NCBI RefSeq assembly: GCF_024741235.1
Contig: NZ_JANSKA010000001.1
Coordinates: forward strand, 248,001-312,000
Length of the DNA stretch: 64,000 nt
Source of the DNA: Tractidigestivibacter montrealensis
Lineage (GTDB): Bacteria > Actinomycetota > Coriobacteriia > Coriobacteriales > Atopobiaceae
Reading direction: 5' to 3'
Both the position numbers and the translations under genes were made by a program. This document shows, in pieces, positions 1 to 64,000 of the stretch. Positions within the stretch are counted from its first letter, which is position 1; every line of letters starts with the position of its first letter. The notes below the pieces were generated by a model. The model ran no database searches. It worked only from the letters and a program-made list of their open reading frames with translations, and was not told the DNA's origin.

Positions 1-2150
1 TCCGAGAGCGTCTGCAGCTTGGCCGCCACACGGCGCAGCCGGCCAAGCCGCCCCAGCGCCTCGTCCACGGTCATCTCCATGAGCTGCGGCAGGCTCAAGT
101 AGTCGCCCTTCTCGCCACCTGCGCCACGCGTGGTGTGCCGGCGGACCTCCCATGCCGTCTGCGCATAACGCGAGCCGTGGCAGTCTGGGCAGTCAATCTC
201 GACATCGGGAAGAAACTGCACGTCAAGCGATATAGTTCCCGTTCCGTCGCAGGTGGGGCACCGGAGCGACCCCGTGTTGTACGAGAAGTCCCCCGCATGC
301 AGGCCGCGGGCCTTGGCGTCGGTGGTCTGGGCGAAGGCGCGACGCAGGTCGTCCATCACGCCCGAGTACGTGGCCACCGTCGAGCGCACGTTCGCGCCGA
401 TGGGCGTGGAGTCGATGAGGCACACGCGCCGAATGCCGGGCGCGTCGCAGGTGCGCACATGCGCGGGCAGCGCCTCCCCCGCAATGCCCGCCTGGAGCGC
501 GGGCACCAGGCTCTCGAGCACCAGCGTCGTCTTGCCCGATCCCGAGACGCCTGTCACGGCCACCATGCGACCCTGCGGCATGTCAACGGAGAGCGGTCGC
601 ACGGTGTGGATCTGGCCCGTCTCCAGATGAATGCGCCCCAGGTCAAACATGGCGCTGCTCTCGGCGCGCCGCCGAGTGCGAATCACGCGCTCGCCCGAGA
701 GGAAGGGCGCTATGCGAGAAGCCCCGTCCCTCTCGACCTCCTCAACGCTCCCCTGGCAGATGATGGTGCCGCCCTTCTCGCCAGAGCCCGGACCCACCTC
801 AATGAGGTGGTCCGCGTGGCGCAGCACCCGCACGTCGTGGTCGACCACCACGACGGAGTTGCCGTCGGCGAGAAGGTCGTCCACCACGCCGAGAAGCCCC
901 TCCACGTTCGACGGGTGAAGGCCAATCGACGGCTCGTCGAGCACGTAGAGCACGCCCGTCGTGCGATTGCGCACGGCACGGGCAAGCTGCACGCGCTGTC
1001 GCTCGCCGTTGGAGAGCGTTGAGCTGGCGCGGTCCAGCGCCAGGTAGCCCAGGCCCAGCTGCCTCAGGCGGGCGATGGGCTCGGCCATGGTCGCCACGAT
1101 CTGCTCGGCCATGGGTGCGACCTCGGCCGGCAGCGTCGCCGCCACACCAGGCAGCCACGCGGCAAGCTCATCCAGCGTCAGCGCCGTGGCCTCAGCCAGG
1201 TTGATACCGCGTACCTGCGGGTCTCTCGCCGCGGCCGAGAGTCGCGTGCCGTGGCAGTCCGGGCACGGTCCCTCACGCAGGAACTTGGCGACGCGCTTCA
1301 TGCCCTTCTCGTCCTTCACGCGGGCAAGCGCGTTCTCGACGGAGTAGACGGCGCTGTAGTAGGTGAAGTCCATCTCGCCGGCGGTATTGGTCTTCTCGTT
1401 GTGATAGAGAAGGTGGTGCTTCTCGGCGGGACCGTGCAGGACGAACTCGCGCTCCTGCGGCGTGAGGTCGCGAAAGGGGATGTTTGTGCGAACGCCTGAG
1501 TCACGTGCGATGTCTGCCATGAGGCTCCACATGAGACTTCCCCAGGGCTTGACCGCACCCTCGTCGATGCTGAGGCTCTCGTCCGGCACGAGCGTGGACT
1601 CATCGACCACGCGAGAAACGCCGGTCCCGCCGCAGGTGGGACAGGCACCAGTCGAGTTGAAGGCCAGCTCCTCTGCACCGCGGCCATAGAACTTCTCGCC
1701 GCACACGGGGCAGACGATGGGCTGCTCAAGGGCAACGTTCATGGTTGGCGGGCAACGGTGGCCGTTTGGGCAGGTGTACGAGCCCACGCGCGAGAAGAGC
1801 AGGCGTAGGCCGTTCAACAGCTCGGTCGAGGTGCCAAAGGTCGAGCGGACGCCCGGCACCCCCGGGCGCTGGCGCAGCGCAAGGGCGGCAGGCACGTGCT
1901 CGACAAGGTCCACGTCGGCGCGGTTAGACTGCGTGAGGCGCCGGCGGGTGTAGGTCGAGAGCGCCTCGAGATAGCGGCGGCTGCCCTCGGCGTAGAGCAC
2001 CCCCAGCGCCAGGCTCGACTTGCCGGAGCCCGAAACGCCCGCGATTCCCACCAGCTCGCCAAGCGGCACGGATACGTCGACGTTCTTGAGGTTGTGCACG
2101 CGCGCGCCGCGGACCTCGATGGCGCGTGGCGCGGAGTTGCTGCGAGACAT
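1..2150 (-). CDS. UvrA-like excinuclease ATPase (UvrA2 class), 3' end outside window
   Basis: My own translation of the minus strand gives about 716 residues before the window edge. An ATG at 2150 follows a strong GGAGGTC ribosome site. Residues 38-46 are a Walker A (GVSGSGKSS), and a second Walker A (GVSGSGKTT) lies near residue 535, so there are two ABC ATPase halves. Between them are CxxC pairs (CPVCGEK, CPTCGGTG, CPDCHGTR) typical of UvrA zinc modules. The first-half signature is LSNGERQRV rather than the usual LSGGE. UvrA proteins bind damaged DNA as ATP-dependent dimers. UvrA2 paralogues usually lack the full UvrB-binding domain and are linked to drug or DNA-adduct tolerance. The short spacing of domains fits UvrA2 better than housekeeping UvrA (family knowledge). 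The C-terminus is not visible. Confidence 0.85.
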   Translation of the reverse strand, partial: MSRSNSAPRAIEVRGARVHNLKNVDVSVPLGELVGIAGVSGSGKSSLALGVLYAEGSRRYLEALSTYTRRRLTQSNRADVDLVEHVPAALALRQRPGVPGVRSTFGTSTELLNGLRLLFSRVGSYTCPNGHRCPPTMNVALEQPIVCPVCGEKFYGRGAEELAFNSTGACPTCGGTGVSRVVDESTLVPDESLSIDEGAVKPWGSLMWSLMADIARDSGVRTNIPFRDLTPQEREFVLHGPAEKHHLLYHNEKTNTAGEMDFTYYSAVYSVENALARVKDEKGMKRVAKFLREGPCPDCHGTRLSAAARDPQVRGINLAEATALTLDELAAWLPGVAATLPAEVAPMAEQIVATMAEPIARLRQLGLGYLALDRASSTLSNGERQRVQLARAVRNRTTGVLYVLDEPSIGLHPSNVEGLLGVVDDLLADGNSVVVVDHDVRVLRHADHLIEVGPGSGEKGGTIICQGSVEEVERDGASRIAPFLSGERVIRTRRRAESSAMFDLGRIHLETGQIHTVRPLSVDMPQGRMVAVTGVSGSGKTTLVLESLVPALQAGIAGEALPAHVRTCDAPGIRRVCLIDSTPIGANVRSTVATYSGVMDDLRRAFAQTTDAKARGLHAGDFSYNTGSLRCPTCDGTGTISLDVQFLPDVEIDCPDCHGSRYAQTAWEVRRHTTRGAGGEKGDYLSLPQLMEMTVDEALGRLGRLRRVAAKLQTLS

Positions 2151-2307
2151 GCGGACCTCCTCGGATTGCCCTAGTGAATCGTATGGTACGGCAGGGATGG
2201 GCCTGCAGTAAGAGGGCCACGGCGAAGCCTACGACCCCGCACCGTTTCTCGGACACATTGCGAATAGAGTGCCCGTTATTACCCCAAGCAGAGCGAATGC
2301 GAGCACG

Positions 2308-2518
2308 CATGGCCAGAACCGAACAGCCCACGGCACCTACCCTTGCAGCAACCGTTCGCGGACCGGTCCGCCGTGCGCACAAGGCGGCGCTGGGCTATGT
2401 GGGTGGCGGTACGCTCAACACGTTGAACGCAGGGATATTCGATCTGCTCGCAATGGGCGTTGCGGCAGCCGTGACCTACGCCACCTGGCGCGACGGCAAT
2501 GCCCAGAGCCGCAGGTAG
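2308..2518 (+). CDS. Possible small membrane protein, 69 aa
   Basis: A short frame starts at ATG 2308 and encodes an N-terminal basic stretch followed by a hydrophobic glycine/alanine-rich segment (about residues 28-58). This resembles a small one- or two-helix membrane protein. The ribosome site is poor (AGCAGAGCG), and no family is recognised. It sits alone between the divergent uvrA-like gene and a dispersed repeat. It could be a chance frame in GC-rich DNA. Confidence 0.3.
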
Positions 2519-2559
2519 CGGCCTCCGCAACCGACGGACCCCTTCTCGCCCGTCAAACT

Positions 2560-2630
2560 ACGCACGATCGCAATTCAGCTTTGTGTGGTGCTGGGCTTTT
2601 GTCGCAGTCTCCCTCAGCCGTGCGTAATTC
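2560..2630. repeat. Dispersed ~71-bp palindrome-ended repeat, copy 1
   Basis: The element begins ACGCACG and ends CGTGCGT, so its ends are inverted repeats. The interior contains GCTTTGTGTGGTGCTGGGC. A reverse-complement copy, similar over almost its whole length, lies at 19497-19569. The surroundings (2151-2741) hold no convincing gene apart from the small frame at 2308. Confidence 0.7.
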
Positions 2631-2678
2631 GCGCGCCGAGAAGTGCCGGGAAAACGAGAACCCCTGTACCCACGAACC

Positions 2679-2718
2679 CAAAAAGCGGCGCCGGAGCCCC
2701 TACGGACCCCGACGCCGC
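2679..2718 (-). terminator. Rho-independent terminator of the flavoprotein gene
   Basis: Read on the minus strand, GCGGCG pairs with CGCCGC around an inner GGGG/CTCC-like stem and is followed by TTTTT. It lies 24 bases past the stop of the 2742-4118 gene. Confidence 0.65.
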
Positions 2719-2741
2719 CACGGCACACATCCCACTTGCCC

Positions 2742-4118
2742 CTATGCGAAGAATCGCCTCACCAGGTCGCGGGAGTACTCGGCCGTCTCCTCCATGTCGC
2801 CAAAGGCCATGACCTCGCCGGCGTAGAAGGTGTTGTTCTCGCCCTGCATGGCCTCGACCTTGTCGTACCAGCCATCCGCGTAGTCCGCAGAGCTCACGTG
2901 CGGGAAGTAGTACCAGTCGTCGATGCGCTCTGTCTTGGTCACCGGCAGGCCAGACTTTGCCATGTCGGCAAGCGTGGTGTCGCGTGCTTCGTCAAACGGC
3001 ACGTCCTCCATGCCCTCGTGGTTGCGCAGCGTGAAGGTGACCAGCGGCTGCGGGCCGGCGTCCGGCCAGCGGTGGTAGAAGACCATGAGGTGGCCGCGGG
3101 TCTCGGGCGTCATGTTGTCAAAGTAGTAGTACGAGATCTCCGGCGCCTTGTCCTCGTCCGTGCGCACGGCCATCGTGAAGTACTCCTTGTGCACGATCTT
3201 GGAGAAGAGCTCATGCTCGGCCTGATTGGCGTCGCCGTACTCCAGGAAGAGCTCAAGCGGCGTGCAGATGACCAGCTTGTCAAAGGCCTGCTCCTCGCCG
3301 CCGTTCACGGTGACGTAGACCTTCTCGGGCGTGCGACGGATGGACGTGATGGTGCTGTTGAGCTCGGCCGGGTGCTTGAGGTGGTCGTTCACGCCCTGCC
3401 AGATGGACTGGGTGCCGTTCTTCCAGGTCCAGAGCTTGCCGGTGGAGAGGAACTGCCTCACGGTAAAGGCGTCGAGGTACTTGAGGACGTAAGCTGCGGG
3501 AATCTCGTCAAAGTAGCCGTAGCCAAACGAGGTGAAGGGGCCCTTCCAGACCAGCTCGGCGTCCTCGCAGCCGTTCTTCTTGAGGAACTCCGAGAACGGC
3601 ATCGAGAGATCCTTGAGGTTGGGGTTCTCGCCCTCGATGTGCGCGAGCTTGAGCTCCGGCGAGGGGCACGGACCCTCGTAGCGACCCTGCGCAACGCCAC
3701 GGTGGCCGTTGACGTCGTAGCCCTTGTACTTCTTGTCGAGCAGGCGCGACAGCTTGTTCATCTTCATGACCTTCTTGAGAAGGTCGATCTTCTTTGACTT
3801 TAGTGGCGTGCCGTCGGTGTTCATGAACTTGCGGCCCATCTTGGGGCCATCCTCGTGCGTGGTGCCGCCAAATTCCTCGCACTCGTGGACGGCGAAGTAG
3901 GTGTCGCAGCCCATGACCGCGCCCATCTCGATGGTGCGATCCTCCCACTCGCCGTTGGCGTTCTTGACCTTCATGAGCGGCGAGAATGCCTTGCCGCCTA
4001 CGTGGTCCGCGCGCTCGAAGATGCGGTAGTTGTTGTAACCGTTCTTCTCGAGGTACATGGCCAGCGAAAGTCCCGCGGGGCCACCGCCGACGATGCAGAT
4101 GCTGGAGTTCTTGTCCAC
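2742..4118 (-). CDS. FAD-dependent fatty-acid isomerase-like flavoprotein (linoleate isomerase family)
   Basis: 458 residues from GTG 4118, chosen because GGAAGGTGGG precedes it; an upstream ATG at 4154 lacks a site. The N-terminus is a Rossmann FAD-binding motif (CIVGGGPAGLS, about residues 7-17) followed by an ERADHVGGK loop typical of flavin amine-oxidase-like enzymes. From memory, the C-terminal half closely follows the Cutibacterium (Propionibacterium) acnes polyunsaturated fatty acid isomerase PAI. Shared blocks include PAAYVLKYLD, YYFPHVSS-DY--GWY-K and NTFYAGE. PAI converts linoleate to trans-10,cis-12 conjugated linoleate using FAD without net redox change. Substrate here is inferred; a general FAD oxidoreductase cannot be excluded. 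It is a single gene with its own terminator. Confidence 0.7.
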   Translation of the reverse strand: MDKNSSICIVGGGPAGLSLAMYLEKNGYNNYRIFERADHVGGKAFSPLMKVKNANGEWEDRTIEMGAVMGCDTYFAVHECEEFGGTTHEDGPKMGRKFMNTDGTPLKSKKIDLLKKVMKMNKLSRLLDKKYKGYDVNGHRGVAQGRYEGPCPSPELKLAHIEGENPNLKDLSMPFSEFLKKNGCEDAELVWKGPFTSFGYGYFDEIPAAYVLKYLDAFTVRQFLSTGKLWTWKNGTQSIWQGVNDHLKHPAELNSTITSIRRTPEKVYVTVNGGEEQAFDKLVICTPLELFLEYGDANQAEHELFSKIVHKEYFTMAVRTDEDKAPEISYYYFDNMTPETRGHLMVFYHRWPDAGPQPLVTFTLRNHEGMEDVPFDEARDTTLADMAKSGLPVTKTERIDDWYYFPHVSSADYADGWYDKVEAMQGENNTFYAGEVMAFGDMEETAEYSRDLVRRFFA

Positions 4119-4282
4119 CGTACCCACCTTCCAAAGAAAATTGCTCGAAAGCAAACAAATTCACGTAAGGTTGATGATAATCCGTCAGCTCGGTTGTGCG
4201 GATGACTATTGGGCAAGCGGGAAGGAAGGCTGCTGAGGGACTCAGGGGCGGGGCAGCTGTTCTTCGTCTGCATCGAATCGGC

Positions 4283-4681
4283 CTATCTGCCATACCCAAC
4301 AGACGTCATCTTTGCAACCAGCGTGCCTAGCTCGTCGGTCACCACAGCCGTATAGAACCCCAGCGTGTGGCCCGCGCGATCGACGTCTGCAGTGGCAATC
4401 AGGCGGTGCCCCTTTGCGACACTGAGAAACTCGATGCTGCACGAAACCGAGAACGTAGGGACGCGCCCCAGGTTAGAGGCAACGGCAATCGCAAAGTCCG
4501 CCAGCGTGAAGATGGCGCCACCCATGGGGACGCCCTTCTCGTTGATGTGCTTGGGCGTGAGATCGAGCGAGCAAACCGCATGACCCGCGCGGGCCTCGTC
4601 CACCCTGCAGCCGCAGGCCTCGGTCGCAAAGCGGTCGTGCGAGAACTTCTCGCGTATCTGGTCGAGCGTGTCGTCTGCCAT
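4283..4681 (-). CDS. PaaI-type hotdog-fold thioesterase
   Basis: 132 residues from ATG 4681, preceded by GGGAGA; an ATG five codons upstream has no site. The single hotdog domain contains HINEKGVPMGGAIFTLADFA, the PaaI/YbaW-type active region with Asn and a Gly-Gly before the long helix. Such enzymes hydrolyse acyl-CoA, often phenylacetyl- or hydroxybenzoyl-CoA. The actual substrate is unknown. It starts 18 bases after the fruK stop, so it is probably the last gene of the fruR-fruK operon, although a link to fructose metabolism is not obvious. Confidence 0.85.
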   Translation of the reverse strand: MADDTLDQIREKFSHDRFATEACGCRVDEARAGHAVCSLDLTPKHINEKGVPMGGAIFTLADFAIAVASNLGRVPTFSVSCSIEFLSVAKGHRLIATADVDRAGHTLGFYTAVVTDELGTLVAKMTSVGYGR

Positions 4682-4699
4682 GCAAGGTTCTCCCAACGC

Positions 4700-5605
4700 C
4701 TACATCTTTGCGAGCAGGGCCTCGACCTCGGGACGTGTAGCCAGGTTGTCCGAGAATGCGCTGGCAGATCCCGTGCAGACGCCCATCTTGAATGCCGTCT
4801 CGTAGTCTCCGTTGCTCTCGATCCAACCCGTGAGGAAACCGGCAACCATCGAGTCACCCGCGCCCACGGTGTTGACCATGGTCCCCTTGGGCGCCTCGCT
4901 CATGACAACGTCACCCTTCTCGGGGACCAGGACAGCGCCCTCGCCACCCATGGAGACCAGCACGTTCCTGGCACCGCGCTCCTGCAGCATGCGCGCGTAG
5001 GGCTCGACCTCGTCGCGGTGTGCGATGGTGGCGCCAACGATGTCGCCCAGCTCGTGGTTGTTGGGCTTCACCAGGAAGGGGTGGTACGGGAGGACGTTCA
5101 CGAGAAGGTCGCGCTCGGCGTCCACCACGATGTCTATGCCACGGCCGTCGAGGCGGCTCATGATGCGCTCATAGATGTCGGAGGGCAGCATCGAGGGCAC
5201 GTTTCCGGCAATGACGAGCAGGTCACCGGCCTCGAGGGCGTCAAGCTTTGCGTAGAGCGCGTCGATGTCCTCGGGCGTGATCTTGGGGCCAAGGCCGTTG
5301 ATGGCCGTCTCCTCCTTGGCCTTCGCCTTCACGTTGATGCGGCTCATGCCCTCCTTGACCTGGATAAAGTCGCAGGTGGCACCATAGGCGCTCATGCGCA
5401 CCTCGATCTCCTTGCCCGTGAAGCCGGCGACAAAGCCCAGCGCCGTGGACGCGTGCCCAAGGTTGGAGAGCACAATGGAGACGTTGATCCCCTTGCCACC
5501 AGGCAGGACCTGCTCGTAGTTCACGCGGTTGATCTCGCCCAGGCGAAGGTCGTCAAGGCGAACGATGTAGTCGAGCGACGGGTTGAACGTTACGGTGTAA
5601 ATCAT
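4700..5605 (-). CDS. fruK: 1-phosphofructokinase
   Basis: 301 residues, a PfkB/ribokinase-family sugar kinase that phosphorylates fructose 1-phosphate to fructose 1,6-bisphosphate. Visible family marks are the N-terminal NPSLDYIVRL, LPGGKGINVS near residue 35 (substrate-binding GG-KG-N), PNNHEL near residue 186, and the C-terminal catalytic NTVGAGDSMVAGF (Asp base near residue 252). Its ATG overlaps the last codons of fruR by four bases, a typical coupled start. No fructose PTS gene (fruA) follows; a thioesterase takes that place, so the EII must be encoded elsewhere. Confidence 0.95.
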   Translation of the reverse strand: MIYTVTFNPSLDYIVRLDDLRLGEINRVNYEQVLPGGKGINVSIVLSNLGHASTALGFVAGFTGKEIEVRMSAYGATCDFIQVKEGMSRINVKAKAKEETAINGLGPKITPEDIDALYAKLDALEAGDLLVIAGNVPSMLPSDIYERIMSRLDGRGIDIVVDAERDLLVNVLPYHPFLVKPNNHELGDIVGATIAHRDEVEPYARMLQERGARNVLVSMGGEGAVLVPEKGDVVMSEAPKGTMVNTVGAGDSMVAGFLTGWIESNGDYETAFKMGVCTGSASAFSDNLATRPEVEALLAKM

Positions 5606-6366
5606 GAGCTGCTCCCTACCTCCACGACGTTGTCTGCATCCTGAAAGCTCCCGTCTGGCGGGAGCCGGTCGGTGAGTATGGTCGCGTCCTCGAAGGACGC
5701 AAAGGTGACGAGAGATACCTGGTCAAACTTGCTCTGGTCGGCCAGCACGTAGCGACGCATGGTATGCCCCATGCTGACCTCCTTGACCTTTGCCTCGCTG
5801 TACTCCGGTGTTGTGAAGCCGGCCTCGCGCGAGATGCCGTTGGTGCCCCAAAAGCCCAACGTAAAGTGGAGGTTCTCGAGCGAGGCTATGGTTGCCTCCC
5901 CTACCAGCGCCTCCGTAAGGGGCTTCACCATCCCGCCAGGTAGGTAGGTCTTGCATCCCTTGGCGAGAAGAAGCTGCGCATGGGGAATCGAGTTGGTGAA
6001 GTACGTGGCCTCCGTCTGGGTGATGGCCTCCGCAAGCTGCATGGTCGAGGTGCCCGCGTCGATGTAGACAAAGTCGTCTGGGCCTACGAGTGCGGCGGCA
6101 CGGGCGCCAATGGCTCGCTTGGCAACGGTGTTGACGTCGCGCTTCTGGGCAACGGAGGCGTCGTGAAGGACGAGACGCGCGCGGGAGACCACCGCCGTGG
6201 CACCACCACGCACGCGGCTGAGCTGGTGCTGCTTGTCGAGAATTTCTAGGTCACGGCGGACAGTCGACTCGGAGGCACCGAGCATGGACATGAGCTCTGA
6301 CGTGGTGACAGAACCGTGCTCGCGCACGAGCCGAATGATGATGTCCTGTCGCTCACGCGCAAGCAT
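5602..6366 (-). CDS. fruR: DeoR-family transcriptional regulator of the fructose operon
   Basis: 254 residues from ATG 6366, with GGGGGTGG just upstream; a GTG five codons earlier is possible. The N-terminus is a DeoR helix-turn-helix (RQDIIIRLVREHGSVTTSEL, then GASESTVRRDL). The C-terminal sugar-phosphate effector domain carries the DAGTST motif near residue 111. FruR proteins of this type repress fruRK(A) and release DNA on binding fructose 1-phosphate. It is the first gene of the operon, coupled to fruK. Four helically phased repeats at 6521-6560 lie about 155 bases upstream and are the likely operator. Confidence 0.9.
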   Translation of the reverse strand: MLARERQDIIIRLVREHGSVTTSELMSMLGASESTVRRDLEILDKQHQLSRVRGGATAVVSRARLVLHDASVAQKRDVNTVAKRAIGARAAALVGPDDFVYIDAGTSTMQLAEAITQTEATYFTNSIPHAQLLLAKGCKTYLPGGMVKPLTEALVGEATIASLENLHFTLGFWGTNGISREAGFTTPEYSEAKVKEVSMGHTMRRYVLADQSKFDQVSLVTFASFEDATILTDRLPPDGSFQDADNVVEVGSSS

Positions 6367-6520
6367 GCGCGCCACCCCCACGGCTCGCCTAGACCCAAAG
6401 CAATATCAGAGCAGGTAGAACACTCTGCCGACATGGTAATGCAGTACAGACGCGAGACCCGCACGCTCCCCCAATGAATCGCCGTACGGGCCCCGCGCTT
6501 AGGTTGATTGTCTCGCAGTT

Positions 6521-6560
6521 TCAATCAATTTCAATCAAAATCAGTCAAGTTCGGTCAAAT
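6521..6560. promoter_or_regulatory. Four 10-bp phased direct repeats, candidate FruR operator
   Basis: Four consecutive decamers, TCAATCAATT, TCAATCAAAA, TCAGTCAAGT and TCGGTCAAAT, follow one another without gaps, so each TCA repeats on the same helix face. A reversed TTGATTG lies at 6503-6509. DeoR-family regulators commonly bind such short repeats at one-turn spacing. The tract is upstream of fruR. Confidence 0.7.
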
Positions 6561-6613
6561 ATCCGCAAGGTCGCTCCGGTACCACGTCGCACCGTAAAGT
6601 GCACTGGTCCCGC

Positions 6614-6958
6614 TCAGCCCCGCAAGATGCCCAGAAGCGTTACGAATCCGGGAAGCATAATCATGGCCGCCGCAGCGCTGCCGTCAAGCTGGCCGGACAT
6701 CCCGTAGAAGAGTAGCGAGAACGCAAAGATTGCAACCATGGCGACAAGCCCGTTCCAGGTACCCGGCCGAGGGCGCGCATCGTCACCAAAGAAGGTGCGC
6801 AGCACACAAAGGGGCAACCCCACCATCACGCCGATCCCCGCTGCGCATGCGATGCCACGCGCGAAAGTATCCAGCTGCTCTGCAATCTGGAAAATGACGG
6901 CCATGGCAACAAACGCCACAAGCGCCAGCCCCGCAAGCTTGAGAAACTTGTCCTCCAT
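6614..6958 (-). CDS. Four-helix integral membrane protein, unknown function
   Basis: 114 residues from ATG 6958 with a GAGAGGGGGG site. About four hydrophobic segments (near residues 8-26, 36-55, 68-86 and 92-112) separated by short polar loops indicate a small integral membrane protein. No conserved catalytic motif was recognised. It is transcribed away from the hypothetical gene at 7068, sharing a 109-base divergent promoter region. Confidence 0.7.
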   Translation of the reverse strand: MEDKFLKLAGLALVAFVAMAVIFQIAEQLDTFARGIACAAGIGVMVGLPLCVLRTFFGDDARPRPGTWNGLVAMVAIFAFSLLFYGMSGQLDGSAAAAMIMLPGFVTLLGILRG

Positions 6959-7067
6959 GGCGCCCCCCTCTCACAAACACTCTATCCCAAGAGGGGCTGT
7001 ATCCCGCCGTCACTCGGCAAAGTCCTGCTAGCATCGTGCGTAACCGCGCAACGCAGAGGGAGGCAGC

Positions 7068-7943
7068 ATGGCATCCGACCACGGCAAAAAGCACCGAGCC
7101 GGTCACGTAATAAAGACCGTCCTTGCCGTTATAGGCGGAATCACCGTTGTGCTGGCGGTACTCTTGGTTGCACTGGCGTATGAGCTGAACTACGCCGTCC
7201 GCACCGTTGACACGTCAACCTCCCCGGACGGCAGGTTCACGCTTGAGCTGCAGGCCGTTGGCGAGCCCTTGTTCTTCTCGCCGGCGGATGCGCGCCTTGT
7301 CCTCAGGCTGGGCCGCTACGAAGTCTCACACGTGGACACCAGCATCGCGGATGACGGCGGACAGGTGCGCACCACTAGCTGGCAAGTGAGCTGGAAGAAC
7401 TCGGGCGCCGAGGTGCGCCTTAAGGGGTCCGAACAGAGCGACGAGCTTGTGACCATGGGTTTTGACGGAAGCGTCTCGAAAGGTCGGGCAGCAGCGGACG
7501 AGAGCCTGGGCGGTCTGCCAGACGCGGAGGCAAACACGCCTGCCACGCCAACCGATGAAGACACCACATCCTCCGAGGTCGCTCAGCAGGAGGCCGAGGA
7601 GATAGACGCGGGCTACAAAGCCGTCTACGACGCGGCGCTCAAGTCGCAGGGCTACGGCTACCAGGTGACGTACAACGCCAAGGGTGATGAGCAGGTCATT
7701 CTCTGCCAGGACAGCGAGAAGGTCGTGATTCTCGTCTATGATCACGAGTCTGCGAACGGCGCGTGCGCGCTCTTTGCGCTGGAGAGCTGCCCCGTGGAGG
7801 ATTATGGCAGCTGGTCGATCGAAGAGGCGGCGCTGCTCGACGAGTACGCATACGTGCACGAGACGGGCGAGGTCATCGCATCTGGAAAGACCTCCTGGTC
7901 CGATGCCGGCACGCAGGAGTTCCGCGACGTGACGGGTGAGTAG
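7068..7943 (+). CDS. Membrane-anchored extracytoplasmic protein of unknown function
   Basis: 291 residues from ATG 7068 after GGAGGCAGC. A basic N-terminus (HGKKHR) is followed by one membrane segment at about residues 17-39, so the rest is probably outside the cell. Residues 45-125 (VDTSTSPDGRFTLELQAVGEP onward) match a beta-rich domain I have seen in uncharacterised Firmicutes and Actinobacteria proteins. A Ser/Thr/acid linker follows near 150-185, then a second globular part. Function unknown. It is convergent with the LysR gene. Confidence 0.75.
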   Translation: MASDHGKKHRAGHVIKTVLAVIGGITVVLAVLLVALAYELNYAVRTVDTSTSPDGRFTLELQAVGEPLFFSPADARLVLRLGRYEVSHVDTSIADDGGQVRTTSWQVSWKNSGAEVRLKGSEQSDELVTMGFDGSVSKGRAAADESLGGLPDAEANTPATPTDEDTTSSEVAQQEAEEIDAGYKAVYDAALKSQGYGYQVTYNAKGDEQVILCQDSEKVVILVYDHESANGACALFALESCPVEDYGSWSIEEAALLDEYAYVHETGEVIASGKTSWSDAGTQEFRDVTGE

Positions 7944-7964
7944 GGAGTCTCAACCAAAATCCGC

Positions 7965-8822
7965 TCACAGGTACTCGAGGAAGCGGCGCGCGGCTCGTGG
8001 CAGCGCTCCCTCGCGATAGACCACGCGAATGTCGCGGTACGTGGCCGGCTCGAGCGGCTTGGTCACGATGGCGTAGGGGTTTCTCCGCAGGATGAGCGCC
8101 GGCAGGATCGAGAGGCCCAGGCCGCTTTCGACCATCGACATGATGGCGTAGTCGTCCCAGGTGGAAAAGCGTGCGTTGGGCGAGAGGCCCGCGCGTTCGA
8201 AGATGGGGGTTATCTCGTCGTCCTGGCCGCGCTCGAGCACGATGAACGGCTCCTCGCAGAGCGCCGAGACGGGCACGGACGCCTCCCCCGCCAGCCGGTG
8301 GCCCACCGGGAGCACCGCCATGAGCTCGTCTCGCTCAACCACGCGCTCGGCGAGTCCCGAGTAGCGCGGCGCACGCGGGAGGAAGCCAAAGTCCACGCGG
8401 CCGGACGCCACCCAGCCGTCAATCTCGGTGTAGTCGCCCATGAGCAGCTCGTACTCGATGGCGGGGTAGTCCTTCTGGAAGCGGCCGATGACCTTGGGCA
8501 GGATGTGTGTGGCCACAGACGAGAAGGTCCCTATGCGGATACTGCCCGCGGCAAGCCCATTGAGGTCATCTATCTGCGACTCCAGGCGGCGGTAGTCGCC
8601 GCACACGCCCTCCACGAAGGGCAGCACCGCGCGCCCCTCGCTGGTGAGCGTCACACCCGCGCGGCTGCGCTCGAGAAGCGTCATGCCCCAGTCGCGCTCG
8701 AGGTCGGCGATCATGCGGCTCACGCCGGACTGTGTGTACGAGAGCGAGCGCGCTGCCCGCGTAAAGCTACCCGTTCGTACGGTCTCGACAAATGCCTGGT
8801 ACTTCTGGATGTTTGCGTCCAT
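7965..8822 (-). CDS. LysR-family transcriptional regulator
   Basis: 285 residues from ATG 8822 (AGGGAGC upstream). A longer upstream frame exists but has no LysR character. Residues 1-60 are the winged helix (YQAFVETVRTGSFTRAARSL, SGVSRMIADLE). Residues 90-285 are the periplasmic-binding-like effector domain. It is divergent from an EamA transporter with an inverted repeat between them, so it probably controls that exporter in response to an unknown ligand. Confidence 0.9.
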   Translation of the reverse strand: MDANIQKYQAFVETVRTGSFTRAARSLSYTQSGVSRMIADLERDWGMTLLERSRAGVTLTSEGRAVLPFVEGVCGDYRRLESQIDDLNGLAAGSIRIGTFSSVATHILPKVIGRFQKDYPAIEYELLMGDYTEIDGWVASGRVDFGFLPRAPRYSGLAERVVERDELMAVLPVGHRLAGEASVPVSALCEEPFIVLERGQDDEITPIFERAGLSPNARFSTWDDYAIMSMVESGLGLSILPALILRRNPYAIVTKPLEPATYRDIRVVYREGALPRAARRFLEYL

Positions 8823-8885
8823 GGAGCTCCCTTGCGGCTCACGACGCGATGGCGGGTGATCCCGCCGCCGGTTGCATGACAAATC

Positions 8886-8902
8886 ATCATGTATCTCATG
8901 AT
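8886..8902. promoter_or_regulatory. Inverted repeat between lysR and EamA genes, candidate operator
   Basis: ATCATG and CATGAT flank TATCT to form an exact dyad in the 154-base divergent spacer. LysR proteins bind such dyads between themselves and their target. It lies 64 bases before the regulator start and 75 bases before the transporter start. Confidence 0.55.
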
Positions 8903-8976
8903 AAACATTCGCTTTTCTCAGCATACACATTCTGCGAAAGTGTTTGAGGAAATTGAGGTGCCATGGGAGGTCATGC

Positions 8977-9900
8977 ATGTCGCGCGCGTCAAGGAAGTAC
9001 CTGCTGTCACTGCTCGTCTTTGGCTCAAACGGCATCATTGCTAGCCAGATCTCGCTTCCCAGCTGGCAGATCGTCCTGCTCCGCACCCTTCTTGGCGGCA
9101 CGCTGCTTGCCCTCATCGTGCTGGGCGCCCGCAAGCGTCCCGCGTTTCTCGACCACCCACACGACGCTGCCTACCTTGCCTCATCCGGCGCGGCGCTGGG
9201 CGTGGGTTGGATCTTCCTCTTTGAGGCATACAAGCTCATTGGCGTGGGCATTGCGTCTCTTGCCTACTACTGTGGGCCGGTCATTGTGATGGCGCTCTCG
9301 CCGGTCCTCTTCCACGAGCGACTCACCCCCGCCAAGCTGCTGGGCTTTGCGGCCGTTATCTGCGGTGCGTTTCTCGTGGTGGCGCAGGGCAAAGGCGTGG
9401 CGCTCTCGCCGTGGGGGCTTGTGTGCGGTGGCATGTCGGCCGTCATGTACGCGGTGATGGTCATCTGCAGCAAGCGCGCATCCAACGCCGTAGCCGGTAT
9501 TGAGGCCTCTGCGATCCAGCTGGTTGCGAGCTTTGCCGCCGTCGCCGTGTTTGCGCTTGTCGCCCACGGCTCAGAGCTGGCCGTGCCCCTCTCGGCCAAC
9601 TGGCCCGCCATTCTCTGCCTGGGCCTCGTGAACACGGGCCTTGGCTGCTACCTGTACTTCTCCGCTATGGGTCAGCTGCCCGTGCAGCGCGTCTCGGTGT
9701 GGGGCTACCTCGAACCGCTCTCGGCCGTGATCCTCTCGGTGCTCATCCTTGGCGAGGCCCTCACGCCCGCAAACGTTGCCGGCACGGTGCTCATACTGGG
9801 TGGCGCCATCTTCTGCGAGGTTGCCGGCAAGCGCCGCGGTTCTGTGGAGACCAGCCGTCGCCTTGCGGGGAGCCGCTCCGCTAGCAACCTCGCAGCGTAG
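8977..9900 (+). CDS. EamA/DMT-family transporter
   Basis: 307 residues from ATG 8977, chosen because GGGAGG lies six bases upstream. About ten hydrophobic helices in two EamA repeats are visible (for example IVLLRTLLGGTLLALIV and the second repeat containing PVQRVSVWGYLEPLSAVI). The Arg-Thr in helix 2 and the ending LEPLSAVILSVLILGE are family hallmarks. DMT exporters move metabolites such as amino acids. Substrate unknown. Divergent LysR gene next door. Confidence 0.9.
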   Translation: MSRASRKYLLSLLVFGSNGIIASQISLPSWQIVLLRTLLGGTLLALIVLGARKRPAFLDHPHDAAYLASSGAALGVGWIFLFEAYKLIGVGIASLAYYCGPVIVMALSPVLFHERLTPAKLLGFAAVICGAFLVVAQGKGVALSPWGLVCGGMSAVMYAVMVICSKRASNAVAGIEASAIQLVASFAAVAVFALVAHGSELAVPLSANWPAILCLGLVNTGLGCYLYFSAMGQLPVQRVSVWGYLEPLSAVILSVLILGEALTPANVAGTVLILGGAIFCEVAGKRRGSVETSRRLAGSRSASNLAA

Positions 9901-9991
9901 GGTCTCGCAGGCGCGACAATCGCGTCCCTCTTGCTAACTGGTTGTTTCCCTTACACGACGCCCGTACCTTTTTGGTTGCCGCATGGCGCCG

Positions 9992-10132
9992 GCGGCGGTT
10001 CTGGAACGCAGTCCTAGCCCACAACCTCTAGGCAGCGGTTCTGGAACACGGCTCTCGCCCGCAATTATTGAACGTTATTCCTGGGCGAAAAAGCCTCAAC
10101 TGCGGAAACTCTCAACAAGCCAGCTTTTTCGC
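9992..10132. repeat. 40-bp-period tandem repeat plus long inverted repeat
   Basis: CGGTTCTGGAAC recurs at 9996 and 10036 within two imperfect 33-base units, period 40. After it, GCGAAAAAGC (10085-10094) and GCTTTTTCGC (10123-10132) form a stem around 28 bases. This fills much of the 478-base gap 9901-10378. A weak GC stem at 9911-9931 may terminate the EamA gene. No gene seen in the gap. Confidence 0.5.
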
Positions 10133-10378
10133 GCAATAATCTAGCGCCGCACTGGCCGAGAACTGCACTGGACGAGAAGCGCGCTAGACCGGCAGAACAC
10201 ACGGCTGGACGTATTCTGCGCCGATGACCGGGACATCGGAACCCGCCCCAGTTCGGCCGCCCTCCGCCATCGACCTCCGTGAGAATCCCAAGAGAACTTG
10301 AAAGAGTAAGGCAGCTGAAAGCTCATTTGTCGCATACTGTGGCCCAAGGGGATTTTTCAGGGGGATGAGGAAGTCACG

Positions 10379-10630
10379 ATGGGGCTTGAAACAGAGAGCC
10401 AGATGCATGCTGACCAGGGCAAGGACTCCGCGTCATCCCCCGCATCAAAGCACAAGCCGTCGCACTTCTCTCAGCTGGTGTCCAACGTCGGTCACGTCGA
10501 CAACCGCACCCTCGTCTACGTGCTGCTCATCATTGTGGCCTGCGCGTTGGTAATAGTTGCCATATCCGCCATGTCACAGACGTTTCTGGCCCAGCCCTCC
10601 ACGGCAAGCTCCTTCGCCAGGCACCACTAG
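10379..10630 (+). CDS. Small single-pass membrane protein, unknown
   Basis: 83 residues from ATG 10379, with GGGGGATGAGGAAG upstream. A polar N-terminal half precedes one hydrophobic helix (about residues 46-67, VYVLLIIVACALVIVAISAM). It is convergent with another small membrane gene that also has its helix near the C-terminus. No family recognised. Confidence 0.5.
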   Translation: MGLETESQMHADQGKDSASSPASKHKPSHFSQLVSNVGHVDNRTLVYVLLIIVACALVIVAISAMSQTFLAQPSTASSFARHH

Positions 10631-10658
10631 CCGAGAAGCCCACTCGACTAACGGCCGC

Positions 10659-11021
10659 CTACCCCAGCACGCCTGCGACCACCAACACAACGATAAGCAC
10701 CACCACGGCCACAGCAGCAATCGCCACAACCCGCAGCGCGTCGCGCCGCGCCTGCTCGCGGCGGCGTCGTGCGTAGACCTGCGCCTCGGCATCGCGCGCG
10801 TCAACCGCACCGTAGCTGCCTGTCTCATACGGAGACCCTGTTGACACGCGCCGGGCGGGAGCAGCCTGGCGCTCCGCAGACGCAGCGGGCGACGCACTCG
10901 CCGCGCGTCGACGCCCATCGCGACCGGCCGTGTTGCCATCATGCCGCGATGCCGTGGGAGGCACGCGCACGGCTCCGGAGGTCGCGCGAGCACCCTTTGA
11001 CTTCCTGTCAAACAACGCCAT
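10659..11021 (-). CDS. Tail-anchored membrane protein, unknown
   Basis: 120 residues from ATG 11021 (GGGGGTCTC upstream). The first 90 residues are Arg/Ala/Ser-rich and probably disordered. They end in a basic RRRREQARRD patch followed by one C-terminal helix of Val/Ile/Ala. The basic-plus-helix junction resembles the membrane anchor of the deacetylase encoded just upstream on the same strand. Possibly a partner protein of that envelope enzyme; this is inference. Confidence 0.55.
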   Translation of the reverse strand: MALFDRKSKGARATSGAVRVPPTASRHDGNTAGRDGRRRAASASPAASAERQAAPARRVSTGSPYETGSYGAVDARDAEAQVYARRRREQARRDALRVVAIAAVAVVVLIVVLVVAGVLG

Positions 11022-11197
11022 GAGAGACCCCCGCCCCCATCGGGGCAGCTGGCCCCAAACGATGCGACGCGCCGAGAAGGGCGCGCCGCCTGCACTCTGA
11101 TGATACCGAGACGCCCCGACCCGGCAACCCGTCGCCACGTAAGTTCCGACACACTGACATGTAGCTTGAAAGCCCCCGGCACGCGAGAGGCGCTACG

Positions 11198-11341
11198 CTA
11201 CCCTATGCCATGCGCCGCCTGGTACTCGAAGCTTCCCAGCTCGTAGGTGCCAAACACGCGCATGCGCTTGAGCTGCATGGGATCGTCACCCGGATGCACC
11301 TGCCCGTACTGCGTAGTGAACGCGAGAAGGAAACCGGCCTA
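11198..11341 (-). pseudogene. Severed C-terminal end of the deacetylase gene, downstream of in-frame TAG
   Basis: Past the TAG at 11339-11341 the same frame stays open for 46 more codons (beginning AGFLLAFTTQYGQVHPGDD, ending YELGSFEYQAAHGIG) to a TAG at 11198. This looks like the normal end of a NodB-type deacetylase domain, after GVE where many relatives read GVEEAGF. So a single substitution, probably GAG to TAG, splits the gene. A sequencing error or readthrough would give the same picture. Confidence 0.7.
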
Positions 11342-12628
11342 CTCCACCCCTGCAGGCGCCGCGTCGGAGACGTCGCCAAACGGATAGGCAAAGGCATCGC
11401 TCGTCTTGAGGATGTCTGCGGACTGCTTGAGGTCCTCGGCGACCTCGTCGGAAGTAAGGTCGTAGATGCGCCCGCCGTGGCCCTTGCCCGAAGTGCCCGC
11501 CCGGTGCAGATCGTACGAGTGCGACTGGAAGTCCACGTAGGGGCTGGCGTAGTTCGAGAGCTTGTCCTGGATGTCGCTGTCGCTGCAGATGACAAACGAG
11601 GTAGCAGGGATTTTGTGGTTCTCGAGCAGCGGAATCGCATAGGTGAGGAAGCCCTCGGAGCCGTCGTCGAAGGTGAGCACCACCGACTTTGCCGGCAGCG
11701 AGTGGCCACCCTCGATGTAGGCACGCACCTCGGCCCACGACGGGAAGTAGTAGCCGTTCTCGTTGAGCCAGGAAAGCTGCTGGTCAAGCAGGGTGGTCGA
11801 GATGAGGTTCTGGTCGCTCGAGGCACCTTCGGGAGGGTTTGCCGCATCGTAGACGTCGTGGTACATGAAGACCGAAATGCCGTCGTCGTCCCAGCCGCCA
11901 TCAACGTCGTCTACCACGTGCACCGTCCGCGTGGCTGTGGCCACCATGCCCGCGGAGTCCTCGACGGTATACGTCACGGTATAGTCTCCCAGCGTCGTGG
12001 TATCGACCTCCCCCGAAGCCGTGACCTTGTCGGTGATCATGCCGTCCGTGCGGTCGTGCGCGTAGCAACCACCGTCCACGTAGCCCTCGCCACGCTTGAC
12101 GTAGGTGTCTGCACTGCCGCCCAGCGTCATCACGATGCTGCCGTCGTTCTGGGCGCCCGTGGCCCGGGCACCCTGCTCCGCACTCTGCGATCCGCTCGCT
12201 CCCTGGGTCGCGGGCTCATTGCCACTGCCAGAACCGGCGTTATCCGGGAGCAAGGATCCCACTCCGCCGCGGGCAGCCACAATGCCCACGACAAGGGCAA
12301 CCCCGCAGGCAACGGCGATGAGAATCCCGCAGCGCACGGTGCGCGAGCGTTGCTCCTTGCGGTGGCGCTCGGCGTAGGTGCGGGCCTGCTCTGCCCTGGC
12401 GGGAGGTTGCGTGCCAGGTACAACACCCGGCCGCAGCACGCGCACGTCGCTCGCCGACTGGCGGCGACGCTGGCCGCCCCGCTGGCCTCGCTCCTGCGCG
12501 CACCTCTGGGCGTCGCTCGCTGAATCGTTGCCAGGGCCCTTCTCGCCCGTCTGCTCCGGCACGTAGTGCGAGACGCGAATGCTGTCTCGCCCCCCACGAC
12601 CCTTGTAGCTGTTCTCCCTGTTTGCCAT
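11339..12628 (-). CDS. Membrane-anchored polysaccharide deacetylase with premature stop
   Basis: 429 residues from ATG 12628. An Arg/Gln-rich cytoplasmic region (1-95) is followed by a membrane helix (about 99-118), a Ser/Gly linker, a DUF5011/Ig-like domain (about 165-240), and a NodB polysaccharide deacetylase domain from about 247. The metal and catalytic motifs are present: TFDDG near residue 317 and SHSYDLH near residue 365. Such enzymes remove acetyl groups from peptidoglycan or exopolysaccharide outside the cell. An in-frame TAG ends the protein inside the last barrel strands, and 46 further sense codons follow. The truncated enzyme may be inactive. Confidence 0.8.
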   Translation of the reverse strand: MANRENSYKGRGGRDSIRVSHYVPEQTGEKGPGNDSASDAQRCAQERGQRGGQRRRQSASDVRVLRPGVVPGTQPPARAEQARTYAERHRKEQRSRTVRCGILIAVACGVALVVGIVAARGGVGSLLPDNAGSGSGNEPATQGASGSQSAEQGARATGAQNDGSIVMTLGGSADTYVKRGEGYVDGGCYAHDRTDGMITDKVTASGEVDTTTLGDYTVTYTVEDSAGMVATATRTVHVVDDVDGGWDDDGISVFMYHDVYDAANPPEGASSDQNLISTTLLDQQLSWLNENGYYFPSWAEVRAYIEGGHSLPAKSVVLTFDDGSEGFLTYAIPLLENHKIPATSFVICSDSDIQDKLSNYASPYVDFQSHSYDLHRAGTSGKGHGGRIYDLTSDEVAEDLKQSADILKTSDAFAYPFGDVSDAAPAGVE

Positions 12629-12768
12629 GAACCATCACCAATCCGATCGAGACCGCCCAACCCGGCCTTCTCGACCTTAAAGGATAGCAAAGCCCGTAGT
12701 CTACAATTGAAGCCCGCGCGCCCGCCACGGGGCGCTCACCACGCAACGGTCTCGTCGAGAGGGGCGTC

Positions 12769-14145
12769 ATGCCCAAGGTAAGCATCATCGTTCCCGTCTA
12801 CAACGCCCAGGAGACGCTGCGGAGGTGCGTCGACAGCATCTTGGGGCAGGAGTACCGCGACTTCGAGCTCATCCTGGCAGACGACGGCAGCACGGACTCC
12901 TCGCCCGCCCTCTGCAACGAGTACGCCGAGAAGGACAGCCGCGTGCGCGTGCTCCACAAGGCAAACTCCGGCGTCTCGGACACGCGCAACAAGGCGCTTG
13001 ATGCCGCGCAAGGCGATTACGTGCAGTTTCTCGACTCGGATGACTGGATTGCCCCCGAGGCAACGCGCCTTCTCGTGCGCGCCATGGAGGACAACGACTG
13101 CGACATGGTCATCGCGGACTTCTACCGCGTGATTGGCAGCAAGGTCTCGCGCAAGGGCGACATCGACGCCGAGGGCGTCCTCTCGCGCGAGGAGTTTGGC
13201 GACTACATGATCCAGAACCCCTCGGACTTCTACTTTGGCGTGGTGTGGAACAAGCTCTACCGTCGCGACATCATCGAGAAGTACCAGCTGCGCATGGACG
13301 TCACGCTCAGCTGGTGCGAGGACTTCATCTTCAACATGGAGTACGAGCTGCACTGCAAGCGCATCTACCCGCTGCAGGTGCCCGTCTACTACTACGTGCG
13401 AACCAGGGGCTCGCTGGCCAGCCAGGGCGCCAACCCCGCCAAGGTCGTCCAGATGAAGCTCAACGTGATTGAGTACTACAACGACTTCTACAAGCAGGTC
13501 TTTGACGAGGAGGACTACCGCGCGCGCCGTCCCGACATCTACCGCTTCTACATAGAGTCCGCCGGCGACGGTGACATCATGCCGTGGCAGCGCTCGGCCA
13601 AGCTGGGCGAGGAGCGCGTGCCCGTCTACGTGAACCCCGAGATGGATGCCGATACGCTTCTCGGCCTGTACTTCGAGGAGAAGCTGGTCGAGAGGAACCT
13701 CGAGCTTGTGGCTGCGCGGTTTGACCTCACCCCACGTGATGTGCGGCTCCTTGCCTTTGTGCGACTTGGCACGGTCTTCTCGGGCCGAGAGGAGCTGGCG
13801 GACTACTGTGGCTTCTCTACGCTCCAGCTGGCGCGTACGCTGCAGCGTTTGCAGTCAAAGCGCCTGGTCACCGTGGAGACGCGCGTAGAGCGCCCAGATG
13901 CGGGCGACGAGGCTGCGGCCGTTGTTGCCGCGGCCCCCAGTGCCATCGCGGCCACCGGGGCAGCGAAGACCAGGCTACTCCTGGTCACGCCTACCGAGCA
14001 GGCGCAGCCCGTGATGGAGGCCATTGTGCAGGCGCTTCGCGACTGCGACCGCGTGCGCTGCTCGTCCATGGACGAGGACGAGGCCAACCGCTACAGGAGC
14101 GACCGCATGAAGGCGCTCGAGAGCATCCGGCGCACCCTGGCGTAG
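12769..14145 (+). CDS. GT2 glycosyltransferase fused to a C-terminal winged-helix domain
   Basis: 458 residues from ATG 12769. Residues 1-230 are a GT-A glycosyltransferase family 2 domain: VSIIVPVYNAQETL, the DDGSTDSS nucleotide site near residue 40, and the DSDDW metal motif near 85. These enzymes add sugars to wall or capsular polymers at the inner membrane. After a linker, about residues 315-375 (FDLTPRDVRLLAFVR, then ELADYCGFSTLQLARTLQRL and a basic wing) look like a MarR-type winged helix. An Ala-rich region and a short alpha/beta-like tail follow. This fusion is unusual; both parts are in one frame without a break. Confidence 0.85.
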   Translation: MPKVSIIVPVYNAQETLRRCVDSILGQEYRDFELILADDGSTDSSPALCNEYAEKDSRVRVLHKANSGVSDTRNKALDAAQGDYVQFLDSDDWIAPEATRLLVRAMEDNDCDMVIADFYRVIGSKVSRKGDIDAEGVLSREEFGDYMIQNPSDFYFGVVWNKLYRRDIIEKYQLRMDVTLSWCEDFIFNMEYELHCKRIYPLQVPVYYYVRTRGSLASQGANPAKVVQMKLNVIEYYNDFYKQVFDEEDYRARRPDIYRFYIESAGDGDIMPWQRSAKLGEERVPVYVNPEMDADTLLGLYFEEKLVERNLELVAARFDLTPRDVRLLAFVRLGTVFSGREELADYCGFSTLQLARTLQRLQSKRLVTVETRVERPDAGDEAAAVVAAAPSAIAATGAAKTRLLLVTPTEQAQPVMEAIVQALRDCDRVRCSSMDEDEANRYRSDRMKALESIRRTLA

Positions 14146-14194
14146 GGCGTCGGCACTTCTCGGCGCGAGGCTTTTATCGGCATCGTTATGGCTT

Positions 14195-14229
14195 GGGCCG
14201 GTCGCGCGGGATTCCCGCACGGCCGGCCC
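14195..14229. terminator. GC-rich hairpin between convergent genes
   Basis: GGGCCGG (14195-14201) pairs with CCGGCCC (14223-14229), with an inner GCGGG/CCCGC stem. There is no T-tract on either strand. It lies between the glycosyltransferase gene and ldh, so it may act bidirectionally. CACGCATTCGG occurs twice just after it. Confidence 0.45.
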
Positions 14230-14334
14230 GTCTGTCACGCATTCGGCTTATCACGCATTCGGGTGCGAACGTGTGCCGTATGCACCCGGCGCGGCGTCGC
14301 TCCAGCACCGCACCAGGTGCCGAGAAATCCTTCC

Positions 14335-15315
14335 CTACTCCTGCGCGGGAACCTCGGGCATGACCTGGTCGACGTAGCCGCGGATGATCGAGCAGGAGTT
14401 GCGCATGGCGCGGCGCTCGTCGTAGGAGAGGTCAATCTCGAGCACGGCATCAATGCCGTTGGAGCCCACGATGCAAGGCGTACCTGCGGAGATACCGCTC
14501 TCGCCGTACTCGCCCTCGAGGTGCACCGAGAGGGGCAGCATGCGCTTCTCGTTGTGCAGGATGGCCGTGATGATCTCGGCGACAACCGAGGCGATGCCAA
14601 ACTCGGTGCAGCCCTTGCCTCCCACGATCTTGCTGCCAGACTCCTTGACCATGCGCTTGACCTCGTCGAAGTCGATGTTGGTGCCGGAGTGGTGGTTCAT
14701 CGCAAGGTACTCGCGCAGCGTGATTGAGCCAACGGTCACATGCGAGGTGGGGATGAACGAGGAGTCGCCGTGCTCGCCCATGCAGAAGGCCTGAATCTGC
14801 TTGGCGTCGACGTCGATGATGCCAGAGAGGATGCGGCGCAGTCGCACGGAGTCGAGCGCGGTGCCGGTCCCAAAGACATGCTCGCGCGGCAGGCCGAGGT
14901 TGCGGTACAGGTACTCGGTCACGATGTCGGCGGGGTTGGAGACGCTCAGCACGATGCCGTTGAAGCCGGAGTCGCGCACGGGGCCAACGATGCCCTCGAG
15001 CACCTTCATGGTGCCGCCGAGCATGTCGAGGCGCGTCTCGCCGGGCCTGCGGCTGCGGCCGGCGGTGAGAACGATGAAGTGGGCGTCCGCGCAGTCGGCG
15101 TAGTCACCAACACGGATGGTGAACGAGTCGCCCATGCCCGAGGCAAGGTCCTCGAGGTCCATGACCTGGGCCTCTGCGGCCTCACGGTTCACGTCGAGAA
15201 ACACGATCTCGTTCACGAGGTGGCGAAACATCAGGCACAGTGCAACGTGGCTGCCAACGCGACCGGCGCCGATAATGACAACCTTGCGCGTCTGGTATGG
15301 CTTCTCAATAGGCAT
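14335..15315 (-). CDS. ldh: L-lactate dehydrogenase
   Basis: 326 residues from ATG 15315 with a strong AGGAGGAAAG site. Reduces pyruvate to L-lactate with NADH, regenerating NAD in fermentation. The N-terminal Rossmann motif is IIGAGRVGSHVA (about residues 14-25). The mobile-loop substrate region is GRSRRPGETRLDML near 90, and the catalytic His is in GEHGDSSF near residue 184. The Gln that marks lactate specificity (usual Q-PGETR) is not clear here, where the loop reads SRRPGETR, so a malate-active variant is possible. A distal 5' extension of the frame lacks family similarity. Confidence 0.85.
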   Translation of the reverse strand: MPIEKPYQTRKVVIIGAGRVGSHVALCLMFRHLVNEIVFLDVNREAAEAQVMDLEDLASGMGDSFTIRVGDYADCADAHFIVLTAGRSRRPGETRLDMLGGTMKVLEGIVGPVRDSGFNGIVLSVSNPADIVTEYLYRNLGLPREHVFGTGTALDSVRLRRILSGIIDVDAKQIQAFCMGEHGDSSFIPTSHVTVGSITLREYLAMNHHSGTNIDFDEVKRMVKESGSKIVGGKGCTEFGIASVVAEIITAILHNEKRMLPLSVHLEGEYGESGISAGTPCIVGSNGIDAVLEIDLSYDERRAMRNSCSIIRGYVDQVMPEVPAQE

Positions 15316-15387
15316 TGCTTTCCTCCTTGATGGACGGACAACTACTGTGCAACTACTCACCAAGGGGAAATGATACGTCACTAGAAA

Positions 15388-15419
15388 GCGAGCGGGCGGC
15401 CTCGCGACCGTCCGCTCGC
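15388..15419 (-). terminator. Rho-independent terminator of ettA
   Basis: GCGAGCGGGCGG and CCGTCCGCTCGC form a 12-bp stem with one wobble around an 8-base loop. On the minus strand TTTCT follows. It lies between the ettA stop and the ldh start. Confidence 0.6.
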
Positions 15420-15466
15420 CGACTTGTTTGAATGAGTCGGGGAACCGCCCTTCTAGCAGCCCGCGC

Positions 15467-15497
15467 ATGAGACAAAGGGAAACTCCCTTTGTCTCAT
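15467..15497. repeat. ATGAGACAAAGGG palindrome, copy 1
   Basis: ATGAGACAAAGGGA and TCCCTTTGTCTCAT flank a 3-base centre. The palindrome touches the TAA stop of ettA (15497-15499). Copies lie at 35465 and 51195, also at gene ends on the minus strand. Confidence 0.85.
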
Positions 15498-17176
15498 TAG
15501 TCGCGGGTGAGCTTGCGGTGCAGGCGGTGGGGCTTGGACGCCTCCGGGCCCAGGCGACGCTCGCGGTCGGCCTGGTAGGCCTCAAAGTTGCCCTCGAACC
15601 AGTGCCAGCTGCCGGGGTTCTCGTCCGTGCCCTCCCAGGCCAGGATGTGCGTGGCCACGCGGTCGAGGAACCAGCGGTCGTGGCTCGTGACCACCGAGCA
15701 GCCGGGGAAGCGCTCGAGGGCATCCTCCAGGCTCTCGCTCGTCTCGGTGTCGAGGTCGTTCGTGGGCTCGTCCAGCAGGAGGAGGTTTCCGCCCTGGCGA
15801 AGGGTAAGGGCCAGGTTCAGGCGGTTCCTCTCGCCACCGGAGAGCACGCCTGCAGGCTTCTGCTGGTCCGTGCCCTTGAAGCCGAAGGTGGCCACGTAGG
15901 CGCGGCTGGGAATCTCCGTGTCGCCCACGGTGATGTAGTCGTTGCCGTCCGAGACAACCTCCCAGACGCTCTTCTTGGGGTCGATGCCGGCGCGCATCTG
16001 GTCCACGTAGGATAGCTTGACCGTCTCGCCCAGCTCCAGCGTGCCCGAAGAGGGCTGCTCCTGGCCAACGATCATCTTGAAGAGCGTGGTCTTGCCCACG
16101 CCGTTGGGGCCAATCACGCCCACGATGCCGTTGCGCGGCAGGTCAAAGGAGAGGTCGTCGATAAGGATGCGGTCGCCAAACGCCTTGGTGAGATGCTCCA
16201 CCGTAAGCACCTTGGCGCCCAGGCGCGGGCCCACGGGGATCTGGATCTCGGAGAAGTCGAGCTTCTTGGTGGCCCTGGCCTCGGCCTCCATCTGCTCGTA
16301 GCGCTCCAGGCGCGCGCGGTTCTTGGCCTGGCGCGCCTTGGGGCTCTGGCGCACCCACTCGAGCTCGGAGCGCATCTTCTTGGCGCGCTTGGCGTTCTCG
16401 CGGCCCTCTGCCTCCAGGCGGGCGGCCTTCTTCTCCAGATAGGTGGAGTAGTTGCCCTCGTAGGGGTAGAGCTGGCCGCGGTCCACCTCGCAGATCCAGC
16501 CCGCCACGTCGTTCAGGAAGTAGCGGTCGTGCGTGACGGCCATGACGGCACCGGGATAGTTGTGCAGGAACTGCTCGAGCCACAGCACGCTCTCGGCGTC
16601 CAGGTGGTTGGTGGGCTCGTCGAGAAGGAGCAGGTCAGGCGCCTCGAGCAGCAGGCGGCACAGCGCCACGCGGCGACGCTCGCCACCGGAGAGCTGGGTC
16701 ACCGGGGCGTCCGGATCGGGGCACTGCAGGGCGTCCATGGCCTGCGAGAGCTGGGAGTCCAGGTCCCAGCCATTGGCGGCGTCGATCTCATCCTGGAGGC
16801 GGCCCATCTCGGCCATGAGGGCGTCAAAGTCCGCGTCGGGGCTCGCCATCTCCTCTCCAATCTGGTTGAAGCGGTTGACCTTGGCGATCACGTCCGAGAA
16901 GGCCATCTCGATGTTCTCGCGCACGGTCTTGTCCTCATCGAGGGGCGGTTCCTGCTGCAGAAGCCCCACCGTGTAGCCCGGCGTGAGGCGGGCCTCGCCG
17001 TTGGAGACGTCCTCGAGGCCGGCCATGACCTTGAGAAGCGTGGACTTGCCCATGCCGTTGGGGCCAACCACACCGATCTTGGCACCGGGATAGACGCCCA
17101 CGGTGACGTCGTCGAGAATGACCTTCTCGCCCACGACCTTGCGGGCCTTGTACATCTGGTACACGAACTCTGCCAT
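15497..17176 (-). CDS. ettA: Energy-dependent translational throttle protein EttA (ABC-F)
   Basis: 559 residues from ATG 17176 (AGGAGC upstream), the usual EttA length of about 555. Two ABC ATPase domains have Walker A motifs GPNGMGKST (near residue 38) and GPNGVGKTT (near 355), signatures LSGGERRRV and LSGGERNRL, and no membrane segments. Between them is the P-site tRNA-interaction motif region (EWVRQSPKARQAKNRARL). EttA binds the ribosomal E site and gates translation according to ATP/ADP ratio. Single gene with its own terminator. Confidence 0.95.
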   Translation of the reverse strand: MAEFVYQMYKARKVVGEKVILDDVTVGVYPGAKIGVVGPNGMGKSTLLKVMAGLEDVSNGEARLTPGYTVGLLQQEPPLDEDKTVRENIEMAFSDVIAKVNRFNQIGEEMASPDADFDALMAEMGRLQDEIDAANGWDLDSQLSQAMDALQCPDPDAPVTQLSGGERRRVALCRLLLEAPDLLLLDEPTNHLDAESVLWLEQFLHNYPGAVMAVTHDRYFLNDVAGWICEVDRGQLYPYEGNYSTYLEKKAARLEAEGRENAKRAKKMRSELEWVRQSPKARQAKNRARLERYEQMEAEARATKKLDFSEIQIPVGPRLGAKVLTVEHLTKAFGDRILIDDLSFDLPRNGIVGVIGPNGVGKTTLFKMIVGQEQPSSGTLELGETVKLSYVDQMRAGIDPKKSVWEVVSDGNDYITVGDTEIPSRAYVATFGFKGTDQQKPAGVLSGGERNRLNLALTLRQGGNLLLLDEPTNDLDTETSESLEDALERFPGCSVVTSHDRWFLDRVATHILAWEGTDENPGSWHWFEGNFEAYQADRERRLGPEASKPHRLHRKLTRD

Positions 17177-17493
17177 TGCTGCTCCTGTCTGGGGCCAAAC
17201 GTGCCCTTGGGTGGGGGTGCCGCATGCGGCGAGAAGGGCTCGCCACGGGCGTGTGTATGCTCCCATTCTACGGGAGGGCGTGTGGGCGACCCCGCGGGCG
17301 GCGGCGCACGGGGCCGCGCCCTTCAACGTTTATGCACAATCGGATGCCGCTGCATGCCTAAAACCTGCGGTTTCGCCCATGCGTGCATCTTTTTTGTTAC
17401 TACCGGTGGCACAATCGAGGGGGATGGGATACACCTGTACGGCCGCGACCGCTCTGGCGGCGGGCATGGTGCAAAGAGAACTGAGGGGGATTC

Positions 17494-19155
17494 ATGCCAG
17501 AGGCAATCCGCAAGGTCAACGTTATCGGCCACTTGCATCCGGACACGGACAGCATCTGCGCCGCCATTTCCTACGCTTACCTCAAGAACCAGATCGACGA
17601 GCCGATCTACGAGGCCAGGCGCGCAGGCGCCCTCAACCGCGAGACCGCGTTTGTGCTCAAGCACTTTGGCTTCGAGGAGCCGCCGCTCATTACGTCGGTG
17701 ACGCCGCAGATCAAGGACATCGTGGTGCAAAAGCAGCCCGGCATCGACGCCGAGATGAGCCTGTTCGCCGCCTGGAACATGATGCAGGACACCAAGGTGG
17801 ACACGCTCTGCATCACCGACGAGGACAAGCACCTCGAGGGCCTCATCGCGGTGAAGGACGTCGCCAACGCGAACATGGACATCTTCGATACCGCCATGCT
17901 CTCCGAGGCCCAGACCACCTATAAGAACATCATCGAGACGCTCAACGGCACGCTGCTTCTGGGCGACCCCAACGGCCGCGTGACCAAGGGCAACGTGCGC
18001 GTGGGCACCACGCCCGAGATGATGGAGGACACCATCAAGGCCGGCGACATCGTGCTGGTCACCAACCGCTACGAGACCCAGCAGTTCGCCGTCGAGTGCG
18101 ACGCCGGGTGCCTGGTCATCTGCTGCGGTGCCAACGTGTCCAAGCGCGTCATTGCCTCCGCCGAGCGCCACGGCTGCACCATCATCACCACGCCGTACGA
18201 CACCTTCGCCGCCGCGCGTCTCATCGGCATGTCCGTGCCCGTGCGTGCCAAGATGCTGCGCAAGGGCATCCTGCAGTTCTCGGTCAACACGTCCGTGGAC
18301 GACGCGCGCAAGATCATGGCAAAGTCGCGTCACCGCTTCTTCCCCGTCATCGACGAGGACGGCTCCTACTTTGGCCTGGTGAGCTCGCCAAACCTGATCA
18401 ACATCAAGCGCAAGCACGTCATTCTCGTGGACCACTCCGAGCGCTCGCAGGCCGTGGACGGCCTTGACCAGGCCGAGATCATGGAGATCCTCGACCACCA
18501 CCGCATTGGCACCATCGAGACGAACGCGCCCGTCTACTACCGCGCCGAGCCCGTGGGCTGCACCTGCACGATCATCTACAGTGCCTACGCCGAGGCCGGC
18601 GTGGAGATTCCGCCCAAGATCGCGGGCCTCATGCTCTCGGCTATCCTCTCCGACACGCTCACGTTCCGCTCCCCCACCTGCACGGCCAAGGACCGTCACG
18701 CGGCCGAGGAGCTGGCAAAGATCTGCGGCGAGGACATCGAGACGTACGCCGACTCGATGTTCGAGGCTGGCGCCGACCTCACGGGCCGCACCGCCGAGGA
18801 GGTCTTCCACCAGGACTTCAAGGTCTTCAGCCGCGGCAACGCCAAGTTTGGCGTGGGCCAGGGCAGCTACATGACAAAGAACAGCCGCGTGGCTGCCGAG
18901 AACCTCGTGCGGCCGTTCCTCGCCGAGGCCGCCAAGGCCGAGGAGCTGCCCATGATCTTCTACATGTTCACCGACGTTAAGTCGCAGAGCACCGACCTCA
19001 TGATCTACGGCAACGGCGCCGAGGACGTGGTGGCGCAGGCCTTCGACGTCACGCCCAAGGACGGCATGGCGCTGCTCAAGGGCGTGGTGAGCCGCAAGAA
19101 GCAGATCATCCCGCCAATCATGGCGACGCTCCAGAAGATCGACGAGGACGACTAG
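17494..19155 (+). CDS. ppaC: Manganese-dependent inorganic pyrophosphatase with CBS and DRTGG domains
   Basis: 553 residues from ATG 17494 (GAGGGGGATTC upstream). A family II (DHH) pyrophosphatase hydrolysing PPi to two phosphates. The N-terminal DHH part has GHLHPDTDS (metal ligands, about residues 11-19). The insert, residues 70-305, comprises CBS, DRTGG and CBS modules that bind adenine nucleotides in this subfamily. The catalytic DHH motif is ILDHHRIG near residue 332, and the C-terminal DHHA2 carries SRKKQIIP near 534. Nucleotide binding normally inhibits or activates the enzyme. Relevant here because a PPi-type PFK is also encoded. Confidence 0.93.
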   Translation: MPEAIRKVNVIGHLHPDTDSICAAISYAYLKNQIDEPIYEARRAGALNRETAFVLKHFGFEEPPLITSVTPQIKDIVVQKQPGIDAEMSLFAAWNMMQDTKVDTLCITDEDKHLEGLIAVKDVANANMDIFDTAMLSEAQTTYKNIIETLNGTLLLGDPNGRVTKGNVRVGTTPEMMEDTIKAGDIVLVTNRYETQQFAVECDAGCLVICCGANVSKRVIASAERHGCTIITTPYDTFAAARLIGMSVPVRAKMLRKGILQFSVNTSVDDARKIMAKSRHRFFPVIDEDGSYFGLVSSPNLINIKRKHVILVDHSERSQAVDGLDQAEIMEILDHHRIGTIETNAPVYYRAEPVGCTCTIIYSAYAEAGVEIPPKIAGLMLSAILSDTLTFRSPTCTAKDRHAAEELAKICGEDIETYADSMFEAGADLTGRTAEEVFHQDFKVFSRGNAKFGVGQGSYMTKNSRVAAENLVRPFLAEAAKAEELPMIFYMFTDVKSQSTDLMIYGNGAEDVVAQAFDVTPKDGMALLKGVVSRKKQIIPPIMATLQKIDEDD

Positions 19156-19182
19156 GGGCTTCTCGGCGCAGAGTTCTTCTCG

Positions 19183-19230
19183 GCCCCCGAATGTGTTGCG
19201 AGACGGCACACGTTCGGGGGCTGGTTTTGT
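19183..19230 (+). terminator. Terminator of the pyrophosphatase gene
   Basis: GCCCCCGAATGTGT pairs with ACACGTTCGGGGGC around a short loop, followed by TGGTTTTGT. Located 28 bases after the stop, and two CTTCTCG heptamers immediately precede it. Confidence 0.8.
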
Positions 19231-19297
19231 ATCGACCTGAGCGATTCAAGCGTTATCTGAGCGACCACACGTTGCGAAAGAAGCAAAGCCGGACCAG

Positions 19298-19447
19298 AAA
19301 CCTCACACGTGTTGTTTCTTATTTGATATTCTCTTAACATTACCTGGGCTTTTGTCTTCTCGCATCAATATAGAAATATCACGTGTGAGGTTTTGCCGCG
19401 CAAGGGGGACTCCGCGTGTGAGGTTTTGCCGCGCGAGGGGGACTCCG
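19298..19447. repeat. Tandem 33-bp repeat with upstream inverted copy of its start
   Basis: Two units (19382-19414, 19415-19447) beginning CGTGTGAGGTTTTGCCGCGC differ at one position. AAACCTCACACGTG at 19298-19311 is the inverse of CACGTGTGAGGTTT at 19380. The gap 19231-19774 contains no convincing gene. The region upstream of purL has a possible -10 TAGAAT at 19701. Confidence 0.7.
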
Positions 19448-19496
19448 CGCGGGGGCGGCAAGGAGCTGCTCCCCCGCCCCACTCCCGCGGGCATCG

Positions 19497-19569
19497 GAAT
19501 TACGCACGGCTGAGGACGAGACGAGCAAAAGCCCAGCATCACACAAAGCCAAATCGCGACCGTGCGTGA
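19497..19569. repeat. Dispersed ~71-bp palindrome-ended repeat, copy 2
   Basis: Reverse complement of the element at 2560-2630, with matching ends (TTACGCACGGCTGAGG and GACCGTGCGT) and a matching interior (GCCCAGCATCACACAAAGC). Small differences lie mainly in the middle. Confidence 0.7.
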
Positions 19570-19774
19570 CTCAGGCGTCAAGCGCTTGTCGGGCGGATCG
19601 ACGCGGCTCTCGCTGGCGACCCGCTGACATCTCTAGTCGAGCTTTGGCAACGAATGTGTGACAGGCGCGCCACCTTCCGACGCCGGAGCCCTCGCTGCCG
19701 TAGAATGGTGGGCGGTCCTTTGGCGTCGCACACGCGACGTGCCCAGCCCACACCCATCACGAAAGGTGGCCTCG

Positions 19775-22700
19775 ATGGTCTCGCGCATCTACGTTGAGAA
19801 AAGGGACGGATTCGACGGGGAGGCGCGGGCGCTCAGCCACGAGCTGCGGCACATGCTGGGCATCTCGTCGCTCACAGGCCTGCGCATCATCAACCGCTAC
19901 GACGTCGAGGGAATCTCCGAGGAGCTCTTCGAGCAGTGCGTGCCGATCGTCTTCTCCGAGCCCCAGACCGACCGCGCCACGTGCGAGATGCCCGAGGTGG
20001 CTGAGGGCGCACGCGTCTTTGCCGTGGAGTCCCTGCCCGGCCAGTTTGACATGCGCGACGCCTCGGCGGCCGAGTGCATCCAGCTCGTCTCGCAGGGCGA
20101 GCGCCCCACGGTGAGAAACGCCAAGGTCTATGTGCTGGAGGGCGCGCTCACCGATGATGACCTTACGGCCATCAAGCACTACGTGATCAACCCGGTCGAG
20201 GCGCGCGAGGCATCGCTCGAGAAGCGCGAGACCCTCGCCACCGTCTACCCGGAGCCCGCAGACGTCGAGGTCCTGGACGGCTTCCTCGATCTTGACGAGA
20301 AGGGCATCGAGGACTTTGTGCGCGACCGCGGCCTAGCCATGGACGTGGCGGACGCCAAGTTCTGCCAGAGCTACTTTGCGCACGAGGGGCGCGTGCCCAC
20401 CATCACCGAGATTCGCATGATCGACACCTACTGGTCCGACCACTGCCGCCACACCACCTTTGGCACCGGCCTCACCGACATCCAGTTCGACAACACCCAG
20501 GCAGCGGCCGCGTTCCGTCGCTACATGGACGTACGTCACCAGCTTGGCCGCGACAACAAGCCCGTCTGCCTTATGGACATGGGCACCATTGGCGCCAAGT
20601 GGCTCAAGCACACGGGCCAGCTCACCGGCCTCGACGAGTCCGAGGAGATAAACGCCTGCACCGTGAAGGCAAAGGTCGACGTCAACGGCCACGACGAGGA
20701 CTGGCTCTACCTCTTCAAGAACGAGACGCACAACCACCCCACCGAGATCGAGCCCTTTGGCGGCGCGGCCACCTGCATTGGCGGCGCCATCCGCGACCCG
20801 CTCTCGGGCCGCAGCTACGTGTACCAGGCCATGCGCGTGACCGGCGCGGCCGACCCCACGGCGCCCGTGTCGAGCACGCTTCCCGGCAAGCTCCCGCAAC
20901 GCAAGATCTGCCGCACGGCGGCGGCCGGCTACTCCTCCTATGGCAACCAGATCGGCCTTGCCACCGGCCAGGTCTCCGAGCTCTACCACCCCGGCTACGT
21001 GGCCAAGCGCATGGAGATCGGCGCCGTTGTGGGTGCCACGCCCGCGGACCACGTGCGCCGCGAGTGCCCCGCCCCGGGCGACAAGATCGTGCTTCTCGGC
21101 GGCCGTACCGGCCGCGACGGCATCGGTGGTGCCACGGGCAGCTCCAAGGCGCACAACGTGGAGTCGCTCGAGAAGGACGGCGCCGAGGTCCAGAAGGGCA
21201 ACGCCCCCACCGAGCGCAAGCTGCAGCGCCTCTTCCGCCGCGGCGACGCGTGCCGCCTCATCAAGCGCTGCAACGACTTTGGCGCCGGCGGCGTCTCGGT
21301 TGCCATCGGCGAGCTTGCCGATGGCCTTCTCATTGATCTTGACCGCGTGCCCAAGAAGTACGACGGCCTCGACGGCACTGAGCTTGCCATCTCCGAGTCG
21401 CAGGAGCGCATGGCCGTGGCGCTGGCTCCCGAGGACGTGGACGAGTTCCTGGGCTATGCGCACGAGGAGAACCTCGAGGCCACGGTGGTCGCCGAGGTCA
21501 CCGAGGAGCCCCGCCTGCGCATGACCTGGCGCGGAAAGACCATCGTGGACGTGAGCCGCGAGTTCCTCTCGTCCAATGGCGCGCCCAAGTCCACCTCGGT
21601 TCATGTCTGCGCGCCGCACGAGTACCACCACGAGTGGGCCGGCGACACCTTTGCGCAGAAGATGGTCTCCCTCGTGACAGACCTCAACGTAGCGTCCAAC
21701 AAGGGCCTGGCAGAGAGGTTCGACTCCACCATTGGCGCCGCGACAGTCCTCATGCCGTTTGGTGGCACGACCCAGCTCACGCCGGCGCTTGGCATGGCAG
21801 CCAAGCTCCCCGTGGACGGCGAGACCACTACGTGCTCGGGCATGGCGTGGGGCTACAACCCCTACCTCATGAGCGAGGACGAGTACACGGGTGCCTACCT
21901 GGCCGTTGTTGAGTCCGTCTCCAAGCTCGTTGCCATGGGCTTCGAGCACAAGAACTTCTACCTCACGTTCCAGGAGTACTTCGAGAAGCTCCGCGACGAC
22001 CCCAGGCGCTGGGGCAGGCCCACGGCCGCTCTTCTCGGCGCGCTCATGGCCCAGCTCGACCTGGGCATTGGCTCCATTGGTGGCAAGGACTCCATGTCCG
22101 GCTCGTTCGAAGACCTCGACGTGCCACCCACGCTGGTCTCGTTTGCCACCGGTCTGGGCAAGGTCGACCGCGTGACCTCGCCGGAGTTCAAGCACGCCGA
22201 CGACCAGGTGATCGTTGTTGTGCCGGAGTACGCCGACGACGGCATCACTCCCACAGCGGAGTCCCTTCTCGCCGCGTTTGACTACGTCGAGAAGCTCATT
22301 GGCTCCGGTGCCGCGCGCGCGGTGAGCACGCCGGGCTACGGCTGCATGGCCGAGGCCATGTTCAAGATGTGCGTGGGCAACTTCATTGGCCTGCGCGTGC
22401 GCCCCGAGTTCACCCAGGAGGCACTGCTCAACCCCGCGTACGGCAGCTTTGTGATCGAGCTTGCGCAGGACGCCAACCTGCCCGAGGCGCCAAAGGGCGT
22501 GACCGTTGCCGCGTTTGGCCAGACGCTCGCGGAGTACGCGCTCTACGCATGCGGCGAGCGCATGTCCATCCTGAACGACCTGCAGAAGCCCTGGGAGAAC
22601 GCGCTCTCGGGCGTGTATCCGTACCTGGGCAAGGCCGAGGGATCGGCATGCGCGCCCATCTCGTTTGACGCCGAGAAGGCAGGCGTCACGCCTACGCGCC

Positions 22701-23521
22701 ACACGGCAGGTGCCAGCTACGCCAAGCCGCGCGTGGTGATCCCCGTCTTCCCGGGCACCAACTGCGAGTACGACTCCGCGCGGGCGTTTGAGCGCGTGGG
22801 CGCCGTGGCCAAGACGGTCATCGTGAACAACCTCACGCCGCAGGCGGTCTCCGAGAGCGTCGACGCCATGGTACACGCCATACGCGAGAGCCAGATCGTC
22901 TTCATCCCAGGCGGCTTCTCCGGCGGCGACGAGCCCGACGGCTCGGCCAAGTTCATCGTGGCGTTCTTCCGCAACCCCGCCGTCACCGAGGCGGTGCGCG
23001 ACCTGCTCCAGGCGCGCGACGGCCTCATGCTGGGCGTCTGCAACGGCTTCCAGGCCCTCATCAAGCTGGGGCTTGTTCCCTACGGTGACATCGTGGACGC
23101 GCGCGAGGACTCCCCCACCCTCACCTTCAACCCCATTGGGCGCCACCAGAGCCGCCTCGTGCGCACGCGCGTGGCGTCGACCATCTCGCCGTGGCTCTCC
23201 AAGTGCAACGTGGGCGACGTGCACAACATCGCAATCAGCCACGGAGAGGGACGCTTCGTCTGCACCGCCGACGAGCTGGAGCGCCTGGAGGCTGCGGGGC
23301 AGATTGCTACGCAGTACGTGAACGCCGACCGACTGCCGTCCATGAACCTGCGCTCCAACCCCAACGGGTCGTTCATGGCCGTCGAGGGCATCACCTCGCC
23401 CGACGGACGCGTACTGGGCAAGATGGGCCACACCGAGCGCAGCGGAGAGGGCCTCTACAAGAACGTGCCCGGCAACGCGTACCAGCCGCTGTTCGAGGGT
23501 GGTGTGAGCTACTTCGCGTAA
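19775..23521 (+). CDS. purL: Phosphoribosylformylglycinamidine synthase, single-chain
   Basis: 1248 residues from ATG 19775 (AAAGGTGG upstream); the open frame extends 39 codons further without family similarity. Converts FGAR, glutamine and ATP to FGAM in purine synthesis. The protein combines the PurS-like N-terminus, two AIRS-type synthetase halves (NETHNHPTEIEPFGGAATC near residue 325; GIGSIGGKDSMSG near 766) and a C-terminal class I glutaminase with its catalytic Cys in GVCNGFQAL near 1090 and PGGFSGGDEPDGSAKF upstream. This large single-chain form is known in Proteobacteria and many Clostridia/Coriobacteria. Codon use matches its neighbours. Confidence 0.97.
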   Translation: MVSRIYVEKRDGFDGEARALSHELRHMLGISSLTGLRIINRYDVEGISEELFEQCVPIVFSEPQTDRATCEMPEVAEGARVFAVESLPGQFDMRDASAAECIQLVSQGERPTVRNAKVYVLEGALTDDDLTAIKHYVINPVEAREASLEKRETLATVYPEPADVEVLDGFLDLDEKGIEDFVRDRGLAMDVADAKFCQSYFAHEGRVPTITEIRMIDTYWSDHCRHTTFGTGLTDIQFDNTQAAAAFRRYMDVRHQLGRDNKPVCLMDMGTIGAKWLKHTGQLTGLDESEEINACTVKAKVDVNGHDEDWLYLFKNETHNHPTEIEPFGGAATCIGGAIRDPLSGRSYVYQAMRVTGAADPTAPVSSTLPGKLPQRKICRTAAAGYSSYGNQIGLATGQVSELYHPGYVAKRMEIGAVVGATPADHVRRECPAPGDKIVLLGGRTGRDGIGGATGSSKAHNVESLEKDGAEVQKGNAPTERKLQRLFRRGDACRLIKRCNDFGAGGVSVAIGELADGLLIDLDRVPKKYDGLDGTELAISESQERMAVALAPEDVDEFLGYAHEENLEATVVAEVTEEPRLRMTWRGKTIVDVSREFLSSNGAPKSTSVHVCAPHEYHHEWAGDTFAQKMVSLVTDLNVASNKGLAERFDSTIGAATVLMPFGGTTQLTPALGMAAKLPVDGETTTCSGMAWGYNPYLMSEDEYTGAYLAVVESVSKLVAMGFEHKNFYLTFQEYFEKLRDDPRRWGRPTAALLGALMAQLDLGIGSIGGKDSMSGSFEDLDVPPTLVSFATGLGKVDRVTSPEFKHADDQVIVVVPEYADDGITPTAESLLAAFDYVEKLIGSGAARAVSTPGYGCMAEAMFKMCVGNFIGLRVRPEFTQEALLNPAYGSFVIELAQDANLPEAPKGVTVAAFGQTLAEYALYACGERMSILNDLQKPWENALSGVYPYLGKAEGSACAPISFDAEKAGVTPTRHTAGASYAKPRVVIPVFPGTNCEYDSARAFERVGAVAKTVIVNNLTPQAVSESVDAMVHAIRESQIVFIPGGFSGGDEPDGSAKFIVAFFRNPAVTEAVRDLLQARDGLMLGVCNGFQALIKLGLVPYGDIVDAREDSPTLTFNPIGRHQSRLVRTRVASTISPWLSKCNVGDVHNIAISHGEGRFVCTADELERLEAAGQIATQYVNADRLPSMNLRSNPNGSFMAVEGITSPDGRVLGKMGHTERSGEGLYKNVPGNAYQPLFEGGVSYFA

Positions 23522-23539
23522 GCGCAGCCAGAGGGGGTA

Positions 23540-23611
23540 GCCGCAGTCGGCCTTCCCCCGATGGTCGAAGAACATCAAGAACACGACCCTCGGGGGAAGG
23601 CCGACTGCGGC
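23540..23611 (+). terminator. Very long perfect hairpin after purL
   Basis: Positions 23540-23561 (GCCGCAGTCGGCCTTCCCCC plus GA) are exactly complementary to 23590-23611, a 22-bp stem with a 28-base loop that has a small inner TGGTCG/CGACC stem. It starts 18 bases after the purL stop. A shorter CCCCTCCGGGGG hairpin follows, then CTTTC. Confidence 0.75.
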
Positions 23612-23663
23612 CCCTCCGGGGGTCGCTTTCTTACCTGCTGACGCAACCTGAGGTGGTCGCCGG

Positions 23664-23737
23664 GGGCTGCGGGGCTCGTGTTAGACGTTTTCGAGGGCTT
23701 CTCGGCCCCAAAACGTCTAATTTCGGCCCCACAGCCC
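23664..23737. repeat. Imperfect 74-bp palindrome with TTAGACGTTTT arms
   Basis: Outer arms GGGCTGCGGGGC and GCCCCACAGCCC differ at one pair. Inner arms TTAGACGTTTT and AAAACGTCTAA are perfect. A CTTCTCGGC heptamer sits near the centre. It lies between the purL hairpin and the EamA gene. Confidence 0.7.
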
Positions 23738-23806
23738 TGCTCACGCTGTCTGCGAACTACAAGCACGCCGCGTATACTGGTTCGCCGGCTACGCGGGAGG
23801 AGCAAC

Positions 23807-24817
23807 ATGGCACGAGCAAGCAGCACAGAGTTCCACATGGGAGAGCGGCAGGAGCGTTTCCTTACGAGCACGTGGGGAGCCCTGCTCGCGGCCGCGTTCT
23901 GCTGCCTTCTCTGGGGGTCGGCGTTCCCTTGCATCAAGATTGGCTACGCGCTGTTTGACATCGCGGGCACCGACACCGCGTCCCAGATGCTCTTTGCGGG
24001 AACGCGCTTCCTTCTTGCCGGGGCAATGGTCATCGTCTTTGTGAGCATTGCCCGCAGAAGGCCTCTGGCGCCCAAGCGCACCGACGTTGGCGGCATCTGC
24101 CTGCTCGCACTCTTCCAGACCTTTGGGCAGTACGCCTTCTTCTACCTGGGACTTGCGCACGCCGCGGGAACCACGAGCTCGGTCATCGAGGCAAGCGCCA
24201 ACTTCTTTGCCATCCTGCTTTCGGCGCTGGCGTTTCGCCAAGAGCGGCTTACCGGCAGGAAGGTGGCGGGGTGCCTCCTGGGGTTTGCTGGCGTGGTTCT
24301 CATCAATCTTGGTGGTAGCCTGGGCAGCTTCTCGTTTTCATTCTCGCCCGACGGCGAGGGGATGATCCTTCTCAGCGCGCTGTGCTCGGCGACGTCTTCC
24401 TGCCTTATCCAGCGACTCTCGCTGAGGCATGACCCGGTGCTGCTCAGTGGATGGCAGTTTGTGGTGGGCGGCCTGGGCCTCGTGGCGATGGGCGTGGCAG
24501 GCGGCGGGACGCTTTCGCCCACCGGACCGAACGCCATTGCGCTGCTCGCATACATGGCGTTCATCTCGGCGGCGGCATACAGCGTGTGGTCGCTCCTGCT
24601 TTCCGTAAACTCGGTCTCGCGCATCTCGGTCTATGGGTTCATGAACCCGGTGTTTGGCTTCGTGCTTTCTGCAGTGCTCCTCGGCGAGTACCAGCAGGTT
24701 GACCCCGTGCGCTCCATCTGCGCGTTGGTGCTGGTGAGCGCAGGGATTGTTGTGGTGAACCGGGTAGGTACACGGGCCGAGAGCGCAACCGACGCCCCGG
24801 GGAGTGAGGCTCGCTAG
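23807..24817 (+). CDS. EamA/DMT-family transporter
   Basis: 336 residues from ATG 23807 after GGAGGAGC; the open frame runs further upstream without similarity. About ten hydrophobic helices form two EamA repeats, with typical entry WGSAFPCIKIGY and the inner Gly-rich GTTSSVIEASANFFAILLSAL. Ends with SVYGFMNPVFGFVLSAVLLGE. Probably exports a small metabolite; substrate unknown. A TATACT -10-like box lies at 23773-23778. It is only distantly similar to the EamA protein at 8977. Confidence 0.9.
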   Translation: MARASSTEFHMGERQERFLTSTWGALLAAAFCCLLWGSAFPCIKIGYALFDIAGTDTASQMLFAGTRFLLAGAMVIVFVSIARRRPLAPKRTDVGGICLLALFQTFGQYAFFYLGLAHAAGTTSSVIEASANFFAILLSALAFRQERLTGRKVAGCLLGFAGVVLINLGGSLGSFSFSFSPDGEGMILLSALCSATSSCLIQRLSLRHDPVLLSGWQFVVGGLGLVAMGVAGGGTLSPTGPNAIALLAYMAFISAAAYSVWSLLLSVNSVSRISVYGFMNPVFGFVLSAVLLGEYQQVDPVRSICALVLVSAGIVVVNRVGTRAESATDAPGSEAR

Positions 24818-24923
24818 AAAACAGCCCCCGATAAACGCGTAAAAACGCTCGTCGGGCAGCTTGCGAGCGATCCCAGGGACTCCTCCACATATAATTTCGT
24901 TACCCCATACGAAGGGAGTCCCC

Positions 24924-26264
24924 ATGGAACGCCTCGTTAAACGACGCACTGTCCTCGCTCTCCTCGGTATGCCCGCAGCGCTCTCGCTTGGTACTGCGCT
25001 CACAGGCTGCAGAAACAATGCGCAGGATAACGCGCCAGCCATCTCTGCCACGGACCTCACTGCAGATGTAAAGGACGCTTCGCTCACTCAGGGGCCCATC
25101 GCTAACGCTCTCACAGACCAAACAACTATGCACGCACTCTTTGACTTCACTTCTCGCCTGCTTCAGGGCACCTATCCCACAAACCAGCAGGCAAACGTGC
25201 TTGTCTCTCCCCTCTCGGCGCTCTTTGCCCTGGCCCTCGCGGAAACCGGTGCCACAAGCGATACGCTCTCCCAGCTAGAGACCGCAACGGGCATGGATAT
25301 CGACTCACTTGCGACCTACCTGGGCGCTTACGCCCGCCGCATCTCTGGCGAGGGCCTCTATGATACGCAGCAGAATGGCGGCGCCCTCGCCCTCAAGTGC
25401 GCAAACTCCATTTGGCTGAGGGCGTCAGATGACCTCAGCGTCTCGGATGATTACCTCGCCACCTGTAAAGGCAACCTTTACGCGCAGGCATTCTCGGCAC
25501 CGTTTGACTCCACAACCGCCGACGATATCAATTCCTGGGTCAGTTCCAAGACTGATGGCATGATTGACCAGCTTGTGGAACGCATTACCGAAGATGAGCA
25601 ACTCTTTCTCATTAACGCTCTGGCCTTTGATGACGTTTGGCAAGAACCATATGAAGAAGGCGACGTGCAGGGCGACACCTTCACGACCGAGGAAGGAGAC
25701 GAGCAGAGCGTCCGCATGATGCACTCGCACGAGACCGCCTACCTTGAGAACAACCTCGCAGAGGGCTTCCTGAAGCCCTATAAGGACTACAACTTTGCCT
25801 TTGTCGCGCTGCTCCCCAAGCAGGACGTGCAGCTCGCAGACCTCGTGGCGTCGCTGGATGGCACATCCCTGCATGAGGTGATTGCAAACCCAATCTCCAA
25901 CATTAAGGCATCCGCCGGACTCCCCAAGTTCTCGCTTGACTACCAGACCACACTCAACGACCAGCTGGTAGCCATGGGCGTGCGCGATGCCTTCGACCCA
26001 AAGCTCGCCGACTTCTCGCGCCTGGCTACCCTCAAGGACGGCAACCTTGCCATAAGCACCGTACTCCAAAAGACCTTCATCGACGTAAACGAGACAGGCA
26101 CAAAAGCGGCAGCGGTCACATCAATAGGCATGACTTGCTCAACGGCCACGCCGGACGAGCCCGAGGTCCGGGAGGTCATCCTAGACCGGCCCTTTGTCTA
26201 CTTCATCATTGACAACATGACCCTGACGCCACTGTTTGCAGGCGTTCTGACACACATGGAGTAG
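24924..26264 (+). CDS. Serpin-family protease inhibitor lipoprotein
   Basis: 446 residues from ATG 24924 (GAAGGGAGTC upstream). The N-terminus has KRR, a hydrophobic stretch and a lipobox ending LTGC (Cys29), so it is exported and lipid-anchored; the paired Arg allows Tat export. The body is a full serpin fold: NVLVSPLSALFALALAETGA, NALAFDDVWQEPY near 230, and a reactive-centre loop with hinge ETGTKAAAV at 390-398. The distal shutter DRPFVYFI follows. Hinge alanines indicate an inhibitory serpin. The scissile bond probably lies within SIGMTCSTA; its target cannot be read from sequence. Codon use is somewhat less GC-biased than flanking genes. Confidence 0.92.
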   Translation: MERLVKRRTVLALLGMPAALSLGTALTGCRNNAQDNAPAISATDLTADVKDASLTQGPIANALTDQTTMHALFDFTSRLLQGTYPTNQQANVLVSPLSALFALALAETGATSDTLSQLETATGMDIDSLATYLGAYARRISGEGLYDTQQNGGALALKCANSIWLRASDDLSVSDDYLATCKGNLYAQAFSAPFDSTTADDINSWVSSKTDGMIDQLVERITEDEQLFLINALAFDDVWQEPYEEGDVQGDTFTTEEGDEQSVRMMHSHETAYLENNLAEGFLKPYKDYNFAFVALLPKQDVQLADLVASLDGTSLHEVIANPISNIKASAGLPKFSLDYQTTLNDQLVAMGVRDAFDPKLADFSRLATLKDGNLAISTVLQKTFIDVNETGTKAAAVTSIGMTCSTATPDEPEVREVILDRPFVYFIIDNMTLTPLFAGVLTHME

Positions 26265-26383
26265 GCGCCGTAAGTCTCGCCAACGCAACTCCCACATTAT
26301 TCGTTGGAAAAACGTGTGAGTCTCCCACGCTTTCCCAAGGAATCACCTACGGCTCCGACAATCGAAGGAATGAGTAACGTTGA

Positions 26384-26640
26384 ACTCGTCGATTGCGCCG
26401 AGCTGGCCTTCGTTACACAATTCCGGACAAAACTGCATCGAACTCGCCTTCGTTACACGCCAATTCTGACAGATTTGAGTATTCCCAAATTTATTAAATA
26501 GTTGATTCTGCTCTCTACCTGCGATTTCTTACTTTGACTGTTCCCTGGCTACTTGAGAGGCTCCCAAAACTACGTGTAACGAAGGGGAGTTCGATGCACG
26601 AAAGCGCCCCAATGTGTAACACAGGGCAGTTCGATGCAAC
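26384..26640. repeat. Mirror-arranged repeat block, two 40-bp-spaced units each way
   Basis: CCTTCGTTACAC occurs at 26407 and, inside GCATCGAACTCGCCTTCG, at 26435-26459, 40 bases apart. The inverse (GTGTAACGAAGG; GTGTAACACAGG) occurs at 26573-26597 and 26614-26637, again about 40 apart. The centre is AT-rich. It occupies the 515-base gap between the serpin and malic enzyme genes, which has no credible gene. Confidence 0.7.
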
Positions 26641-26710
26641 CATCAGGCGAGAATGGCGACTCCGTAACCCAAGGAGAGACACCTCCGCCAGAATAACGTG
26701 CAGCTTCGTC

Positions 26711-26743
26711 ACGAAAAGAGGGCGGACCGAAGGCCCGCCCTCT
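26711..26743 (-). terminator. Rho-independent terminator of the malic enzyme gene
   Basis: On the minus strand AGAGGGCGG pairs with CCGCCCTCT and is followed by TTTTCG. A 16-bp perfect palindrome GTTCGAGTACTCGAAC (26755-26770) lies between it and the stop codon. Confidence 0.8.
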
Positions 26744-26778
26744 CAAATCCGTTCGTTCGAGTACTCGAACGCCCGAAG

Positions 26779-27957
26779 CTAAATCCTCGCAACCCCGCTC
26801 TTGCGCGCAGCGTCGGCCACGGCTGCAGCAACGGCGGGCGCAACACGCTTGTCGAAGGCACCAGGGATGATGTAGTCCGCCGCACGGTGCTCGTCGTCCA
26901 CCAGACCGGCGATGGCGTAGGCCGCGGCCTCCATCATGTCGTCGTTGATGTCGCTCGCGCGCACGTCAAGCGCACCGCGGAAGATGCCGGGGAACGCCAG
27001 AACGTTGTTGATCTGGTTGGGGAAGTCCGAGCGGCCCGTTGCCGCCACGGCCGCGCCGGCGGCCAGCGCCTCGTCGGGCATGATCTCGGGCACGGGGTTC
27101 GCGCAGGCAAAGATGATGGGGTCCTTGGCCATCGAGCGTACCATGTCCTGCGAGACCAAGTTGGGCTTGGAGACGCCCACAAAGACGTCCGCGCCCTTAA
27201 GTGCGTCGGCGAGCGAACCCTGGACCTTCTCGGTGTTGGTCCAGGTGGCGACCTCCTGCTTCACCGGGTTCAGGCCGTCGCGGCCCTCGTAGATGGCACC
27301 CGTGTGGTCGCAGATGATGATGTCCTTCACGCCCATGCGCTTCATGAGGCGAGCGATGGAGATGCCCGCGGCGCCGGCGCCCGAGAAGACCACCTTGACG
27401 TCGCCGAGGTCACGGCCGGTGAGACGGCACGCGTTGATCAGCGCTGCGCAGGTCACGACCGCGGTGCCATGCTGGTCGTCATGGAAGACGGGGATGTCGC
27501 AGGTCTCCTTGAGGCGACGCTCGATCTCGAAGCAGCGCGGCGCGGAGATGTCCTCTAGGTTCACGCCGCCAAAGCTGCCGGCGAGCAGCTGCACGGTGCG
27601 CACGATCTCATCCACGTCGTTGGAGCGGATGCACAGGGGGAAGGCGTCCACGTCGGCGAATGTCTTGAAGAGGGCGCACTTGCCCTCCATGACGGGCATG
27701 CCCGCCTCGGGGCCAATGTTGCCCAGGCCGAGAACCGCGGAGCCGTCGGTCACCACGGCAACCAGGTTCCAGCGGCGGGTGTACTCGTACGAGAGGCTCG
27801 GGTCCTTCTGGATCTCCAGGCAGGGAACGGCGACGCCTGGCGTGTAGGCAACGGCAAGCTCCTCCGGCGTGCTGATCTTGGCCCTGCTCACGACCTCGAT
27901 CTTGCCGTGCCACTCCTTGTGTGCGTCAAGTGCATGCTGCTTTGCATCGTCAGCCAT
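26779..27957 (-). CDS. NAD(P)-dependent malic enzyme (short form)
   Basis: 392 residues from ATG 27957 (AAAGGAGCC upstream), the short bacterial malic enzyme size. Oxidatively decarboxylates malate to pyruvate and CO2. Visible marks: YTPGVAVPCLEI (N-terminal malic motif), GKCALFKTFADVDAFP with the catalytic Lys, EDISAPRCFEIE metal-binding acids, FHDDQHGTAVV, and the nucleotide-binding GAGAAGISIARL near residue 190. Cofactor preference is not clear. Single gene with a good terminator. Confidence 0.93.
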   Translation of the reverse strand: MADDAKQHALDAHKEWHGKIEVVSRAKISTPEELAVAYTPGVAVPCLEIQKDPSLSYEYTRRWNLVAVVTDGSAVLGLGNIGPEAGMPVMEGKCALFKTFADVDAFPLCIRSNDVDEIVRTVQLLAGSFGGVNLEDISAPRCFEIERRLKETCDIPVFHDDQHGTAVVTCAALINACRLTGRDLGDVKVVFSGAGAAGISIARLMKRMGVKDIIICDHTGAIYEGRDGLNPVKQEVATWTNTEKVQGSLADALKGADVFVGVSKPNLVSQDMVRSMAKDPIIFACANPVPEIMPDEALAAGAAVAATGRSDFPNQINNVLAFPGIFRGALDVRASDINDDMMEAAAYAIAGLVDDEHRAADYIIPGAFDKRVAPAVAAAVADAARKSGVARI

Positions 27958-28081
27958 CTTGGCTCCTTTGACATTCGAGGACACTTACACGACCTGTCTA
28001 TCTTAAGCCTTCACGCGGCGTGCCTGCCCGACCTCTGCGGCCTATACTCCCAAGAGAAATCACTCGACCAAAGGGGTTGCC

Positions 28082-28375
28082 ATGGCACAGAGCGTCCTCA
28101 TCAAGGACACCACGCGAGAGGAACGCGAGGAGATCGTGCGCCGCGGGCTGAGCTTCTGCGGCGACGGCTCGTGCGAGCAGTGCAGCGGCTGCTCGATGGG
28201 CGTGGGCTCGATCGACGCCATGTACCAGCCCTACATCGACGGCAAGCTCGAACTGGCAGAGGTCAACATGCTGCACGCCGCAACCACGTTCACGCTCGGC
28301 GGCGGGAGAAGCGCGAGCGCTGCATCCACCGAGCCGTCAGCGTCCGCATCCAGCGCCGAGACGAGCAAAGAATAG
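28082..28375 (+). CDS. Small cysteine-rich conserved hypothetical protein
   Basis: 97 residues from ATG 28082 (AAAGGGG upstream). The centre SFCGDGSCEQCSGCSMGVGS (four cysteines within 14 residues) suggests metal or Fe-S binding. The last 30 residues are Ser/Ala-rich and probably flexible. No signal peptide. A TATACT box lies at 28043. It ends 10 bases before trmB and is probably cotranscribed with it. Function unknown. Confidence 0.75.
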   Translation: MAQSVLIKDTTREEREEIVRRGLSFCGDGSCEQCSGCSMGVGSIDAMYQPYIDGKLELAEVNMLHAATTFTLGGGRSASAASTEPSASASSAETSKE

Positions 28376-28385
28376 CCGAGGCCCC

Positions 28386-29264
28386 ATGCACGCACGCACA
28401 CCCAAGCACTTTGTCCTCGAGGAGCGCCTCGAGCGCTACGCGGACTTCATCGAGCCTGCGCCCCAGGACTACGCCGGACGCTGGGCGGAGGCCTGCTACC
28501 CTCTGGGCGGCACCTCCGCAGCAGGCGGAGCGGCGGGCGCCGGGCGCTTTCGCGAGGTCCGGCTTGACCTGGGCTGCGGCAAGGGCGCCTTCACGGTGGA
28601 GTCCGCTCGTCGCGAGCCAGACGTGCTCTTCCTCGGCATGGACGGCGAGCCGCTCTGCATGGCCTACGCCGGTGGCCTCGCCGCAAAGAGCGGCCTCAAG
28701 AACGTTGTCTTTCTCGCCTGGGACGGCCACCGCGTGACCGAGGCCTTCGCCCCCGGCGAGCTCTCGCGCATCTACCTCAACTTCCCCACGCCGTTCCCCC
28801 GCAAACGTCAGGCACGCCGCCGTCTTACGGATGCCACCTGCCTCATGGAGTACCGCCGCATCCTTGCACCGGACGGCACGCTGCGGCTCAAGACAGACAG
28901 CCACCCCCTCTACCTCTTCACGCTCGAGGAGCTTGCCGCCGCGGGCTATCAGGTTCTCTGGACAAGCGAGGACGCCCGGGCAGACTTCCCCAACGACCCC
29001 ACAAGCGGCTACGAGGAACGCCTCGCTGCCAACGGCGCCAAGGTCTTCGCGTTGGAGGCGACGCCCGGACCAGAACCCGCGCACTTCTCGCCCACTCCCC
29101 AGCGCGGTCTAGTGGAATACCTCCCCCAGGACCTCGAGAAGCTCGACTACGTGCCCCTGGGCATGGAGGCCACAGTGTGGAACATGCGCAACCGCGAGGC
29201 AAAGCTCTGGGCAAAGGGTCACAAGGGCAGCGGGTCAGCCAGCGGCGGCGAAAAAATCTGTTAG
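28386..29264 (+). CDS. trmB: tRNA (guanine-N7-)-methyltransferase
   Basis: 292 residues. A class I SAM-dependent methyltransferase making m7G46 in tRNA. LDLGCGKGAF near residue 61 is the SAM site. LNFPTPFPRKRQARRRLT near 138 is a TrmB motif; most members read NFSDPWPKKRH, so this is a divergent version with Thr for Asp. Longer than the usual 210-240 residues, due to a Gly/Ala insert near 43-53 and a C-terminal extension of about 50 residues. The family call is from motif order. Confidence 0.85.
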   Translation: MHARTPKHFVLEERLERYADFIEPAPQDYAGRWAEACYPLGGTSAAGGAAGAGRFREVRLDLGCGKGAFTVESARREPDVLFLGMDGEPLCMAYAGGLAAKSGLKNVVFLAWDGHRVTEAFAPGELSRIYLNFPTPFPRKRQARRRLTDATCLMEYRRILAPDGTLRLKTDSHPLYLFTLEELAAAGYQVLWTSEDARADFPNDPTSGYEERLAANGAKVFALEATPGPEPAHFSPTPQRGLVEYLPQDLEKLDYVPLGMEATVWNMRNREAKLWAKGHKGSGSASGGEKIC

Positions 29265-29265
29265 A

Positions 29266-29280
29266 GCCGCCTTCCGGCTA
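29266..29280 (-). terminator. Short terminator overlapping the GDPD stop
   Basis: AGCCGGAAGGCGGCT on the minus strand folds with a short loop. ATTTTTTC follows about nine bases later. It lies between the convergent trmB and phosphodiesterase genes. Confidence 0.4.
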
Positions 29281-30210
29281 TGCCGTGGCGCTGGCCCAGT
29301 GTGCGGCTACGCAGGACTGCGGCGCAGGCACAAAGCCCTCAAAGATCACCGGCGCACCCTCGGCCTCGGAGGCCAGCATGTCTCGTTCGCTGCGAATGGT
29401 CCACGTGACCAGCTTGCCGCCGAGAGTCCCGCACACCAGACGCACCGCGGGCTGCTCGCGGTCGTCGAAGCGGTACGCAATGAAGTCCGGCTTGGTGGCC
29501 ACGTTGCCGAGAAGCGCGGTTGCCCCCACGCGCAGCGGCAGCGGCAGGGCCTTGGCGCTTGCACCGGCGTCGTCCGCGAGAAAGTCCATCGAGAGCTGCC
29601 CACGGATGACCTCGGGGCGGTTGCGGCGCAGCCACACCAGCACGGCGGGATCGAAGCTCTCGATGCAGTAGCGCACGTCAAAGGTGTCCAGGCACTCCAT
29701 GACGCGGCTGGTGAGAAGGTCAGCGTTCTCGCAGTAGGTCTTGATTTCGATGATGAGCGGCGCGGGCATGGATCCCCTACCGTCCCACTCGAAGATGCGC
29801 AGGACCTCGCCAAGCGTGGGAATGCCCTGGTCGGTGCCGTTGAGGCGGTACTCCTCGAGCTGCGGGCGCGTAAGCTCCTCGACGGTGCCCTCCTTGCCCG
29901 TCATGCGCTTGAGGTCGGAGTCGTGGATGACAACCAGGCGGTCGTCAGCGGTGAGGTGCACGTCAAGCTCCACGCCAAAGCCGTACTCGCGGGCGCGCCT
30001 AAAGGCGGCAAGCGAGTTCTCGGGGGCGCCAAGGGAGTCGTCGTGGAGGCCGCGGTGCGCGTAGCGGTAGCGCGCAAACTCGTTCCAGCGCTCGTCAACC
30101 GTCTTGTTGCCCGTACGGGGTGCCATGCCATACACGGCAGCAGCCCCAAGACCTGCGGCGATGCCGGCAGCGAAGAGCGCCGGATGCTTGCGAATGATGC
30201 AGTTTGCCAT
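29278..30210 (-). CDS. Membrane-anchored glycerophosphodiester phosphodiesterase
   Basis: 310 residues from ATG 30210 after GGAGGATTG; the frame upstream has no family similarity. One N-terminal membrane helix (about residues 9-26) precedes a GDPD TIM barrel. Catalytic marks are AHRGLHD near 49, APENSLAAF near 60 (Glu), VELDVHLTADDRLVVIHD near 76-93 (metal Glu/Asp and second His), and IIEIK near 150. Hydrolyses glycerophosphodiesters to glycerol 3-phosphate, from lipids or teichoic-type polymers. It follows the MFS gene by 55 bases. The catalytic side may face outward (inference). Confidence 0.9.
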   Translation of the reverse strand: MANCIIRKHPALFAAGIAAGLGAAAVYGMAPRTGNKTVDERWNEFARYRYAHRGLHDDSLGAPENSLAAFRRAREYGFGVELDVHLTADDRLVVIHDSDLKRMTGKEGTVEELTRPQLEEYRLNGTDQGIPTLGEVLRIFEWDGRGSMPAPLIIEIKTYCENADLLTSRVMECLDTFDVRYCIESFDPAVLVWLRRNRPEVIRGQLSMDFLADDAGASAKALPLPLRVGATALLGNVATKPDFIAYRFDDREQPAVRLVCGTLGGKLVTWTIRSERDMLASEAEGAPVIFEGFVPAPQSCVAAHWASATA

Positions 30211-30265
30211 CGACAATCCTCCATCCAGGCGTCGACAACGCCAGGCACGCCGAGCCGGCGGCACG

Positions 30266-31597
30266 CTAGTCGACGTCGAACGATTCGAGCCCTCTTTTCT
30301 CGACCAATTTCGAGTCTCCGTGGTGCACGAACAGCATTGTAACGAAGCTTGCGGCAACAAACACCGTGGCGTAGATGAAGAGCGACCGGTAGCTCACGTT
30401 ATGCATGAGCCAGCCCGCGGCTATGGGCGTGACCGTCTGCGCGGCCATCGAGAAGGTGTAGTAGAGCCCCGTGAACTTGCCGGTGTCGGAGCCTTTGCAC
30501 ATTTCGACCACCATGGGAAGCGAGTTCACGTTGATGCCGGCCCAGCCCATGCCAAGGACGATCATCACCACGTAGAGCGCGGGCGAGAAGCCCATGCCGG
30601 CAAAGGTCCAGGCAGCGCAGAACGCAAAGCCTCCGCCGAGAAGCACAATGCCGCCCTGGATGGTGCGCTTGCGCCCCACGCGGCTGGCGATGGCCCCCAC
30701 GGGAATGTACGAGACAATGGCGCCCACGTTGGCCACGATGAGGCAGCGGCTTGCCTCGCCCAGCGCCATGCCCCACTCTGCCTGCGCATACGTGGTAAAC
30801 CAGGTCTCCATGGCGTTGTAGCCAATGAACCACAGGGCAATGGACGCGAGAAGGAAGCCCAACGAGCGCCTAACCGGCGCGGGGAGCACCTCCTTGCCCG
30901 TGGCGGCGTCCTTCTCGACAAGGTTCTCCTCGGGGTGCTTTGCCTCGTATGCCGCGACCTCGGCCTCGAGCTTGGGCTCCTTTACGGTGAGAAACACGAT
31001 AGCTACCGAGACCACCATGATGGCAGCCACAATCACAAAGAGCGGCAGGTAGTCCACGTGATCGAGGCCAGCAGTGCGGCCCTTGTTGTAGAGCACGGAG
31101 GCAATCCCCAGGTAGATGATGCCGCCCACGGCACCCATGAGGTTGATGATCGCGTTTGCGGGCGAGCGCAACGGCTTGGGCGTGCAGTCGGGCATAAGCG
31201 CTACGGCTGGGCTGCGGTAGGTGCCCATGGAAACAAGCACAAAGAGCAGAACGCCAATGAATGCGGCGAGAAGGGCGCCCGAGCCGTCCGCATAGTACGC
31301 GTTGTTGATGATGGGCAGGAAGATCATGCCAACCACGGCAAGCGCCGTACCCACGAGGATGAAGGGCATGCGGCGGCCCAGGCGACTGTGGCAGCGGTCC
31401 GAGAGCGAGCCAAAGAACGGCAGGAGGAAGAGGGCAAGGACGTTGTCGGCAGCCATGATCATGCCCGAGAAGGTCTCGTCTAGGTGGAACGTGTTCGTGA
31501 GCATGAGCGGAATCACACTGTTGTACATCTGCCAGAACGCGCAGATGGAGAAGAACGCAAAGCCGATAAGGACGGTCCTGCGCACATTGAGTTTCAC
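30266..31597 (-). CDS. MFS transporter, GPH/SLC45-like
   Basis: 443 residues from GTG 31597, chosen because GGAGGAACCC lies just before it. Twelve hydrophobic helices, the FGSLSDRCHSRLGRRMPFI loop between helices 2 and 3 (MFS motif A), and an N-terminal IGFAFFSICAFWQMYNSVIP resemble the sugar-cation symporter/SLC45 group. Substrate unknown. Cotranscription with the downstream GDPD gene suggests a role with glycerophosphodiesters or their sugars, which is inference. Confidence 0.85.
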   Translation of the reverse strand: MKLNVRRTVLIGFAFFSICAFWQMYNSVIPLMLTNTFHLDETFSGMIMAADNVLALFLLPFFGSLSDRCHSRLGRRMPFILVGTALAVVGMIFLPIINNAYYADGSGALLAAFIGVLLFVLVSMGTYRSPAVALMPDCTPKPLRSPANAIINLMGAVGGIIYLGIASVLYNKGRTAGLDHVDYLPLFVIVAAIMVVSVAIVFLTVKEPKLEAEVAAYEAKHPEENLVEKDAATGKEVLPAPVRRSLGFLLASIALWFIGYNAMETWFTTYAQAEWGMALGEASRCLIVANVGAIVSYIPVGAIASRVGRKRTIQGGIVLLGGGFAFCAAWTFAGMGFSPALYVVMIVLGMGWAGINVNSLPMVVEMCKGSDTGKFTGLYYTFSMAAQTVTPIAAGWLMHNVSYRSLFIYATVFVAASFVTMLFVHHGDSKLVEKRGLESFDVD

Positions 31598-31695
31598 GGG
31601 TTCCTCCTAACACCGGGGTTGCCGCACATCTTTGATGCTAGCTGGCAGGAGGGTCGGTGGTGCCGTCGGCCGCCGGCGGTCTGGCAGGCGGCGCG

Positions 31696-31782
31696 CTCCT
31701 CGCCCGGCGGCGCCCAAGGGGCCCTTTTGTACGGAATCCCTGCGACAACTCACGCTCCGGCGCCATTTTGACGCCGGAGGGC
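31696..31782. repeat. Dispersed GC-rich repeat, copy 1
   Basis: An 87-base unit ends in hairpin GCTCCGGCGCC/GACGCCGGAGGGC. A reverse-complement relative lies at 51059-51150. A degenerate partial second copy beginning TACGGAATCCC follows at 31790-31835. The gap 31598-31977 has no gene; GATACTGTAGAAAC near 31913 may be the promoter of the next gene. Confidence 0.55.
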
Positions 31783-31977
31783 GCGTCTCGTACGGAATCC
31801 CGTCTGAAACCCACGTCCCGGCGCCGTTTTCTCGCCCGAGAGAAGATTTTCTCCGCTCTCGTCGGCGCAAGCCCCATCCGCGCCGAATCCGCTGTGCGCC
31901 GACACCCGCGGGTGATACTGTAGAAACTTGCAAACTCAGGCTCCCACCCAGGAGCTCTTAAAGGAAGGCCGTAAACG

Positions 31978-34086
31978 ATGCCCAGAATCACACCAGGAAA
32001 CAGGCTTTACCTGTACAAGCTTCTCTCGTCCACCCTTGGGACCAACCACCAGGCACTTCTCTCGCGCGTCGAGGAGGTGCTTCTGGAGGACGGCATTGCG
32101 CCGCAGGACCTTGGGCAGGAGGACATTCAATCGCTTATGGAGGCGCTTCCCGAGTTCGTTCGGCTCACCGTCTTCAAAAAGGGGCGCGTCTACGCAACGA
32201 TTGTGCCCAACGAGGAGTACGACGGCTACCTCGAGCGCGCGGGACAGTCTGGCTCTGGCAACGCAGGAGAGAAGGGAAGCAAGAGCAAGCCGTGGAAGCG
32301 TCGCAAGGGCTCGCACGACCCCAAACCGACAAAGCCACGCCACGTTGAGAAGCCCGAGGCCAAGCCGGAGCCCGCACCGGAACCGGAAGCTCCGGCCGAG
32401 CCAGAGCCGGCATCCGCGCCGGAGCCGGAGCCTGAAACCGTAACCGTGCCGGAACCCGAACCGGCGCCAGCACCTGCGCCGACGCCGCAGCCCTCCCCTG
32501 CCGACGAAACCCCCAAAGAGCCAAACGAGCCGCAGGCAGAGGCCACTGGAGCCGAGACCCGCGAGCAGCCGGAGCCCGAGACGCCCAACGACTCTGGCAT
32601 CAACCTCACCATTACCTATGACCCCTACGAGGACATGGAGGCGGACCTCGCAGCAGCTGCCCAAGCACAGCCCGAGACTCCGGCACCCGCCACGTCGCCA
32701 GCTCCGGCACCGGCCCCCGCACCGGTAGCCGCCCCTGGACCCGCCCCAGCCACGCAGCCCCTCCCCCACCAGAACCTCCCCGAGCTCTTCTCGGCAGAGG
32801 TCCACTGCAAGGACGAGCTTCTCCGCGTGCTCTACCAGAAGCTCCCCATCGACGCCGACGTCACCCGCACGCTCGATGAGGACTGGCGCGTTGCCCGCTC
32901 GACCGGGACCCTCTCGGGCACGAGGAGCCGCGTCACCTTCCCGCTCCGCTACCTCCACGAGGATGGCTCCGGCCCGGTGGAGGTCACAATCCGCCGCACG
33001 TCACGACCCTTGTCCGGCAAGCAGTGGAGCCTTGCGTTGGTAGATGGTGACGACGGTACCGGCATGGTCCACGAGCAGGTTGGCCTTGAGGGCCTTCCCG
33101 CGGCCGACGAGGGCGCGTGGAGCGACCTCTCTGGTGCGTCGCTGCAGGGCGTGGGCACTTCCATCGTTAGCCCGCTTCGCGAGTTTGCGCAGTTTGCGGT
33201 TATCGGTTCCTGGGAGCGCACCCTGGGGACGCTTGCCACCATGGTGGCGCCCGAGCGCTGGAACTTCCCCGGCGAGGGCGTGGGCGCGCCGTCCCGCTAT
33301 GGCGTCCTGCGCGAGTATCTCACCGTAACCTTCCATCGTGTCGTTGAGCAGGACCGCGTTGCCACGGCGGCAGACGGCTCGCTCGCAGCGTTTGACACGG
33401 GGCTGCTCACTCCCTTTGGCGAGGACGTCTACGCGGTCTTCTCGCCCAACGTCGGTGACATTGCCTGGAAGCTCGACGGATTTGCCACGGCAGGCTCGGG
33501 CGAGCTTGGCGCCCGCCTTGTGGCGACGCTTCCCGATCTGCCCCAGCCGGCCAGCTACCTCGAACGCGTTGAGGACGTCGTCTGCCAGCCCGGTCGCATG
33601 CTCATCCTGGACACCGCGGCACTTCTCGGCGAGCAGGTCGGGCGCCTGCCACGCGCCTTCCTCGCCGACCAACTTGCCGACAGCCCCGAGGCGTCTCGCC
33701 TCCTGCGCGAGGGCGTGGACGCGGGCAGCGGCCGTCTGGGACGGGGCGCATGCAGGGACCTGGCGCGTGCAATAAAGGCAGACCCCAGCCTCTACCGACG
33801 CATGGCCAGGGCACTGCAGGATGCCACGTCCCTCTCGCTGCGCCTTGCACAGGCAAGCTTCCGCATGGCAGCGCCGGCGTTTGATCCCGCCACTGGTACC
33901 ATGCGGCTCCTGCTGCCGCTCTGCCTGGTGGACGATGGCGTGGCCGACTGCGCCATGTCGCTTGAGCTCATGCCGTCCGGTGCATACCGTGGCGCAGCGA
34001 TCCTCTCGCTGCCGCGCGCGTATGCTTGTGCGCGCGTAGTGAGCCGTGACCAGTCCGCATGGCTCTCGCCGGAAATCGTCCTGTAG
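31978..34086 (+). CDS. DUF3825-like protein with N-terminal winged-helix-like domain and Pro/Glu linker
   Basis: 702 residues from ATG 31978 (AAAGGAAGG upstream). Residues 5-80 (YLYKLLSSTLGTNHQALLSR to VRLTVFKKGRVYATI) look like an OST-HTH/LOTUS-type winged helix, a probable RNA-binding fold. Residues 105-290 are a low-complexity Pro/Glu/Ala linker. Residues about 395-610 (FAQFAVIGSWERTLGTLATM, TGLLTPFGEDVYAVF, ERVEDVVCQPGRMLILDTA) resemble DUF3825. The last 90 residues are a beta-rich tail. DUF3825 has no established function but is sometimes joined to cold-shock or HTH domains. Cytoplasmic. Nearest neighbour is icd, 87 bases downstream. Confidence 0.75.
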   Translation: MPRITPGNRLYLYKLLSSTLGTNHQALLSRVEEVLLEDGIAPQDLGQEDIQSLMEALPEFVRLTVFKKGRVYATIVPNEEYDGYLERAGQSGSGNAGEKGSKSKPWKRRKGSHDPKPTKPRHVEKPEAKPEPAPEPEAPAEPEPASAPEPEPETVTVPEPEPAPAPAPTPQPSPADETPKEPNEPQAEATGAETREQPEPETPNDSGINLTITYDPYEDMEADLAAAAQAQPETPAPATSPAPAPAPAPVAAPGPAPATQPLPHQNLPELFSAEVHCKDELLRVLYQKLPIDADVTRTLDEDWRVARSTGTLSGTRSRVTFPLRYLHEDGSGPVEVTIRRTSRPLSGKQWSLALVDGDDGTGMVHEQVGLEGLPAADEGAWSDLSGASLQGVGTSIVSPLREFAQFAVIGSWERTLGTLATMVAPERWNFPGEGVGAPSRYGVLREYLTVTFHRVVEQDRVATAADGSLAAFDTGLLTPFGEDVYAVFSPNVGDIAWKLDGFATAGSGELGARLVATLPDLPQPASYLERVEDVVCQPGRMLILDTAALLGEQVGRLPRAFLADQLADSPEASRLLREGVDAGSGRLGRGACRDLARAIKADPSLYRRMARALQDATSLSLRLAQASFRMAAPAFDPATGTMRLLLPLCLVDDGVADCAMSLELMPSGAYRGAAILSLPRAYACARVVSRDQSAWLSPEIVL

Positions 34087-34172
34087 CCTTGGTCGACTAG
34101 ACTGGAACCACAGACTAGGCTTGGGCCGCAAAGGCAACGAAGGTCCGTAACAACACCCCGCTGGAGGCACGC

Positions 34173-35381
34173 ATGTCGAAGATCGAAATGAAGACCCCGC
34201 TCGTCGAGATGGACGGCGACGAGATGACCCGCATCATCTGGCAGATCATCAAGGACGAGCTTATCTGCCCGTACGTCGATCTTAAGACCGAGTACTACGA
34301 CCTGGGCCTTAAGCACCGAGACGAGACGGGCGACCAGGTGACCATCGACTCCGCCGAGGCCACCAAGCGCCTGGGCGTGGCTGTCAAGTGCGCAACCATC
34401 ACCCCCAACGCCCAGCGCGTGGAGGAGTACCACCTGCACCAGATGTGGAAGAGCCCCAACGGCACCATCCGCTCGATGCTCGACGGCACCATCTTCCGCG
34501 CACCCATCGTGGTCAAGGGCATCGAGCCTGTGGTCAAGTGCTGGAGGCGACCCATCACCATTGCCCGTCACGGATACGGCGACGTGTACAAGAACGTCGA
34601 GTACCGCGTGCCCGGTGCCGGCAAGGCCGAGCTGGTCTTCACAGATGCCGATGGCCACGAGGAGCGCCGCCTGATCCACGACTTTGACCAGCCCGGCGTC
34701 ATCCAGGGCATGCACAACGTGGACTCCTCAATCGAGGGCTTCGCGCGCAGCTGCTTCGAGTACGCGCTCTCCACGCACCAGGACCTGTGGTTTGCCTCGA
34801 AGGACACCATCTCGAAGATCTACGACCACCGCTTCAAGGACATCTTTGCCGACATGTACGAGGCCGAGTACAAGGAGCGCTTCGAGGCAGCCGGCATCAC
34901 GTACTTCTACACCCTCATCGACGACGCCGTTGCTCGCATCATGAAGAGCGAGGGCGGCTTCATCTGGGCGTGCAAGAACTACGACGGCGACGTGATGAGC
35001 GACATGCTCTCATCCGCGTTTGGCTCGCTTGCCATGATGACCTCGGTGCTGGTCTCGCCCCATGGCCAGTACGAGTATGAGGCTGCTCACGGCACCGTTC
35101 AGCGCCACTACTACAAGTACCTGCGCGGAGAGGAGACGTCGACCAACTCGGTGGCCACGATCTTCGCGTGGACCGGCGCGCTTGCAAAGCGTGGAGAGCT
35201 GGACGGAACGCCTGAGCTTGTCGACTTCGCAAAGCGCCTGGAGCGCGCGACCGTCAAGACCATCGAAGATGGCCGCATGACGGGCGACCTCGCACGCATC
35301 ACCACGCTGGAGAACCCCACCAAGCTCAACACGCGCGATTTCATCCTCGCCATCCGCGAGGAGCTTGAGGCTGGCGCGTAG
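34173..35381 (+). CDS. icd: Isocitrate dehydrogenase (NADP), eukaryotic type
   Basis: 402 residues from ATG 34173. Converts isocitrate to 2-oxoglutarate and CO2. Motifs of the type II (homodimeric, eukaryote-like) class: [13 protein letters not shown] at the start, [17 protein letters not shown] near residue 92 (substrate Ser/Asn/Arg), [21 protein letters not shown] near 270 (metal Asp) and [10 protein letters not shown] near 308 with the NADP-binding His and Arg. Here it probably supplies 2-oxoglutarate for glutamate rather than a full cycle (inference). Confidence 0.95.
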
Positions 35382-35385
35382 GAGA

Positions 35386-35442
35386 CGCCCCCCGGGCGCC
35401 AATATCGCGCTCGGGGGGCGAGGCCGCAATGGCCTCGCCCCC
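35386..35442. terminator. Two mutually exclusive hairpins between icd and HAD gene
   Basis: CGCCCCCCGGGCGC (35386-35399) can pair with GCGCTCGGGGGGCG, or the latter with its GAGGCC extension can pair with GGCCTCGCCCCC (35431-35442). The same central strand serves both stems. Located 5 bases after icd; CTTTTCG follows. Confidence 0.65.
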
Positions 35443-35464
35443 GCTTTTCGCTCGCCAGTCGACC

Positions 35465-35507
35465 ATGAGACAAAGGGACTGCCCCTTTGTCTCCTACTTT
35501 GTCTCAC
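35465..35507. repeat. ATGAGACAAAGGG palindrome, copy 2
   Basis: ATGAGACAAAGGG pairs with CCCTTTGTCTC, and a second right-hand partial arm (CTTTGTCTCAC) follows. It ends five bases before the stop codon of the HAD gene. Confidence 0.8.
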
Positions 35508-35511
35508 TACC

Positions 35512-36342
35512 TTACCGTCGCCCAAGGTCCGCGAGTGCCTCAGCGACATCGTCCACCAGCACATCGGCACTCGCCCGAACGACCTCTGGCGCACGGTTGA
35601 ACGTGTACGCCACATCTGCCTCACCAAGAAGTGGCAGGTCGTTGAACGAGTCCCCTATGCCACCAACCAGTCCCAGCCCAAAGCGCTCCCGTGCGATTGC
35701 CAACCCCGTGCCCTTCGAACACCCCGCAGGCACCACGTCCACGGAGTCGAGGTTCTGAAACGCCGCAACCCTCCCGCCAAGCCGCTCTCCCACCCCGGCA
35801 ACAAAGCTCGCAGCCCTTTCTTGGCTGGCAAAGCCCAGCGAGACAACCTGGACCGATTCGCCGCGCTCCCCTGGCTCAACCGAGAGCGCCTCATCAACGG
35901 AGCTCACGACCCTCAGCCGTTTGAGAAACGCCTTGGGCAGCCCGGGAATGCTGCTCTCCCCAAGAACAAGATAGCCTGATTTCACAGCCAGGAATGACGG
36001 TCGCGACGTCTGCCCATGCGCAACGTCCAAGACCGCCCGCACGTCGTCATTAGGTATTTCTCGCGAGAACAGCGTGTTTCCCTCGGCATCACTCACGCAC
36101 GCTCCGCTGCTCGTGACGGCGAAGTCAAAGCTGAGGGCGTTCCCCGCATCGTCGAGAACGGCACCGAGCGGGCGTCCCGTGCACACGCCAAAGAGGCCGC
36201 CCTCCGCTCGGAACTCCTCGATAGCGGCGAGGTCACGAGGGAGAAAGCGATGGAGCGGATGGACGCGACCGCCAATCCCAAAGAAGAGCGTCCCATCGAA
36301 GTCGCTCGCCATCGCCTTTCTCGCATGTCCAAACCCCGCCAT
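35512..36342 (-). CDS. HAD-superfamily phosphatase, Cof/type IIB
   Basis: 276 residues from ATG 36342 (GGAAGGGGC upstream). N-terminal SDFDGTL supplies the nucleophile and acid Asp, the conserved Lys is in CSKGTGLAI near residue 207, and GGIGDSFNDLPLL near 228 holds the metal Asp residues. The C2-type cap in the middle identifies the Cof family, which dephosphorylates sugar phosphates or cofactors. Specific substrate unknown. Convergent with icd. Confidence 0.88.
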   Translation of the reverse strand: MAGFGHARKAMASDFDGTLFFGIGGRVHPLHRFLPRDLAAIEEFRAEGGLFGVCTGRPLGAVLDDAGNALSFDFAVTSSGACVSDAEGNTLFSREIPNDDVRAVLDVAHGQTSRPSFLAVKSGYLVLGESSIPGLPKAFLKRLRVVSSVDEALSVEPGERGESVQVVSLGFASQERAASFVAGVGERLGGRVAAFQNLDSVDVVPAGCSKGTGLAIARERFGLGLVGGIGDSFNDLPLLGEADVAYTFNRAPEVVRASADVLVDDVAEALADLGRR

Positions 36343-36462
36343 CGAGAGCCCCTTCCACTTGCACGACCAGGCAATCATGCTGTGCCACAAGCGCCGTCGC
36401 TCGTTCCGGGCGACGGCGCCCCGTTAACCCAGATTACGCGAACTTGGCCCTAGAGGTTTAGG

Positions 36463-38556
36463 CTACCTCTCGGCGTCGCGTTGCTTCCAGGCCTCCTCGT
36501 TGCGCCAATCGTTCCCGTCGAGATGCCAGTTGTTGAAGTCGGAGACGTCCCCAACTATCTGATACTCAAGCAGGTCATAGTCACGCTTGCCGTCGTGCGT
36601 AAGCATGCAGTAGGTGCGCAGGCGATCCGCGGGGTCATGTCGGTCCTCAAGCGCCACGTTGAACTCTCCGTAGTGGTCGAGAACGTCCTGCGAGGCGCCC
36701 ATGCCCTTAAGCATGGTGGCCTGAAGGTCCTTGTGACTGGCCGGCTCCTGGGAGATTGCGCAAGGCGCTGCGTCGGCGCCAGCGTCCTGTGCAGGCTTCA
36801 CGAAGATGATGGGCGAGGTGGGCTCGGTAAGGGGCTCGTCCGTGAGGTACCACTCGCCATGGTCCGCCGTCACAATGATCGTAGACTGGTCATAGACCCC
36901 AAGCTGCTTGAGCTGTCTCAGGTACTCGGAGAGGATGTGGAACGTACCGAGCGTCTGGTCCTCAAGGCTCGTGCCTTCCTCGTTGAGGTTGCCCTGCGCG
37001 TCCATCGTGTAGGGCGTATGCGTCCCCACAAGGTGAATGAAGCGGAACGAGGCGTCCTCGCTGTTGATGGAGAGGCCTCGCTCCCTGAGCTTTTGATAGT
37101 ACGCCGGGTCATTCATGACATAGGGCGTGCTTGAGGGGTCATTCTCAGCTTCGCTCGAGAACATGGCATTGTTGATCTGGTCCGTGTAGTACCAGAAGAA
37201 GGGCTTGAGTGTCCATGGCATGTCGCGATAGAGCGAGCACTGGTAGAGAATCTCGAGCGTGCCCCGCTTGTCGAGCGCCTTCGATGCATCAAGGGGATGC
37301 ACGTTGATGGTGCGCGTTTTGGCATAATCGGGACTAAAGGAATCGGTGTAGATGCCCGCCGAGTAGCCCTGGGCGGAAACATCGTCCAGGAATGTGCTAC
37401 CCGAGTAGATACGGCCAAAAAAGTCGTTCCAAGTCTCCCCTGCCTTTGGATAAGAGCCCGTGAGCAGGAATGGAATCCCGTATCGCGTGGGTATCATCGA
37501 GCCGGTGCTGTTCTGGTACCACGTGAAGCCCGTGAACTCGTCGAGCATCTCGGGGTAATTGTCGTAGACGGCCTTGGTTTTGAGCGAGTCAACGGTATCA
37601 ACGACAAGCACGATAACATTCTTGTTCTTCGACACATCAAACATGCCCTGCTCGGTGGTGTAAATCCTCTGGGTCTGGATGCTCGAGCCATCCGGGGGCG
37701 AGACCCACAGGCTCACCACGCCCACCAGCTGAACAAGCACGAGAGCAACGCTCGCCACCGCCGCGACTGCCCTACCGGCCTTCTCGCGCGTAACGGCAAG
37801 CGTCACCAAGGCAGCAGCAATGGCTCCCCAAACGAGAAGGTTCCCCACCATTTCCCCGGTGTACTTGCTCCAGTCGATGAGGTTGCCGTCGGCAACCGTA
37901 AGGCCCCCATTGAGAAAGAGCGTCTGCACGTAGGAGCCAATGCCAACGGCAAGCGCCAGGGCGAGAAGCACGTCAAACGCTCGCCCGCGGAACACTGAGA
38001 GGACAAGGGCGCAGACAACGCCAACGAGAAGCCCCGCCACGAGGATGAGCTGCCACACGCTGTCCAGGCCAAAGACAAGCGACGCAGAGTTTGCGGCAAC
38101 GAGCTCGTAAGGAGCCACGACGAGAACCGTAAATGCATCGAACAGGCAGACGAGAAGCGAGAGCGCGAGGCGGCGGCGCCAGGGGACGCCCGCCAGGCGG
38201 CCCGTGGCGGCCCCGCGCGCGTTGCCGCCCGCGGCTGCAAGCGCCTCTCGCGCCGCCGCGTCGGCCGCGGCCTTGCCGGAGGGGTCGATGCGGGAGACCG
38301 CGGGCTCGACCACGCGGCCCGCCCCCTCGTCTACGTGCAGGAGCCGCATGAGGGCCCTGCGCGTCCGCCTGAAGGCCACGCCCAGCACCGCCGAGAGCGC
38401 CACGGCCACCGCGGCCAGCGCCTGGATGGTGTAGGTCATGACCGAGGGGTCCACGTAGGCGAGGGCCGGGGTCGCGGGCACGAGCACCCACACGGCAGTA
38501 AGGGCAAACGCGTAGAGCGCGTCGTGGAGCGCGAGCGCATTTCTCGTGCTTCTCAT
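36463..38556 (-). CDS. LtaS-like phosphoglycerol transferase / sulfatase paralogue 1
   Basis: 697 residues from ATG 38556 with AGGAGGAATG upstream. Several membrane helices lie in the first 285 residues, opening with an ATPALAYVDPSVMTYTIQAL block. An extracellular alkaline-phosphatase/sulfatase-fold domain follows. Likely metal and catalytic residues are VVDTVD (318-323), the nucleophile Thr in PTRYG (Thr357), His513 in GTHTPY, and DHG (565-567). LtaS enzymes move phosphoglycerol from phosphatidylglycerol onto a growing polymer outside the membrane. Last gene of the operon begun by the YidC-TagF fusion, 103 bases after paralogue 2. Its first 130 codons are nearly identical in DNA to paralogue 3. 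Confidence 0.85.
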   Translation of the reverse strand: MRSTRNALALHDALYAFALTAVWVLVPATPALAYVDPSVMTYTIQALAAVAVALSAVLGVAFRRTRRALMRLLHVDEGAGRVVEPAVSRIDPSGKAAADAAAREALAAAGGNARGAATGRLAGVPWRRRLALSLLVCLFDAFTVLVVAPYELVAANSASLVFGLDSVWQLILVAGLLVGVVCALVLSVFRGRAFDVLLALALAVGIGSYVQTLFLNGGLTVADGNLIDWSKYTGEMVGNLLVWGAIAAALVTLAVTREKAGRAVAAVASVALVLVQLVGVVSLWVSPPDGSSIQTQRIYTTEQGMFDVSKNKNVIVLVVDTVDSLKTKAVYDNYPEMLDEFTGFTWYQNSTGSMIPTRYGIPFLLTGSYPKAGETWNDFFGRIYSGSTFLDDVSAQGYSAGIYTDSFSPDYAKTRTINVHPLDASKALDKRGTLEILYQCSLYRDMPWTLKPFFWYYTDQINNAMFSSEAENDPSSTPYVMNDPAYYQKLRERGLSINSEDASFRFIHLVGTHTPYTMDAQGNLNEEGTSLEDQTLGTFHILSEYLRQLKQLGVYDQSTIIVTADHGEWYLTDEPLTEPTSPIIFVKPAQDAGADAAPCAISQEPASHKDLQATMLKGMGASQDVLDHYGEFNVALEDRHDPADRLRTYCMLTHDGKRDYDLLEYQIVGDVSDFNNWHLDGNDWRNEEAWKQRDAER

Positions 38557-38659
38557 GTTCTCATTCCTCCTACGTTCCCACCGGCGTCAGCGCCAGATGC
38601 GCTTGGCGCAAGCCGCCGAGAAGTAGACGGCATCGGCTGGCATCTCTCGCGCATCCTGT

Positions 38660-40771
38660 CTAGCGCTCGTTCGTCTCCCAAGTAACGCCCGTGAGGCTCC
38701 AGGAGTTCCAATCCTCCACAGGGCCAATCACGCTGAACTGGTACATGTGCGGCGTATAGTTCCCGTCCCACGTTGGAGCATCAAATGTGCGCACGCGCTT
38801 GTCGTCGAACGTGGCTGCAACGTCATACGCCGGAGTCCCGTACTTTGCAACCAAGTCCTGGTCGCCGTCGGATGCCTGATCGATAACGGTCGCAAGCACA
38901 TCGGGCGCCCAGACGGGAGTCGTCGCATCGATGGAAAGGCTCCCATGCGCAGCCCCCGCAGGCTTCACGAACAGAATCGGAGACGTCGGCCTCTCGATGG
39001 GGGTGTCTGACATGAAGTCGATCCTGCCGTGGTCGGCAGTCACGATGACCGTCGTGTTGTCGTAGACGCCAAGCTCCTTGAGGTCGTCGAGGTATGTCGA
39101 GACGATCCTGAAGGATCCGAGCGCCTGCTGCTCATAGGTGGTCTCGCCGTCCACCCGCTCGCCCTGCGCGTCCATCGTGTACGGGAAGTGGGCACCCAGA
39201 AGGTGGATGAAGCGGAACGACCCTGCCTCCCCGTCATTGTTTATGGAGAGGCCTCTCGCCTTCAGCTGCGCGTAGAACGACGGGTCATCAAAGTTGTAGG
39301 GAACATCACCAAGGTCATCCGCCTCCTCCTTGGGGGTGGACATCCGCTGGTTGAGCTCGTCGGTGTAGTACCAGAGGAAAGGCTTGACCATCCACGGTAG
39401 GTCACGATACAGCGCGGCCTTGTACATGATCCGTACCGCACCTGTCTCGTCGAGGCCACTCATGCCACCGTCATCAAGGGGATGGACGTTCTTAGCAAGC
39501 CCGGCGAGGGCATTCGGATCGCCATGGGTTGTCGAGCCCGAATCCGAATAGACCCCAATGTCATACCCCAGTGCACTGATGTCCCTAAGGTACGTGCTGT
39601 TGCTCACAGACGACTTCACGTAGTCCTGGAAGTCCTCGCCCTCCTGCGGAAGCTGGCCAGTGAGAAGGTACGAGCAGCCATAGCGCGTGGGCGCAAGGGA
39701 CCCAACCGAGTTCTGATACCAGGTGAACCCATCAAGCGAATCGAACATCGAGGGGTTGTTCGCGTACACCTCCTCAAGATACTGGGTGTCGGTCATGTCA
39801 AGGACAATGACCACGACGTTCTTCTTGTCGGAGACGTCGAAGAGTCCCTGCTCCGTATACACGTTTCCCTCGTCCTTGGGAACGGGGGCCGTAGTGGGGT
39901 TGAGCCAGATCGACGCGATGGCAACCGCCTGGACGATGATGAGCACCCCTGCGAGCGCGGCGTTCGCAAAGCGGGAGACCGACGGCTTCCAAACGGCTAT
40001 GACTACTGCCAGCGCAATCAAAGCGGCCCAAACAGCCGCGCTCACAACCATTGGCCCCTTGTAGAGGCCCCAGTCGACAAGACTGCCATTAGTGATGGGG
40101 AGCGATCCATTGAGGAACATCGCCTGCAGATAACCGCAAAGCGTCACGGCGGCAGCAAGCGCAAGCACAACGTCAAACGCACGACCGCGGATAACGGAGA
40201 TTACGAGGGCTGCGACGACAGCGATCAGCACTGCCGTGCGGGCGAGCACCGGCCAAACGGTATCGAGGCCATAGGTCAAGTCCGCGGTATTGGCGGCAAG
40301 CAGCTCGAACGGAGCAACGACGAGATACGTAATCACCAGCGCGACCGAGACGAGAAGGGCGAGCAGAAGCCTCTTTGGCCACTTGACCGTCTCCTTGTTT
40401 GCGCGTCTCCCCTCGCTATGCGCCGGGGCCCCGGCGGCCGAGAGCGCCTCGCGGGCGGCAGCGTCGGCCGCGGCCTTCGAGGAGGGGTCGATGCGGGAGA
40501 CCGCGGGCTCGACCACGCGGCCCGCGTCCTCGTCGATGTGAAGAAGCCTCATGAGCGCCCTGCGCGTCCGCCTGAAGGCCACGCCCAGCACCGCCGAGAG
40601 CGCCACGGCCACCGCGGCCAGCGCCTGGATGGTGTAGGTCATGACCGAGGGGTCCACGTAGGCGAGGGCCGGCGTGGCGGGCACGAGCACCCACACGGCC
40701 GCGAGGGCGGCGGCGTAGAGCCCGTCGTGGAGCGCGAGCGCCGGGACAAGCCTTCTGTTCTTGCCTCTCAA
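38660..40771 (-). CDS. LtaS-like phosphoglycerol transferase / sulfatase paralogue 2
   Basis: 703 residues from TTG 40771, chosen because GGAAGGAACG precedes it; no ATG with a site is available. Same plan as its neighbours: N-terminal helices with ATPALAYVDPSVMTYTIQAL, further helices to about residue 290, then the catalytic domain with VVIVLDMTD, the Thr of PTRYG, HLLGAHFPY and TADHGR. Catalytic-domain sequence is the most divergent of the three, so acceptor or donor may differ. Starts 30 bases after paralogue 3, so it is surely cotranscribed. Confidence 0.85.
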   Translation of the reverse strand: MRGKNRRLVPALALHDGLYAAALAAVWVLVPATPALAYVDPSVMTYTIQALAAVAVALSAVLGVAFRRTRRALMRLLHIDEDAGRVVEPAVSRIDPSSKAAADAAAREALSAAGAPAHSEGRRANKETVKWPKRLLLALLVSVALVITYLVVAPFELLAANTADLTYGLDTVWPVLARTAVLIAVVAALVISVIRGRAFDVVLALAAAVTLCGYLQAMFLNGSLPITNGSLVDWGLYKGPMVVSAAVWAALIALAVVIAVWKPSVSRFANAALAGVLIIVQAVAIASIWLNPTTAPVPKDEGNVYTEQGLFDVSDKKNVVVIVLDMTDTQYLEEVYANNPSMFDSLDGFTWYQNSVGSLAPTRYGCSYLLTGQLPQEGEDFQDYVKSSVSNSTYLRDISALGYDIGVYSDSGSTTHGDPNALAGLAKNVHPLDDGGMSGLDETGAVRIMYKAALYRDLPWMVKPFLWYYTDELNQRMSTPKEEADDLGDVPYNFDDPSFYAQLKARGLSINNDGEAGSFRFIHLLGAHFPYTMDAQGERVDGETTYEQQALGSFRIVSTYLDDLKELGVYDNTTVIVTADHGRIDFMSDTPIERPTSPILFVKPAGAAHGSLSIDATTPVWAPDVLATVIDQASDGDQDLVAKYGTPAYDVAATFDDKRVRTFDAPTWDGNYTPHMYQFSVIGPVEDWNSWSLTGVTWETNER

Positions 40772-40801
40772 GGTTTCGTTCCTTCCAAACTCGAACCGAC
40801 G

Positions 40802-42934
40802 TCAGTGCCAGATTCGCTCCGCATCGTCATCGGTGATGATCCAGTCGTTGCCATCAAGGTGCCAGTTCGCGAAGTCCTGGGAATCACCCGAGACCTCGTA
40901 CTCGCGCCAGCTGGTGTCCAGCTTGCCGTTGCTCGTCGTCATGAGGTAGTAGCGCAGACGATCAGCTGGGTCATTGCGGTCCTCGATGGCCTTGTTGTAC
41001 TCGCCGTAGTGGTCGAGCACGTCCTGCGAGGCGCCCATGCCCTTGAGCATCGTTGCTTGGAGGTCGTAGTGGCTTACGGGCTGTTGCGAGATCTGGCAGG
41101 GCACCGAGTCTGCCTCGGCAGACTGGGCCGGCTTCACGAAGATGATGGGGGTAGTGACTCCGTTTATCTCGTCCGGCGTGAGGTACCAGGTACCGTGATC
41201 CGCGGTGATGACCACCGTGGTGCTGTCGTAGAGACCCAGGCGCTTGAGTTCGTCGAGATAGGTGCGCACGATCTTGAAGGCTCCCACCATCTGGGACTCC
41301 CAGTCACTCGACTCCGGGACCTTGTTGCCGTCGGCATCCATGATGTAGGGCCAGTGCGTGCCAATGAGGTGGATGAAGCGGAACGAGGCGTCCTCGTCGT
41401 TCGTGGTGAGCCCACTCTCATTGAGCTTCGCGAAGTATGCCGGGTCGTCCATGGCGTAGGGGGTGACGTCAGGAGACGAGGCGCTGGCACTCGAGACCAT
41501 GCCCTGGTTGATCTGGTCCGTATAGAACCAGAAGAACGGCTTGGAGACCCAAGGGAGGTCGCGATAGAGCGCACAACGGTACAGGATGCTCAGCGTGCCC
41601 TGCCAATCGAGGGTCTGCTTCGCAACCTCGGAGGTTGACTCGAAGTTCTCGACGCGCTGTCCCAGATAGCCATCCCAGCCGTCGATCCAGCCAGCGGTAT
41701 CAGAGTAGACGCCCGTCGTGTATCCCTGGGCAGCAACGTCATCCAGGAAGTAGCTGCTCGTGTACATGTTCGCGAGGAAGTCGGCCGCGTCCTCGCCCGG
41801 CTTTGGCCGCACGCCCGTGAGCAGAGAGGGAATGCCGTAGCGCGTGGGAATCATCGACCCCACGCTGTTCTGATACCAGGTGAAGCCATCAAGCCCATCG
41901 AGCATGGCGGGGTTGTCGGCAAACGCCTTCTCGGCATCCGCAGTATCCGTCATGTCCAGAACGAAGCAGACCACGTTCTTCTTGGCGGATACGTCAAAGA
42001 GGCCCTTCTCAGTGATGGTAATAGCCTCGGGCTCTGATTCCGCCTTTGCCACGATGTCCACGACACCGGCAGACTGCACAATGATGAGAACGACGCTCGC
42101 CACGGCAACGACGGCCCTGCCAACACGCGGGCGCCTTGCCACAAGCGTCACGAGGCCAGCGACGATGGCAACCCACACGGCAAGGCTCACGAAGGTGATG
42201 CGGTTGTACTGGGTCCAGTCCACGAGGTTGCCGTCGGCAACGGGAAGGCTCGAGTTCATGAACATGACCTCGGCGAATGCCCCCACGCCCAGGGCGGCCA
42301 CAACGGCAACGACCACGTCGAACGCGCGGCCGCGGAGCACGGTGAGCGCAAACCCGCAGGCAAGTGCGATGAGGAGACCGGCAACAACCACCAACTGCCA
42401 GATCTGCCGTACGCCAAAGAGCAGGCTGCTCGAGCTGCCTGCCACAAGCTCGAGCGGGGCCACCACAAGCACGGTAAAGGCGAGAAGCGCGCTGGCAAGA
42501 AGCGAGAGCGCGAGGCGGCGGCGCCAGGGGACGCCCGCCGGGCGGCCCGTGGCGGCCCCGCGCGCGTTGCCGCCCGCGGCTGCAAGCGCCTCTCGCGCCG
42601 CCGCGTCGGCCGCGGCCTTGCCGGAGGGGTCGATGCGGGAGACCGCGGGCTCGGCCACGCGCCCCGCCCCCTCGTCTACGTGCAGGATCCTCATGAGGGC
42701 CCTGCGCGTGCGCCTGAAGGCCACGCCCAGCACCGCCGAGAGCGCCACCGCCACGGCGGCCAGCGCCTGGATCGTGTAGGTCATGACCGAGGGGTCCACG
42801 TACGCGAGGGCCGGCGTGGCCATCGCCGTGAGCAGGCAGGCACTTATCGCAGCAAGGCCAAGGACGTCCCACACAAGGACCAGCAGGCGCCCAGCAATGC
42901 GGTGCGCACCCTTTTGGGAGCGGCTAGTCATCAT
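40802..42934 (-). CDS. LtaS-like phosphoglycerol transferase / sulfatase paralogue 3
   Basis: 710 residues from the tandem ATG-ATG at 42934/42931, inside the last codons of the upstream fusion gene (overlap 8-11 bases), so translation is coupled. The long upstream open frame is only a shadow of that gene. N-terminal helices with ATPALAYVDPSVMTYTIQAL, more helices to about 290, then the catalytic domain with CFVLDMTDTAD, PTRYGIPSLLTG, HLIGTHWPY and TADHGTWY. The catalytic half is closer to paralogue 1 than to paralogue 2. Confidence 0.87.
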   Translation of the reverse strand: MMTSRSQKGAHRIAGRLLVLVWDVLGLAAISACLLTAMATPALAYVDPSVMTYTIQALAAVAVALSAVLGVAFRRTRRALMRILHVDEGAGRVAEPAVSRIDPSGKAAADAAAREALAAAGGNARGAATGRPAGVPWRRRLALSLLASALLAFTVLVVAPLELVAGSSSSLLFGVRQIWQLVVVAGLLIALACGFALTVLRGRAFDVVVAVVAALGVGAFAEVMFMNSSLPVADGNLVDWTQYNRITFVSLAVWVAIVAGLVTLVARRPRVGRAVVAVASVVLIIVQSAGVVDIVAKAESEPEAITITEKGLFDVSAKKNVVCFVLDMTDTADAEKAFADNPAMLDGLDGFTWYQNSVGSMIPTRYGIPSLLTGVRPKPGEDAADFLANMYTSSYFLDDVAAQGYTTGVYSDTAGWIDGWDGYLGQRVENFESTSEVAKQTLDWQGTLSILYRCALYRDLPWVSKPFFWFYTDQINQGMVSSASASSPDVTPYAMDDPAYFAKLNESGLTTNDEDASFRFIHLIGTHWPYIMDADGNKVPESSDWESQMVGAFKIVRTYLDELKRLGLYDSTTVVITADHGTWYLTPDEINGVTTPIIFVKPAQSAEADSVPCQISQQPVSHYDLQATMLKGMGASQDVLDHYGEYNKAIEDRNDPADRLRYYLMTTSNGKLDTSWREYEVSGDSQDFANWHLDGNDWIITDDDAERIWH

Positions 42935-44870
42935 TGTCGCCCTGATTCCCCGTCCCAAACGCACCAGCCGCGGTAATGTCCTTGCCCTCCTGCTTTGCGA
43001 GGACCTCGCCGAGGATGTACTCGCCCGCGGCCTCGCCGCCGTGGCCAAGGTTGTAGATGAAGCCGTCACGGATCTGGCGAATCCTGTCGTTCCAGGACGA
43101 GGAGTTCGTGACCATGTCGTCGATGACATCCTCGAGCTCGGAGAGGTCCTTGGGGTCAAGCGAGTGGCCAATCTGGTTGCGCAGCGTGATGTCGGTGGGC
43201 GTGATGCCAACCTGCTCGTAGTCCGGGTTGATGACCTTCATGGGGGTGTCGATGAAGAGCGAGGGCTTGAGCGTAGTGAACGAGAACTCCTCGGCAATCG
43301 TCGACCAGTCGGTCACCAGGACGTCGGACTCGAGGATGGAGCCGTGGCCGGAGAAGTCCGCCTCGATGGTGAGCTCGTCGGGGCTCACCTTGGAGTAACG
43401 CTCGACAAGCGCCTCCCAGCGCGGGCGGTAGCGCTTCACGTACTCGGGGTGGGGACGAAGAATCACGTGGTAACCGTGGCCAAGCAGGCGGCTGAGCATG
43501 TCGTCGATGCAGGTGTCGAGGATGTTGTCCGTGTTCCACGAGGGCGCGATGAGGATGATGGGGCGCTCGTGCTTCTCGTGCGGCATCTTCTCGTAGTCTG
43601 CCATCTCGCGGTCGAGAAGGTCGTAGCCAATCTCGGGGACCTTCTTCTTCTGCGTGTGGTAGGCCTTCTCCATGCCGCGGATCTCTGCCTTCTGGTGAGG
43701 GCCAACGCACATGATGGTGTCGTAGTTGTCGTACTCCTGCTTGGTGCCCGTCATGTGCATCGAGGTCATGTGGTGGCACATGTAGATGTACTCGATGTCC
43801 TTGCGGATGTAGGAGCGCTTGATGTAGTACACGTCGAGCGCGCCAAGCGAGGTCACCACGACGTCGGCATCCATCTTCATCATGAGGGTGATGAGACGCT
43901 TCTGGTCGAGGAAGTACGGGATGAGGCGCGGCTCGCGCTTGGCGATGTCAAAGACCTGGTCGTTGGGGTCACTCGTAAGGTAGTGGATACGCACGTCGGA
44001 GTTGTTGAGCAGCCACTCGATAGCACCCCTAAAGTACTTGTAGAAGCCCGAGCTCTCGGAGTAGAACACCAGGTGCTTGCCATCCACCTTGAAGAAGCGC
44101 TTGTAGTCCGCCTTGGCGCGACGGGCCAGTGGGTCTGGCTGGTACCACTTGCGGTCACCCTTGGTGGCCTCTTCGATGGCGTTGAACTCGTCGCGCGCGG
44201 CGTTGAGGTCCTCGTAGTCGATGTAGTCGCGCGGCTTCACGATCACGTTGCACAGCACCTGCACCACAATCGAGAGCAGGTTGGAGCACACCCAGTAGAA
44301 GGCCATGCCGCACACCACGTAGAAGCCCAGGAAGAGCGAAAGGGCAATGGAGAGGCCGTTGGTCATGTTCTTCTCGGCGCGGGACTGCTCGCGCTGCAGG
44401 GGGTTGATGTGGTTGGAGGCCCAGCCCATGATCACGGCCGAGAGGCCCGCGAGCAATGGCATGACGAGCGACGCGCCGCCGTTCTCGATGGGCACAAGGC
44501 CGAGAAACTCGGTGCCGGGGGCGCCGGAATCCGTGATGGAATGGATGACGTCAACCAGGCCAAAGAGGATGACCACCTGGATGGCCAGGGGGATGAGCGA
44601 GAGAAGCGCATGGTAGTGCTTCTCGTGATAGAGCTCGTTTTGCTTCTCCTCGATGGTCTCGCGGTCACCGTAGTAGCGGCACTTAATGCGGAACAGCTCG
44701 GGCATGAGCTGCACCATCACGATGCTGTTCTTCTGGCACCATACCGAGAGCGGCATGAGGATGACCTTGGAGAACAGGGTGAAGAGAAAGATTGCCGCCC
44801 ACCAACTACCGGTGAGGTCGTAGGCCGGCTGCACGATAAGCGAGAAGAAATTCGCTAGCGCCTCGAACAT
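42924..44870 (-). CDS. YidC/Oxa1 insertase fused to TagF-like CDP-glycerol glycerophosphotransferase
   Basis: 648 residues from ATG 44870. Residues 1-210 are a YidC/Oxa1 domain with about five membrane helices. WWAAIFLFTLFSKVILMPL is the first core helix, followed by the charged hairpin ELFRIKCRYYGDRETIEEKQ and SLIPLAIQVVILFGLVDVI. The groove residue that is Arg in most YidC proteins is Lys35. Residues about 250-600 are a CDP-glycerol glycerophosphotransferase (TagB/TagF family): HLVFYSESSGFYKYFRG, YIYMCHHMTSMH, LIAPSWN, ILRPHPEY and VLVTDWSTIAEEFSF. TagF adds glycerol phosphate units from CDP-glycerol at the inner membrane face. Joined in one frame with no break. Head of an operon with three LtaS-like genes. 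Confidence 0.9.
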   Translation of the reverse strand: MFEALANFFSLIVQPAYDLTGSWWAAIFLFTLFSKVILMPLSVWCQKNSIVMVQLMPELFRIKCRYYGDRETIEEKQNELYHEKHYHALLSLIPLAIQVVILFGLVDVIHSITDSGAPGTEFLGLVPIENGGASLVMPLLAGLSAVIMGWASNHINPLQREQSRAEKNMTNGLSIALSLFLGFYVVCGMAFYWVCSNLLSIVVQVLCNVIVKPRDYIDYEDLNAARDEFNAIEEATKGDRKWYQPDPLARRAKADYKRFFKVDGKHLVFYSESSGFYKYFRGAIEWLLNNSDVRIHYLTSDPNDQVFDIAKREPRLIPYFLDQKRLITLMMKMDADVVVTSLGALDVYYIKRSYIRKDIEYIYMCHHMTSMHMTGTKQEYDNYDTIMCVGPHQKAEIRGMEKAYHTQKKKVPEIGYDLLDREMADYEKMPHEKHERPIILIAPSWNTDNILDTCIDDMLSRLLGHGYHVILRPHPEYVKRYRPRWEALVERYSKVSPDELTIEADFSGHGSILESDVLVTDWSTIAEEFSFTTLKPSLFIDTPMKVINPDYEQVGITPTDITLRNQIGHSLDPKDLSELEDVIDDMVTNSSSWNDRIRQIRDGFIYNLGHGGEAAGEYILGEVLAKQEGKDITAAGAFGTGNQGDNDD

Positions 44871-45039
44871 TATGCAACTCCCAGGGTTTTCAGCTGATAT
44901 TGGGACCGTGCTACCTTACCACGCGAGAACGACACAATTACCTTCTCCTAACATGCTCACGAACCTGCTATGCCACACGACGCACCGCATGCGCTGCGTT
45001 ATCCTCATGGCAGGTGGAGGCGCATCGAGAGGGGCACAC

Positions 45040-46272
45040 ATGGCTTTGGGCAATACCGTGCTGGTAGGGCAGTCTGGCGGACCAACCGCGGCGATCAACG
45101 CGAGCCTGGCGGGCGTGGTTGGCGCCGCGCGCACAGCCGGTCTTCACACGGTGGGCATGCGCTACGGCATCCAGGGGCTTTTCGACGGCCGCACCGTGGA
45201 CCTCGATGAGCGCCTAGCGGGTCCTTCCCAGCTCGAGCTTCTCTCCCACACGCCGTCGAGCTACCTGGGAAGCTGCCGATACAAGCTACCGGACCCCTCC
45301 ACGGACGAGACGCCCTACCGCACGCTCTTCCAGCGCTTCTCCGAGCTTGGTGCCCGCGCGGTGCTCTACATTGGCGGCAACGACTCCATGGACACCATTG
45401 CCAAGCTCTCTCGCTACGGCGAGGCCACGGGCTCTCGGATCCGCTTTGTGGGCGTGCCCAAGACCATCGACAACGACCTCATCCTCACCGACCACACGCC
45501 CGGTTACGGCAGCGCTGCCAAGTTCATTGCCGTCACCGTGGACGAGCTGGCATGCGACGCAGACGTCTACGACCTCAAGAGCGTCACCTTTGTGGAAATC
45601 ATGGGTCGCGATGCCGGCTGGCTTGCGGCGTCTGCCGCGTTGGCCGGTGCGGCGGGCGGGCACGCGCCCGACCTGGTGCTCCTCCCCGAGGTGCCGCTTG
45701 ACGAGCAGGTCCTCCTCCAGAGGCTCTTAGGGCTTCTCGGCGAGAAGAACACCGTGGTCGTGGCCGTGAGCGAGGGCGTGCGCACGGCGGATGGCACGCT
45801 CATCTGTGAGCGCGCGGGCTCCACGGCGCGCATCGACGCCTTTGGGCACGCTGCAGCGCTCTCGGGCACGAGCCGCTACCTGGCAGACCTTGCTCGCCGC
45901 GAGCTGGGATGCAAGACCCGTGCCGTCGAGCTGTGCACCACGCAGCGCTGCGCCGTCCACCTGGCAAGCCAGGCTGACCTCACCGAGGCGGCCGGCCTTG
46001 GTGCCCGCGGCGTGAACGCAGCCCTAGACGGCGCCTCGGGCGTCATGAGTGCGCTCGCGCGCGTATCCGACGCCCCGTACGAGGTTCGCTACGAGCTGGT
46101 CGACGTGAACCGCGTGGCAAACGCCGTGAAGGCTGTACCAGCGGAGATGATCCGCGAGGACGGCATGGGCGTAACCGAGGCCTACCTGCGCTACGCCCGT
46201 CCGCTCATTGCCGGCGAGCCGTCACTCTCGTTTGTGGGCGGCGTGCCGGCCCACGTGGCACCGCTGGCGTAG
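45040..46272 (+). CDS. pfp: Pyrophosphate-dependent 6-phosphofructokinase
   Basis: 410 residues from ATG 45040 (GAGAGGGG upstream); the frame opens earlier without similarity. Phosphorylates fructose 6-phosphate, or reverses it, using PPi. The PPi class is indicated by GGNDSMDT (Asp where ATP enzymes have Gly) near 105 and the Lys of PKTIDND near 130 (ATP enzymes read PGTIDND). Substrate motifs MGRDAGWLA near 190 and PEVPLDE follow. It is transcribed away from the YidC-TagF operon, sharing a 169-base promoter region. Reversible glycolysis and a regulated PPase elsewhere in the window fit a PPi economy (inference). Confidence 0.9.
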   Translation: MALGNTVLVGQSGGPTAAINASLAGVVGAARTAGLHTVGMRYGIQGLFDGRTVDLDERLAGPSQLELLSHTPSSYLGSCRYKLPDPSTDETPYRTLFQRFSELGARAVLYIGGNDSMDTIAKLSRYGEATGSRIRFVGVPKTIDNDLILTDHTPGYGSAAKFIAVTVDELACDADVYDLKSVTFVEIMGRDAGWLAASAALAGAAGGHAPDLVLLPEVPLDEQVLLQRLLGLLGEKNTVVVAVSEGVRTADGTLICERAGSTARIDAFGHAAALSGTSRYLADLARRELGCKTRAVELCTTQRCAVHLASQADLTEAAGLGARGVNAALDGASGVMSALARVSDAPYEVRYELVDVNRVANAVKAVPAEMIREDGMGVTEAYLRYARPLIAGEPSLSFVGGVPAHVAPLA

Positions 46273-46281
46273 CAACAAGAG

Positions 46282-46309
46282 TGCCCCTCTCGACCGTGTC
46301 GAGAGGGGC
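46282..46309. terminator. Bidirectional terminator between pfp and alcohol dehydrogenase gene
   Basis: GCCCCTCTCGAC and GTCGAGAGGGGC form a perfect 12-bp stem with a short loop, centred between the convergent stops. No long T-run on either side. Confidence 0.7.
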
Positions 46310-46342
46310 GCATTGACGGACAGGCAGGTCGCGCGGATGGTG

Positions 46343-47503
46343 CTAGAGTGCCGCGCGGTAGATCTCCACGATGTCGTCGGCCGTGAGGGGCACGAAGCTA
46401 CCCTTGCTGCCAGCGGCGGCCTTCTCGGCCATCACACGGAAGTTCTTCTCGCCATCGATGCCAACGGCACGCAGGTTGGCCGGCATGCCCATGGTCACAA
46501 AGAAGAACTCGCGGGTCTTGGCAATGGCGTCGCGTGCCACGGACATGTCGTCGGTGCCCTGCAGGCCCCAGACGTTGCGGCCGTACGTTGCGAACATGGA
46601 CGCGGTCCTGACAGAGAGCACGTGCTCCATCCACGCAGGCGTGAGGATGGCCAGGCCCTCGCCGTGCGTGATGTCATAGAAGGCAGAGAGCTCGTGCTCC
46701 ATGGGGTGCACGCACCAGGCGTTGGCGGCACCAGCGTTGACCAGGCCGTTAATCGCGTGCGAGGCAGCCCACATGAGGTTGGCTCGGGCCTCGTAGTTAT
46801 CCGGCTCCTCAAGCGCGATGGGCCCGTAGTGAATCATGGTGCGGAGAAGCCCTTCGGCCATGCGCTGCTGGACATAGGCGCCCGGCTCCATGGTGAAGTA
46901 GTTCTCGAAGGTGTGGCTCATCATGTCCGCCGTGCCGGCAGCCGTCTGGCGGCGCGAGACGGTGAAGGTGTAGGTGGGGTCGAGCACGGACATCGTGGGC
47001 TTCATGCACTCGGCGGCAGTGCCCCACTTCTCGTTCTTGGTCATGTCCGAGATCACGGCGAACGGATCCATCTCCGAGCCGGTCGCGGAGAGCGTGAGCA
47101 CCGAGAAGATGGGGAGCGCGGCGGTAATCTTCTCGGGATGAATCACCAGGTCCCAGGGGTCGCCGTCATAGCGGGCACCGGCCGCGACAACCTTGGCGCA
47201 ATCGATCGTGGAGCCGCCGCCAATGGCGAGGACCATGTCGACACCCGTGGTCTTGCACGTCTCGACGCCGCGGCGGACGGTCTCGATGCGGGGGTTGGGC
47301 TCCACGCCGGAGAGCTCCTCGACCTCCACGCCTACCTGGCCGAGGATGCGCAGGGCCTCGTCGTAGATGCCGTTGCGCTTGATGGAGCCGCCACCATAGC
47401 AGAGCAGGGCCTTCTTGCCGTACTGGGCAAGCTCGTCGAGGTGCGAGATCTGGCCCTTGCCAAAGTGGATGGTAGTGGGGACGTGAAACGTGAAGTTGTA
47501 CAT
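46343..47503 (-). CDS. Iron-containing alcohol dehydrogenase (butanol dehydrogenase type)
   Basis: 386 residues from ATG 47503 (AGAAGGGAAA upstream). Group III iron/zinc ADH: MYNFTFHVPTTIHFGKGQI start, GGGSIKRNGIYD, GGGSTIDCAK (NAD(P) site, near residue 94), and metal ligands in DMMSHTFENYF, HPMEHELSAFYDITHGEGLA and related His residues. Closest in style to BdhA/YqhD enzymes, which reduce aldehydes, commonly with NADPH. Probably a fermentation or aldehyde-removal enzyme; substrate not determined. Confidence 0.92.
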   Translation of the reverse strand: MYNFTFHVPTTIHFGKGQISHLDELAQYGKKALLCYGGGSIKRNGIYDEALRILGQVGVEVEELSGVEPNPRIETVRRGVETCKTTGVDMVLAIGGGSTIDCAKVVAAGARYDGDPWDLVIHPEKITAALPIFSVLTLSATGSEMDPFAVISDMTKNEKWGTAAECMKPTMSVLDPTYTFTVSRRQTAAGTADMMSHTFENYFTMEPGAYVQQRMAEGLLRTMIHYGPIALEEPDNYEARANLMWAASHAINGLVNAGAANAWCVHPMEHELSAFYDITHGEGLAILTPAWMEHVLSVRTASMFATYGRNVWGLQGTDDMSVARDAIAKTREFFFVTMGMPANLRAVGIDGEKNFRVMAEKAAAGSKGSFVPLTADDIVEIYRAAL

Positions 47504-47700
47504 GCTGTTTCCCTTCTCGTGCAAACAGGCGCCAGCCCCATTGATACCCAGTGCGGCCAACCGGTAGCACGGTATTGGCGGTCAGCGGGAGAGATGACCA
47601 TGTAAATGCCTGCAGCTCCCGGCAAACGGAACCTGATATTGCCATTCGACCATCGCAAGCATTAGTAACTTTGATATTTTTATGCTCACCAGAGGCCCTT

Positions 47701-47852
47701 TGCACAAAAATTGCGGTTGCCGGCCCATTTTGGGAGTTTTGCTTAGTATCACCCGACAGGTGCCATTTTCCTACCTGCGGCTCCGCAAAAAGTTAGAGGC
47801 TTCGTACTCGGCGATTCTCCGAAAATGGGCCGGCAACCGCAATTTTTGTGCA
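47701..47852. mobile_element. MITE-like element with long terminal inverted repeats
   Basis: The left end TGCACAAAAATTGCGGTTGC and following CGGCCCATTTT are repeated inverted at the right end (about 36 of 40 positions). The 152-base element has an inner ACAGGT/ACCTG stem and no transposase. No target duplication was seen. The gap 47504-48045 otherwise holds the promoters of the flanking genes. Confidence 0.6.
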
Positions 47853-48045
47853 CGCGACCGCCGACGGGACCATCGCCAACGCTTCCGGCTTCTTTCTCGC
47901 TGGGCACCAACAGGTTTTCTCATGAGGCGTCCTAGCCGATGCATACGCTCGCGGGGTCATTCGGGTGAGCGGACGCATACGACGTACGCGTTGCGTAGAC
48001 TGTTGTCATCCGTACGAGCTGGCGACCCAGCAGCTAGGAGGCAGC

Positions 48046-48660
48046 ATGAGCGAGATTGGCTTCCACATCAAGGAGGCGGGAGAGCTTTCCGATGACGAGT
48101 TCAACGCGCTGCGCCGCCACTACCTGGTCTACGCCTGGGCCGAGAGGGACGAGCACCGCAACCTGCATCGCGACCTTGACGCCATATACACCGAGATAGA
48201 CGGGCTTGTCGCCAGAGGTGAGCTACTGCCAATCGTGAACTCGCTCAACACGTGCGGGCGTATCGTGATCTTCTCGACGGAGTCTTCCACGTTGGCGCTA
48301 CGCGAGTTCCAACAGGCCATGCTTGTGGAGGACAAGACCGTCCACCTGGTGCCCGAGGACTCTCCCAGCACCGCGATGCTTGACACCCTCACCCCCAACG
48401 ACCTGCTCATTGTTGTGACCACGTCGAACGGCTTCGCCCGCAGGCAGCGCACGGTCATCGAGCGGTGCCATGCCTACAAGGTCATTGTGACAGCAAGCGA
48501 GGACCCGGCGCTGCACGCCATCTTCGACGACGTGCTGGCCTTTGGCAAAGACGCGGACGAGGGCTCGTCGCTCCACCGGATTTACGCGACCTTTGGGGTC
48601 ACGTACTTCTTCGACCGGCTGTTTGCCCAGTACGCCCGCGCGTTTGACCCACTGCTGTAG
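48046..48660 (+). CDS. SIS-domain protein (RpiR-like sugar-binding module without HTH)
   Basis: 204 residues from ATG 48046 after GGAGGCAGC. Residues about 65-180 form a sugar isomerase (SIS) fold: CGRIVIFSTESSTLALREF, LLIVVTTSNGFARRQRTVIE and AYKVIVTASEDPAL. The first 60 residues are helical and too short for the RpiR HTH that usually precedes such a domain. SIS domains bind or isomerise phosphosugars; a Ser/Thr pocket is present but a catalytic His/Glu is not evident. Function unknown; possibly a truncated or unusual regulator. Confidence 0.7.
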   Translation: MSEIGFHIKEAGELSDDEFNALRRHYLVYAWAERDEHRNLHRDLDAIYTEIDGLVARGELLPIVNSLNTCGRIVIFSTESSTLALREFQQAMLVEDKTVHLVPEDSPSTAMLDTLTPNDLLIVVTTSNGFARRQRTVIERCHAYKVIVTASEDPALHAIFDDVLAFGKDADEGSSLHRIYATFGVTYFFDRLFAQYARAFDPLL

Positions 48661-48667
48661 TCGCTGC

Positions 48668-50086
48668 CTAGCGTGCTGCGCCCTGGCCGCCAGATGCCTT
48701 GCGTGTCCGAGAAGTGCGCTTAGTACCGGTGGCTGCCTTTCTCGTCGCGGGTTTCTTTCTCGTTGCCGGCTTCTTCACGGTCGCCGCAGTCTTCTTGGCC
48801 GAAGCTGCTGGCTTCTTCGCCGGCGCCGCAGCTGACGGCTCCTTTGCCGATGCCTCGTCGAGCACGGCCTGCAGCTGCGCCTTTGCCTCTGCCTCTCGCG
48901 CGAGTGCGGCCTCGACGGCCTCCTCTGCCCGCGCGACCTCACCCTCGGCCGCCGCCTGATCGGACTTCGCACTAGCAACAGCCGCCTCGGCTTCACCCGC
49001 AATCCACTGGGCCGAGGAGAGCTCGGCAGCAGCCCTATCGGCCTCTACCTGGGCTTCGTTGCCTTTGCGGATGGCATCCTCAAGCAGTGCGGCAATACGG
49101 TCCTTCTCGGCCCACGCATCGCGCGCGGCAGCAGCAAGGCGCTCGGCCTCCTTGGCGTGCTCGGCAACGGACTGCTGCTCGGCCTTGGTGCGCTCCTCAG
49201 CCGCAGCCAGCGCGTCGTGCATCTGGGCAAGACGCTCCTTTGCCTGCTCGAGCCGCTCCCCCGTGCCCGCAACGTCCGCGCTGGCACTCTGCGCGGCTGC
49301 CCGCGCATCTCCCACAACGGACGCCGCGTGCCTGCGCTGCAGGCCACCCTCCTCGAGCAGGCACGGAAGCAGCTGCCTTGCCTCCTCCTGCCACCAGTTC
49401 CAGCTGTGGTCAACGTCGGCGCCCCAGTACTCAAACGTTGCGCCAACACCAGCGGCCTCAAGCTCGCCCTGGAGCGTCCGCTGGGTCTGGCCGCCCTCCT
49501 CGCCGGCGCCCGTCCCGCACACAAAAGCCAGTTGTAGTCCAGACAGGGCCTTTACCAGCAGTGGGTTGTCACCAAGCCCGCGCACCAGATCCACGGGCGA
49601 GAAGGCCCTCCAGGCGTCGGACATGGCGTCCCCCACAACCCACGCGGCGTCGTAGGTGCCCGAAAGCGCGAGAAGCCCACCGTAGAGGCTGGGCTTGCGA
49701 AGCATGGCGATGGTCGCGTTGAGCGCGCCCAGGCCCGCTCCGACAACAATGGGCGCGCCGGCATCGGGCGCCTTGTTGCGCACAAGCTGGGCAAGTTCGT
49801 TCTCGACCAGGTCAAAGTACCCGCCAAGGCTTGTTAGACGGTAGTCCGCTGGGGCATAGCCCGCATACCAGCTGGCATCGTCGGCGGAGTCAACGCAGAA
49901 GAGCCGCACGCGCCCGGCGTCGATAAGCCCCGCCAGCGCGTCGACCATGCCGCCTTCCCCCCAGCTCGCGCACGAGGAGTCGCCCTCGGGAAACGCGATG
50001 ACCGGCCGACCGGCCGTGCCATACTGCGTCACGTCAAAGTCCCCGTCGACACCCTCACGGTGCAGGGTGAAGTCCTTGGTCTCCAT
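48668..50086 (-). CDS. Esterase-fold pseudo-enzyme with coiled coil and histone-H1-like tail
   Basis: 472 residues from ATG 50086 (GGAGGCAAC upstream). Residues 1-240 match the esterase/D family of alpha/beta hydrolases (VRLFCVDSADDASWY, SLYGGLLALSGTYD, FEYWGADVDHSWNWW with the His). The nucleophile elbow reads GAGLGA where relatives have GxSxG, so the Ser is Gly and the protein is probably catalytically dead. Residues about 255-410 are an Ala/Glu/Lys coiled coil. Residues 415-472 are Lys/Ala/Pro/Thr repeats (KKPA, KKTAA, RKKPATRKAA) like histone H1 or bacterial HU tails. Likely binds DNA or polyanion; role unknown. Confidence 0.8.
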   Translation of the reverse strand: METKDFTLHREGVDGDFDVTQYGTAGRPVIAFPEGDSSCASWGEGGMVDALAGLIDAGRVRLFCVDSADDASWYAGYAPADYRLTSLGGYFDLVENELAQLVRNKAPDAGAPIVVGAGLGALNATIAMLRKPSLYGGLLALSGTYDAAWVVGDAMSDAWRAFSPVDLVRGLGDNPLLVKALSGLQLAFVCGTGAGEEGGQTQRTLQGELEAAGVGATFEYWGADVDHSWNWWQEEARQLLPCLLEEGGLQRRHAASVVGDARAAAQSASADVAGTGERLEQAKERLAQMHDALAAAEERTKAEQQSVAEHAKEAERLAAAARDAWAEKDRIAALLEDAIRKGNEAQVEADRAAAELSSAQWIAGEAEAAVASAKSDQAAAEGEVARAEEAVEAALAREAEAKAQLQAVLDEASAKEPSAAAPAKKPAASAKKTAATVKKPATRKKPATRKAATGTKRTSRTRKASGGQGAAR

Positions 50087-50216
50087 GTTGCCTCCGTCTC
50101 GAGTTCCCAATGCGTCTATTGTGCGCCATTGCTCCGGCCTTCTTCCCGAGCGGGAAGAGAGAGCGAGAAGACCTCGCGAACGGGGCGGAAAGGAGCGCGC
50201 GCTGCGTCCTTGTCGG

Positions 50217-50810
50217 CTACTTCCCCTCGCGCAGTTCGGGGAGCACCTTGCCCGTCGTGCGCACGAACTCGCTCAGGTACTTGTTGACCTCGGCGATCTC
50301 CACGCCTGGGTAGTCCCCCACGAGCCAGGAACGGTAGGTCTGCAGCACGCCGCCGGCAATGTAGTCAGTAAGCATGGCGCAGGCCTTCTTCTCCTGCTGC
50401 GTGTTCACGGGAATGCGCTGCTGCACCCACTCGCGGAAGCGGGACTCGAGCGCAAAGACGAAGGACTCGATGCTTCTCGACTCAACCAGCTTGCGCGTAA
50501 GCTCCCGGTTCTGGTCGAGATACTCTCCCACCTGCGTGAGCACGGGCAGGGGGTCCTCAAGAAAGCCGCTCTCCACCGCCTGCGAGAGAAACTCCGAGAT
50601 GGTGTCTGCAGTGTCTGCCATCACGGACCTCATGAGGTCGTCCACGTTATCGAAGTGCGCGTAGAACGTGCCGCGGTTGAGGTCTGCCTTACGGGCAACA
50701 TCGGAGACCGTGATGCTCTCGTAGGGCTTCTCGGCCAGCAACTCCATGAACGCCTCCTTGAGCAGGCGTCTGGAGCGCTGCGCGTTCCTGTTCATGCCCT
50801 TCTCTGCCAT
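50217..50810 (-). CDS. TetR-family transcriptional regulator
   Basis: 197 residues from ATG 50810 with GGAGGGAGC. The N-terminal TetR helix-turn-helix is clear: RLLKEAFMELLAEKPYESIT, then VSDVARKADLNRGTFYAHFDN (about residues 36-55). The C-terminal part is the ligand and dimer domain, of the TetR_C_7/DhaS-like group with shape typical of Firmicutes regulators. Target unknown. Upstream (50811-51194) are two small dyads, one containing TTGTTAGTGTACAA, that may be its own operator. Confidence 0.9.
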   Translation of the reverse strand: MAEKGMNRNAQRSRRLLKEAFMELLAEKPYESITVSDVARKADLNRGTFYAHFDNVDDLMRSVMADTADTISEFLSQAVESGFLEDPLPVLTQVGEYLDQNRELTRKLVESRSIESFVFALESRFREWVQQRIPVNTQQEKKACAMLTDYIAGGVLQTYRSWLVGDYPGVEIAEVNKYLSEFVRTTGKVLPELREGK

Positions 50811-50932
50811 ATGTGCTCCCTCCAAGCGCAACAAATGACATTGTTAGTGTACAAGTCCGAACGAAATATGGCCGGCTTTGGCCCGAAGTTCTTCTGTGCA
50901 CGCACACCAATTGAAGCCTGGAAGAAAATCAC

Positions 50933-50956
50933 CACATGTTAGACAACGTACATGTG
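50933..50956. promoter_or_regulatory. Inverted repeat upstream of the TetR gene
   Basis: CACATGT and ACATGTG flank ten bases (TAGACAACGT). Spacing suits a dimeric regulator. It is 120 bases upstream of the tetR start; no downstream gene on the plus strand is evident before 51222. Confidence 0.45.
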
Positions 50957-51058
50957 AGTAACATATACCCAGAGGAAGCGACAAGCGGATGAGAATGTTT
51001 TCTTCACGTGTGCTCTGCCGCAACGCTCCACCGCAAGAAGCAAGCCGAATGAAATCAG

Positions 51059-51150
51059 CCCTCCGGCGTCAATTGGCGCCGGAGGGCACGCTGTTGAGCA
51101 AATCCTGTCGACAAGGCCCCTTCGGGCGCCCGTTTTGCGCCAACGGCGAG
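51059..51150. repeat. Dispersed GC-rich repeat, copy 2
   Basis: Inverse orientation relative of 31696-31782. It contains hairpin GCCCTCCGGCG/CGCCGGAGGGC and a shared AGGGGCC block. Similarity outside the hairpin is imperfect. Confidence 0.5.
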
Positions 51151-51194
51151 AAAACCGTCAGCACCGCTGCAGAAAATCACAGCTCCGGTGCCTC

Positions 51195-51225
51195 ATGAGA
51201 CAAAGGGACTGTCCCTTTGTCTCAT
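51195..51225. repeat. ATGAGACAAAGGG palindrome, copy 3
   Basis: ATGAGACAAAGGGA and TCCCTTTGTCTCAT flank a 3-base centre. The TGA stop of the 51222-51602 gene (51222-51224) is part of the element. Confidence 0.85.
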
Positions 51226-51602
51226 TTGGGGAGCTTGCCCTCGTCCTGGGCGCGGCGAATGGCCATCTCCATGTGCGCCAGCATGGGGCCGGAAGACGAC
51301 GTATCCGGCAGGGGCTCACCGTGGAAGGAGTTGTCAAACAGCACGCTCATCACGTCGTCGAGTGGGCTCTTGTAGCCGTCGTCTGCGGCCTTGAGGCCCT
51401 GCACGCTGTAGCCCGAGGCCTCAAGCGCAAACGCAATCACGCTTGTCTCGACGCCCAGGTCCGCGGCAACCTCGGGGAGGGTCTTCTCGGCGTCAACGTC
51501 CTCGATGCCCATCTCAGCAAGAAGGCCGGGAAGGTCCGGGTACTGCGCAAAGAGCTTGCCTGCGGGCAGCCCAAGGTCGATGACGTTCTTCTCGTCCGCC
51601 AC
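51222..51602 (-). CDS. DUF1858-type small protein
   Basis: 126 residues from GTG 51602 (AGGGAGGCAATC upstream). Residues 8-65 (VIDLGLPAGKLFAQYPDLPG to IAFALEASGYSV) resemble DUF1858, the N-terminal domain also found in ScdA-like iron-sulfur repair proteins. The usual CxxC of that group is missing. Directly downstream of the deformylase-like gene with a 10-base gap, so cotranscribed. Confidence 0.75.
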   Translation of the reverse strand: MADEKNVIDLGLPAGKLFAQYPDLPGLLAEMGIEDVDAEKTLPEVAADLGVETSVIAFALEASGYSVQGLKAADDGYKSPLDDVMSVLFDNSFHGEPLPDTSSSGPMLAHMEMAIRRAQDEGKLPK

Positions 51603-51612
51603 GATTGCCTCC

Positions 51613-52032
51613 CTAGACCAGCTTGCCGTTGCAGTGGTCAACCATGTGCTGCACCATCTGGGCCTCCCAGCCGGTGAGGTCGCGGCGGCGCGGCACAAAC
51701 TTGCCGTCGACCAGCTCGTCGTAGGAGACCTTGACCTTGCCGTAGCGGGTGACCTTGGAAGGCTCGTCGTGCGAGAGGCACCCCTCGACGGTGCGCTTGG
51801 CGTTAAGCCCCATCATGATGCGAAGGTTGTAGAGCACATGTGCCTCGCCGTTGTCGTCGAGGTAGACCGCGACGGCCTTGGTCTCGCCAATCTGGTTGGC
51901 AGCCAGGCACGCTCCGTCCTCGACGGAGCGGAGGGTATCGATGAGGTCCTGTGCCAGGGGCGCGTCCTCGGGCGTGGCGCGCTGGCACTTCTTGGAGAGG
52001 ATGGCGTCGTCCTTGCAGAGCTCGCGAATCAT
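51613..52032 (-). CDS. Peptide deformylase-like protein with altered HEXXH
   Basis: 139 residues from ATG 52032 (GAAAGGAAC upstream). Motif 1 GACLAANQIG and motif 2 EGCLS (metal Cys) are present. Motif 3 reads QHMVDH where deformylases have QHExDH: the two metal His residues remain but the catalytic Glu is Met (confirmed by reading the DNA). It may bind metal without deformylating. A housekeeping Def is expected elsewhere in the genome. Operon with the DUF1858 gene. Confidence 0.85.
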   Translation of the reverse strand: MIRELCKDDAILSKKCQRATPEDAPLAQDLIDTLRSVEDGACLAANQIGETKAVAVYLDDNGEAHVLYNLRIMMGLNAKRTVEGCLSHDEPSKVTRYGKVKVSYDELVDGKFVPRRRDLTGWEAQMVQHMVDHCNGKLV

Positions 52033-52153
52033 GTACGTTCCTTTCGGGAGGGCCGCTAGCCGTCTGAGCAGCCGCAGCCATTTTCAAGCAGGCCATATCT
52101 TAACGCCTTGCGCCGCCTGGCGAGAAGCCCGTGGCATGGGACTGGATGCAAGG

Positions 52154-52325
52154 TGCAAATTTCGATTGGTTAGGCCTACTTAACCGATCGAAAAGTGCAA
52201 GCAAAGAACGGATCTGCAAATTTCGATCGTTTAGAGGCAGCTAACCAATCGAAAAATGCAGGACATCCCTCAACGCCGTCCCCATATGAAAAATCCGAGC
52301 GGTTAGGTCACCCTAACCGCTCGGA
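52154..52325. repeat. Three successive hairpins sharing GGTTAG/CTAACC
   Basis: Hairpin 1 (52154-52199) and 2 (52215-52260) have the same plan, TGCA-AATTTCGAT ... ATCGAAAA-TGCA, about 61 bases apart. Hairpin 3 (52294-52325) is a perfect 14-bp stem TCCGAGCGGTTAGG/CCTAACCGCTCGGA with a 4-base loop. They lie downstream of the radical SAM stop and upstream of the deformylase-like gene. No gene in 52033-52404. Confidence 0.8.
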
Positions 52326-52404
52326 ACATGCGAGAAAGACGTTCCGCCGGAGCCACGCCACGTGCCGCCGGAGCCACGCAACCGATCGGCGAGAACCACG
52401 ACCC

Positions 52405-53841
52405 CTAGTACTTCACCCAGGCGTTGGGGTCGCCGGTCTCCTTGGCGAGACGATCGGACAGCCTACCCTTGGGGCTAGCAGCCCAGATAGGCGCGGACTT
52501 CTCGGCCCATGCCGCAGCTGCCGCCTGCGTCTTGCTTTCGAGCTCGTCCACGTCCTCGGGGTGCACGTAGTCCGTGGACTTGGCACCGGTCTCGTGCACC
52601 ATCTCGGAGAGCATGCCGGGGTTGTCCAGCAGCGGACACGGCCTCAGCATGTTGGAGTTGAACGGCTGGTGCGCCTGATAGCTCTTGAAGAGCGGGCTCT
52701 TGTAGCACTCGAGCAGGGTCTTCTCGAGAATGTTGGAATCGGAGTAGTGAATGAACGCGCACGGCTCCACGTCGCCCGCTGCATTGATATGCATGTAGCG
52801 ACGAGCGCCGGCGATGCAGCCGCCCGTGTACTCGCCGTCGTTCCAGAAGTCCGCGAAGAAGATGGGCACGTTGTTTCGCCAGTTCTTCCGAACCTTGTCG
52901 TACATGCCGGCGCGCTGCTCGGCAGTGGCAAGAAGCTCCACGGGAGCACCAAGGCCAACGGGCATGTAGGTGAAGATCCAGGCAAAGAGAACACCCTTGT
53001 CAACGAGGAACTGGATGTACTCGTCGCTAGTAATGGAGTCGTAGTTTGCGCTGGTATAGCACATGGACGCGCCAAACGGCAGCTTGCGCTCGCGCAGGAT
53101 ATCCATGGCGTGCGTCACGCGCTCGAAGGTGCCCTTGCCACGGCGGGAGTCCGTTGCCTCCTCGAAGCCCTCGATGGAGAAGGCCGGCATGAAGTTCTTC
53201 ACGCGGAGCATCTCGTCGGCGAACTTCTCGTCCACCAGCGTGCCGTTGGTGAACGCCGAGAAGAAGCAGTCCGGGTGCTTCTCGCACAGGCGGATAAGGT
53301 CGTTCTTGCGCACCATGGGCTCGCCGCCGGTAAAGAGGTAGATGTAGGTGCCCAGGTCCTTGCCCTGCGTGATGATGGAGTCAAGCTCCTCAAAGGTGAG
53401 GTCCTTGTGGTTGGCGTTGGTGTAGTTTGCCGCCCAGCAGCCGTTGCAGTGCAGGTTGCAGCGGGTGGTGGGGTCCATGAGGATGGCCCAGGGGCAGTTG
53501 CAGCCCTCGGTGTCGTTGACCTCGCGCTGGCGAGCGCCGCCAATGGTCACGGAGTTCACAAAGAAGTTGTGCACGAAGGTCTTGACGACGTCCTTGTCCA
53601 CGTTGTTGATGATGTTGTCGACCAGGCGACGCCAGTTGTTGGTGGGGTCCTTCATGTAGCCCATGACCATGTTGAAGAGCCTGAGCTGGGCGTCGTTGAT
53701 AGAATCGCCGGAGCCGGCAAACTTGTTGATGAGAGACTCAACCTTGGGCAGGTTGCCATCGAAGTCGTCGTAGAGCATGTTGACGCCCTGGTCAACAGCG
53801 ATGCCAATGGCCTTGGCCTTGATGGACGTAAACGCGGGCAT
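52405..53841 (-). CDS. Radical SAM protein with possible C-terminal auxiliary cluster
   Basis: 478 residues from ATG 53841 (GGAGAAGGAGAG upstream). The N-terminal 115 residues are helical. The radical SAM cluster CNLHCNGC occurs near residue 128, preceded by ILMDPTTR; GGEP near 167 is the SAM-binding motif. C-terminal CIAGARRYMHINAAGDVEPC and later PCPLLDNPG resemble a SPASM/twitch Fe-S motif used in peptide or small-molecule modification. No substrate peptide gene is seen nearby. Reaction unknown. Confidence 0.88.
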   Translation of the reverse strand: MPAFTSIKAKAIGIAVDQGVNMLYDDFDGNLPKVESLINKFAGSGDSINDAQLRLFNMVMGYMKDPTNNWRRLVDNIINNVDKDVVKTFVHNFFVNSVTIGGARQREVNDTEGCNCPWAILMDPTTRCNLHCNGCWAANYTNANHKDLTFEELDSIITQGKDLGTYIYLFTGGEPMVRKNDLIRLCEKHPDCFFSAFTNGTLVDEKFADEMLRVKNFMPAFSIEGFEEATDSRRGKGTFERVTHAMDILRERKLPFGASMCYTSANYDSITSDEYIQFLVDKGVLFAWIFTYMPVGLGAPVELLATAEQRAGMYDKVRKNWRNNVPIFFADFWNDGEYTGGCIAGARRYMHINAAGDVEPCAFIHYSDSNILEKTLLECYKSPLFKSYQAHQPFNSNMLRPCPLLDNPGMLSEMVHETGAKSTDYVHPEDVDELESKTQAAAAAWAEKSAPIWAASPKGRLSDRLAKETGDPNAWVKY

Positions 53842-53984
53842 GAGCCTCTCCTTCTCCTGCGGATAACCGCTCTCGTGGGGCCGCTTGCACCTTCGCCACT
53901 CATGGCGCTCGGTGCCCGGCTGGAATAAAGAGTATCATCCCCCAATACAACCGAGATGATTCCAATTTTTGAAATATGTTCAAA

Positions 53985-54329
53985 TCAAGCACGCAAACGG
54001 TAGGCATCATTCGAATCTACGTGTGCCGTTGCGACAAGGACATCGGCACACTCCCCCGCAAGGAAAAGCCTGCCAATTGCACCCCTCTTAAGGTAGAACG
54101 CCGTATAGAGCGGAACGCTCTCGATGCCCTCAGTCAATCCAAAGTTACGAGTCGACAAGCGCAGTGCACCTGCCGTCCAAGGTCGAGAAAGACGTAGTCG
54201 TCAAACACCGTCTTGGCAAACTCTCTAATGAGGTAGCTTTTGCCAACCTGGCGCGCCATTATCAAGCAGAGGCTTACGGGAACTGCGGGACTGCCATTCC
54301 ATAAGAGTGCCCATCACATTGCGCTTCAT
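53985..54329 (-). pseudogene. Remnant of AAA_14/DUF4143-type ATPase
   Basis: A frame from ATG 54329 (MKRNVMGTLMEWQSRSSRKP, then LL) breaks in a shift. The next frame reads MARQVGKSYLIREFAKTVFD, a Walker A-like GARQVGKTYL motif of the AAA_14 family. After an internal gap a different frame reads GLTEGIESVPLYTAFYLKRG and a short tail to a TGA at 53985, like the C-terminus of such proteins. So the gene is frameshifted and mostly deleted. AAA_14 proteins are common in mobile and gut-bacterial accessory DNA. Confidence 0.65.
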
Positions 54330-54530
54330 ATTCCGCCCCCATCTTGGTTTCCAGATAGAAGGGCATCACTTAAGTTGAGAAAAAAGTAATCAGCTACATT
54401 TTTATCTGTAGAAAAGTGTAACGGATTGCATTTTTCATCAGTTAATCCTGTTCGCGCAAATATCGCTATACGGATATCCAAGCAAAGCAGGGTTCTGCTC
54501 CGTCGAGTATCACCCCATTGCGTCACTAGC

Positions 54531-55241
54531 CTAGGGCACGCGCGTATCAAATTCGAAGGCATTGGTATCGCTGCGATATTCAGCAATGCTGTATTCAATG
54601 ATTCTGTCGCACGCATCCAGGGTAGTAGTGGTAAATCGAAAGAGCGGGTCCCCCTGTTTCACATCAAGCAAGGCAGCAAGGCTCGAGTCGGCTTGCATAA
54701 GCTCAAGGCGTCGTTTGGCAACCATGGGAGGGTTGCCCTTGTCATCAAAAAATGCATAGAGCGATGCAGTCGAGAAGTCCACGTTATCTATACCGGGATA
54801 CCGGTTGTAGGGAATGAGGCTCTCCACCAGAACATTCGGCGTGTCATTGGCGTAGCGAAGACGAACCAAGCGAAAGGCGGCATCCCCCTCTCTGATGCCC
54901 AACGAGTTGGCGATGTTCACTGTTGCAAGAGTCTTCCGGGCAAGGATAACTTTGGTCTTTGGGATAAGCCCATGCTCGTGAATCTCCTCATCAAAGCTAC
55001 GGAGGGTCACGGCGAAACGCTGGTCAATTTTTCGGGCTCGGACGCATACGCCCCTACGCCCGCCCTTCTCGAGAACGCCCTCATCCATGAGCATCTGAAC
55101 CGCTCGGCGCACGGTGGGCCTGCTCACACCATATGCGGCCGCCAGCTCCTCTTCGGAGGGAATAGTCTCTCCATCATGATAGGTCTGGTTATCTACAAGC
55201 TCTCGCAGGTCATCGTGAATCATCTTGTAGAGTGGATTCAT
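54531..55241 (-). CDS. GntR/HutC-family regulator with UTRA domain, copy 1
   Basis: 236 residues from ATG 55241 (GGGGGACAAG upstream); 49 upstream codons lack family character. Residues 1-70 are the GntR winged helix (IPSEEELAAAYGVSRPTVRR). Residues 90-236 are a UTRA effector domain (FRLVRLRYANDTPNVLVESL), which binds sugar phosphates or amines. About half similar to the regulator at 55999. Probably controls the PTS island. Confidence 0.88.
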   Translation of the reverse strand: MNPLYKMIHDDLRELVDNQTYHDGETIPSEEELAAAYGVSRPTVRRAVQMLMDEGVLEKGGRRGVCVRARKIDQRFAVTLRSFDEEIHEHGLIPKTKVILARKTLATVNIANSLGIREGDAAFRLVRLRYANDTPNVLVESLIPYNRYPGIDNVDFSTASLYAFFDDKGNPPMVAKRRLELMQADSSLAALLDVKQGDPLFRFTTTTLDACDRIIEYSIAEYRSDTNAFEFDTRVP

Positions 55242-55357
55242 GCTTGTCCCCCAACAACCCACATTCGCTGCTGCAGCGTATCTGACATTATTTATTACAT
55301 ATACTATATTGTTAATAGATAGTATCTTATATACTTGGCTCATTTCTTCCATACGTA

Positions 55358-55374
55358 ATGTACATAACGTACAT
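55358..55374. promoter_or_regulatory. Palindrome upstream of both GntR-copy-1 and the TPR-like gene
   Basis: ATGTAC-ATAAC-GTACAT in the AT-rich divergent spacer (55242-55414), near ATACTAT-type dyads at 55300-55330. Typical of GntR operators. Confidence 0.5.
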
Positions 55375-55414
55375 ATTGTATGAAGCACTTATAGTCCGAG
55401 GGAGATTGGTCCGC

Positions 55415-56002
55415 ATGCCATCGCAAAGCATTGTAGTAATCGTAATTATCGTATTCTTCGGCGTCATTGCCGCACACCTTACCGCATTGCGACTCATCAA
55501 CTCGCACGCAACTTCCCTCTATCAGAAACGCAACGCTACAGATTTGAAGTCTTACCTTGAAAAATCCTACGTTCGAAGGCTCATGCCCGCCTACAACCAC
55601 GGGTGTCTCATGCTCGCCGCATGCGACATCGCGGGAGATGCAAGTGGCGTACAAGAGGTTATCGACGATCTGTTGGACATTGCAGCCCCCGGTGCGCAGA
55701 GAAATGACCTTGCAGCCCGTGCCATAAATTATTATGTGAGCAAAGGCAATTCCCCTGCTGCGCATAGTTTTGTCAACCAACTGCGCATCAAGGGGGAAGC
55801 GACTCTGTGTGACGAGCTGGATAGGCTCGTGGAAATCGAACTCGATGGGTCAGACAAGTACCTTGACGAGATGACCTCCGCGCTCGAAGCAGCCGACTCT
55901 TCCACCAAGAAGCGACTCTATTCACTGATTGCAAAGCAATACGAAAACCGTGGAGATACTGCAAAGGCAAAGGCAGCCCGAGATGCAGCACGTACCTGCT
56001 AG
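55415..56002 (+). CDS. Membrane-anchored helical-repeat (TPR-like) protein
   Basis: 195 residues from ATG 55415 (GAGGGAGATTGG upstream). One N-terminal helix (VVIVIIVFFGVIAAHLTAL) anchors a helical region with TPR-like phrases (YNHGCLMLAACDIAGDA, ALEAADSSTKKRLYSLIAKQ YENRG). No enzyme motif. Its stop overlaps the stop of the convergent GntR gene by two bases. Function unknown. Confidence 0.65.
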   Translation: MPSQSIVVIVIIVFFGVIAAHLTALRLINSHATSLYQKRNATDLKSYLEKSYVRRLMPAYNHGCLMLAACDIAGDASGVQEVIDDLLDIAAPGAQRNDLAARAINYYVSKGNSPAAHSFVNQLRIKGEATLCDELDRLVEIELDGSDKYLDEMTSALEAADSSTKKRLYSLIAKQYENRGDTAKAKAARDAARTC

Positions 56003-56772
56003 TCCCTGGGCAACGGCTCGGGCATTGCAGTCGAGTCCGGTTCATTAACCGAAAACTCAAACGTATTGTTCCTGCCGCGATAGGTAGAGACTGAATACTC
56101 CACCATATGCCCTTCGGCATCACGCCCAAAGGTGTGGAAGTAGAAAAGCGGATCTCCAATGGGTACGTCCAACAGCGTAGACGAGGAAGGATCTGCCTTG
56201 ATTACCTCAAGTCTGCGCGTCAACGAGTGGACCGGCCTACCCATTGACCTCATCTGGTGATAGAGCCCGACCTTTGAAAAGTCCACATCGGAAAGACCTG
56301 GATAGAAGTCGGCACGAATGTAGTTCTCCATGAACACATTAGGTGTGTCATCGACATAGCGCAGCCGTACGAGCTTGTAGACAAGAGCACCGTCGTTAAG
56401 CTCAAGCGCTTTGGCCACCTCGTGATTTGCCTCCTCTTCCTTGACGAGAATGGGCACGGTCTTCACTACCCTGCCAGCGGCACGTATTTCGTCCTCAAAG
56501 CTTTGGACACCCCGAAGCTTGGACCTATCCGTAGGAAGGCTCGCAATTCCGTCATCTTGGGTTGGTTTGGTGACCACGGTTCCCCTGCGCTTACGCTTGT
56601 CCAGGTATCCCTCATTGGCCAATATTTGAAGCGCTTGGCGTATCGTGGGCCTGCTTACTCCATATGACTTTGCGAGGTCAACTTCGGTAGGGATAACTTC
56701 GCCTTCGGCATAGGTGCCATCCTTAATCTTGGCGAGAAGGTCATCTTTTATTGCCGAATACAGCGTTTCCAT
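55999..56772 (-). CDS. GntR/HutC-family regulator with UTRA domain, copy 2
   Basis: 257 residues from ATG 56772. Residues 1-70 are the winged helix (LAKSYGVSRPTIRQALQILA) and residues 95-240 the UTRA effector domain (VYKLVRLRYVDDTPNVFMEN). The next gene in the same direction is the PTS operon ending at 56976, which has a terminator at 56914, so this gene probably has its own promoter. A TGATATAAGT/ACTTATCA dyad at 56853-56875 may be the operator. Confidence 0.88.
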   Translation of the reverse strand: METLYSAIKDDLLAKIKDGTYAEGEVIPTEVDLAKSYGVSRPTIRQALQILANEGYLDKRKRRGTVVTKPTQDDGIASLPTDRSKLRGVQSFEDEIRAAGRVVKTVPILVKEEEANHEVAKALELNDGALVYKLVRLRYVDDTPNVFMENYIRADFYPGLSDVDFSKVGLYHQMRSMGRPVHSLTRRLEVIKADPSSSTLLDVPIGDPLFYFHTFGRDAEGHMVEYSVSTYRGRNNTFEFSVNEPDSTAMPEPLPRD

Positions 56773-56913
56773 GCCAGATACCCCCACCGAGGCACAATCG
56801 ATGCTTTTACTGCTTGAATCGGGCCTATACAGACCAATTTTATGGCAACCAATTGATATAAGTCCTTACTTATCACTATCATTCTTTTCTACACTTTTCG
56901 ATAAACACAAGGA

Positions 56914-56940
56914 AGGGGCTCCACAAAATGCGGCGCCCCT
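56914..56940 (-). terminator. Likely terminator of the PTS/epimerase operon
   Basis: On the minus strand AGGGGC pairs with GCCCCT around a 15-base loop, followed by TCCTTGTGTTTATC. Located 36 bases after the epimerase stop. Confidence 0.45.
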
Positions 56941-56975
56941 ATTCCAAATACACCATGTCGGATATCTTTGCCTTG

Positions 56976-57620
56976 CTATAGCTGCCTGAGCTCCTTGAAG
57001 ATATCCTGATACGGTCTCCCCTTCCCAAAGAGAGCGCTTGTTCCCAAAATCGCTCCATCAACTCCCAGCCCATTTACCTTAGCGATAACTTCAGGAGAAC
57101 AAGCCCCGTCAATAAGAAGTTTGAATCCATACCGCTCCTTCTCGGCAGCGAACCGCTCAATCTTTGGTGTCACGTAATCGAGGTAACGCTGTCCGGCAAA
57201 GCCTGGGTTTACCGTCATGAGCAGCACGTAATCCACCACGGGAAGGCTGTCCTCCACGGAGGAGAAGCTTAAACCCGGGTTCACGGCTATTCCCGGGTGT
57301 GCCCCAAGCCTTGAAATCTTGAGCAGTGTTGAGTTGATGGCCAAGTCAGACTCAGGGTGTACATAGATAATGCTTGCACCAGCATGGATAAAGAACTCGC
57401 ATGCATCATATGGATTCGTGACCATAAGGTGCGCATCACAGGGGACGCTTGAGCGTTTCGCAATGGCTTCAACATCGCCAAGGGAGAGCGCATAATTCGG
57501 CACGTAGTGGCCGTCCATGACATCAAGATGCATGATGTCGGCCCCAGCAGAACACAGACTGTCGACCTCCTCGCCAAGGTTGAGGAAGTCGGCACACATG
57601 AGCGATGGACAGAGAAGCAT
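56976..57620 (-). CDS. Ribulose-phosphate 3-epimerase family protein (AlsE-like)
   Basis: 214 residues from ATG 57620 (GGAGGGTCGAG upstream). A TIM-barrel epimerase: PSLMCADFLNL start, MHLDVMDGHYVPN near residue 30 with metal His and catalytic Asp, DAHLMV near 62, MTVNPGFAGQRY near 135 and LLIDGACSPEV near 168 (second catalytic Asp). Rpe interconverts ribulose 5-phosphate and xylulose 5-phosphate. In a PTS/isomerase operon it may rather act on allulose 6-phosphate or a similar hexulose phosphate. Adjacent to the isomerase (14-base gap). Confidence 0.85.
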   Translation of the reverse strand: MLLCPSLMCADFLNLGEEVDSLCSAGADIMHLDVMDGHYVPNYALSLGDVEAIAKRSSVPCDAHLMVTNPYDACEFFIHAGASIIYVHPESDLAINSTLLKISRLGAHPGIAVNPGLSFSSVEDSLPVVDYVLLMTVNPGFAGQRYLDYVTPKIERFAAEKERYGFKLLIDGACSPEVIAKVNGLGVDGAILGTSALFGKGRPYQDIFKELRQL

Positions 57621-57634
57621 CTCGACCCTCCAAT

Positions 57635-58564
57635 CTAGGCAGTTGTCATCATGCAGGTGAGATTGCCACTGATAACGACCTTCTCGCTTTGCGGTATGAG
57701 GAAGTGATCGCCCACTTTGACAGGAATTCCCCCTGCCATGCCAGAGCCTCTCACCACACTCACGAGCTCGTAGGTCGCCTCGTTGACCACGTATTCACCA
57801 TCGCTCACCACAAGCTTCTCGATGCGGAACGAGTCGCTATCAAAATAAGTCACGCGCTCACAGCGACCGTAGGCATTTACAGTTGTTGAATACGACTCAT
57901 GGTTGGCGGCGTCCCCGTAGTGAAGAGTTTCGATTGCCTTATCAAGTTGGAGTTCCCGCTTGTTGCCATTTACATCGGTCCGGTCATAGTCCCAGAACCT
58001 ATACGTTACGTTGGTGCACTGCTGAACCTCGTAGGCAATCACACCCCCACAGCAGGCATGAAGGGTCCCGGCGGGCACGTAGACGAAGTCGTCCTGTCTC
58101 ACGGTAAGATGTCGAACGAGGTCAGTCCAGCGATCTTCAGCAATGAAAGAGCGAAGATCCTGCTCATCCTTTGCGTTGTGACCAAAGACGATTTGAGAGC
58201 CCTCATCTGCTTTGAGGAAGTACCACGCCTCGTTCTTACCGAGCGAATATCCATACTTGCGTGCATGCTCAACATCCGGATGGACCTGAATGCTGAGGTC
58301 ATCCCTGGGGCAAAGCATAGAGATAATAAGCGGGAACTCACGATTTGTATCACCAAAGAGTTCAGGATGTCCATTCCACAAATCGCCGAGCGTCATGCCC
58401 TTGTAGGGTCCGTTCTGGCAGATATTGGACCCATCGGGCTGTGCCGCAAACGCCCAGGCCTGACCGGTTCCATCGGGCATCCAGTCATAGCCGTAATACT
58501 CCTTAATAGACGTTCCACCCCATACGGTCTTAAAAGGAATCGGCTTGAAAAACAGGGGTTCCAT
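57635..58564 (-). CDS. manA: Class I mannose-6-phosphate isomerase family protein
   Basis: 309 residues from ATG 58564. Cupin-fold ManA: FKTVWGGTSIKEYYG start, SIQVHPDVEHARKYG near residue 95 (metal His), KNEAWYFLKADEGSQIVFG near 112 (metal Glu), and PAGTLHACCGGVIAYEVQQ with GTLHA (metal His) near 165. Isomerises mannose 6-phosphate and fructose 6-phosphate; related isomerases act on other aldose phosphates. Within an operon after the PTS genes. Confidence 0.88.
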   Translation of the reverse strand: MEPLFFKPIPFKTVWGGTSIKEYYGYDWMPDGTGQAWAFAAQPDGSNICQNGPYKGMTLGDLWNGHPELFGDTNREFPLIISMLCPRDDLSIQVHPDVEHARKYGYSLGKNEAWYFLKADEGSQIVFGHNAKDEQDLRSFIAEDRWTDLVRHLTVRQDDFVYVPAGTLHACCGGVIAYEVQQCTNVTYRFWDYDRTDVNGNKRELQLDKAIETLHYGDAANHESYSTTVNAYGRCERVTYFDSDSFRIEKLVVSDGEYVVNEATYELVSVVRGSGMAGGIPVKVGDHFLIPQSEKVVISGNLTCMMTTA

Positions 58565-58680
58565 ACCACACTCCAATTGCCATTAAGACACCAGAGGCCT
58601 AGCAGCTACGCCTGCAGCTGCTAGGCAAATCGGCTGCTACCACAGAACCAGCACTGGACTAGCTACATCCACGCACGGCC

Positions 58681-59529
58681 TTACAGGAATCCAATGCAGC
58701 ACAGCACGACGACGGCGGCGGTAAGAACGAGCAGGACCTTCGTCGCGGACCACTGCTTCTTGTTGAGCATCCACCAGGTCAGCATCGTAACTATGAGGGC
58801 GAGAAGACCAGGGAAGACGCCGTCAAGGGTATCTTGAAGTGCACCCATCTCTGCACCATGAGGAATCTGGACAATAGTTGAAACCGCAACTTTGCCCGCA
58901 GCAAGCGTACCGACAACGATGATGCCAAGGACGTTGATGGCATCCATGAGGCGCATGGACTTTTCGCCTACGAGGTTATCAATGGCCCCGAGACCCATTT
59001 TGTAGCCGTAGCGGAACATGCCATAGCAGATAGCCATGCCAATCGCCAGCCAGGTGACGATATAGAAGATTGGGCCCGCAACGCTACCGTCAGAAGAGAG
59101 GCTCATGCCGATGGAAAGCAAGGTAGGAACGATGATGCCCTGAATTACGGAGTCACCAAGTCCAGCAAGCGGGCCCATGAGTGCCGTCTTGACGGAAGTG
59201 GGCATCTCCTCGGGAATATCGTCGCCGAGTGCAATTCCCTCCTCAAGTGCAGCAACGATGCCGTTAATCACGGTGCCAACCTGGGGCTCAGTGTTATAGA
59301 ACTGCGAGTGGCGGGTGAGCAGACGCGCCTTGCCCTCGGGGTCATCCTTGTAGAACTTCTCCGCGAAGGGGATGTACGACCACGCAAAGCCATGAGACTC
59401 GAGCTTCTCGTATGAGCTGGAGGAGAACCAGCCAACCTGCCAGCGATACCAAAGCTGGTTGAGATCGTGCTTAGTAAGGCCCTTCTTGCCATCCGCCCGC
59501 TTCACCAGGGGCTCGTCGTTGTTAGCCAT
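58681..59529 (-). CDS. PTS system mannose/fructose/sorbose family IID component
   Basis: 282 residues from ATG 59529. EIID of the mannose family, the partner of EIIC in the sugar channel. The N-terminal soluble part (LNQLWYRWQVGWFSSSSYEK, LMGPLAGLGDSVIQG) and the C-terminal hydrophobic helices are family marks. Next in order after EIIC with a 24-base gap. Specific sugar cannot be read. Confidence 0.93.
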   Translation of the reverse strand: MANNDEPLVKRADGKKGLTKHDLNQLWYRWQVGWFSSSSYEKLESHGFAWSYIPFAEKFYKDDPEGKARLLTRHSQFYNTEPQVGTVINGIVAALEEGIALGDDIPEEMPTSVKTALMGPLAGLGDSVIQGIIVPTLLSIGMSLSSDGSVAGPIFYIVTWLAIGMAICYGMFRYGYKMGLGAIDNLVGEKSMRLMDAINVLGIIVVGTLAAGKVAVSTIVQIPHGAEMGALQDTLDGVFPGLLALIVTMLTWWMLNKKQWSATKVLLVLTAAVVVLCCIGFL

Positions 59530-59553
59530 AATAGTTAAGCTCCTTTCGGTGAA

Positions 59554-60375
59554 TTAGAAGAGATCGGGATCCTCATAGACAGCATCCGTGCCCTGCGTTT
59601 GTGCGACAGGGGCGGCAGCAGTCTTGGACTTGGCGAGGTAGTACAGATACGCAACGGCTGCGGCGATAAAGACCACCGGAATCGTGTCAAGACCGCCAAA
59701 GGCAAGCAGGACGAAGCCGAGGAAGAAGAAGACGAGCTGGAACTTGTCCTTGATCACGATGTTCATAAGCATGCCAATACCAAGGGCAGGAAGCACACCG
59801 CCGAGTACGGAAATCATATGGGTGATGAGCTCAGGGGCGTTGTTCGCAAGGTCGTTCACGAGACCCTCGCCAAGCAGGATTGCTGCAAATGTCGGAACAA
59901 AACGAAGCAGGAAGGTGCAAATCTGGGGAATCACGATGTGCCACGTTGTGATGCCCTTGCCGTCACCCTTCTCGGCCGCCTCAAGCGCCTTGTTGTTGAA
60001 GACGGAATAGAAAGCCATGCGAAGGTTGTAGAAGATGAGGCCGAAAGTGTTACCAACAAGGACGGCAAGTGTGACTGCAAGCGCCGGATCCTTGGTGGAG
60101 GCCATAGCAAGGCCGATACCGCCATAAGAGGCGTAGGTAATCTCGGAATTGGTAGCACCACCAGTGGAAAGATTGGCGATGAAGACCGCCTGGACGGCTA
60201 CACCGCACAGGATGCCATTGGTAACGTCGCCAAACGCCAGGCCCACAATGAGACCTGCGACCAATGGCCTGCCCAGGCAGTAGAAGCTACCGGTAGTACC
60301 GAGTGGGTTAGCACACTCGATAGCGCCCAGATAGCAGAACAATCCGCAAATCAGGGCAGGGAACAAGTTGCTCAT
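59554..60375 (-). CDS. PTS system mannose/fructose/sorbose family IIC component
   Basis: 273 residues from ATG 60375 (GAAAGAGGAGG upstream). EIIC of the mannose family: about nine hydrophobic segments, ECANPLGTTGSFYCLGRPLVAG near residue 20 and FIANLSTGGATNSEITYASYGG near 70 with the substrate-binding Asn-Pro and Glu motifs. Transports the sugar across the membrane with EIID. Confidence 0.93.
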   Translation of the reverse strand: MSNLFPALICGLFCYLGAIECANPLGTTGSFYCLGRPLVAGLIVGLAFGDVTNGILCGVAVQAVFIANLSTGGATNSEITYASYGGIGLAMASTKDPALAVTLAVLVGNTFGLIFYNLRMAFYSVFNNKALEAAEKGDGKGITTWHIVIPQICTFLLRFVPTFAAILLGEGLVNDLANNAPELITHMISVLGGVLPALGIGMLMNIVIKDKFQLVFFFLGFVLLAFGGLDTIPVVFIAAAVAYLYYLAKSKTAAAPVAQTQGTDAVYEDPDLF

Positions 60376-60406
60376 GATACATTCCTCCTCTTTCGCCAAT
60401 TACCTA

Positions 60407-60901
60407 CTACAGAGACTGATACTTGGCCTTGAGCGTGGACCAAGTCCTGACTCCGTCATCCGGAATCATCTGAAACTGCAGGTCAACGCCCTGCTCCGCC
60501 AGATAGTCAAAGCACTTGACGTCTTCATCGTTAATGCAGACGGCATTTCCAAGATTCTTGGTTCCTGGACGCGTAGCGCTAAGGTTGCCCACGTTAAGGA
60601 CCTTGCCAAAGTCCCCTCCCGCACGCTTCAGAGCTGCAAACTCTTCGACGGAATCGGAGATGACGAAGAAGTTGTGCTTTGATGCGCGTGCCTTATCCAG
60701 AGCCGCAACACCCTGCTGAACGGTATAGACGCCAAGCTTCAAATGACCAGCGGCGGCCTTAAGCACTTTCTTGCGCAGATCGTCTGCCGCGACCTTGTCG
60801 CTAATGACGAGAATCGCATCACAAGGCCTCTGGGTTGCCCAGGGGGTTACCGTCTGACCGTGGATAACCCTGTCATCAATACGTACAAACGTGATAGGCA
60901 T
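60407..60901 (-). CDS. PTS system mannose/fructose/sorbose family IIB component
   Basis: 164 residues from ATG 60901 (GGAAGGGAGC upstream). EIIB domain: RIDDRVIHGQ places the phosphorylated His at residue 13, followed by VTPWATQRPCDAILVISDKV. It passes phosphate from EIIA to the sugar. Order in the operon is EIIA, EIIB, EIIC, EIID. Confidence 0.92.
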   Translation of the reverse strand: MPITFVRIDDRVIHGQTVTPWATQRPCDAILVISDKVAADDLRKKVLKAAAGHLKLGVYTVQQGVAALDKARASKHNFFVISDSVEEFAALKRAGGDFGKVLNVGNLSATRPGTKNLGNAVCINDEDVKCFDYLAEQGVDLQFQMIPDDGVRTWSTLKAKYQSL

Positions 60902-60993
60902 GATTGCTCCCTTCCATTCCGCGACATTTCGCGGAGTTGACCCAACTGAAACGCGCCAGCTTTGCATGTTTTCGCTGGACCCTTGTCTGATCT

Positions 60994-61425
60994 CTAGAAG
61001 AGGTCGTCTTCCTGATTGGACGTATCGCTCTCGTCCGGAGTCTCTGTTCCCTGAACTCCAAAAGCGCCTGCCTCAAGCGCTGTTTTATAGATGGCATCAA
61101 GGTCGCTGGAGTCCATCGCGGCAATTCCAGCCTCAAGGACCATGGGGAGGTTGAGGCCAGCTGCCAGTCGAATGTGTTCGGGGTCCTTGAGGAAACACGC
61201 ATAGGACTCGTTGTACGGAGTTCCGCCCTTGAGATCGGCCAGGATTAAGAGGTCACCCTCGTCGGTTAGCTCAGCAACCTTTGCCTCGAGGCGTATGCGG
61301 AAGTCCCCCACGCCACTCTCCGAAAGGCTAAACGCAGAGATGTTCTCACAACTCGAGACAAGCATGCCAAAGGCATCGAGCATGCCTTCGCAGAGTTTTC
61401 CATGCGATACGAGAAGAATGTTCAT
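60994..61425 (-). CDS. PTS system mannose/fructose/sorbose family IIA component
   Basis: 143 residues from ATG 61425 (GGAGCGCG upstream). EIIA of the mannose family: NILLVSHGKLCEGM places the phosphorylated His at residue 8, and DLKGGTPYNES near 68 is the second family motif. It has a Gly/Asp/Ser-rich C-terminal tail. First gene of the PTS operon, divergent from deoC with an inverted repeat between. Confidence 0.92.
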   Translation of the reverse strand: MNILLVSHGKLCEGMLDAFGMLVSSCENISAFSLSESGVGDFRIRLEAKVAELTDEGDLLILADLKGGTPYNESYACFLKDPEHIRLAAGLNLPMVLEAGIAAMDSSDLDAIYKTALEAGAFGVQGTETPDESDTSNQEDDLF

Positions 61426-61460
61426 TCGCGCTCCATTCATTATGTAAGTAAAGTCATGTA

Positions 61461-61480
61461 TATGAACGAACTAATTCATA
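61461..61480. promoter_or_regulatory. Inverted repeat in the PTS/deoC divergent promoter
   Basis: TATGAA and TTCATA flank eight bases (CGAACTAA) in the 245-base spacer between EIIA and deoC. Suitable for a GntR dimer; either local GntR protein may bind it. Confidence 0.55.
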
Positions 61481-61670
61481 AGCTGTCGACGTGTTGTTCA
61501 CATATCCATCATTTGCAGCGCAATAGTACGGACTTATTTAGAACTAGTCAAGACAAAATGCCGACAAATTTCTTAAACGGTCAGCGTTATTACTAGACAT
61601 ATTTCATAACATACCTTCCAAGTAGAAGCGGGACCAAAGCTTCTGGTCCTCTAGAGGGAAAGGTTGGAAC

Positions 61671-62381
61671 ATGAATAAGTACACGCTTGATGATTTGGCT
61701 TGTTTGGTAGATCACACAAACCTGCACCCCGACGCCACCGAAGACGACATGCGCAAGCTTTGCGATGAGGCCAGGCGTTACCACTTCAAGATGGTCGCCG
61801 TGAATCAAGTGCAATCGAAGTTCTGCTCGGGGCAGCTTGTGGGAACTGACATAGACACCGGGGCCGCGATTGCTTTCCCCCTTGGGCAGACTTCCATTGC
61901 CGCCAAAGAGTTTGAGACCAAAGACGCGCTGGCAAATGGCGCAAACGAAATTGACTATGTGCTCAACATCACGCAGGTAAAAGCTGGTAACTGGGCATAC
62001 ATCGAAGAAGAGATGAGCGCCATCGTGAGCATCTGCAACGAGGTGGGTGTCCCCTCCAAAGCCATCTTCGAGTGCTGTCTGCTTACAAATGACGAGAAGA
62101 TTGCCCTCTGCAAGATTGCACGAAAAATCGGCCCGACCTTTGTAAAGACTTCGACAGGTTTCTCCAAGTGGGGCGCAACGGTTGAGGACGTACGCCTCAT
62201 GAAAGAGAACGTTGGACCAAACGTGCAAGTAAAGGCTGCTGGTGGAATCCGCGATGCGGATACGTTTCTCAGCATGGTCCATGCGGGCGCTACTCGAATT
62301 GGCTGTTCTGCAGGAGTTCCCATCATCGAAGAGCTCAAGCGGCGCTTTGCTGAGCAAAGCGTCGATTCCATCGAACTCTAG
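61671..62381 (+). CDS. deoC: Deoxyribose-phosphate aldolase family protein
   Basis: 236 residues from ATG 61671. A class I aldolase TIM barrel: [12 protein letters not shown] start, [11 protein letters not shown] near residue 100, [12 protein letters not shown] near 135 (family CLLT), [18 protein letters not shown] near 163 with the Schiff-base Lys, and [13 protein letters not shown] near 194. DeoC cleaves 2-deoxyribose 5-phosphate to glyceraldehyde 3-phosphate and acetaldehyde. Its place opposite a sugar PTS operon suggests a role in breakdown of the imported sugar (inference). Confidence 0.9.
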
Positions 62382-62391
62382 GAGGCATCAC

Positions 62392-63261
62392 ATGAGACCC
62401 AAGATTCTTGTTACTGGCGCAAACGGCTATATTGCAAGCCTCGTACGTCTATACAACGCAGATGCCTTTGACTTTACCTGCGTGAGCCATTCTGATCTGG
62501 ATTTCTCAAAGACAAAGGACGTTGCCGACTACTTCGAGAAGGCAGACTTTGACATTGTCTTCCACACGGCAGCGAACACTACAACAGCAGACTGCGAGAG
62601 GGACCCCGAGGGAACGCACCGCATCAACAGCGAGTCTGCCATCGAAATCGCCCGCATATGTGCTATGCGCGAAAAGCGAATGATTTTTCTCTCGACAGAG
62701 CAGCTGTTCAACGGCAAGACACAACCAGGCCCCTTCAAAGAGACCGAAGAGCCCCTGTGCGTTACCGACTATGGCAAGCAGAAGCTTGAGGTTGACTCGT
62801 GGATCCGTGCAAACCTCAAGGACTATGTTATCTTCCGCCTTTCATGGCAGTTTGGCTTGCCCTTTGCCCACGTGAAAGTGTCCCCCGGAATCCTCGAACG
62901 TGTGATGAAGGCCGTAAAGACAGACACACCGACAAAGTTCACGGTAAACGAGAAGCGCTGCATGACATATGCGCAGCGTCTAGCGGATGGTTTTGGTAGG
63001 CTTACGGAGGCGCCAACCGGCGTTTATAACATCGCAAGCGAGAACGACCTCACGACTTATGAATCCGCAAGGTATATTGCGAAGAGACTCGGTTGCAGCG
63101 ATGCTGAGACAGAGAAGCTTATCCTCCCTGACTATGAGCGCTACGCTGACCGTTTCCGCGACTATCGACTGGATGCAAACAAGGCGAAAGAGCTGGGCGT
63201 CCCCCTGGCAACGTTCGAAGAAGATGTCGACACCTGCCTAAAGGACTTCGGCCTTCTTTAG
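62392..63261 (+). CDS. RmlD-like NAD(P)-dependent sugar reductase/epimerase
   Basis: 289 residues from ATG 62392 after GGAGGCATC, 10 bases past the deoC stop. An extended SDR: ILVTGANGYIASLVRL (Rossmann motif), DIVFHTAANTTTADCERDPE near 60, and the catalytic Tyr-x-x-x-Lys in YGKQK near 125. Like dTDP-4-dehydrorhamnose reductase (RmlD), but with no rml neighbours. Here it may reduce a sugar or sugar phosphate in the same pathway (inference). Confidence 0.8.
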   Translation: MRPKILVTGANGYIASLVRLYNADAFDFTCVSHSDLDFSKTKDVADYFEKADFDIVFHTAANTTTADCERDPEGTHRINSESAIEIARICAMREKRMIFLSTEQLFNGKTQPGPFKETEEPLCVTDYGKQKLEVDSWIRANLKDYVIFRLSWQFGLPFAHVKVSPGILERVMKAVKTDTPTKFTVNEKRCMTYAQRLADGFGRLTEAPTGVYNIASENDLTTYESARYIAKRLGCSDAETEKLILPDYERYADRFRDYRLDANKAKELGVPLATFEEDVDTCLKDFGLL

Positions 63262-63267
63262 GATCAC

Positions 63268-63303
63268 CCCGCCTGAGCGGCTGGCACTGGCCGCTCAGGC
63301 GGG
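63268..63303. terminator. Bidirectional terminator overlapping the Nif3-like stop
   Basis: CCCGCCTGAGCGGC and GCCGCTCAGGCGGG form a perfect 14-bp stem around eight bases. The stop codon of the minus-strand gene (63295-63297) lies inside it. Confidence 0.8.
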
Positions 63304-64000
63304 CAACACGTACTGGTACGTGTCGCCCATGGGCACAAAGTCCACGCGAGGACAGGCGGCACCCAGCGCCAGCGGAAGCCACCGCACCATGTACTGCATT
63401 CCCGGCTCCTCGAGGTTGAAGTGTCCCACGGTAATGGCGCACTTCCCCTGTCCGAACATTGCGGCGTCTCGCACATACTCGCTCGTGGTGAAGTCGATGA
63501 ATTCCATGGTCACGAGCGCGTCCACGCCCTCGGAGTCCATGCGGTTGATCTCTGCGGTGTCATGCTCGGGTACTCCTAGGACATGCATGGGAACGCGAAC
63601 ACGACGCACGGGCGCCGCAGCATCGCCAACAAGCCGGGTACCGCCAAGCCCAAGCCTCTTCACGATGTGTTGCGCCAACTCGCGCGCAGTCATCGCAGCG
63701 GGAAGCTCATAGTCAAGACAGCGAAACGTGTCACCCACGCGAAAGCTGGTCCATCCGAGCTTCTCGGCAAACCCATAGAAGATGCCATCGGCGCGTGTGC
63801 CGTCTGCAAGCGGAATACCTGCATGAATGTAGTCGTGGCAGCGCCAGACCGTCCCTCCCCACTCGTCCAAGAGGCGAAGCTTGGCCTGGAACGCGGTGTT
63901 GTGGGCCAAGACGTCCCTGCGATCCCCATGGTTCCAGAACAGGGCCTCATGAGAGATGATGAGGTTAGCCCCCAGCTCCCTGGCGCGCCGGATGACGTCG
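63295..64000 (-). CDS. Nif3-family (GTP cyclohydrolase I type 2-like) protein, 5' end outside window
   Basis: My translation from the window edge reads DVIRRARELGANLIISHEAL, then FWNHGD, and continues to the stop at 63295, about 235 residues. Nif3 proteins bind two metals through conserved His/Glu residues: ISHEALFW near the visible start and the late TVGHFNLEEPG are family-like. In between is KLRLLDEWGGTVWRCHDYIH. Function of the family is not settled; several members act with GTP or as dinuclear metal hydrolases. The start lies beyond 64000. Confidence 0.8.
   Translation of the reverse strand, partial: DVIRRARELGANLIISHEALFWNHGDRRDVLAHNTAFQAKLRLLDEWGGTVWRCHDYIHAGIPLADGTRADGIFYGFAEKLGWTSFRVGDTFRCLDYELPAAMTARELAQHIVKRLGLGGTRLVGDAAAPVRRVRVPMHVLGVPEHDTAEINRMDSEGVDALVTMEFIDFTTSEYVRDAAMFGQGKCAITVGHFNLEEPGMQYMVRWLPLALGAACPRVDFVPMGDTYQYVLPA

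Follow-up and report, generated by a model that had tools for sequence, protein, structure and literature searches.

The gene at 42924–44870 (minus strand) of the 64,000-nucleotide stretch of Tractidigestivibacter montrealensis DNA analysed here (the window) raises the question of what an insertase does when joined to a transferase of the kind that builds cell wall polymers. YidC/Oxa1 proteins are known as insertases. An initial sequence-only reading of the locus had described a YidC domain and a TagF-type CDP-glycerol glycerophosphotransferase in one protein, in which YidC might anchor the enzyme, flip or present its product, or fold the LtaS-like proteins encoded next to it.

An insertase and a transferase in one frame

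The coordinates of the gene were borne out: it starts with ATG and encodes 648 aa. A domain search (Pfam) recovered both domains in the same frame and over their cut-offs, namely PF02096 at residues 23–208 (E 1.7e-27, 96.9 bits vs a cut-off of 35) and PF04464 at residues 374–537 only (E 1.9e-8, 34.1 bits vs 22.1), and an AlphaFold2 model of the fusion (pLDDT 89, pTM 0.72) backed both folds. The YidC/Oxa1 domain, residues 1–215 (44226–44870, minus strand), comprises five transmembrane (TM) segments and a cytoplasmic hairpin, as seen in the Pfam match, the model and five hydrophobic segments; residues 1–219 of the model matched B. halodurans YidC2 (3wo7) with a Z of 18.5 and an rmsd of 2.8 over 199 residues. 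Under the stricter TIGR03592, the window protein reached 83.1 against 84.3, and a Clostridial member 105.8. The TagF-type GT-B transferase domain, assigned to residues 262–631 (42978–44087, minus strand) from PF04464 and the structural match, is modelled over about residues 262–630, wider than the Pfam match, and its top structural match was TagF (3l7k, Z 22.4), with TarL (8va1) at Z 21.8. Like these membrane-associated enzymes it has the R-x-H-P and T-D-x-S motifs, yet it shares 16% identity with them and has a YidC domain in place of the membrane-binding region of TagF. Queried whole against PDB profiles, the fusion returned YidC alone; its kinship to TagF emerges by sequence only via the domain profile. 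The YidC and TagF-type domains are truly one protein.

An assembly artefact or chance read-through was ruled out by continuous frames in many genomes of two collections. In a survey of Coriobacteriia, about 57 of 299 Coriobacteriales genomes carried the fusion as full-length continuous frames, mostly at 57–99% identity, and Clostridial copies, covered over their full length at 42–50% identity, ruled out its confinement to Coriobacteriia. An independent collection supplied 79 loci, 76 of them likewise with fusion frames, and its neighbourhood survey comprised the best 80 relatives; in one MAG (L089) the frame is broken, apparently through a one-off misassembly or gene decay. YidC-TagF is an old, widespread family of gut and oral bacteria.

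The fusion is the only PF04464 protein of its genome, which also encodes an ordinary YidC as a separate protein (C4:690068). A recent origin of the fused domain from this YidC was ruled out by their 22% identity and by a tree in which the fusion YidC domains form one clade apart from housekeeping YidC (support 99/99).

When 69 fusion homologues were aligned, K35, H366, R472, H474, D521 and S523 were invariant. Lys35 (44766–44768) sits at the groove Arg position of YidC, which is Arg in the genome's own YidC; the fusion thus keeps the positive groove charge, five-TM core and hairpin of YidC/Oxa1 proteins, but differs in this Lys and in having an enzyme where they have a C-terminal tail. In the transferase, His474 (43449–43451) lies in an RPHPE motif, the R-x-H-P of TagF/TarL, and Asp521-Trp-Ser523 (TDWS, 43302–43310) corresponds to the TDYSS motif of TagF; both motifs aligned with TarL and Cps3D. 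His366 (43773–43775) is a candidate first catalytic His, equated with TagF His444 and TarL His300 by motif position rather than by a residue-level TagF alignment. All four features lie on the minus strand. Across the 69 homologues, the YidC and enzyme domains show equal conservation.

LtaS-like partners and other arrangements of the modules

Three LtaS-like sulfatase-fold membrane proteins are encoded downstream on the minus strand: partner 3 (710 aa, 40802–42934; PF00884, 2.3e-7), partner 2 (703 aa, 38660–40771) and partner 1 (697 aa, 36463–38556). The fusion stop and the partner 3 start share an 11-nt overlap, ATGATGACTAG (42924–42934, minus strand), through which the two genes are likely to be translationally coupled. 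The suspected link to these neighbours held up beyond the window, as an LtaS-like gene was adjacent to or fused with YidC-TagF in 38 of 52 loci, lying downstream of it in Coriobacteriia and upstream in Clostridia, and triple fusions were found as well; the fetched flanks of 10 of the 52 loci had none.

Like LtaS, the partners have N-terminal TM helices and an extracytoplasmic sulfatase-fold domain, with the catalytic Thr and metal Asp-His found (D312, T349, D564 and H565, numbered from codon 42889, are invariant in 34 sequences), and the best profile match of a partner among solved structures is LtaS (5e-12). They differ in scoring 16.9 bits against the 970-bit cut-off of the LtaS equivalog NF053595 and in an N-terminus with a signal-peptide-like stretch (ATPALA followed by YVDP in partner 3). 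Judged by these profiles, the partners are LtaS-like, not LtaS. As a side observation, sulfamidase, choline sulfatase and YejM were tied or close as matches to the sulfatase fold, which is uninformative on substrate.

The three modules also occur in other arrangements. Some genomes, of several genera, carry YidC-TagF-sulfatase in one frame of ~1,380 aa, and nine carry a YidC-sulfatase protein, with Asn instead of Arg/Lys at the groove position, beside a separate single-TM TagF-like gene (gaps of 59–270 bp). Because of these arrangements, the YidC, TagF-like and LtaS-like modules look like one machine in which YidC would be more than an anchor. The anchor-only role that had been among those suggested for YidC is unlikely, since YidC is as conserved as the enzyme and is joined in the second arrangement to the sulfatase, leaving TagF with a single TM helix of its own.

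Candidate donors

CDP-glycerol, the donor assumed from the TagF assignment, was not borne out, and on gene content it is doubtful because TagD is absent in the genus, a choline kinase co-occurs with the fusion and the Clostridial copies lie in aminophosphonate operons. TagD (TIGR01518) had no match in any of the eight genomes of the genus, where another CDP-glycerol route is possible, and was not enriched alongside the fusion (4/39). A second strong IspD-type gene, considered as a TarI/IspD source of CDP-ribitol, was set aside, being present in the window genome only and not in its congeners. It is hard to regard the fusion as a true CDP-glycerol:poly(glycerophosphate) polymerase that makes a wall or lipoteichoic acid backbone with LtaS, YidC being a mere anchor. 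We consider this unlikely even though TagF is the nearest solved fold, PF04464 is matched above cut-off and the neighbours are LtaS-like: the genus lacks TagD, the possible TarI is confined to one genome, and the anchor meets the objections above, including that a single TM helix suffices for related TagF-like proteins.

The fusion instead tracks genes for choline and phosphonate activation. A protein combining an NTP_transferase (cytidylyltransferase) with a choline kinase was found in 54 of 57 fusion genomes vs 83 of 242 others (p=6e-18), and the co-occurrence persisted within one family, f1 (p=4e-10), although both p-values are optimistic because the genomes tested are related. It lies within 10 kb of the fusion in 16 of the 54 genomes, and on a different contig from it in the window genome. 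One of the three genomes without this protein (G076, locus L039) encodes, near its fusion, a cytidylyltransferase that carries a CobD-like decarboxylase domain.

The Clostridial copies are located in aminophosphonate operons alongside PepM, Ppd, PntC and Fe-ADH, as is the copy in G246, and the AEP transaminase and PEP mutase at those loci scored over curated cut-offs. PEP mutase (PepM) is present in 9 of 299 genomes, and six of these nine also encode the fusion (p=0.002). The window genome has no PEP mutase, which limits the phosphonate link to relatives. For the same reason, an Fe-ADH at 46343–47560 was set aside as a phosphonate enzyme. TIGR03297 matches, which fell below cut-off, were attributed to other TPP enzymes.

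Genes that activate AEP or phosphocholine with CMP, whether next to the fusion or elsewhere in its genome, recall the Pnt/Lic systems (PntC, LicC, LicD; PMC6697681), with the difference that the known Lic transferase is LicD, not YidC-TagF. A LicD is present in the window genome, and a LicD gene adjoins one fusion copy (L131). The latter gene, together with the donor evidence, would also suit a LicD-like decorator working in the cytosol, which attaches phosphocholine or phosphonate to a glycan on undecaprenyl, with YidC positioning the enzyme at the lipid and flipping nothing. We regard this as improbable, as it leaves unexplained why YidC-TagF is so tightly coupled, and at times fused, to a sulfatase-fold transferase outside the cytoplasm, and why YidC is separately joined to the sulfatase.

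A proposed membrane transferase for surface head groups

The reading we tentatively prefer, at somewhat less than an even chance, is that the fusion transfers choline- or aminophosphonate-type groups, activated by CMP, at the membrane, and that its YidC groove presents or passes the lipid acceptor to the enzyme outside. A TagF-fold transferase would be embedded in the membrane via a dedicated YidC paralogue; its cytosolic domain would transfer a small CMP-activated head group to a lipid or lipid-linked acceptor presented at the YidC groove, with release of CMP, and the loaded lipid may cross there. The LtaS-like enzyme outside would then move or polymerise the head group on the cell surface. 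In this organism the head group would most likely be phosphocholine or phosphoethanolamine, from CDP-choline-type donors, and in phosphonate-making relatives 2-aminoethyl- or 2-hydroxyethyl-phosphonate. The one conserved frame, intact motifs, LtaS-like coupling and presence of YidC on either enzyme are observed; the donor's identity, the acceptor (a lipid in the YidC groove), its passage and the direction of flow are what we infer. The role of flipping or presenting a product, as first suggested for YidC, is compatible with these data and is the one we favour. Against the transferase reading, the choline-kinase protein is also found in the 83 fusion-less genomes, could serve the LicD that the window genome encodes, and is not beside the fusion there; 10 of 52 loci showed no LtaS-like gene in the fetched flanks; and to our knowledge the characterised PF04464 enzymes all use CDP-glycerol, CDP-ribitol or similar polyols.

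A further-reaching form, possible but on the unlikely side, is a transmembrane relay: the inner enzyme would load a CMP-activated aminoalkyl phosphate or phosphonate on a lipid, YidC would scramble it, and the outer enzyme would deliver it to a surface polymer. The YidC domain would then be a scramblase for loaded lipid, not a protein insertase. It would have been recruited on two occasions, once with TagF and once with the sulfatase, and for part of phosphonate tailoring the fusion would supply the transferase that is missing after PntC. Lipid scrambling in liposomes has been shown for E. coli YidC (PMC10491306), a point that also favours the preferred reading; such insertase-type scrambling in vitro is no proof that the fusion's YidC domain scrambles. 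That YidC is instead a dedicated insertase or chaperone for the polytopic LtaS-like partners, with the transferase just holding the pathway together, would fit its retained fold and groove charge (the invariant Lys) and the three partner paralogues in the operon, translated right after the fusion, but seems quite improbable given the genome's ordinary YidC, the triple fusions, which also unite client and insertase, and the YidC-sulfatase, which does so in one chain with a groove Asn rather than Arg/Lys.

The YidC-TagF machinery probably decorates the cell surface, because the fusion accompanies an outward-facing LtaS-like enzyme and choline or aminophosphonate activation genes. It seems undescribed so far: a search of mostly non-subscription literature found no paper on the fusion. 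The step following CMP-AEP has been called unknown, in a paper with no mention of a glycerophosphotransferase or YidC enzyme (PMC6697681), and the fusion family is a concrete candidate for such transferases, available in Lancefieldella (Atopobium) rimae, a species with an already assayed PntC. A dedicated YidC paralogue on a surface enzyme, apparently joined twice and independently, once to TagF and once to the LtaS-like protein, would give the fold another job, and E. coli YidC, which scrambles lipids in vitro, suggests a testable candidate for it. Phosphocholine and phosphonates on the surface of Coriobacteriia and Clostridia from gut and mouth bear on host recognition.

Architecture and spread of the YidC-TagF fusion

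The open reading frame at 42924-44870 (-) is intact and encodes 648 amino acids, with both Pfam domains over their cut-offs: PF02096 at residues 23-208 (1.7e-27) and PF04464 at residues 374-537 (1.9e-8). The sequence-only reading, which placed a YidC insertase and a TagF-type transferase in this one protein, was thus correct in its coordinates and in its two domains. In an AlphaFold2 model made with 69 homologues as input (pLDDT 89, pTM 0.72), residues 1-219 align with B. halodurans YidC (Z 18.5, rmsd 2.8), while residues 221-631 find TagF as the top match among the solved structures compared (Z 22.4), followed by TarL (Z 21.8). H366, R472, H474, D521, S523 and K35, the last at the position of the YidC groove Arg, are invariant across the 69 homologues, and the motifs RPHPE and TDWS match the corresponding TarL and Cps3D motifs in an alignment.

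The full fusion occurs in ~57 of 299 Coriobacteriales genomes (identity 49-99%), and ~15 further ones, mostly of family f5, hold a divergent form (720-780 aa, identity near 40%) whose YidC part carries a large extra loop. A GTDB-wide collection yielded 386 relatives; among the best 79 loci, those from Lachnospiraceae, Oscillospiraceae, Christensenellaceae and Anaerotruncus are 42-50% identical across residues 1-630, and two MAGs, assigned to Victivallales and Planctomycetia, may be mis-binned. Phylogenetically, the fusions' YidC domains group in a single clade (support 99/99) separate from 13 housekeeping YidCs, and the ordinary YidC encoded elsewhere in the window's genome shares 22% identity with that of the fusion. 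The fusion is an old, real family. In Anaerotruncus sp. G3, two divergent copies flank a phage-type integrase gene (L118:2784-7881), only one of them accompanied by phosphonate genes.

LtaS-like partners and module shuffling

Directly downstream of the fusion are encoded three LtaS-like proteins (partners 1-3, 36463..38556, 38660..40771 and 40802..42934 (-)), the only ones of their kind in the genome, each built of TM helices plus a sulfatase-fold domain outside the cytoplasm; the ATG of the first to follow the fusion overlaps its stop by 11 nt. LtaS is the best profile match to this domain among solved structures (5e-12), but the score of partner 3, the member tested, is 16.9 bits versus 970 for true LtaS. 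The three (36463-42934) are tandem, diverged paralogues with 47-62% identity to partner 3 and near-identical N-termini, YVDPSVMTYTIQ. Across the family, an LtaS-like gene lies within 500 bp of the fusion, or is fused to it, in 38 of the 52 loci with enough flank. In Coriobacteriia it follows the fusion; in most Clostridia it precedes it. Such coupling would also suit a rival reading, a dedicated insertase serving the LtaS-like partners.

Several genomes carry YidC, TagF and sulfatase in one frame of ~1,360-1,400 aa (loci L034-L038, L078, L083, L088, L092 and L125), and within one genus the same neighbourhood holds the triple fusion in G033 and the two-gene form in G132. An internal A-x-A|Y-x-D-P site (AxA|YVDP) is retained in all the triple fusions; given its resemblance to sites of signal-peptide cleavage, the protein may be cut in two, as if it were a polyprotein processed after translocation. 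In a second arrangement, which this analysis brought to light, the gene for a YidC-sulfatase protein of ~930 aa (L088:10229-13054, L172-L176, L141:5115-7925) adjoins a separate TagF-like gene, at 59-270 bp in nine genomes and further in G275 and G120. This TagF-like protein has its own single TM helix, an N-terminal YIDPGTGS helix. The YidC here forms a third clade (support 100/99) and carries Asn at the position of the groove Arg. YidC thus appears to have been recruited twice to this kind of machine, once with TagF and, in a second independent union, with the sulfatase.

Candidate donors

The fold of the enzyme domain would suit another rival, a plain CDP-glycerol polymerase anchored by its YidC part. 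The CDP-glycerol supply marker TagD is absent from 8/8 genomes of the window's genus and shows no enrichment with the fusion (4/39); a second strong IspD-type gene is present in the window genome only, in which we found no second PF04464 protein. Moreover, positions at least 90% conserved make up ~28% of the YidC domain versus ~24% of the enzyme domain, which argues against the YidC part being an anchor free to drift, and its role probably exceeds anchoring of a polymerase.

A protein combining HTH, NTP_transferase and choline-kinase domains (scored present at E <= 1e-100) occurs in 54/57 fusion genomes versus 83/242 others (p = 6e-18; for family f1 alone, p = 4e-10). Its gene and the fusion are no more than 10 kb apart in 16/54 genomes (about two expected); in the window genome it is on another contig, and this genome also encodes a LicD. 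The choline-type genes would suit a third rival as well, a LicD-like glycan decorator. Three fusion genomes lack the choline-kinase protein: G076, in which a gene a few kb away from the fusion (L039) encodes a cytidylyltransferase linked to a CobD-like phosphothreonine decarboxylase; G068, a congener of G076; and G030, a draft of 82% completeness. Clostridial loci and G246 have the fusion together with PEP mutase, phosphonopyruvate decarboxylase, Fe-ADH and PntC-type enzymes, of which some exceed their curated cut-offs (PEP mutase at 414 bits; likewise AEP transaminase at 375 bits). The fusion is also present in 6/9 Coriobacteriales genomes with PEP mutase (p = 0.002). All these p-values overstate independence because the genomes are related. 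The common denominator is CMP-activated choline-, ethanolamine- or aminophosphonate-type groups.

Several neighbours are themselves composite. PntC-type nucleotidyltransferase, CTP_transf_like and PEP mutase form one protein adjoining the fusion at L114:7847-9913, L122:8575-10944 and L124:7881-9890. Cytidylyltransferases joined to a CobD-like decarboxylase/aminotransferase (L039:3067-4917, L120:8799-10658, L128:2131-3939) may supply CDP-ethanolamine or CDP-aminopropanol. At L167 (G000:C7), two choline-type nucleotidyltransferases (7506-9314, 12932-13816) have N-terminal winged-helix domains and are perhaps self-regulating, with a LicD gene nearby (L167:17065-17892), and a LicD protein of 1,044 aa (L131:1947-5078) is encoded immediately upstream of another copy of the fusion.

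A proposed head-group pathway

In the chemistry established for PF04464, CMP leaves and the acceptor is a membrane-bound alcohol. Oxa1-type insertases, E. coli YidC among them, act as lipid scramblases in liposomes (PMC10491306). Putting the two together, we propose that a lipid sitting at the YidC groove could receive a head group from the cytosolic transferase domain, that the groove could let the loaded lipid pass, and that the LtaS-like enzyme could deliver the head group outside. The analysis itself shows the architecture, the motifs and the genomic coupling; donor, acceptor and lipid passage are inferred.

The constituent domains are already known; a search of the available literature found no description of the YidC-TagF fusion or its arrangements. 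In phosphonate tailoring, the downstream step was called unknown in work with L. rimae (then A. rimae) (PMC6697681), and this very species carries the fusion (L063).

Follow-up and report, generated by a model that had tools for sequence, protein, structure and literature searches.

A conserved esterase fold without its serine, joined to a new helical arm, as a candidate binding protein of Atopobiaceae

The central finding of this analysis is that an esterase-fold protein of Tractidigestivibacter montrealensis belongs to a conserved subfamily in which the nucleophile serine has been lost, the fold has been retained and a long helical arm has been added. The gene lies in the 64,000-nucleotide stretch of DNA analysed here (the window) as a single unbroken ORF of 472 amino acids on the minus strand (50086 to 48668), without internal stop or frameshift. 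It encodes a pseudo-esterase domain (residues 1-247; 49346..50086), two arm helices (residues 248-331, 49094..49345, and residues 336-415, 48842..49081) and a Lys/Ala/Pro-rich basic tail (residues 416-472; 48671..48841), all on the minus strand. The esterase-plus-arm architecture was found again in 32 other genomes, and among the 188 window ORFs of at least 100 amino acids only this one has a Lys/Ala/Pro-type basic end; together these argue that the architecture is beyond chance. We think it probable, if by no means assured, that this dead esterase is a non-catalytic binding or adaptor protein of the cytoplasm, of which the remodelled esterase domain and the arm are the constant parts and the tail is an auxiliary anchor. 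A cytoplasmic location would be consistent with the N terminus, in which no signal peptide is apparent by eye.

Membership of the PF00756 (CE1-like alpha/beta-hydrolase) fold is supported by both sequence profile and structure. The window protein scores 26.8 bits against a profile cut-off of 22 (E=5.5e-6), AlphaFold2 models most of residues 1-247 at a pLDDT of ~95, and VIA-align matches residues 1-248 of the predicted structure to feruloyl esterases, S-formylglutathione hydrolase (SFGH), Esterase D (EstD), Ag85 and MPT51 with Z of 20-23. The nucleophile elbow, in contrast to the GxSxG of a serine esterase, reads GAGLGA, with Gly118 (codon GGC, 49733..49735, minus strand) in the place of Ser. 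The other two positions of the triad are retained, namely His227 in the motif VDHSWNWW (49406..49408, minus strand) and Glu196 (49499..49501, minus strand), the latter being the presumed triad acid. The first-pass annotation had read the protein as an otherwise well-kept esterase fold with a serine-less elbow, and that description extends to the whole arm-bearing clade, in which the nucleophile position is Gly in 31 of 32 members, the His position is His in 29 of 32 and Glu is present in all 32. The sole Ser member of the clade (L018) reads DVVPSWFWW, with Pro in place of the catalytic His, so that it too is without a full triad; the three members lacking His carry Pro, Pro and Tyr there and have kept fold and arm. 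Beyond S118G, the substitutions H123N, W217T and D219E and the residues Trp 42 and Trp 159 are constant or almost constant throughout the arm clade and seldom seen in the Ser group, which points to a remodelled domain. Glycine cannot act as a side-chain nucleophile, and among the homologues we found no Gly-elbow protein described as an active esterase; loss of esterase activity is likely.

Several known systems resemble parts of this protein. Esterase D, SFGH and the CE1 feruloyl esterases have the same fold as its residues 1-248 (Z 22-23; 220-233 residues superposed at an rmsd of ~3 A) at a structural-alignment identity of 12-16%, and differ from it in having Ser where it has Gly and in lacking the added arm and tail. 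MPT51 (FbpC1) of Mycobacterium tuberculosis (PDB 1r88; Z 21.9) belongs to the same superfamily and is by nature non-catalytic; it is secreted and is not known to have an arm or a basic tail, whereas the window protein shows no obvious secretion signal. A carbohydrate esterase with divergent catalytic and non-catalytic binding functions (PMC2661963) likewise places a binding role in the esterase domain; according to the title of that paper its active site has both functions, whereas here the nucleophile has been lost and an arm added.

The arm is an invariant part of the subfamily and, as judged from sequence profiles, a new one. The first-pass annotation had described a coiled coil of 150 residues; a long helical region is indeed predicted, although it covers 168 residues (248-415) and is modelled as two long helices. 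Across 31 sequences (effective number 19; L186, with a broken frame, excluded), Ala 352, 359, 366, 373 and 380 are invariant at a spacing of seven residues, a pattern that would be compatible with a tight helical coil, and W325 in helix 1, L335, and Q346, A349, D350, W361, G364 and E365 in helix 2 are likewise invariant. AlphaFold2 confidence drops to 71 at residues 321-330 and to 59 at residues 331-340, where the predicted hairpin would turn. Because confidence is low at that turn, the model does not decide between a hairpin and the alternative, an intermolecular coil. An HMM built on the arm matched 24 of 296 genomes of the class, all in Atopobiaceae and every time at the dead-esterase gene, and 1 of 396 genomes of the phylum, the window's own; both samples were evenly drawn and incomplete. 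Searched alone, the arm returned a weak LMBR1 match from Pfam (E=0.58) and weak SMC coiled-coil matches from NCBIfam, and a named homologue was rejected on these sequence profiles, by which an already known fold may still escape.

The tail is a different matter. Its 57 residues hold 11 Lys, 6 Arg, 1 Glu, 16 Ala and 5 Pro (net +16), and residues 420-472, except one, have a pLDDT below 50. The predicted structure matches the parts that had been expected, an esterase fold, long helices and a disordered tail; the role first given to the tail is not supported as it was stated. The first-pass annotation had taken the basic tail as the mark of a fold reused for nucleic-acid or polyanion binding. Outside the arm clade, however, such a tail is carried by 31 of 49 Ser-type copies and 31 of 32 Asp-type ones (L222 left out); the intact Ser paralogue of the same genome, which lacks the arm, has one too. 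Within the clade a net charge of at least +8 in the final 50 residues is found in 19 of 31 arm-bearing members (L186 left out), which like the window protein, where it is predicted to be disordered, have a basic tail of the PhaF/AlgP type, and the tail is absent or weak in the other 12. Among 79 named loci, distant members from Firmicutes and elsewhere consist of the domain alone, followed by no more than 13 residues, and Lys/Ala/Pro tails appear only on records named Coriobacteriia or actinobacterium. Since the distant members are tailless and the intact Ser paralogue is tailed, the tail was gained within this lineage and is not bound to the loss of Ser. What stands of the proposed reuse is thus the loss of the nucleophile, with retention of the fold, across a conserved clade; to place the tail at its centre went too far.

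A survey of 140 Atopobiaceae genomes found at least one esterase copy in 94 and, once 16 duplicate loci had been dropped, 118 copies in all, with Ser (51), Gly (32), Asp (32) or Ala (3) at the nucleophile position. A comparison of homologues with and without Ser, as had been suggested at the outset, therefore finds the Gly copies to be a conserved clade beside Ser, Asp and Ala relatives. The arm group comprises 32 copies (31 Gly, 1 Ser), including L186, whose arm sits in another frame, and the subfamily occurs in 33 of the 140 genomes when L185 (G086) is added. In a quick-search tree (LG+G4, with a long-branch warning; L222 and L185 omitted; 16 of the 79 named loci as outgroup rows) the arm clade forms one branch with SH-aLRT 99, adjoined by a two-row Asp clade, and well-supported branches require at least three changes for Asp, at least three for Ala and at least two for Gly. 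The alignments A1, A3 and A4 held 16, 60 and 24 hand-picked sequences. The closest named record was from Tractidigestivibacter scatoligenes (Atopobiaceae; 93% identity over the esterase domain), in a list that may omit very near records.

Selection has acted unevenly along the protein. Over the 28 pairs of eight congeners, in all of which the ORF is intact, the esterase domain has a dN/dS of 0.088 and the centre of the arm (residues 306-368) one of 0.085; the arm bases reach 0.129 and 0.198, and the tail, the fastest-evolving part, 0.221. The Ser paralogue (21 pairs) gives 0.047 for its domain and 0.257 for its tail. Purifying selection on the dead esterase is clear from these ratios. A pseudogene, a frameshift or an assembly artefact would be the most trivial explanation, and it gains something from two damaged relatives: one gene (L186/L041, in G080) is frame-broken at the arm junction, with the arm resuming in another ORF, and one Gly copy (L185, G086:C137:16702-17412) is cut off where the arm should start, the arm being found at the start of contig C106. 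The latter copy runs directly into a gene that presumably encodes a PTS enzyme I, and probably reflects a chimeric contig. For the window gene, the low dN/dS across the whole ORF and its integrity in all eight congeners refute a frameshift or pseudogene, and the frameshift that had been feared at the tail junction was looked for and is absent; we give this explanation practically no weight.

How, then, might such a protein have arisen and what might it do? We postulate that a duplication in Atopobiaceae gave rise to two copies of an EstD/CE1-type serine esterase, that the nucleophile of one copy changed from Ser to Gly along with H123N, W217T and D219E, and that this Gly copy acquired the long helical arm, a predicted hairpin with its invariant Trp/Ala/Gly-Glu-Ala stretch. 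In such a protein the esterase domain would bind a ligand or partner and leave it uncleaved, and the arm would serve either for self-association or for docking to another partner. Members that have the tail would use it to attach themselves to a polyanion (nucleoid, polyphosphate or ribosome), much as PhaF and AlgP do.

What speaks most strongly against a purely binding function is that nearly all members have kept His and Glu. It is conceivable, though unlikely, that the protein is still an enzyme, whose retained His, Glu and pocket catalyse without Ser through general base chemistry, a lyase reaction or another nucleophile, as the Asp relatives may do. The near-constancy of the two residues in the arm clade would fit this, as would one clade of 29 copies with Asp at the nucleophile position and His retained; with 27 of the 32 Asp copies lying beside an ATP-grasp gene, the fold may retain a use even when its nucleophile has changed. 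The Asp copies (L079, L106, L107, L109, L187-L217 and L219; elbows GFDxGA, GCDMGA and GVDLGA) are possibly Asp-nucleophile enzymes. Glycine offers no such side chain, however, and the three arm-clade members that lost His without losing fold or arm also argue against catalysis.

It is distinctly unlikely, in our view, that the protein is primarily a nucleoid- or polyanion-binding protein with the histone-H1-like tail as its working part. The tail is strongly charged, and the KPAA tails of AlgP and PhaF of Pseudomonas bind DNA and help to place polyphosphate or PHA granules (PMC9239181, PMC5658603). Those proteins likewise join a helical part to a disordered Lys/Ala/Pro tail that has been compared to histone H1; no esterase-fold domain is described in them, and the window tail is shorter than that of AlgP and variable within its clade. 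Against a working role stand its patchy distribution in the clade, its rapid evolution and its presence on intact esterases. A PHA-granule phasin of the PhaF type was rejected as well: the own genome gave no match to PhaC_N (PF07167), a profile that did match 1 of 14 control genomes, so that the host, without PhaC, would form no PHA granule. The own genome does encode a polyphosphate kinase (PF02503), which would permit polyphosphate tethering.

A further possibility, and a very improbable one, is that the dead esterase is a regulatory pseudo-subunit, forming a pair with the intact Ser paralogue, or with the ATP-grasp partner of that paralogue, and modulating them. In the own genome the Ser paralogue (C4:214759; 35% identity in the esterase domain; intact GCSLGA elbow) lies on the same contig at ~82 kb, shares the fold, has a basic tail as well, a long one of the Lys/Ala/Pro kind, and lies ~12 kb from an ATP-grasp gene; a Ser or Asp copy is also present in 23 of 33 arm genomes. 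The remaining 10 arm genomes, three of them single-contig assemblies, have no Ser or Asp copy, however, so that the dead esterase also occurs without a Ser paralogue. An ATP-grasp gene was found on the same strand in the flank of 28 of 51 Ser, 27 of 32 Asp, 0 of 3 Ala and 0 of 32 Gly copies, counts that are lower bounds as the flanks are short. Among 60 relatives, of which 24 had an esterase match and 20 a Ser- or Asp-type copy, an ATP-grasp homologue from locus L080 had strong matches in 19, all with a Ser or Asp copy, G033 being a Ser genome without one; the arm form occurred in 17, five of which (G013, G031, G032, G033 and G035) had no strong ATP-grasp match. An obligate partnership with either gene was accordingly rejected as a general rule. 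The pairing of a 250-aa esterase with an ATP-grasp protein is itself conserved across gut Firmicutes and Coriobacteriia (L044-L111, for example L080:9971-11962) and was the only widely conserved neighbourhood found; 55 of the 79 named loci have the ATP-grasp homologue, mostly immediately downstream on the same strand. Near the own-genome Ser esterase lie MBOAT, PLP-decarboxylase-like and AMP-binding genes (L234:7152-12028), a group that may resemble an envelope D-alanylation cluster.

For the candidate binding protein itself, no conserved operon partner was found in the neighbourhoods of the arm loci, where synteny is partial and limited to two neighbours, one matching SIS weakly and the other 139 aa long. 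Upstream in the window, ~130 bp before the ATG, lies a TetR-family regulator gene (50217..50834, minus strand; PF00440, E=2.8e-10), which was matched at only two (L033 and L034) of ten named arm loci; it is taken here as a plain same-strand neighbour.

Lys/Ala/Pro tails are not a common ornament of this genome, at least in the 400 kb sampled, where 1 of 1133 ORFs of at least 100 aa ended in one (threshold of at least 8 Lys in 50 residues, so that weaker tails may escape). That ORF (L248:17298-19517, on contig C4 near 577 kb) has CBM_48, alpha-amylase and alpha-amylase C-terminal domains, which identify it as a glycogen branching enzyme. The C-terminal end is a basic tail, 32-270 residues long and containing no fewer than 9 Lys, in 23 of its 24 close relatives (L256-L279), one of the set (L278) coming from another family of the order. 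The exception is L274, whose end is short and holds 3 Lys; L280 is truncated, and no tail is present on five GH13 relatives that are more distant (L281-L285). It is tempting to speculate, though we hold it to be a long shot, that in Atopobiaceae the tail is a common address label on glycogen branching enzyme, the ATP-grasp-linked esterase and the dead esterase, and that the arm-bearing dead esterase is a new kind of organiser or tether for storage bodies derived from an enzyme fold and not from a phasin.

Our literature searches found no paper on this gene family. The loss of catalysis in esterase folds is already known; here that loss can be traced on a tree within one bacterial family, where Ser, Asp, Ala and Gly states stand side by side, and it is accompanied by an arm found on nothing else in the genomes searched. 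The tail common to the dead esterase and the glycogen branching enzyme provides a concrete localisation hypothesis for gut Actinomycetota, and the subfamily may offer a clean system for testing how an enzyme fold becomes an adaptor.
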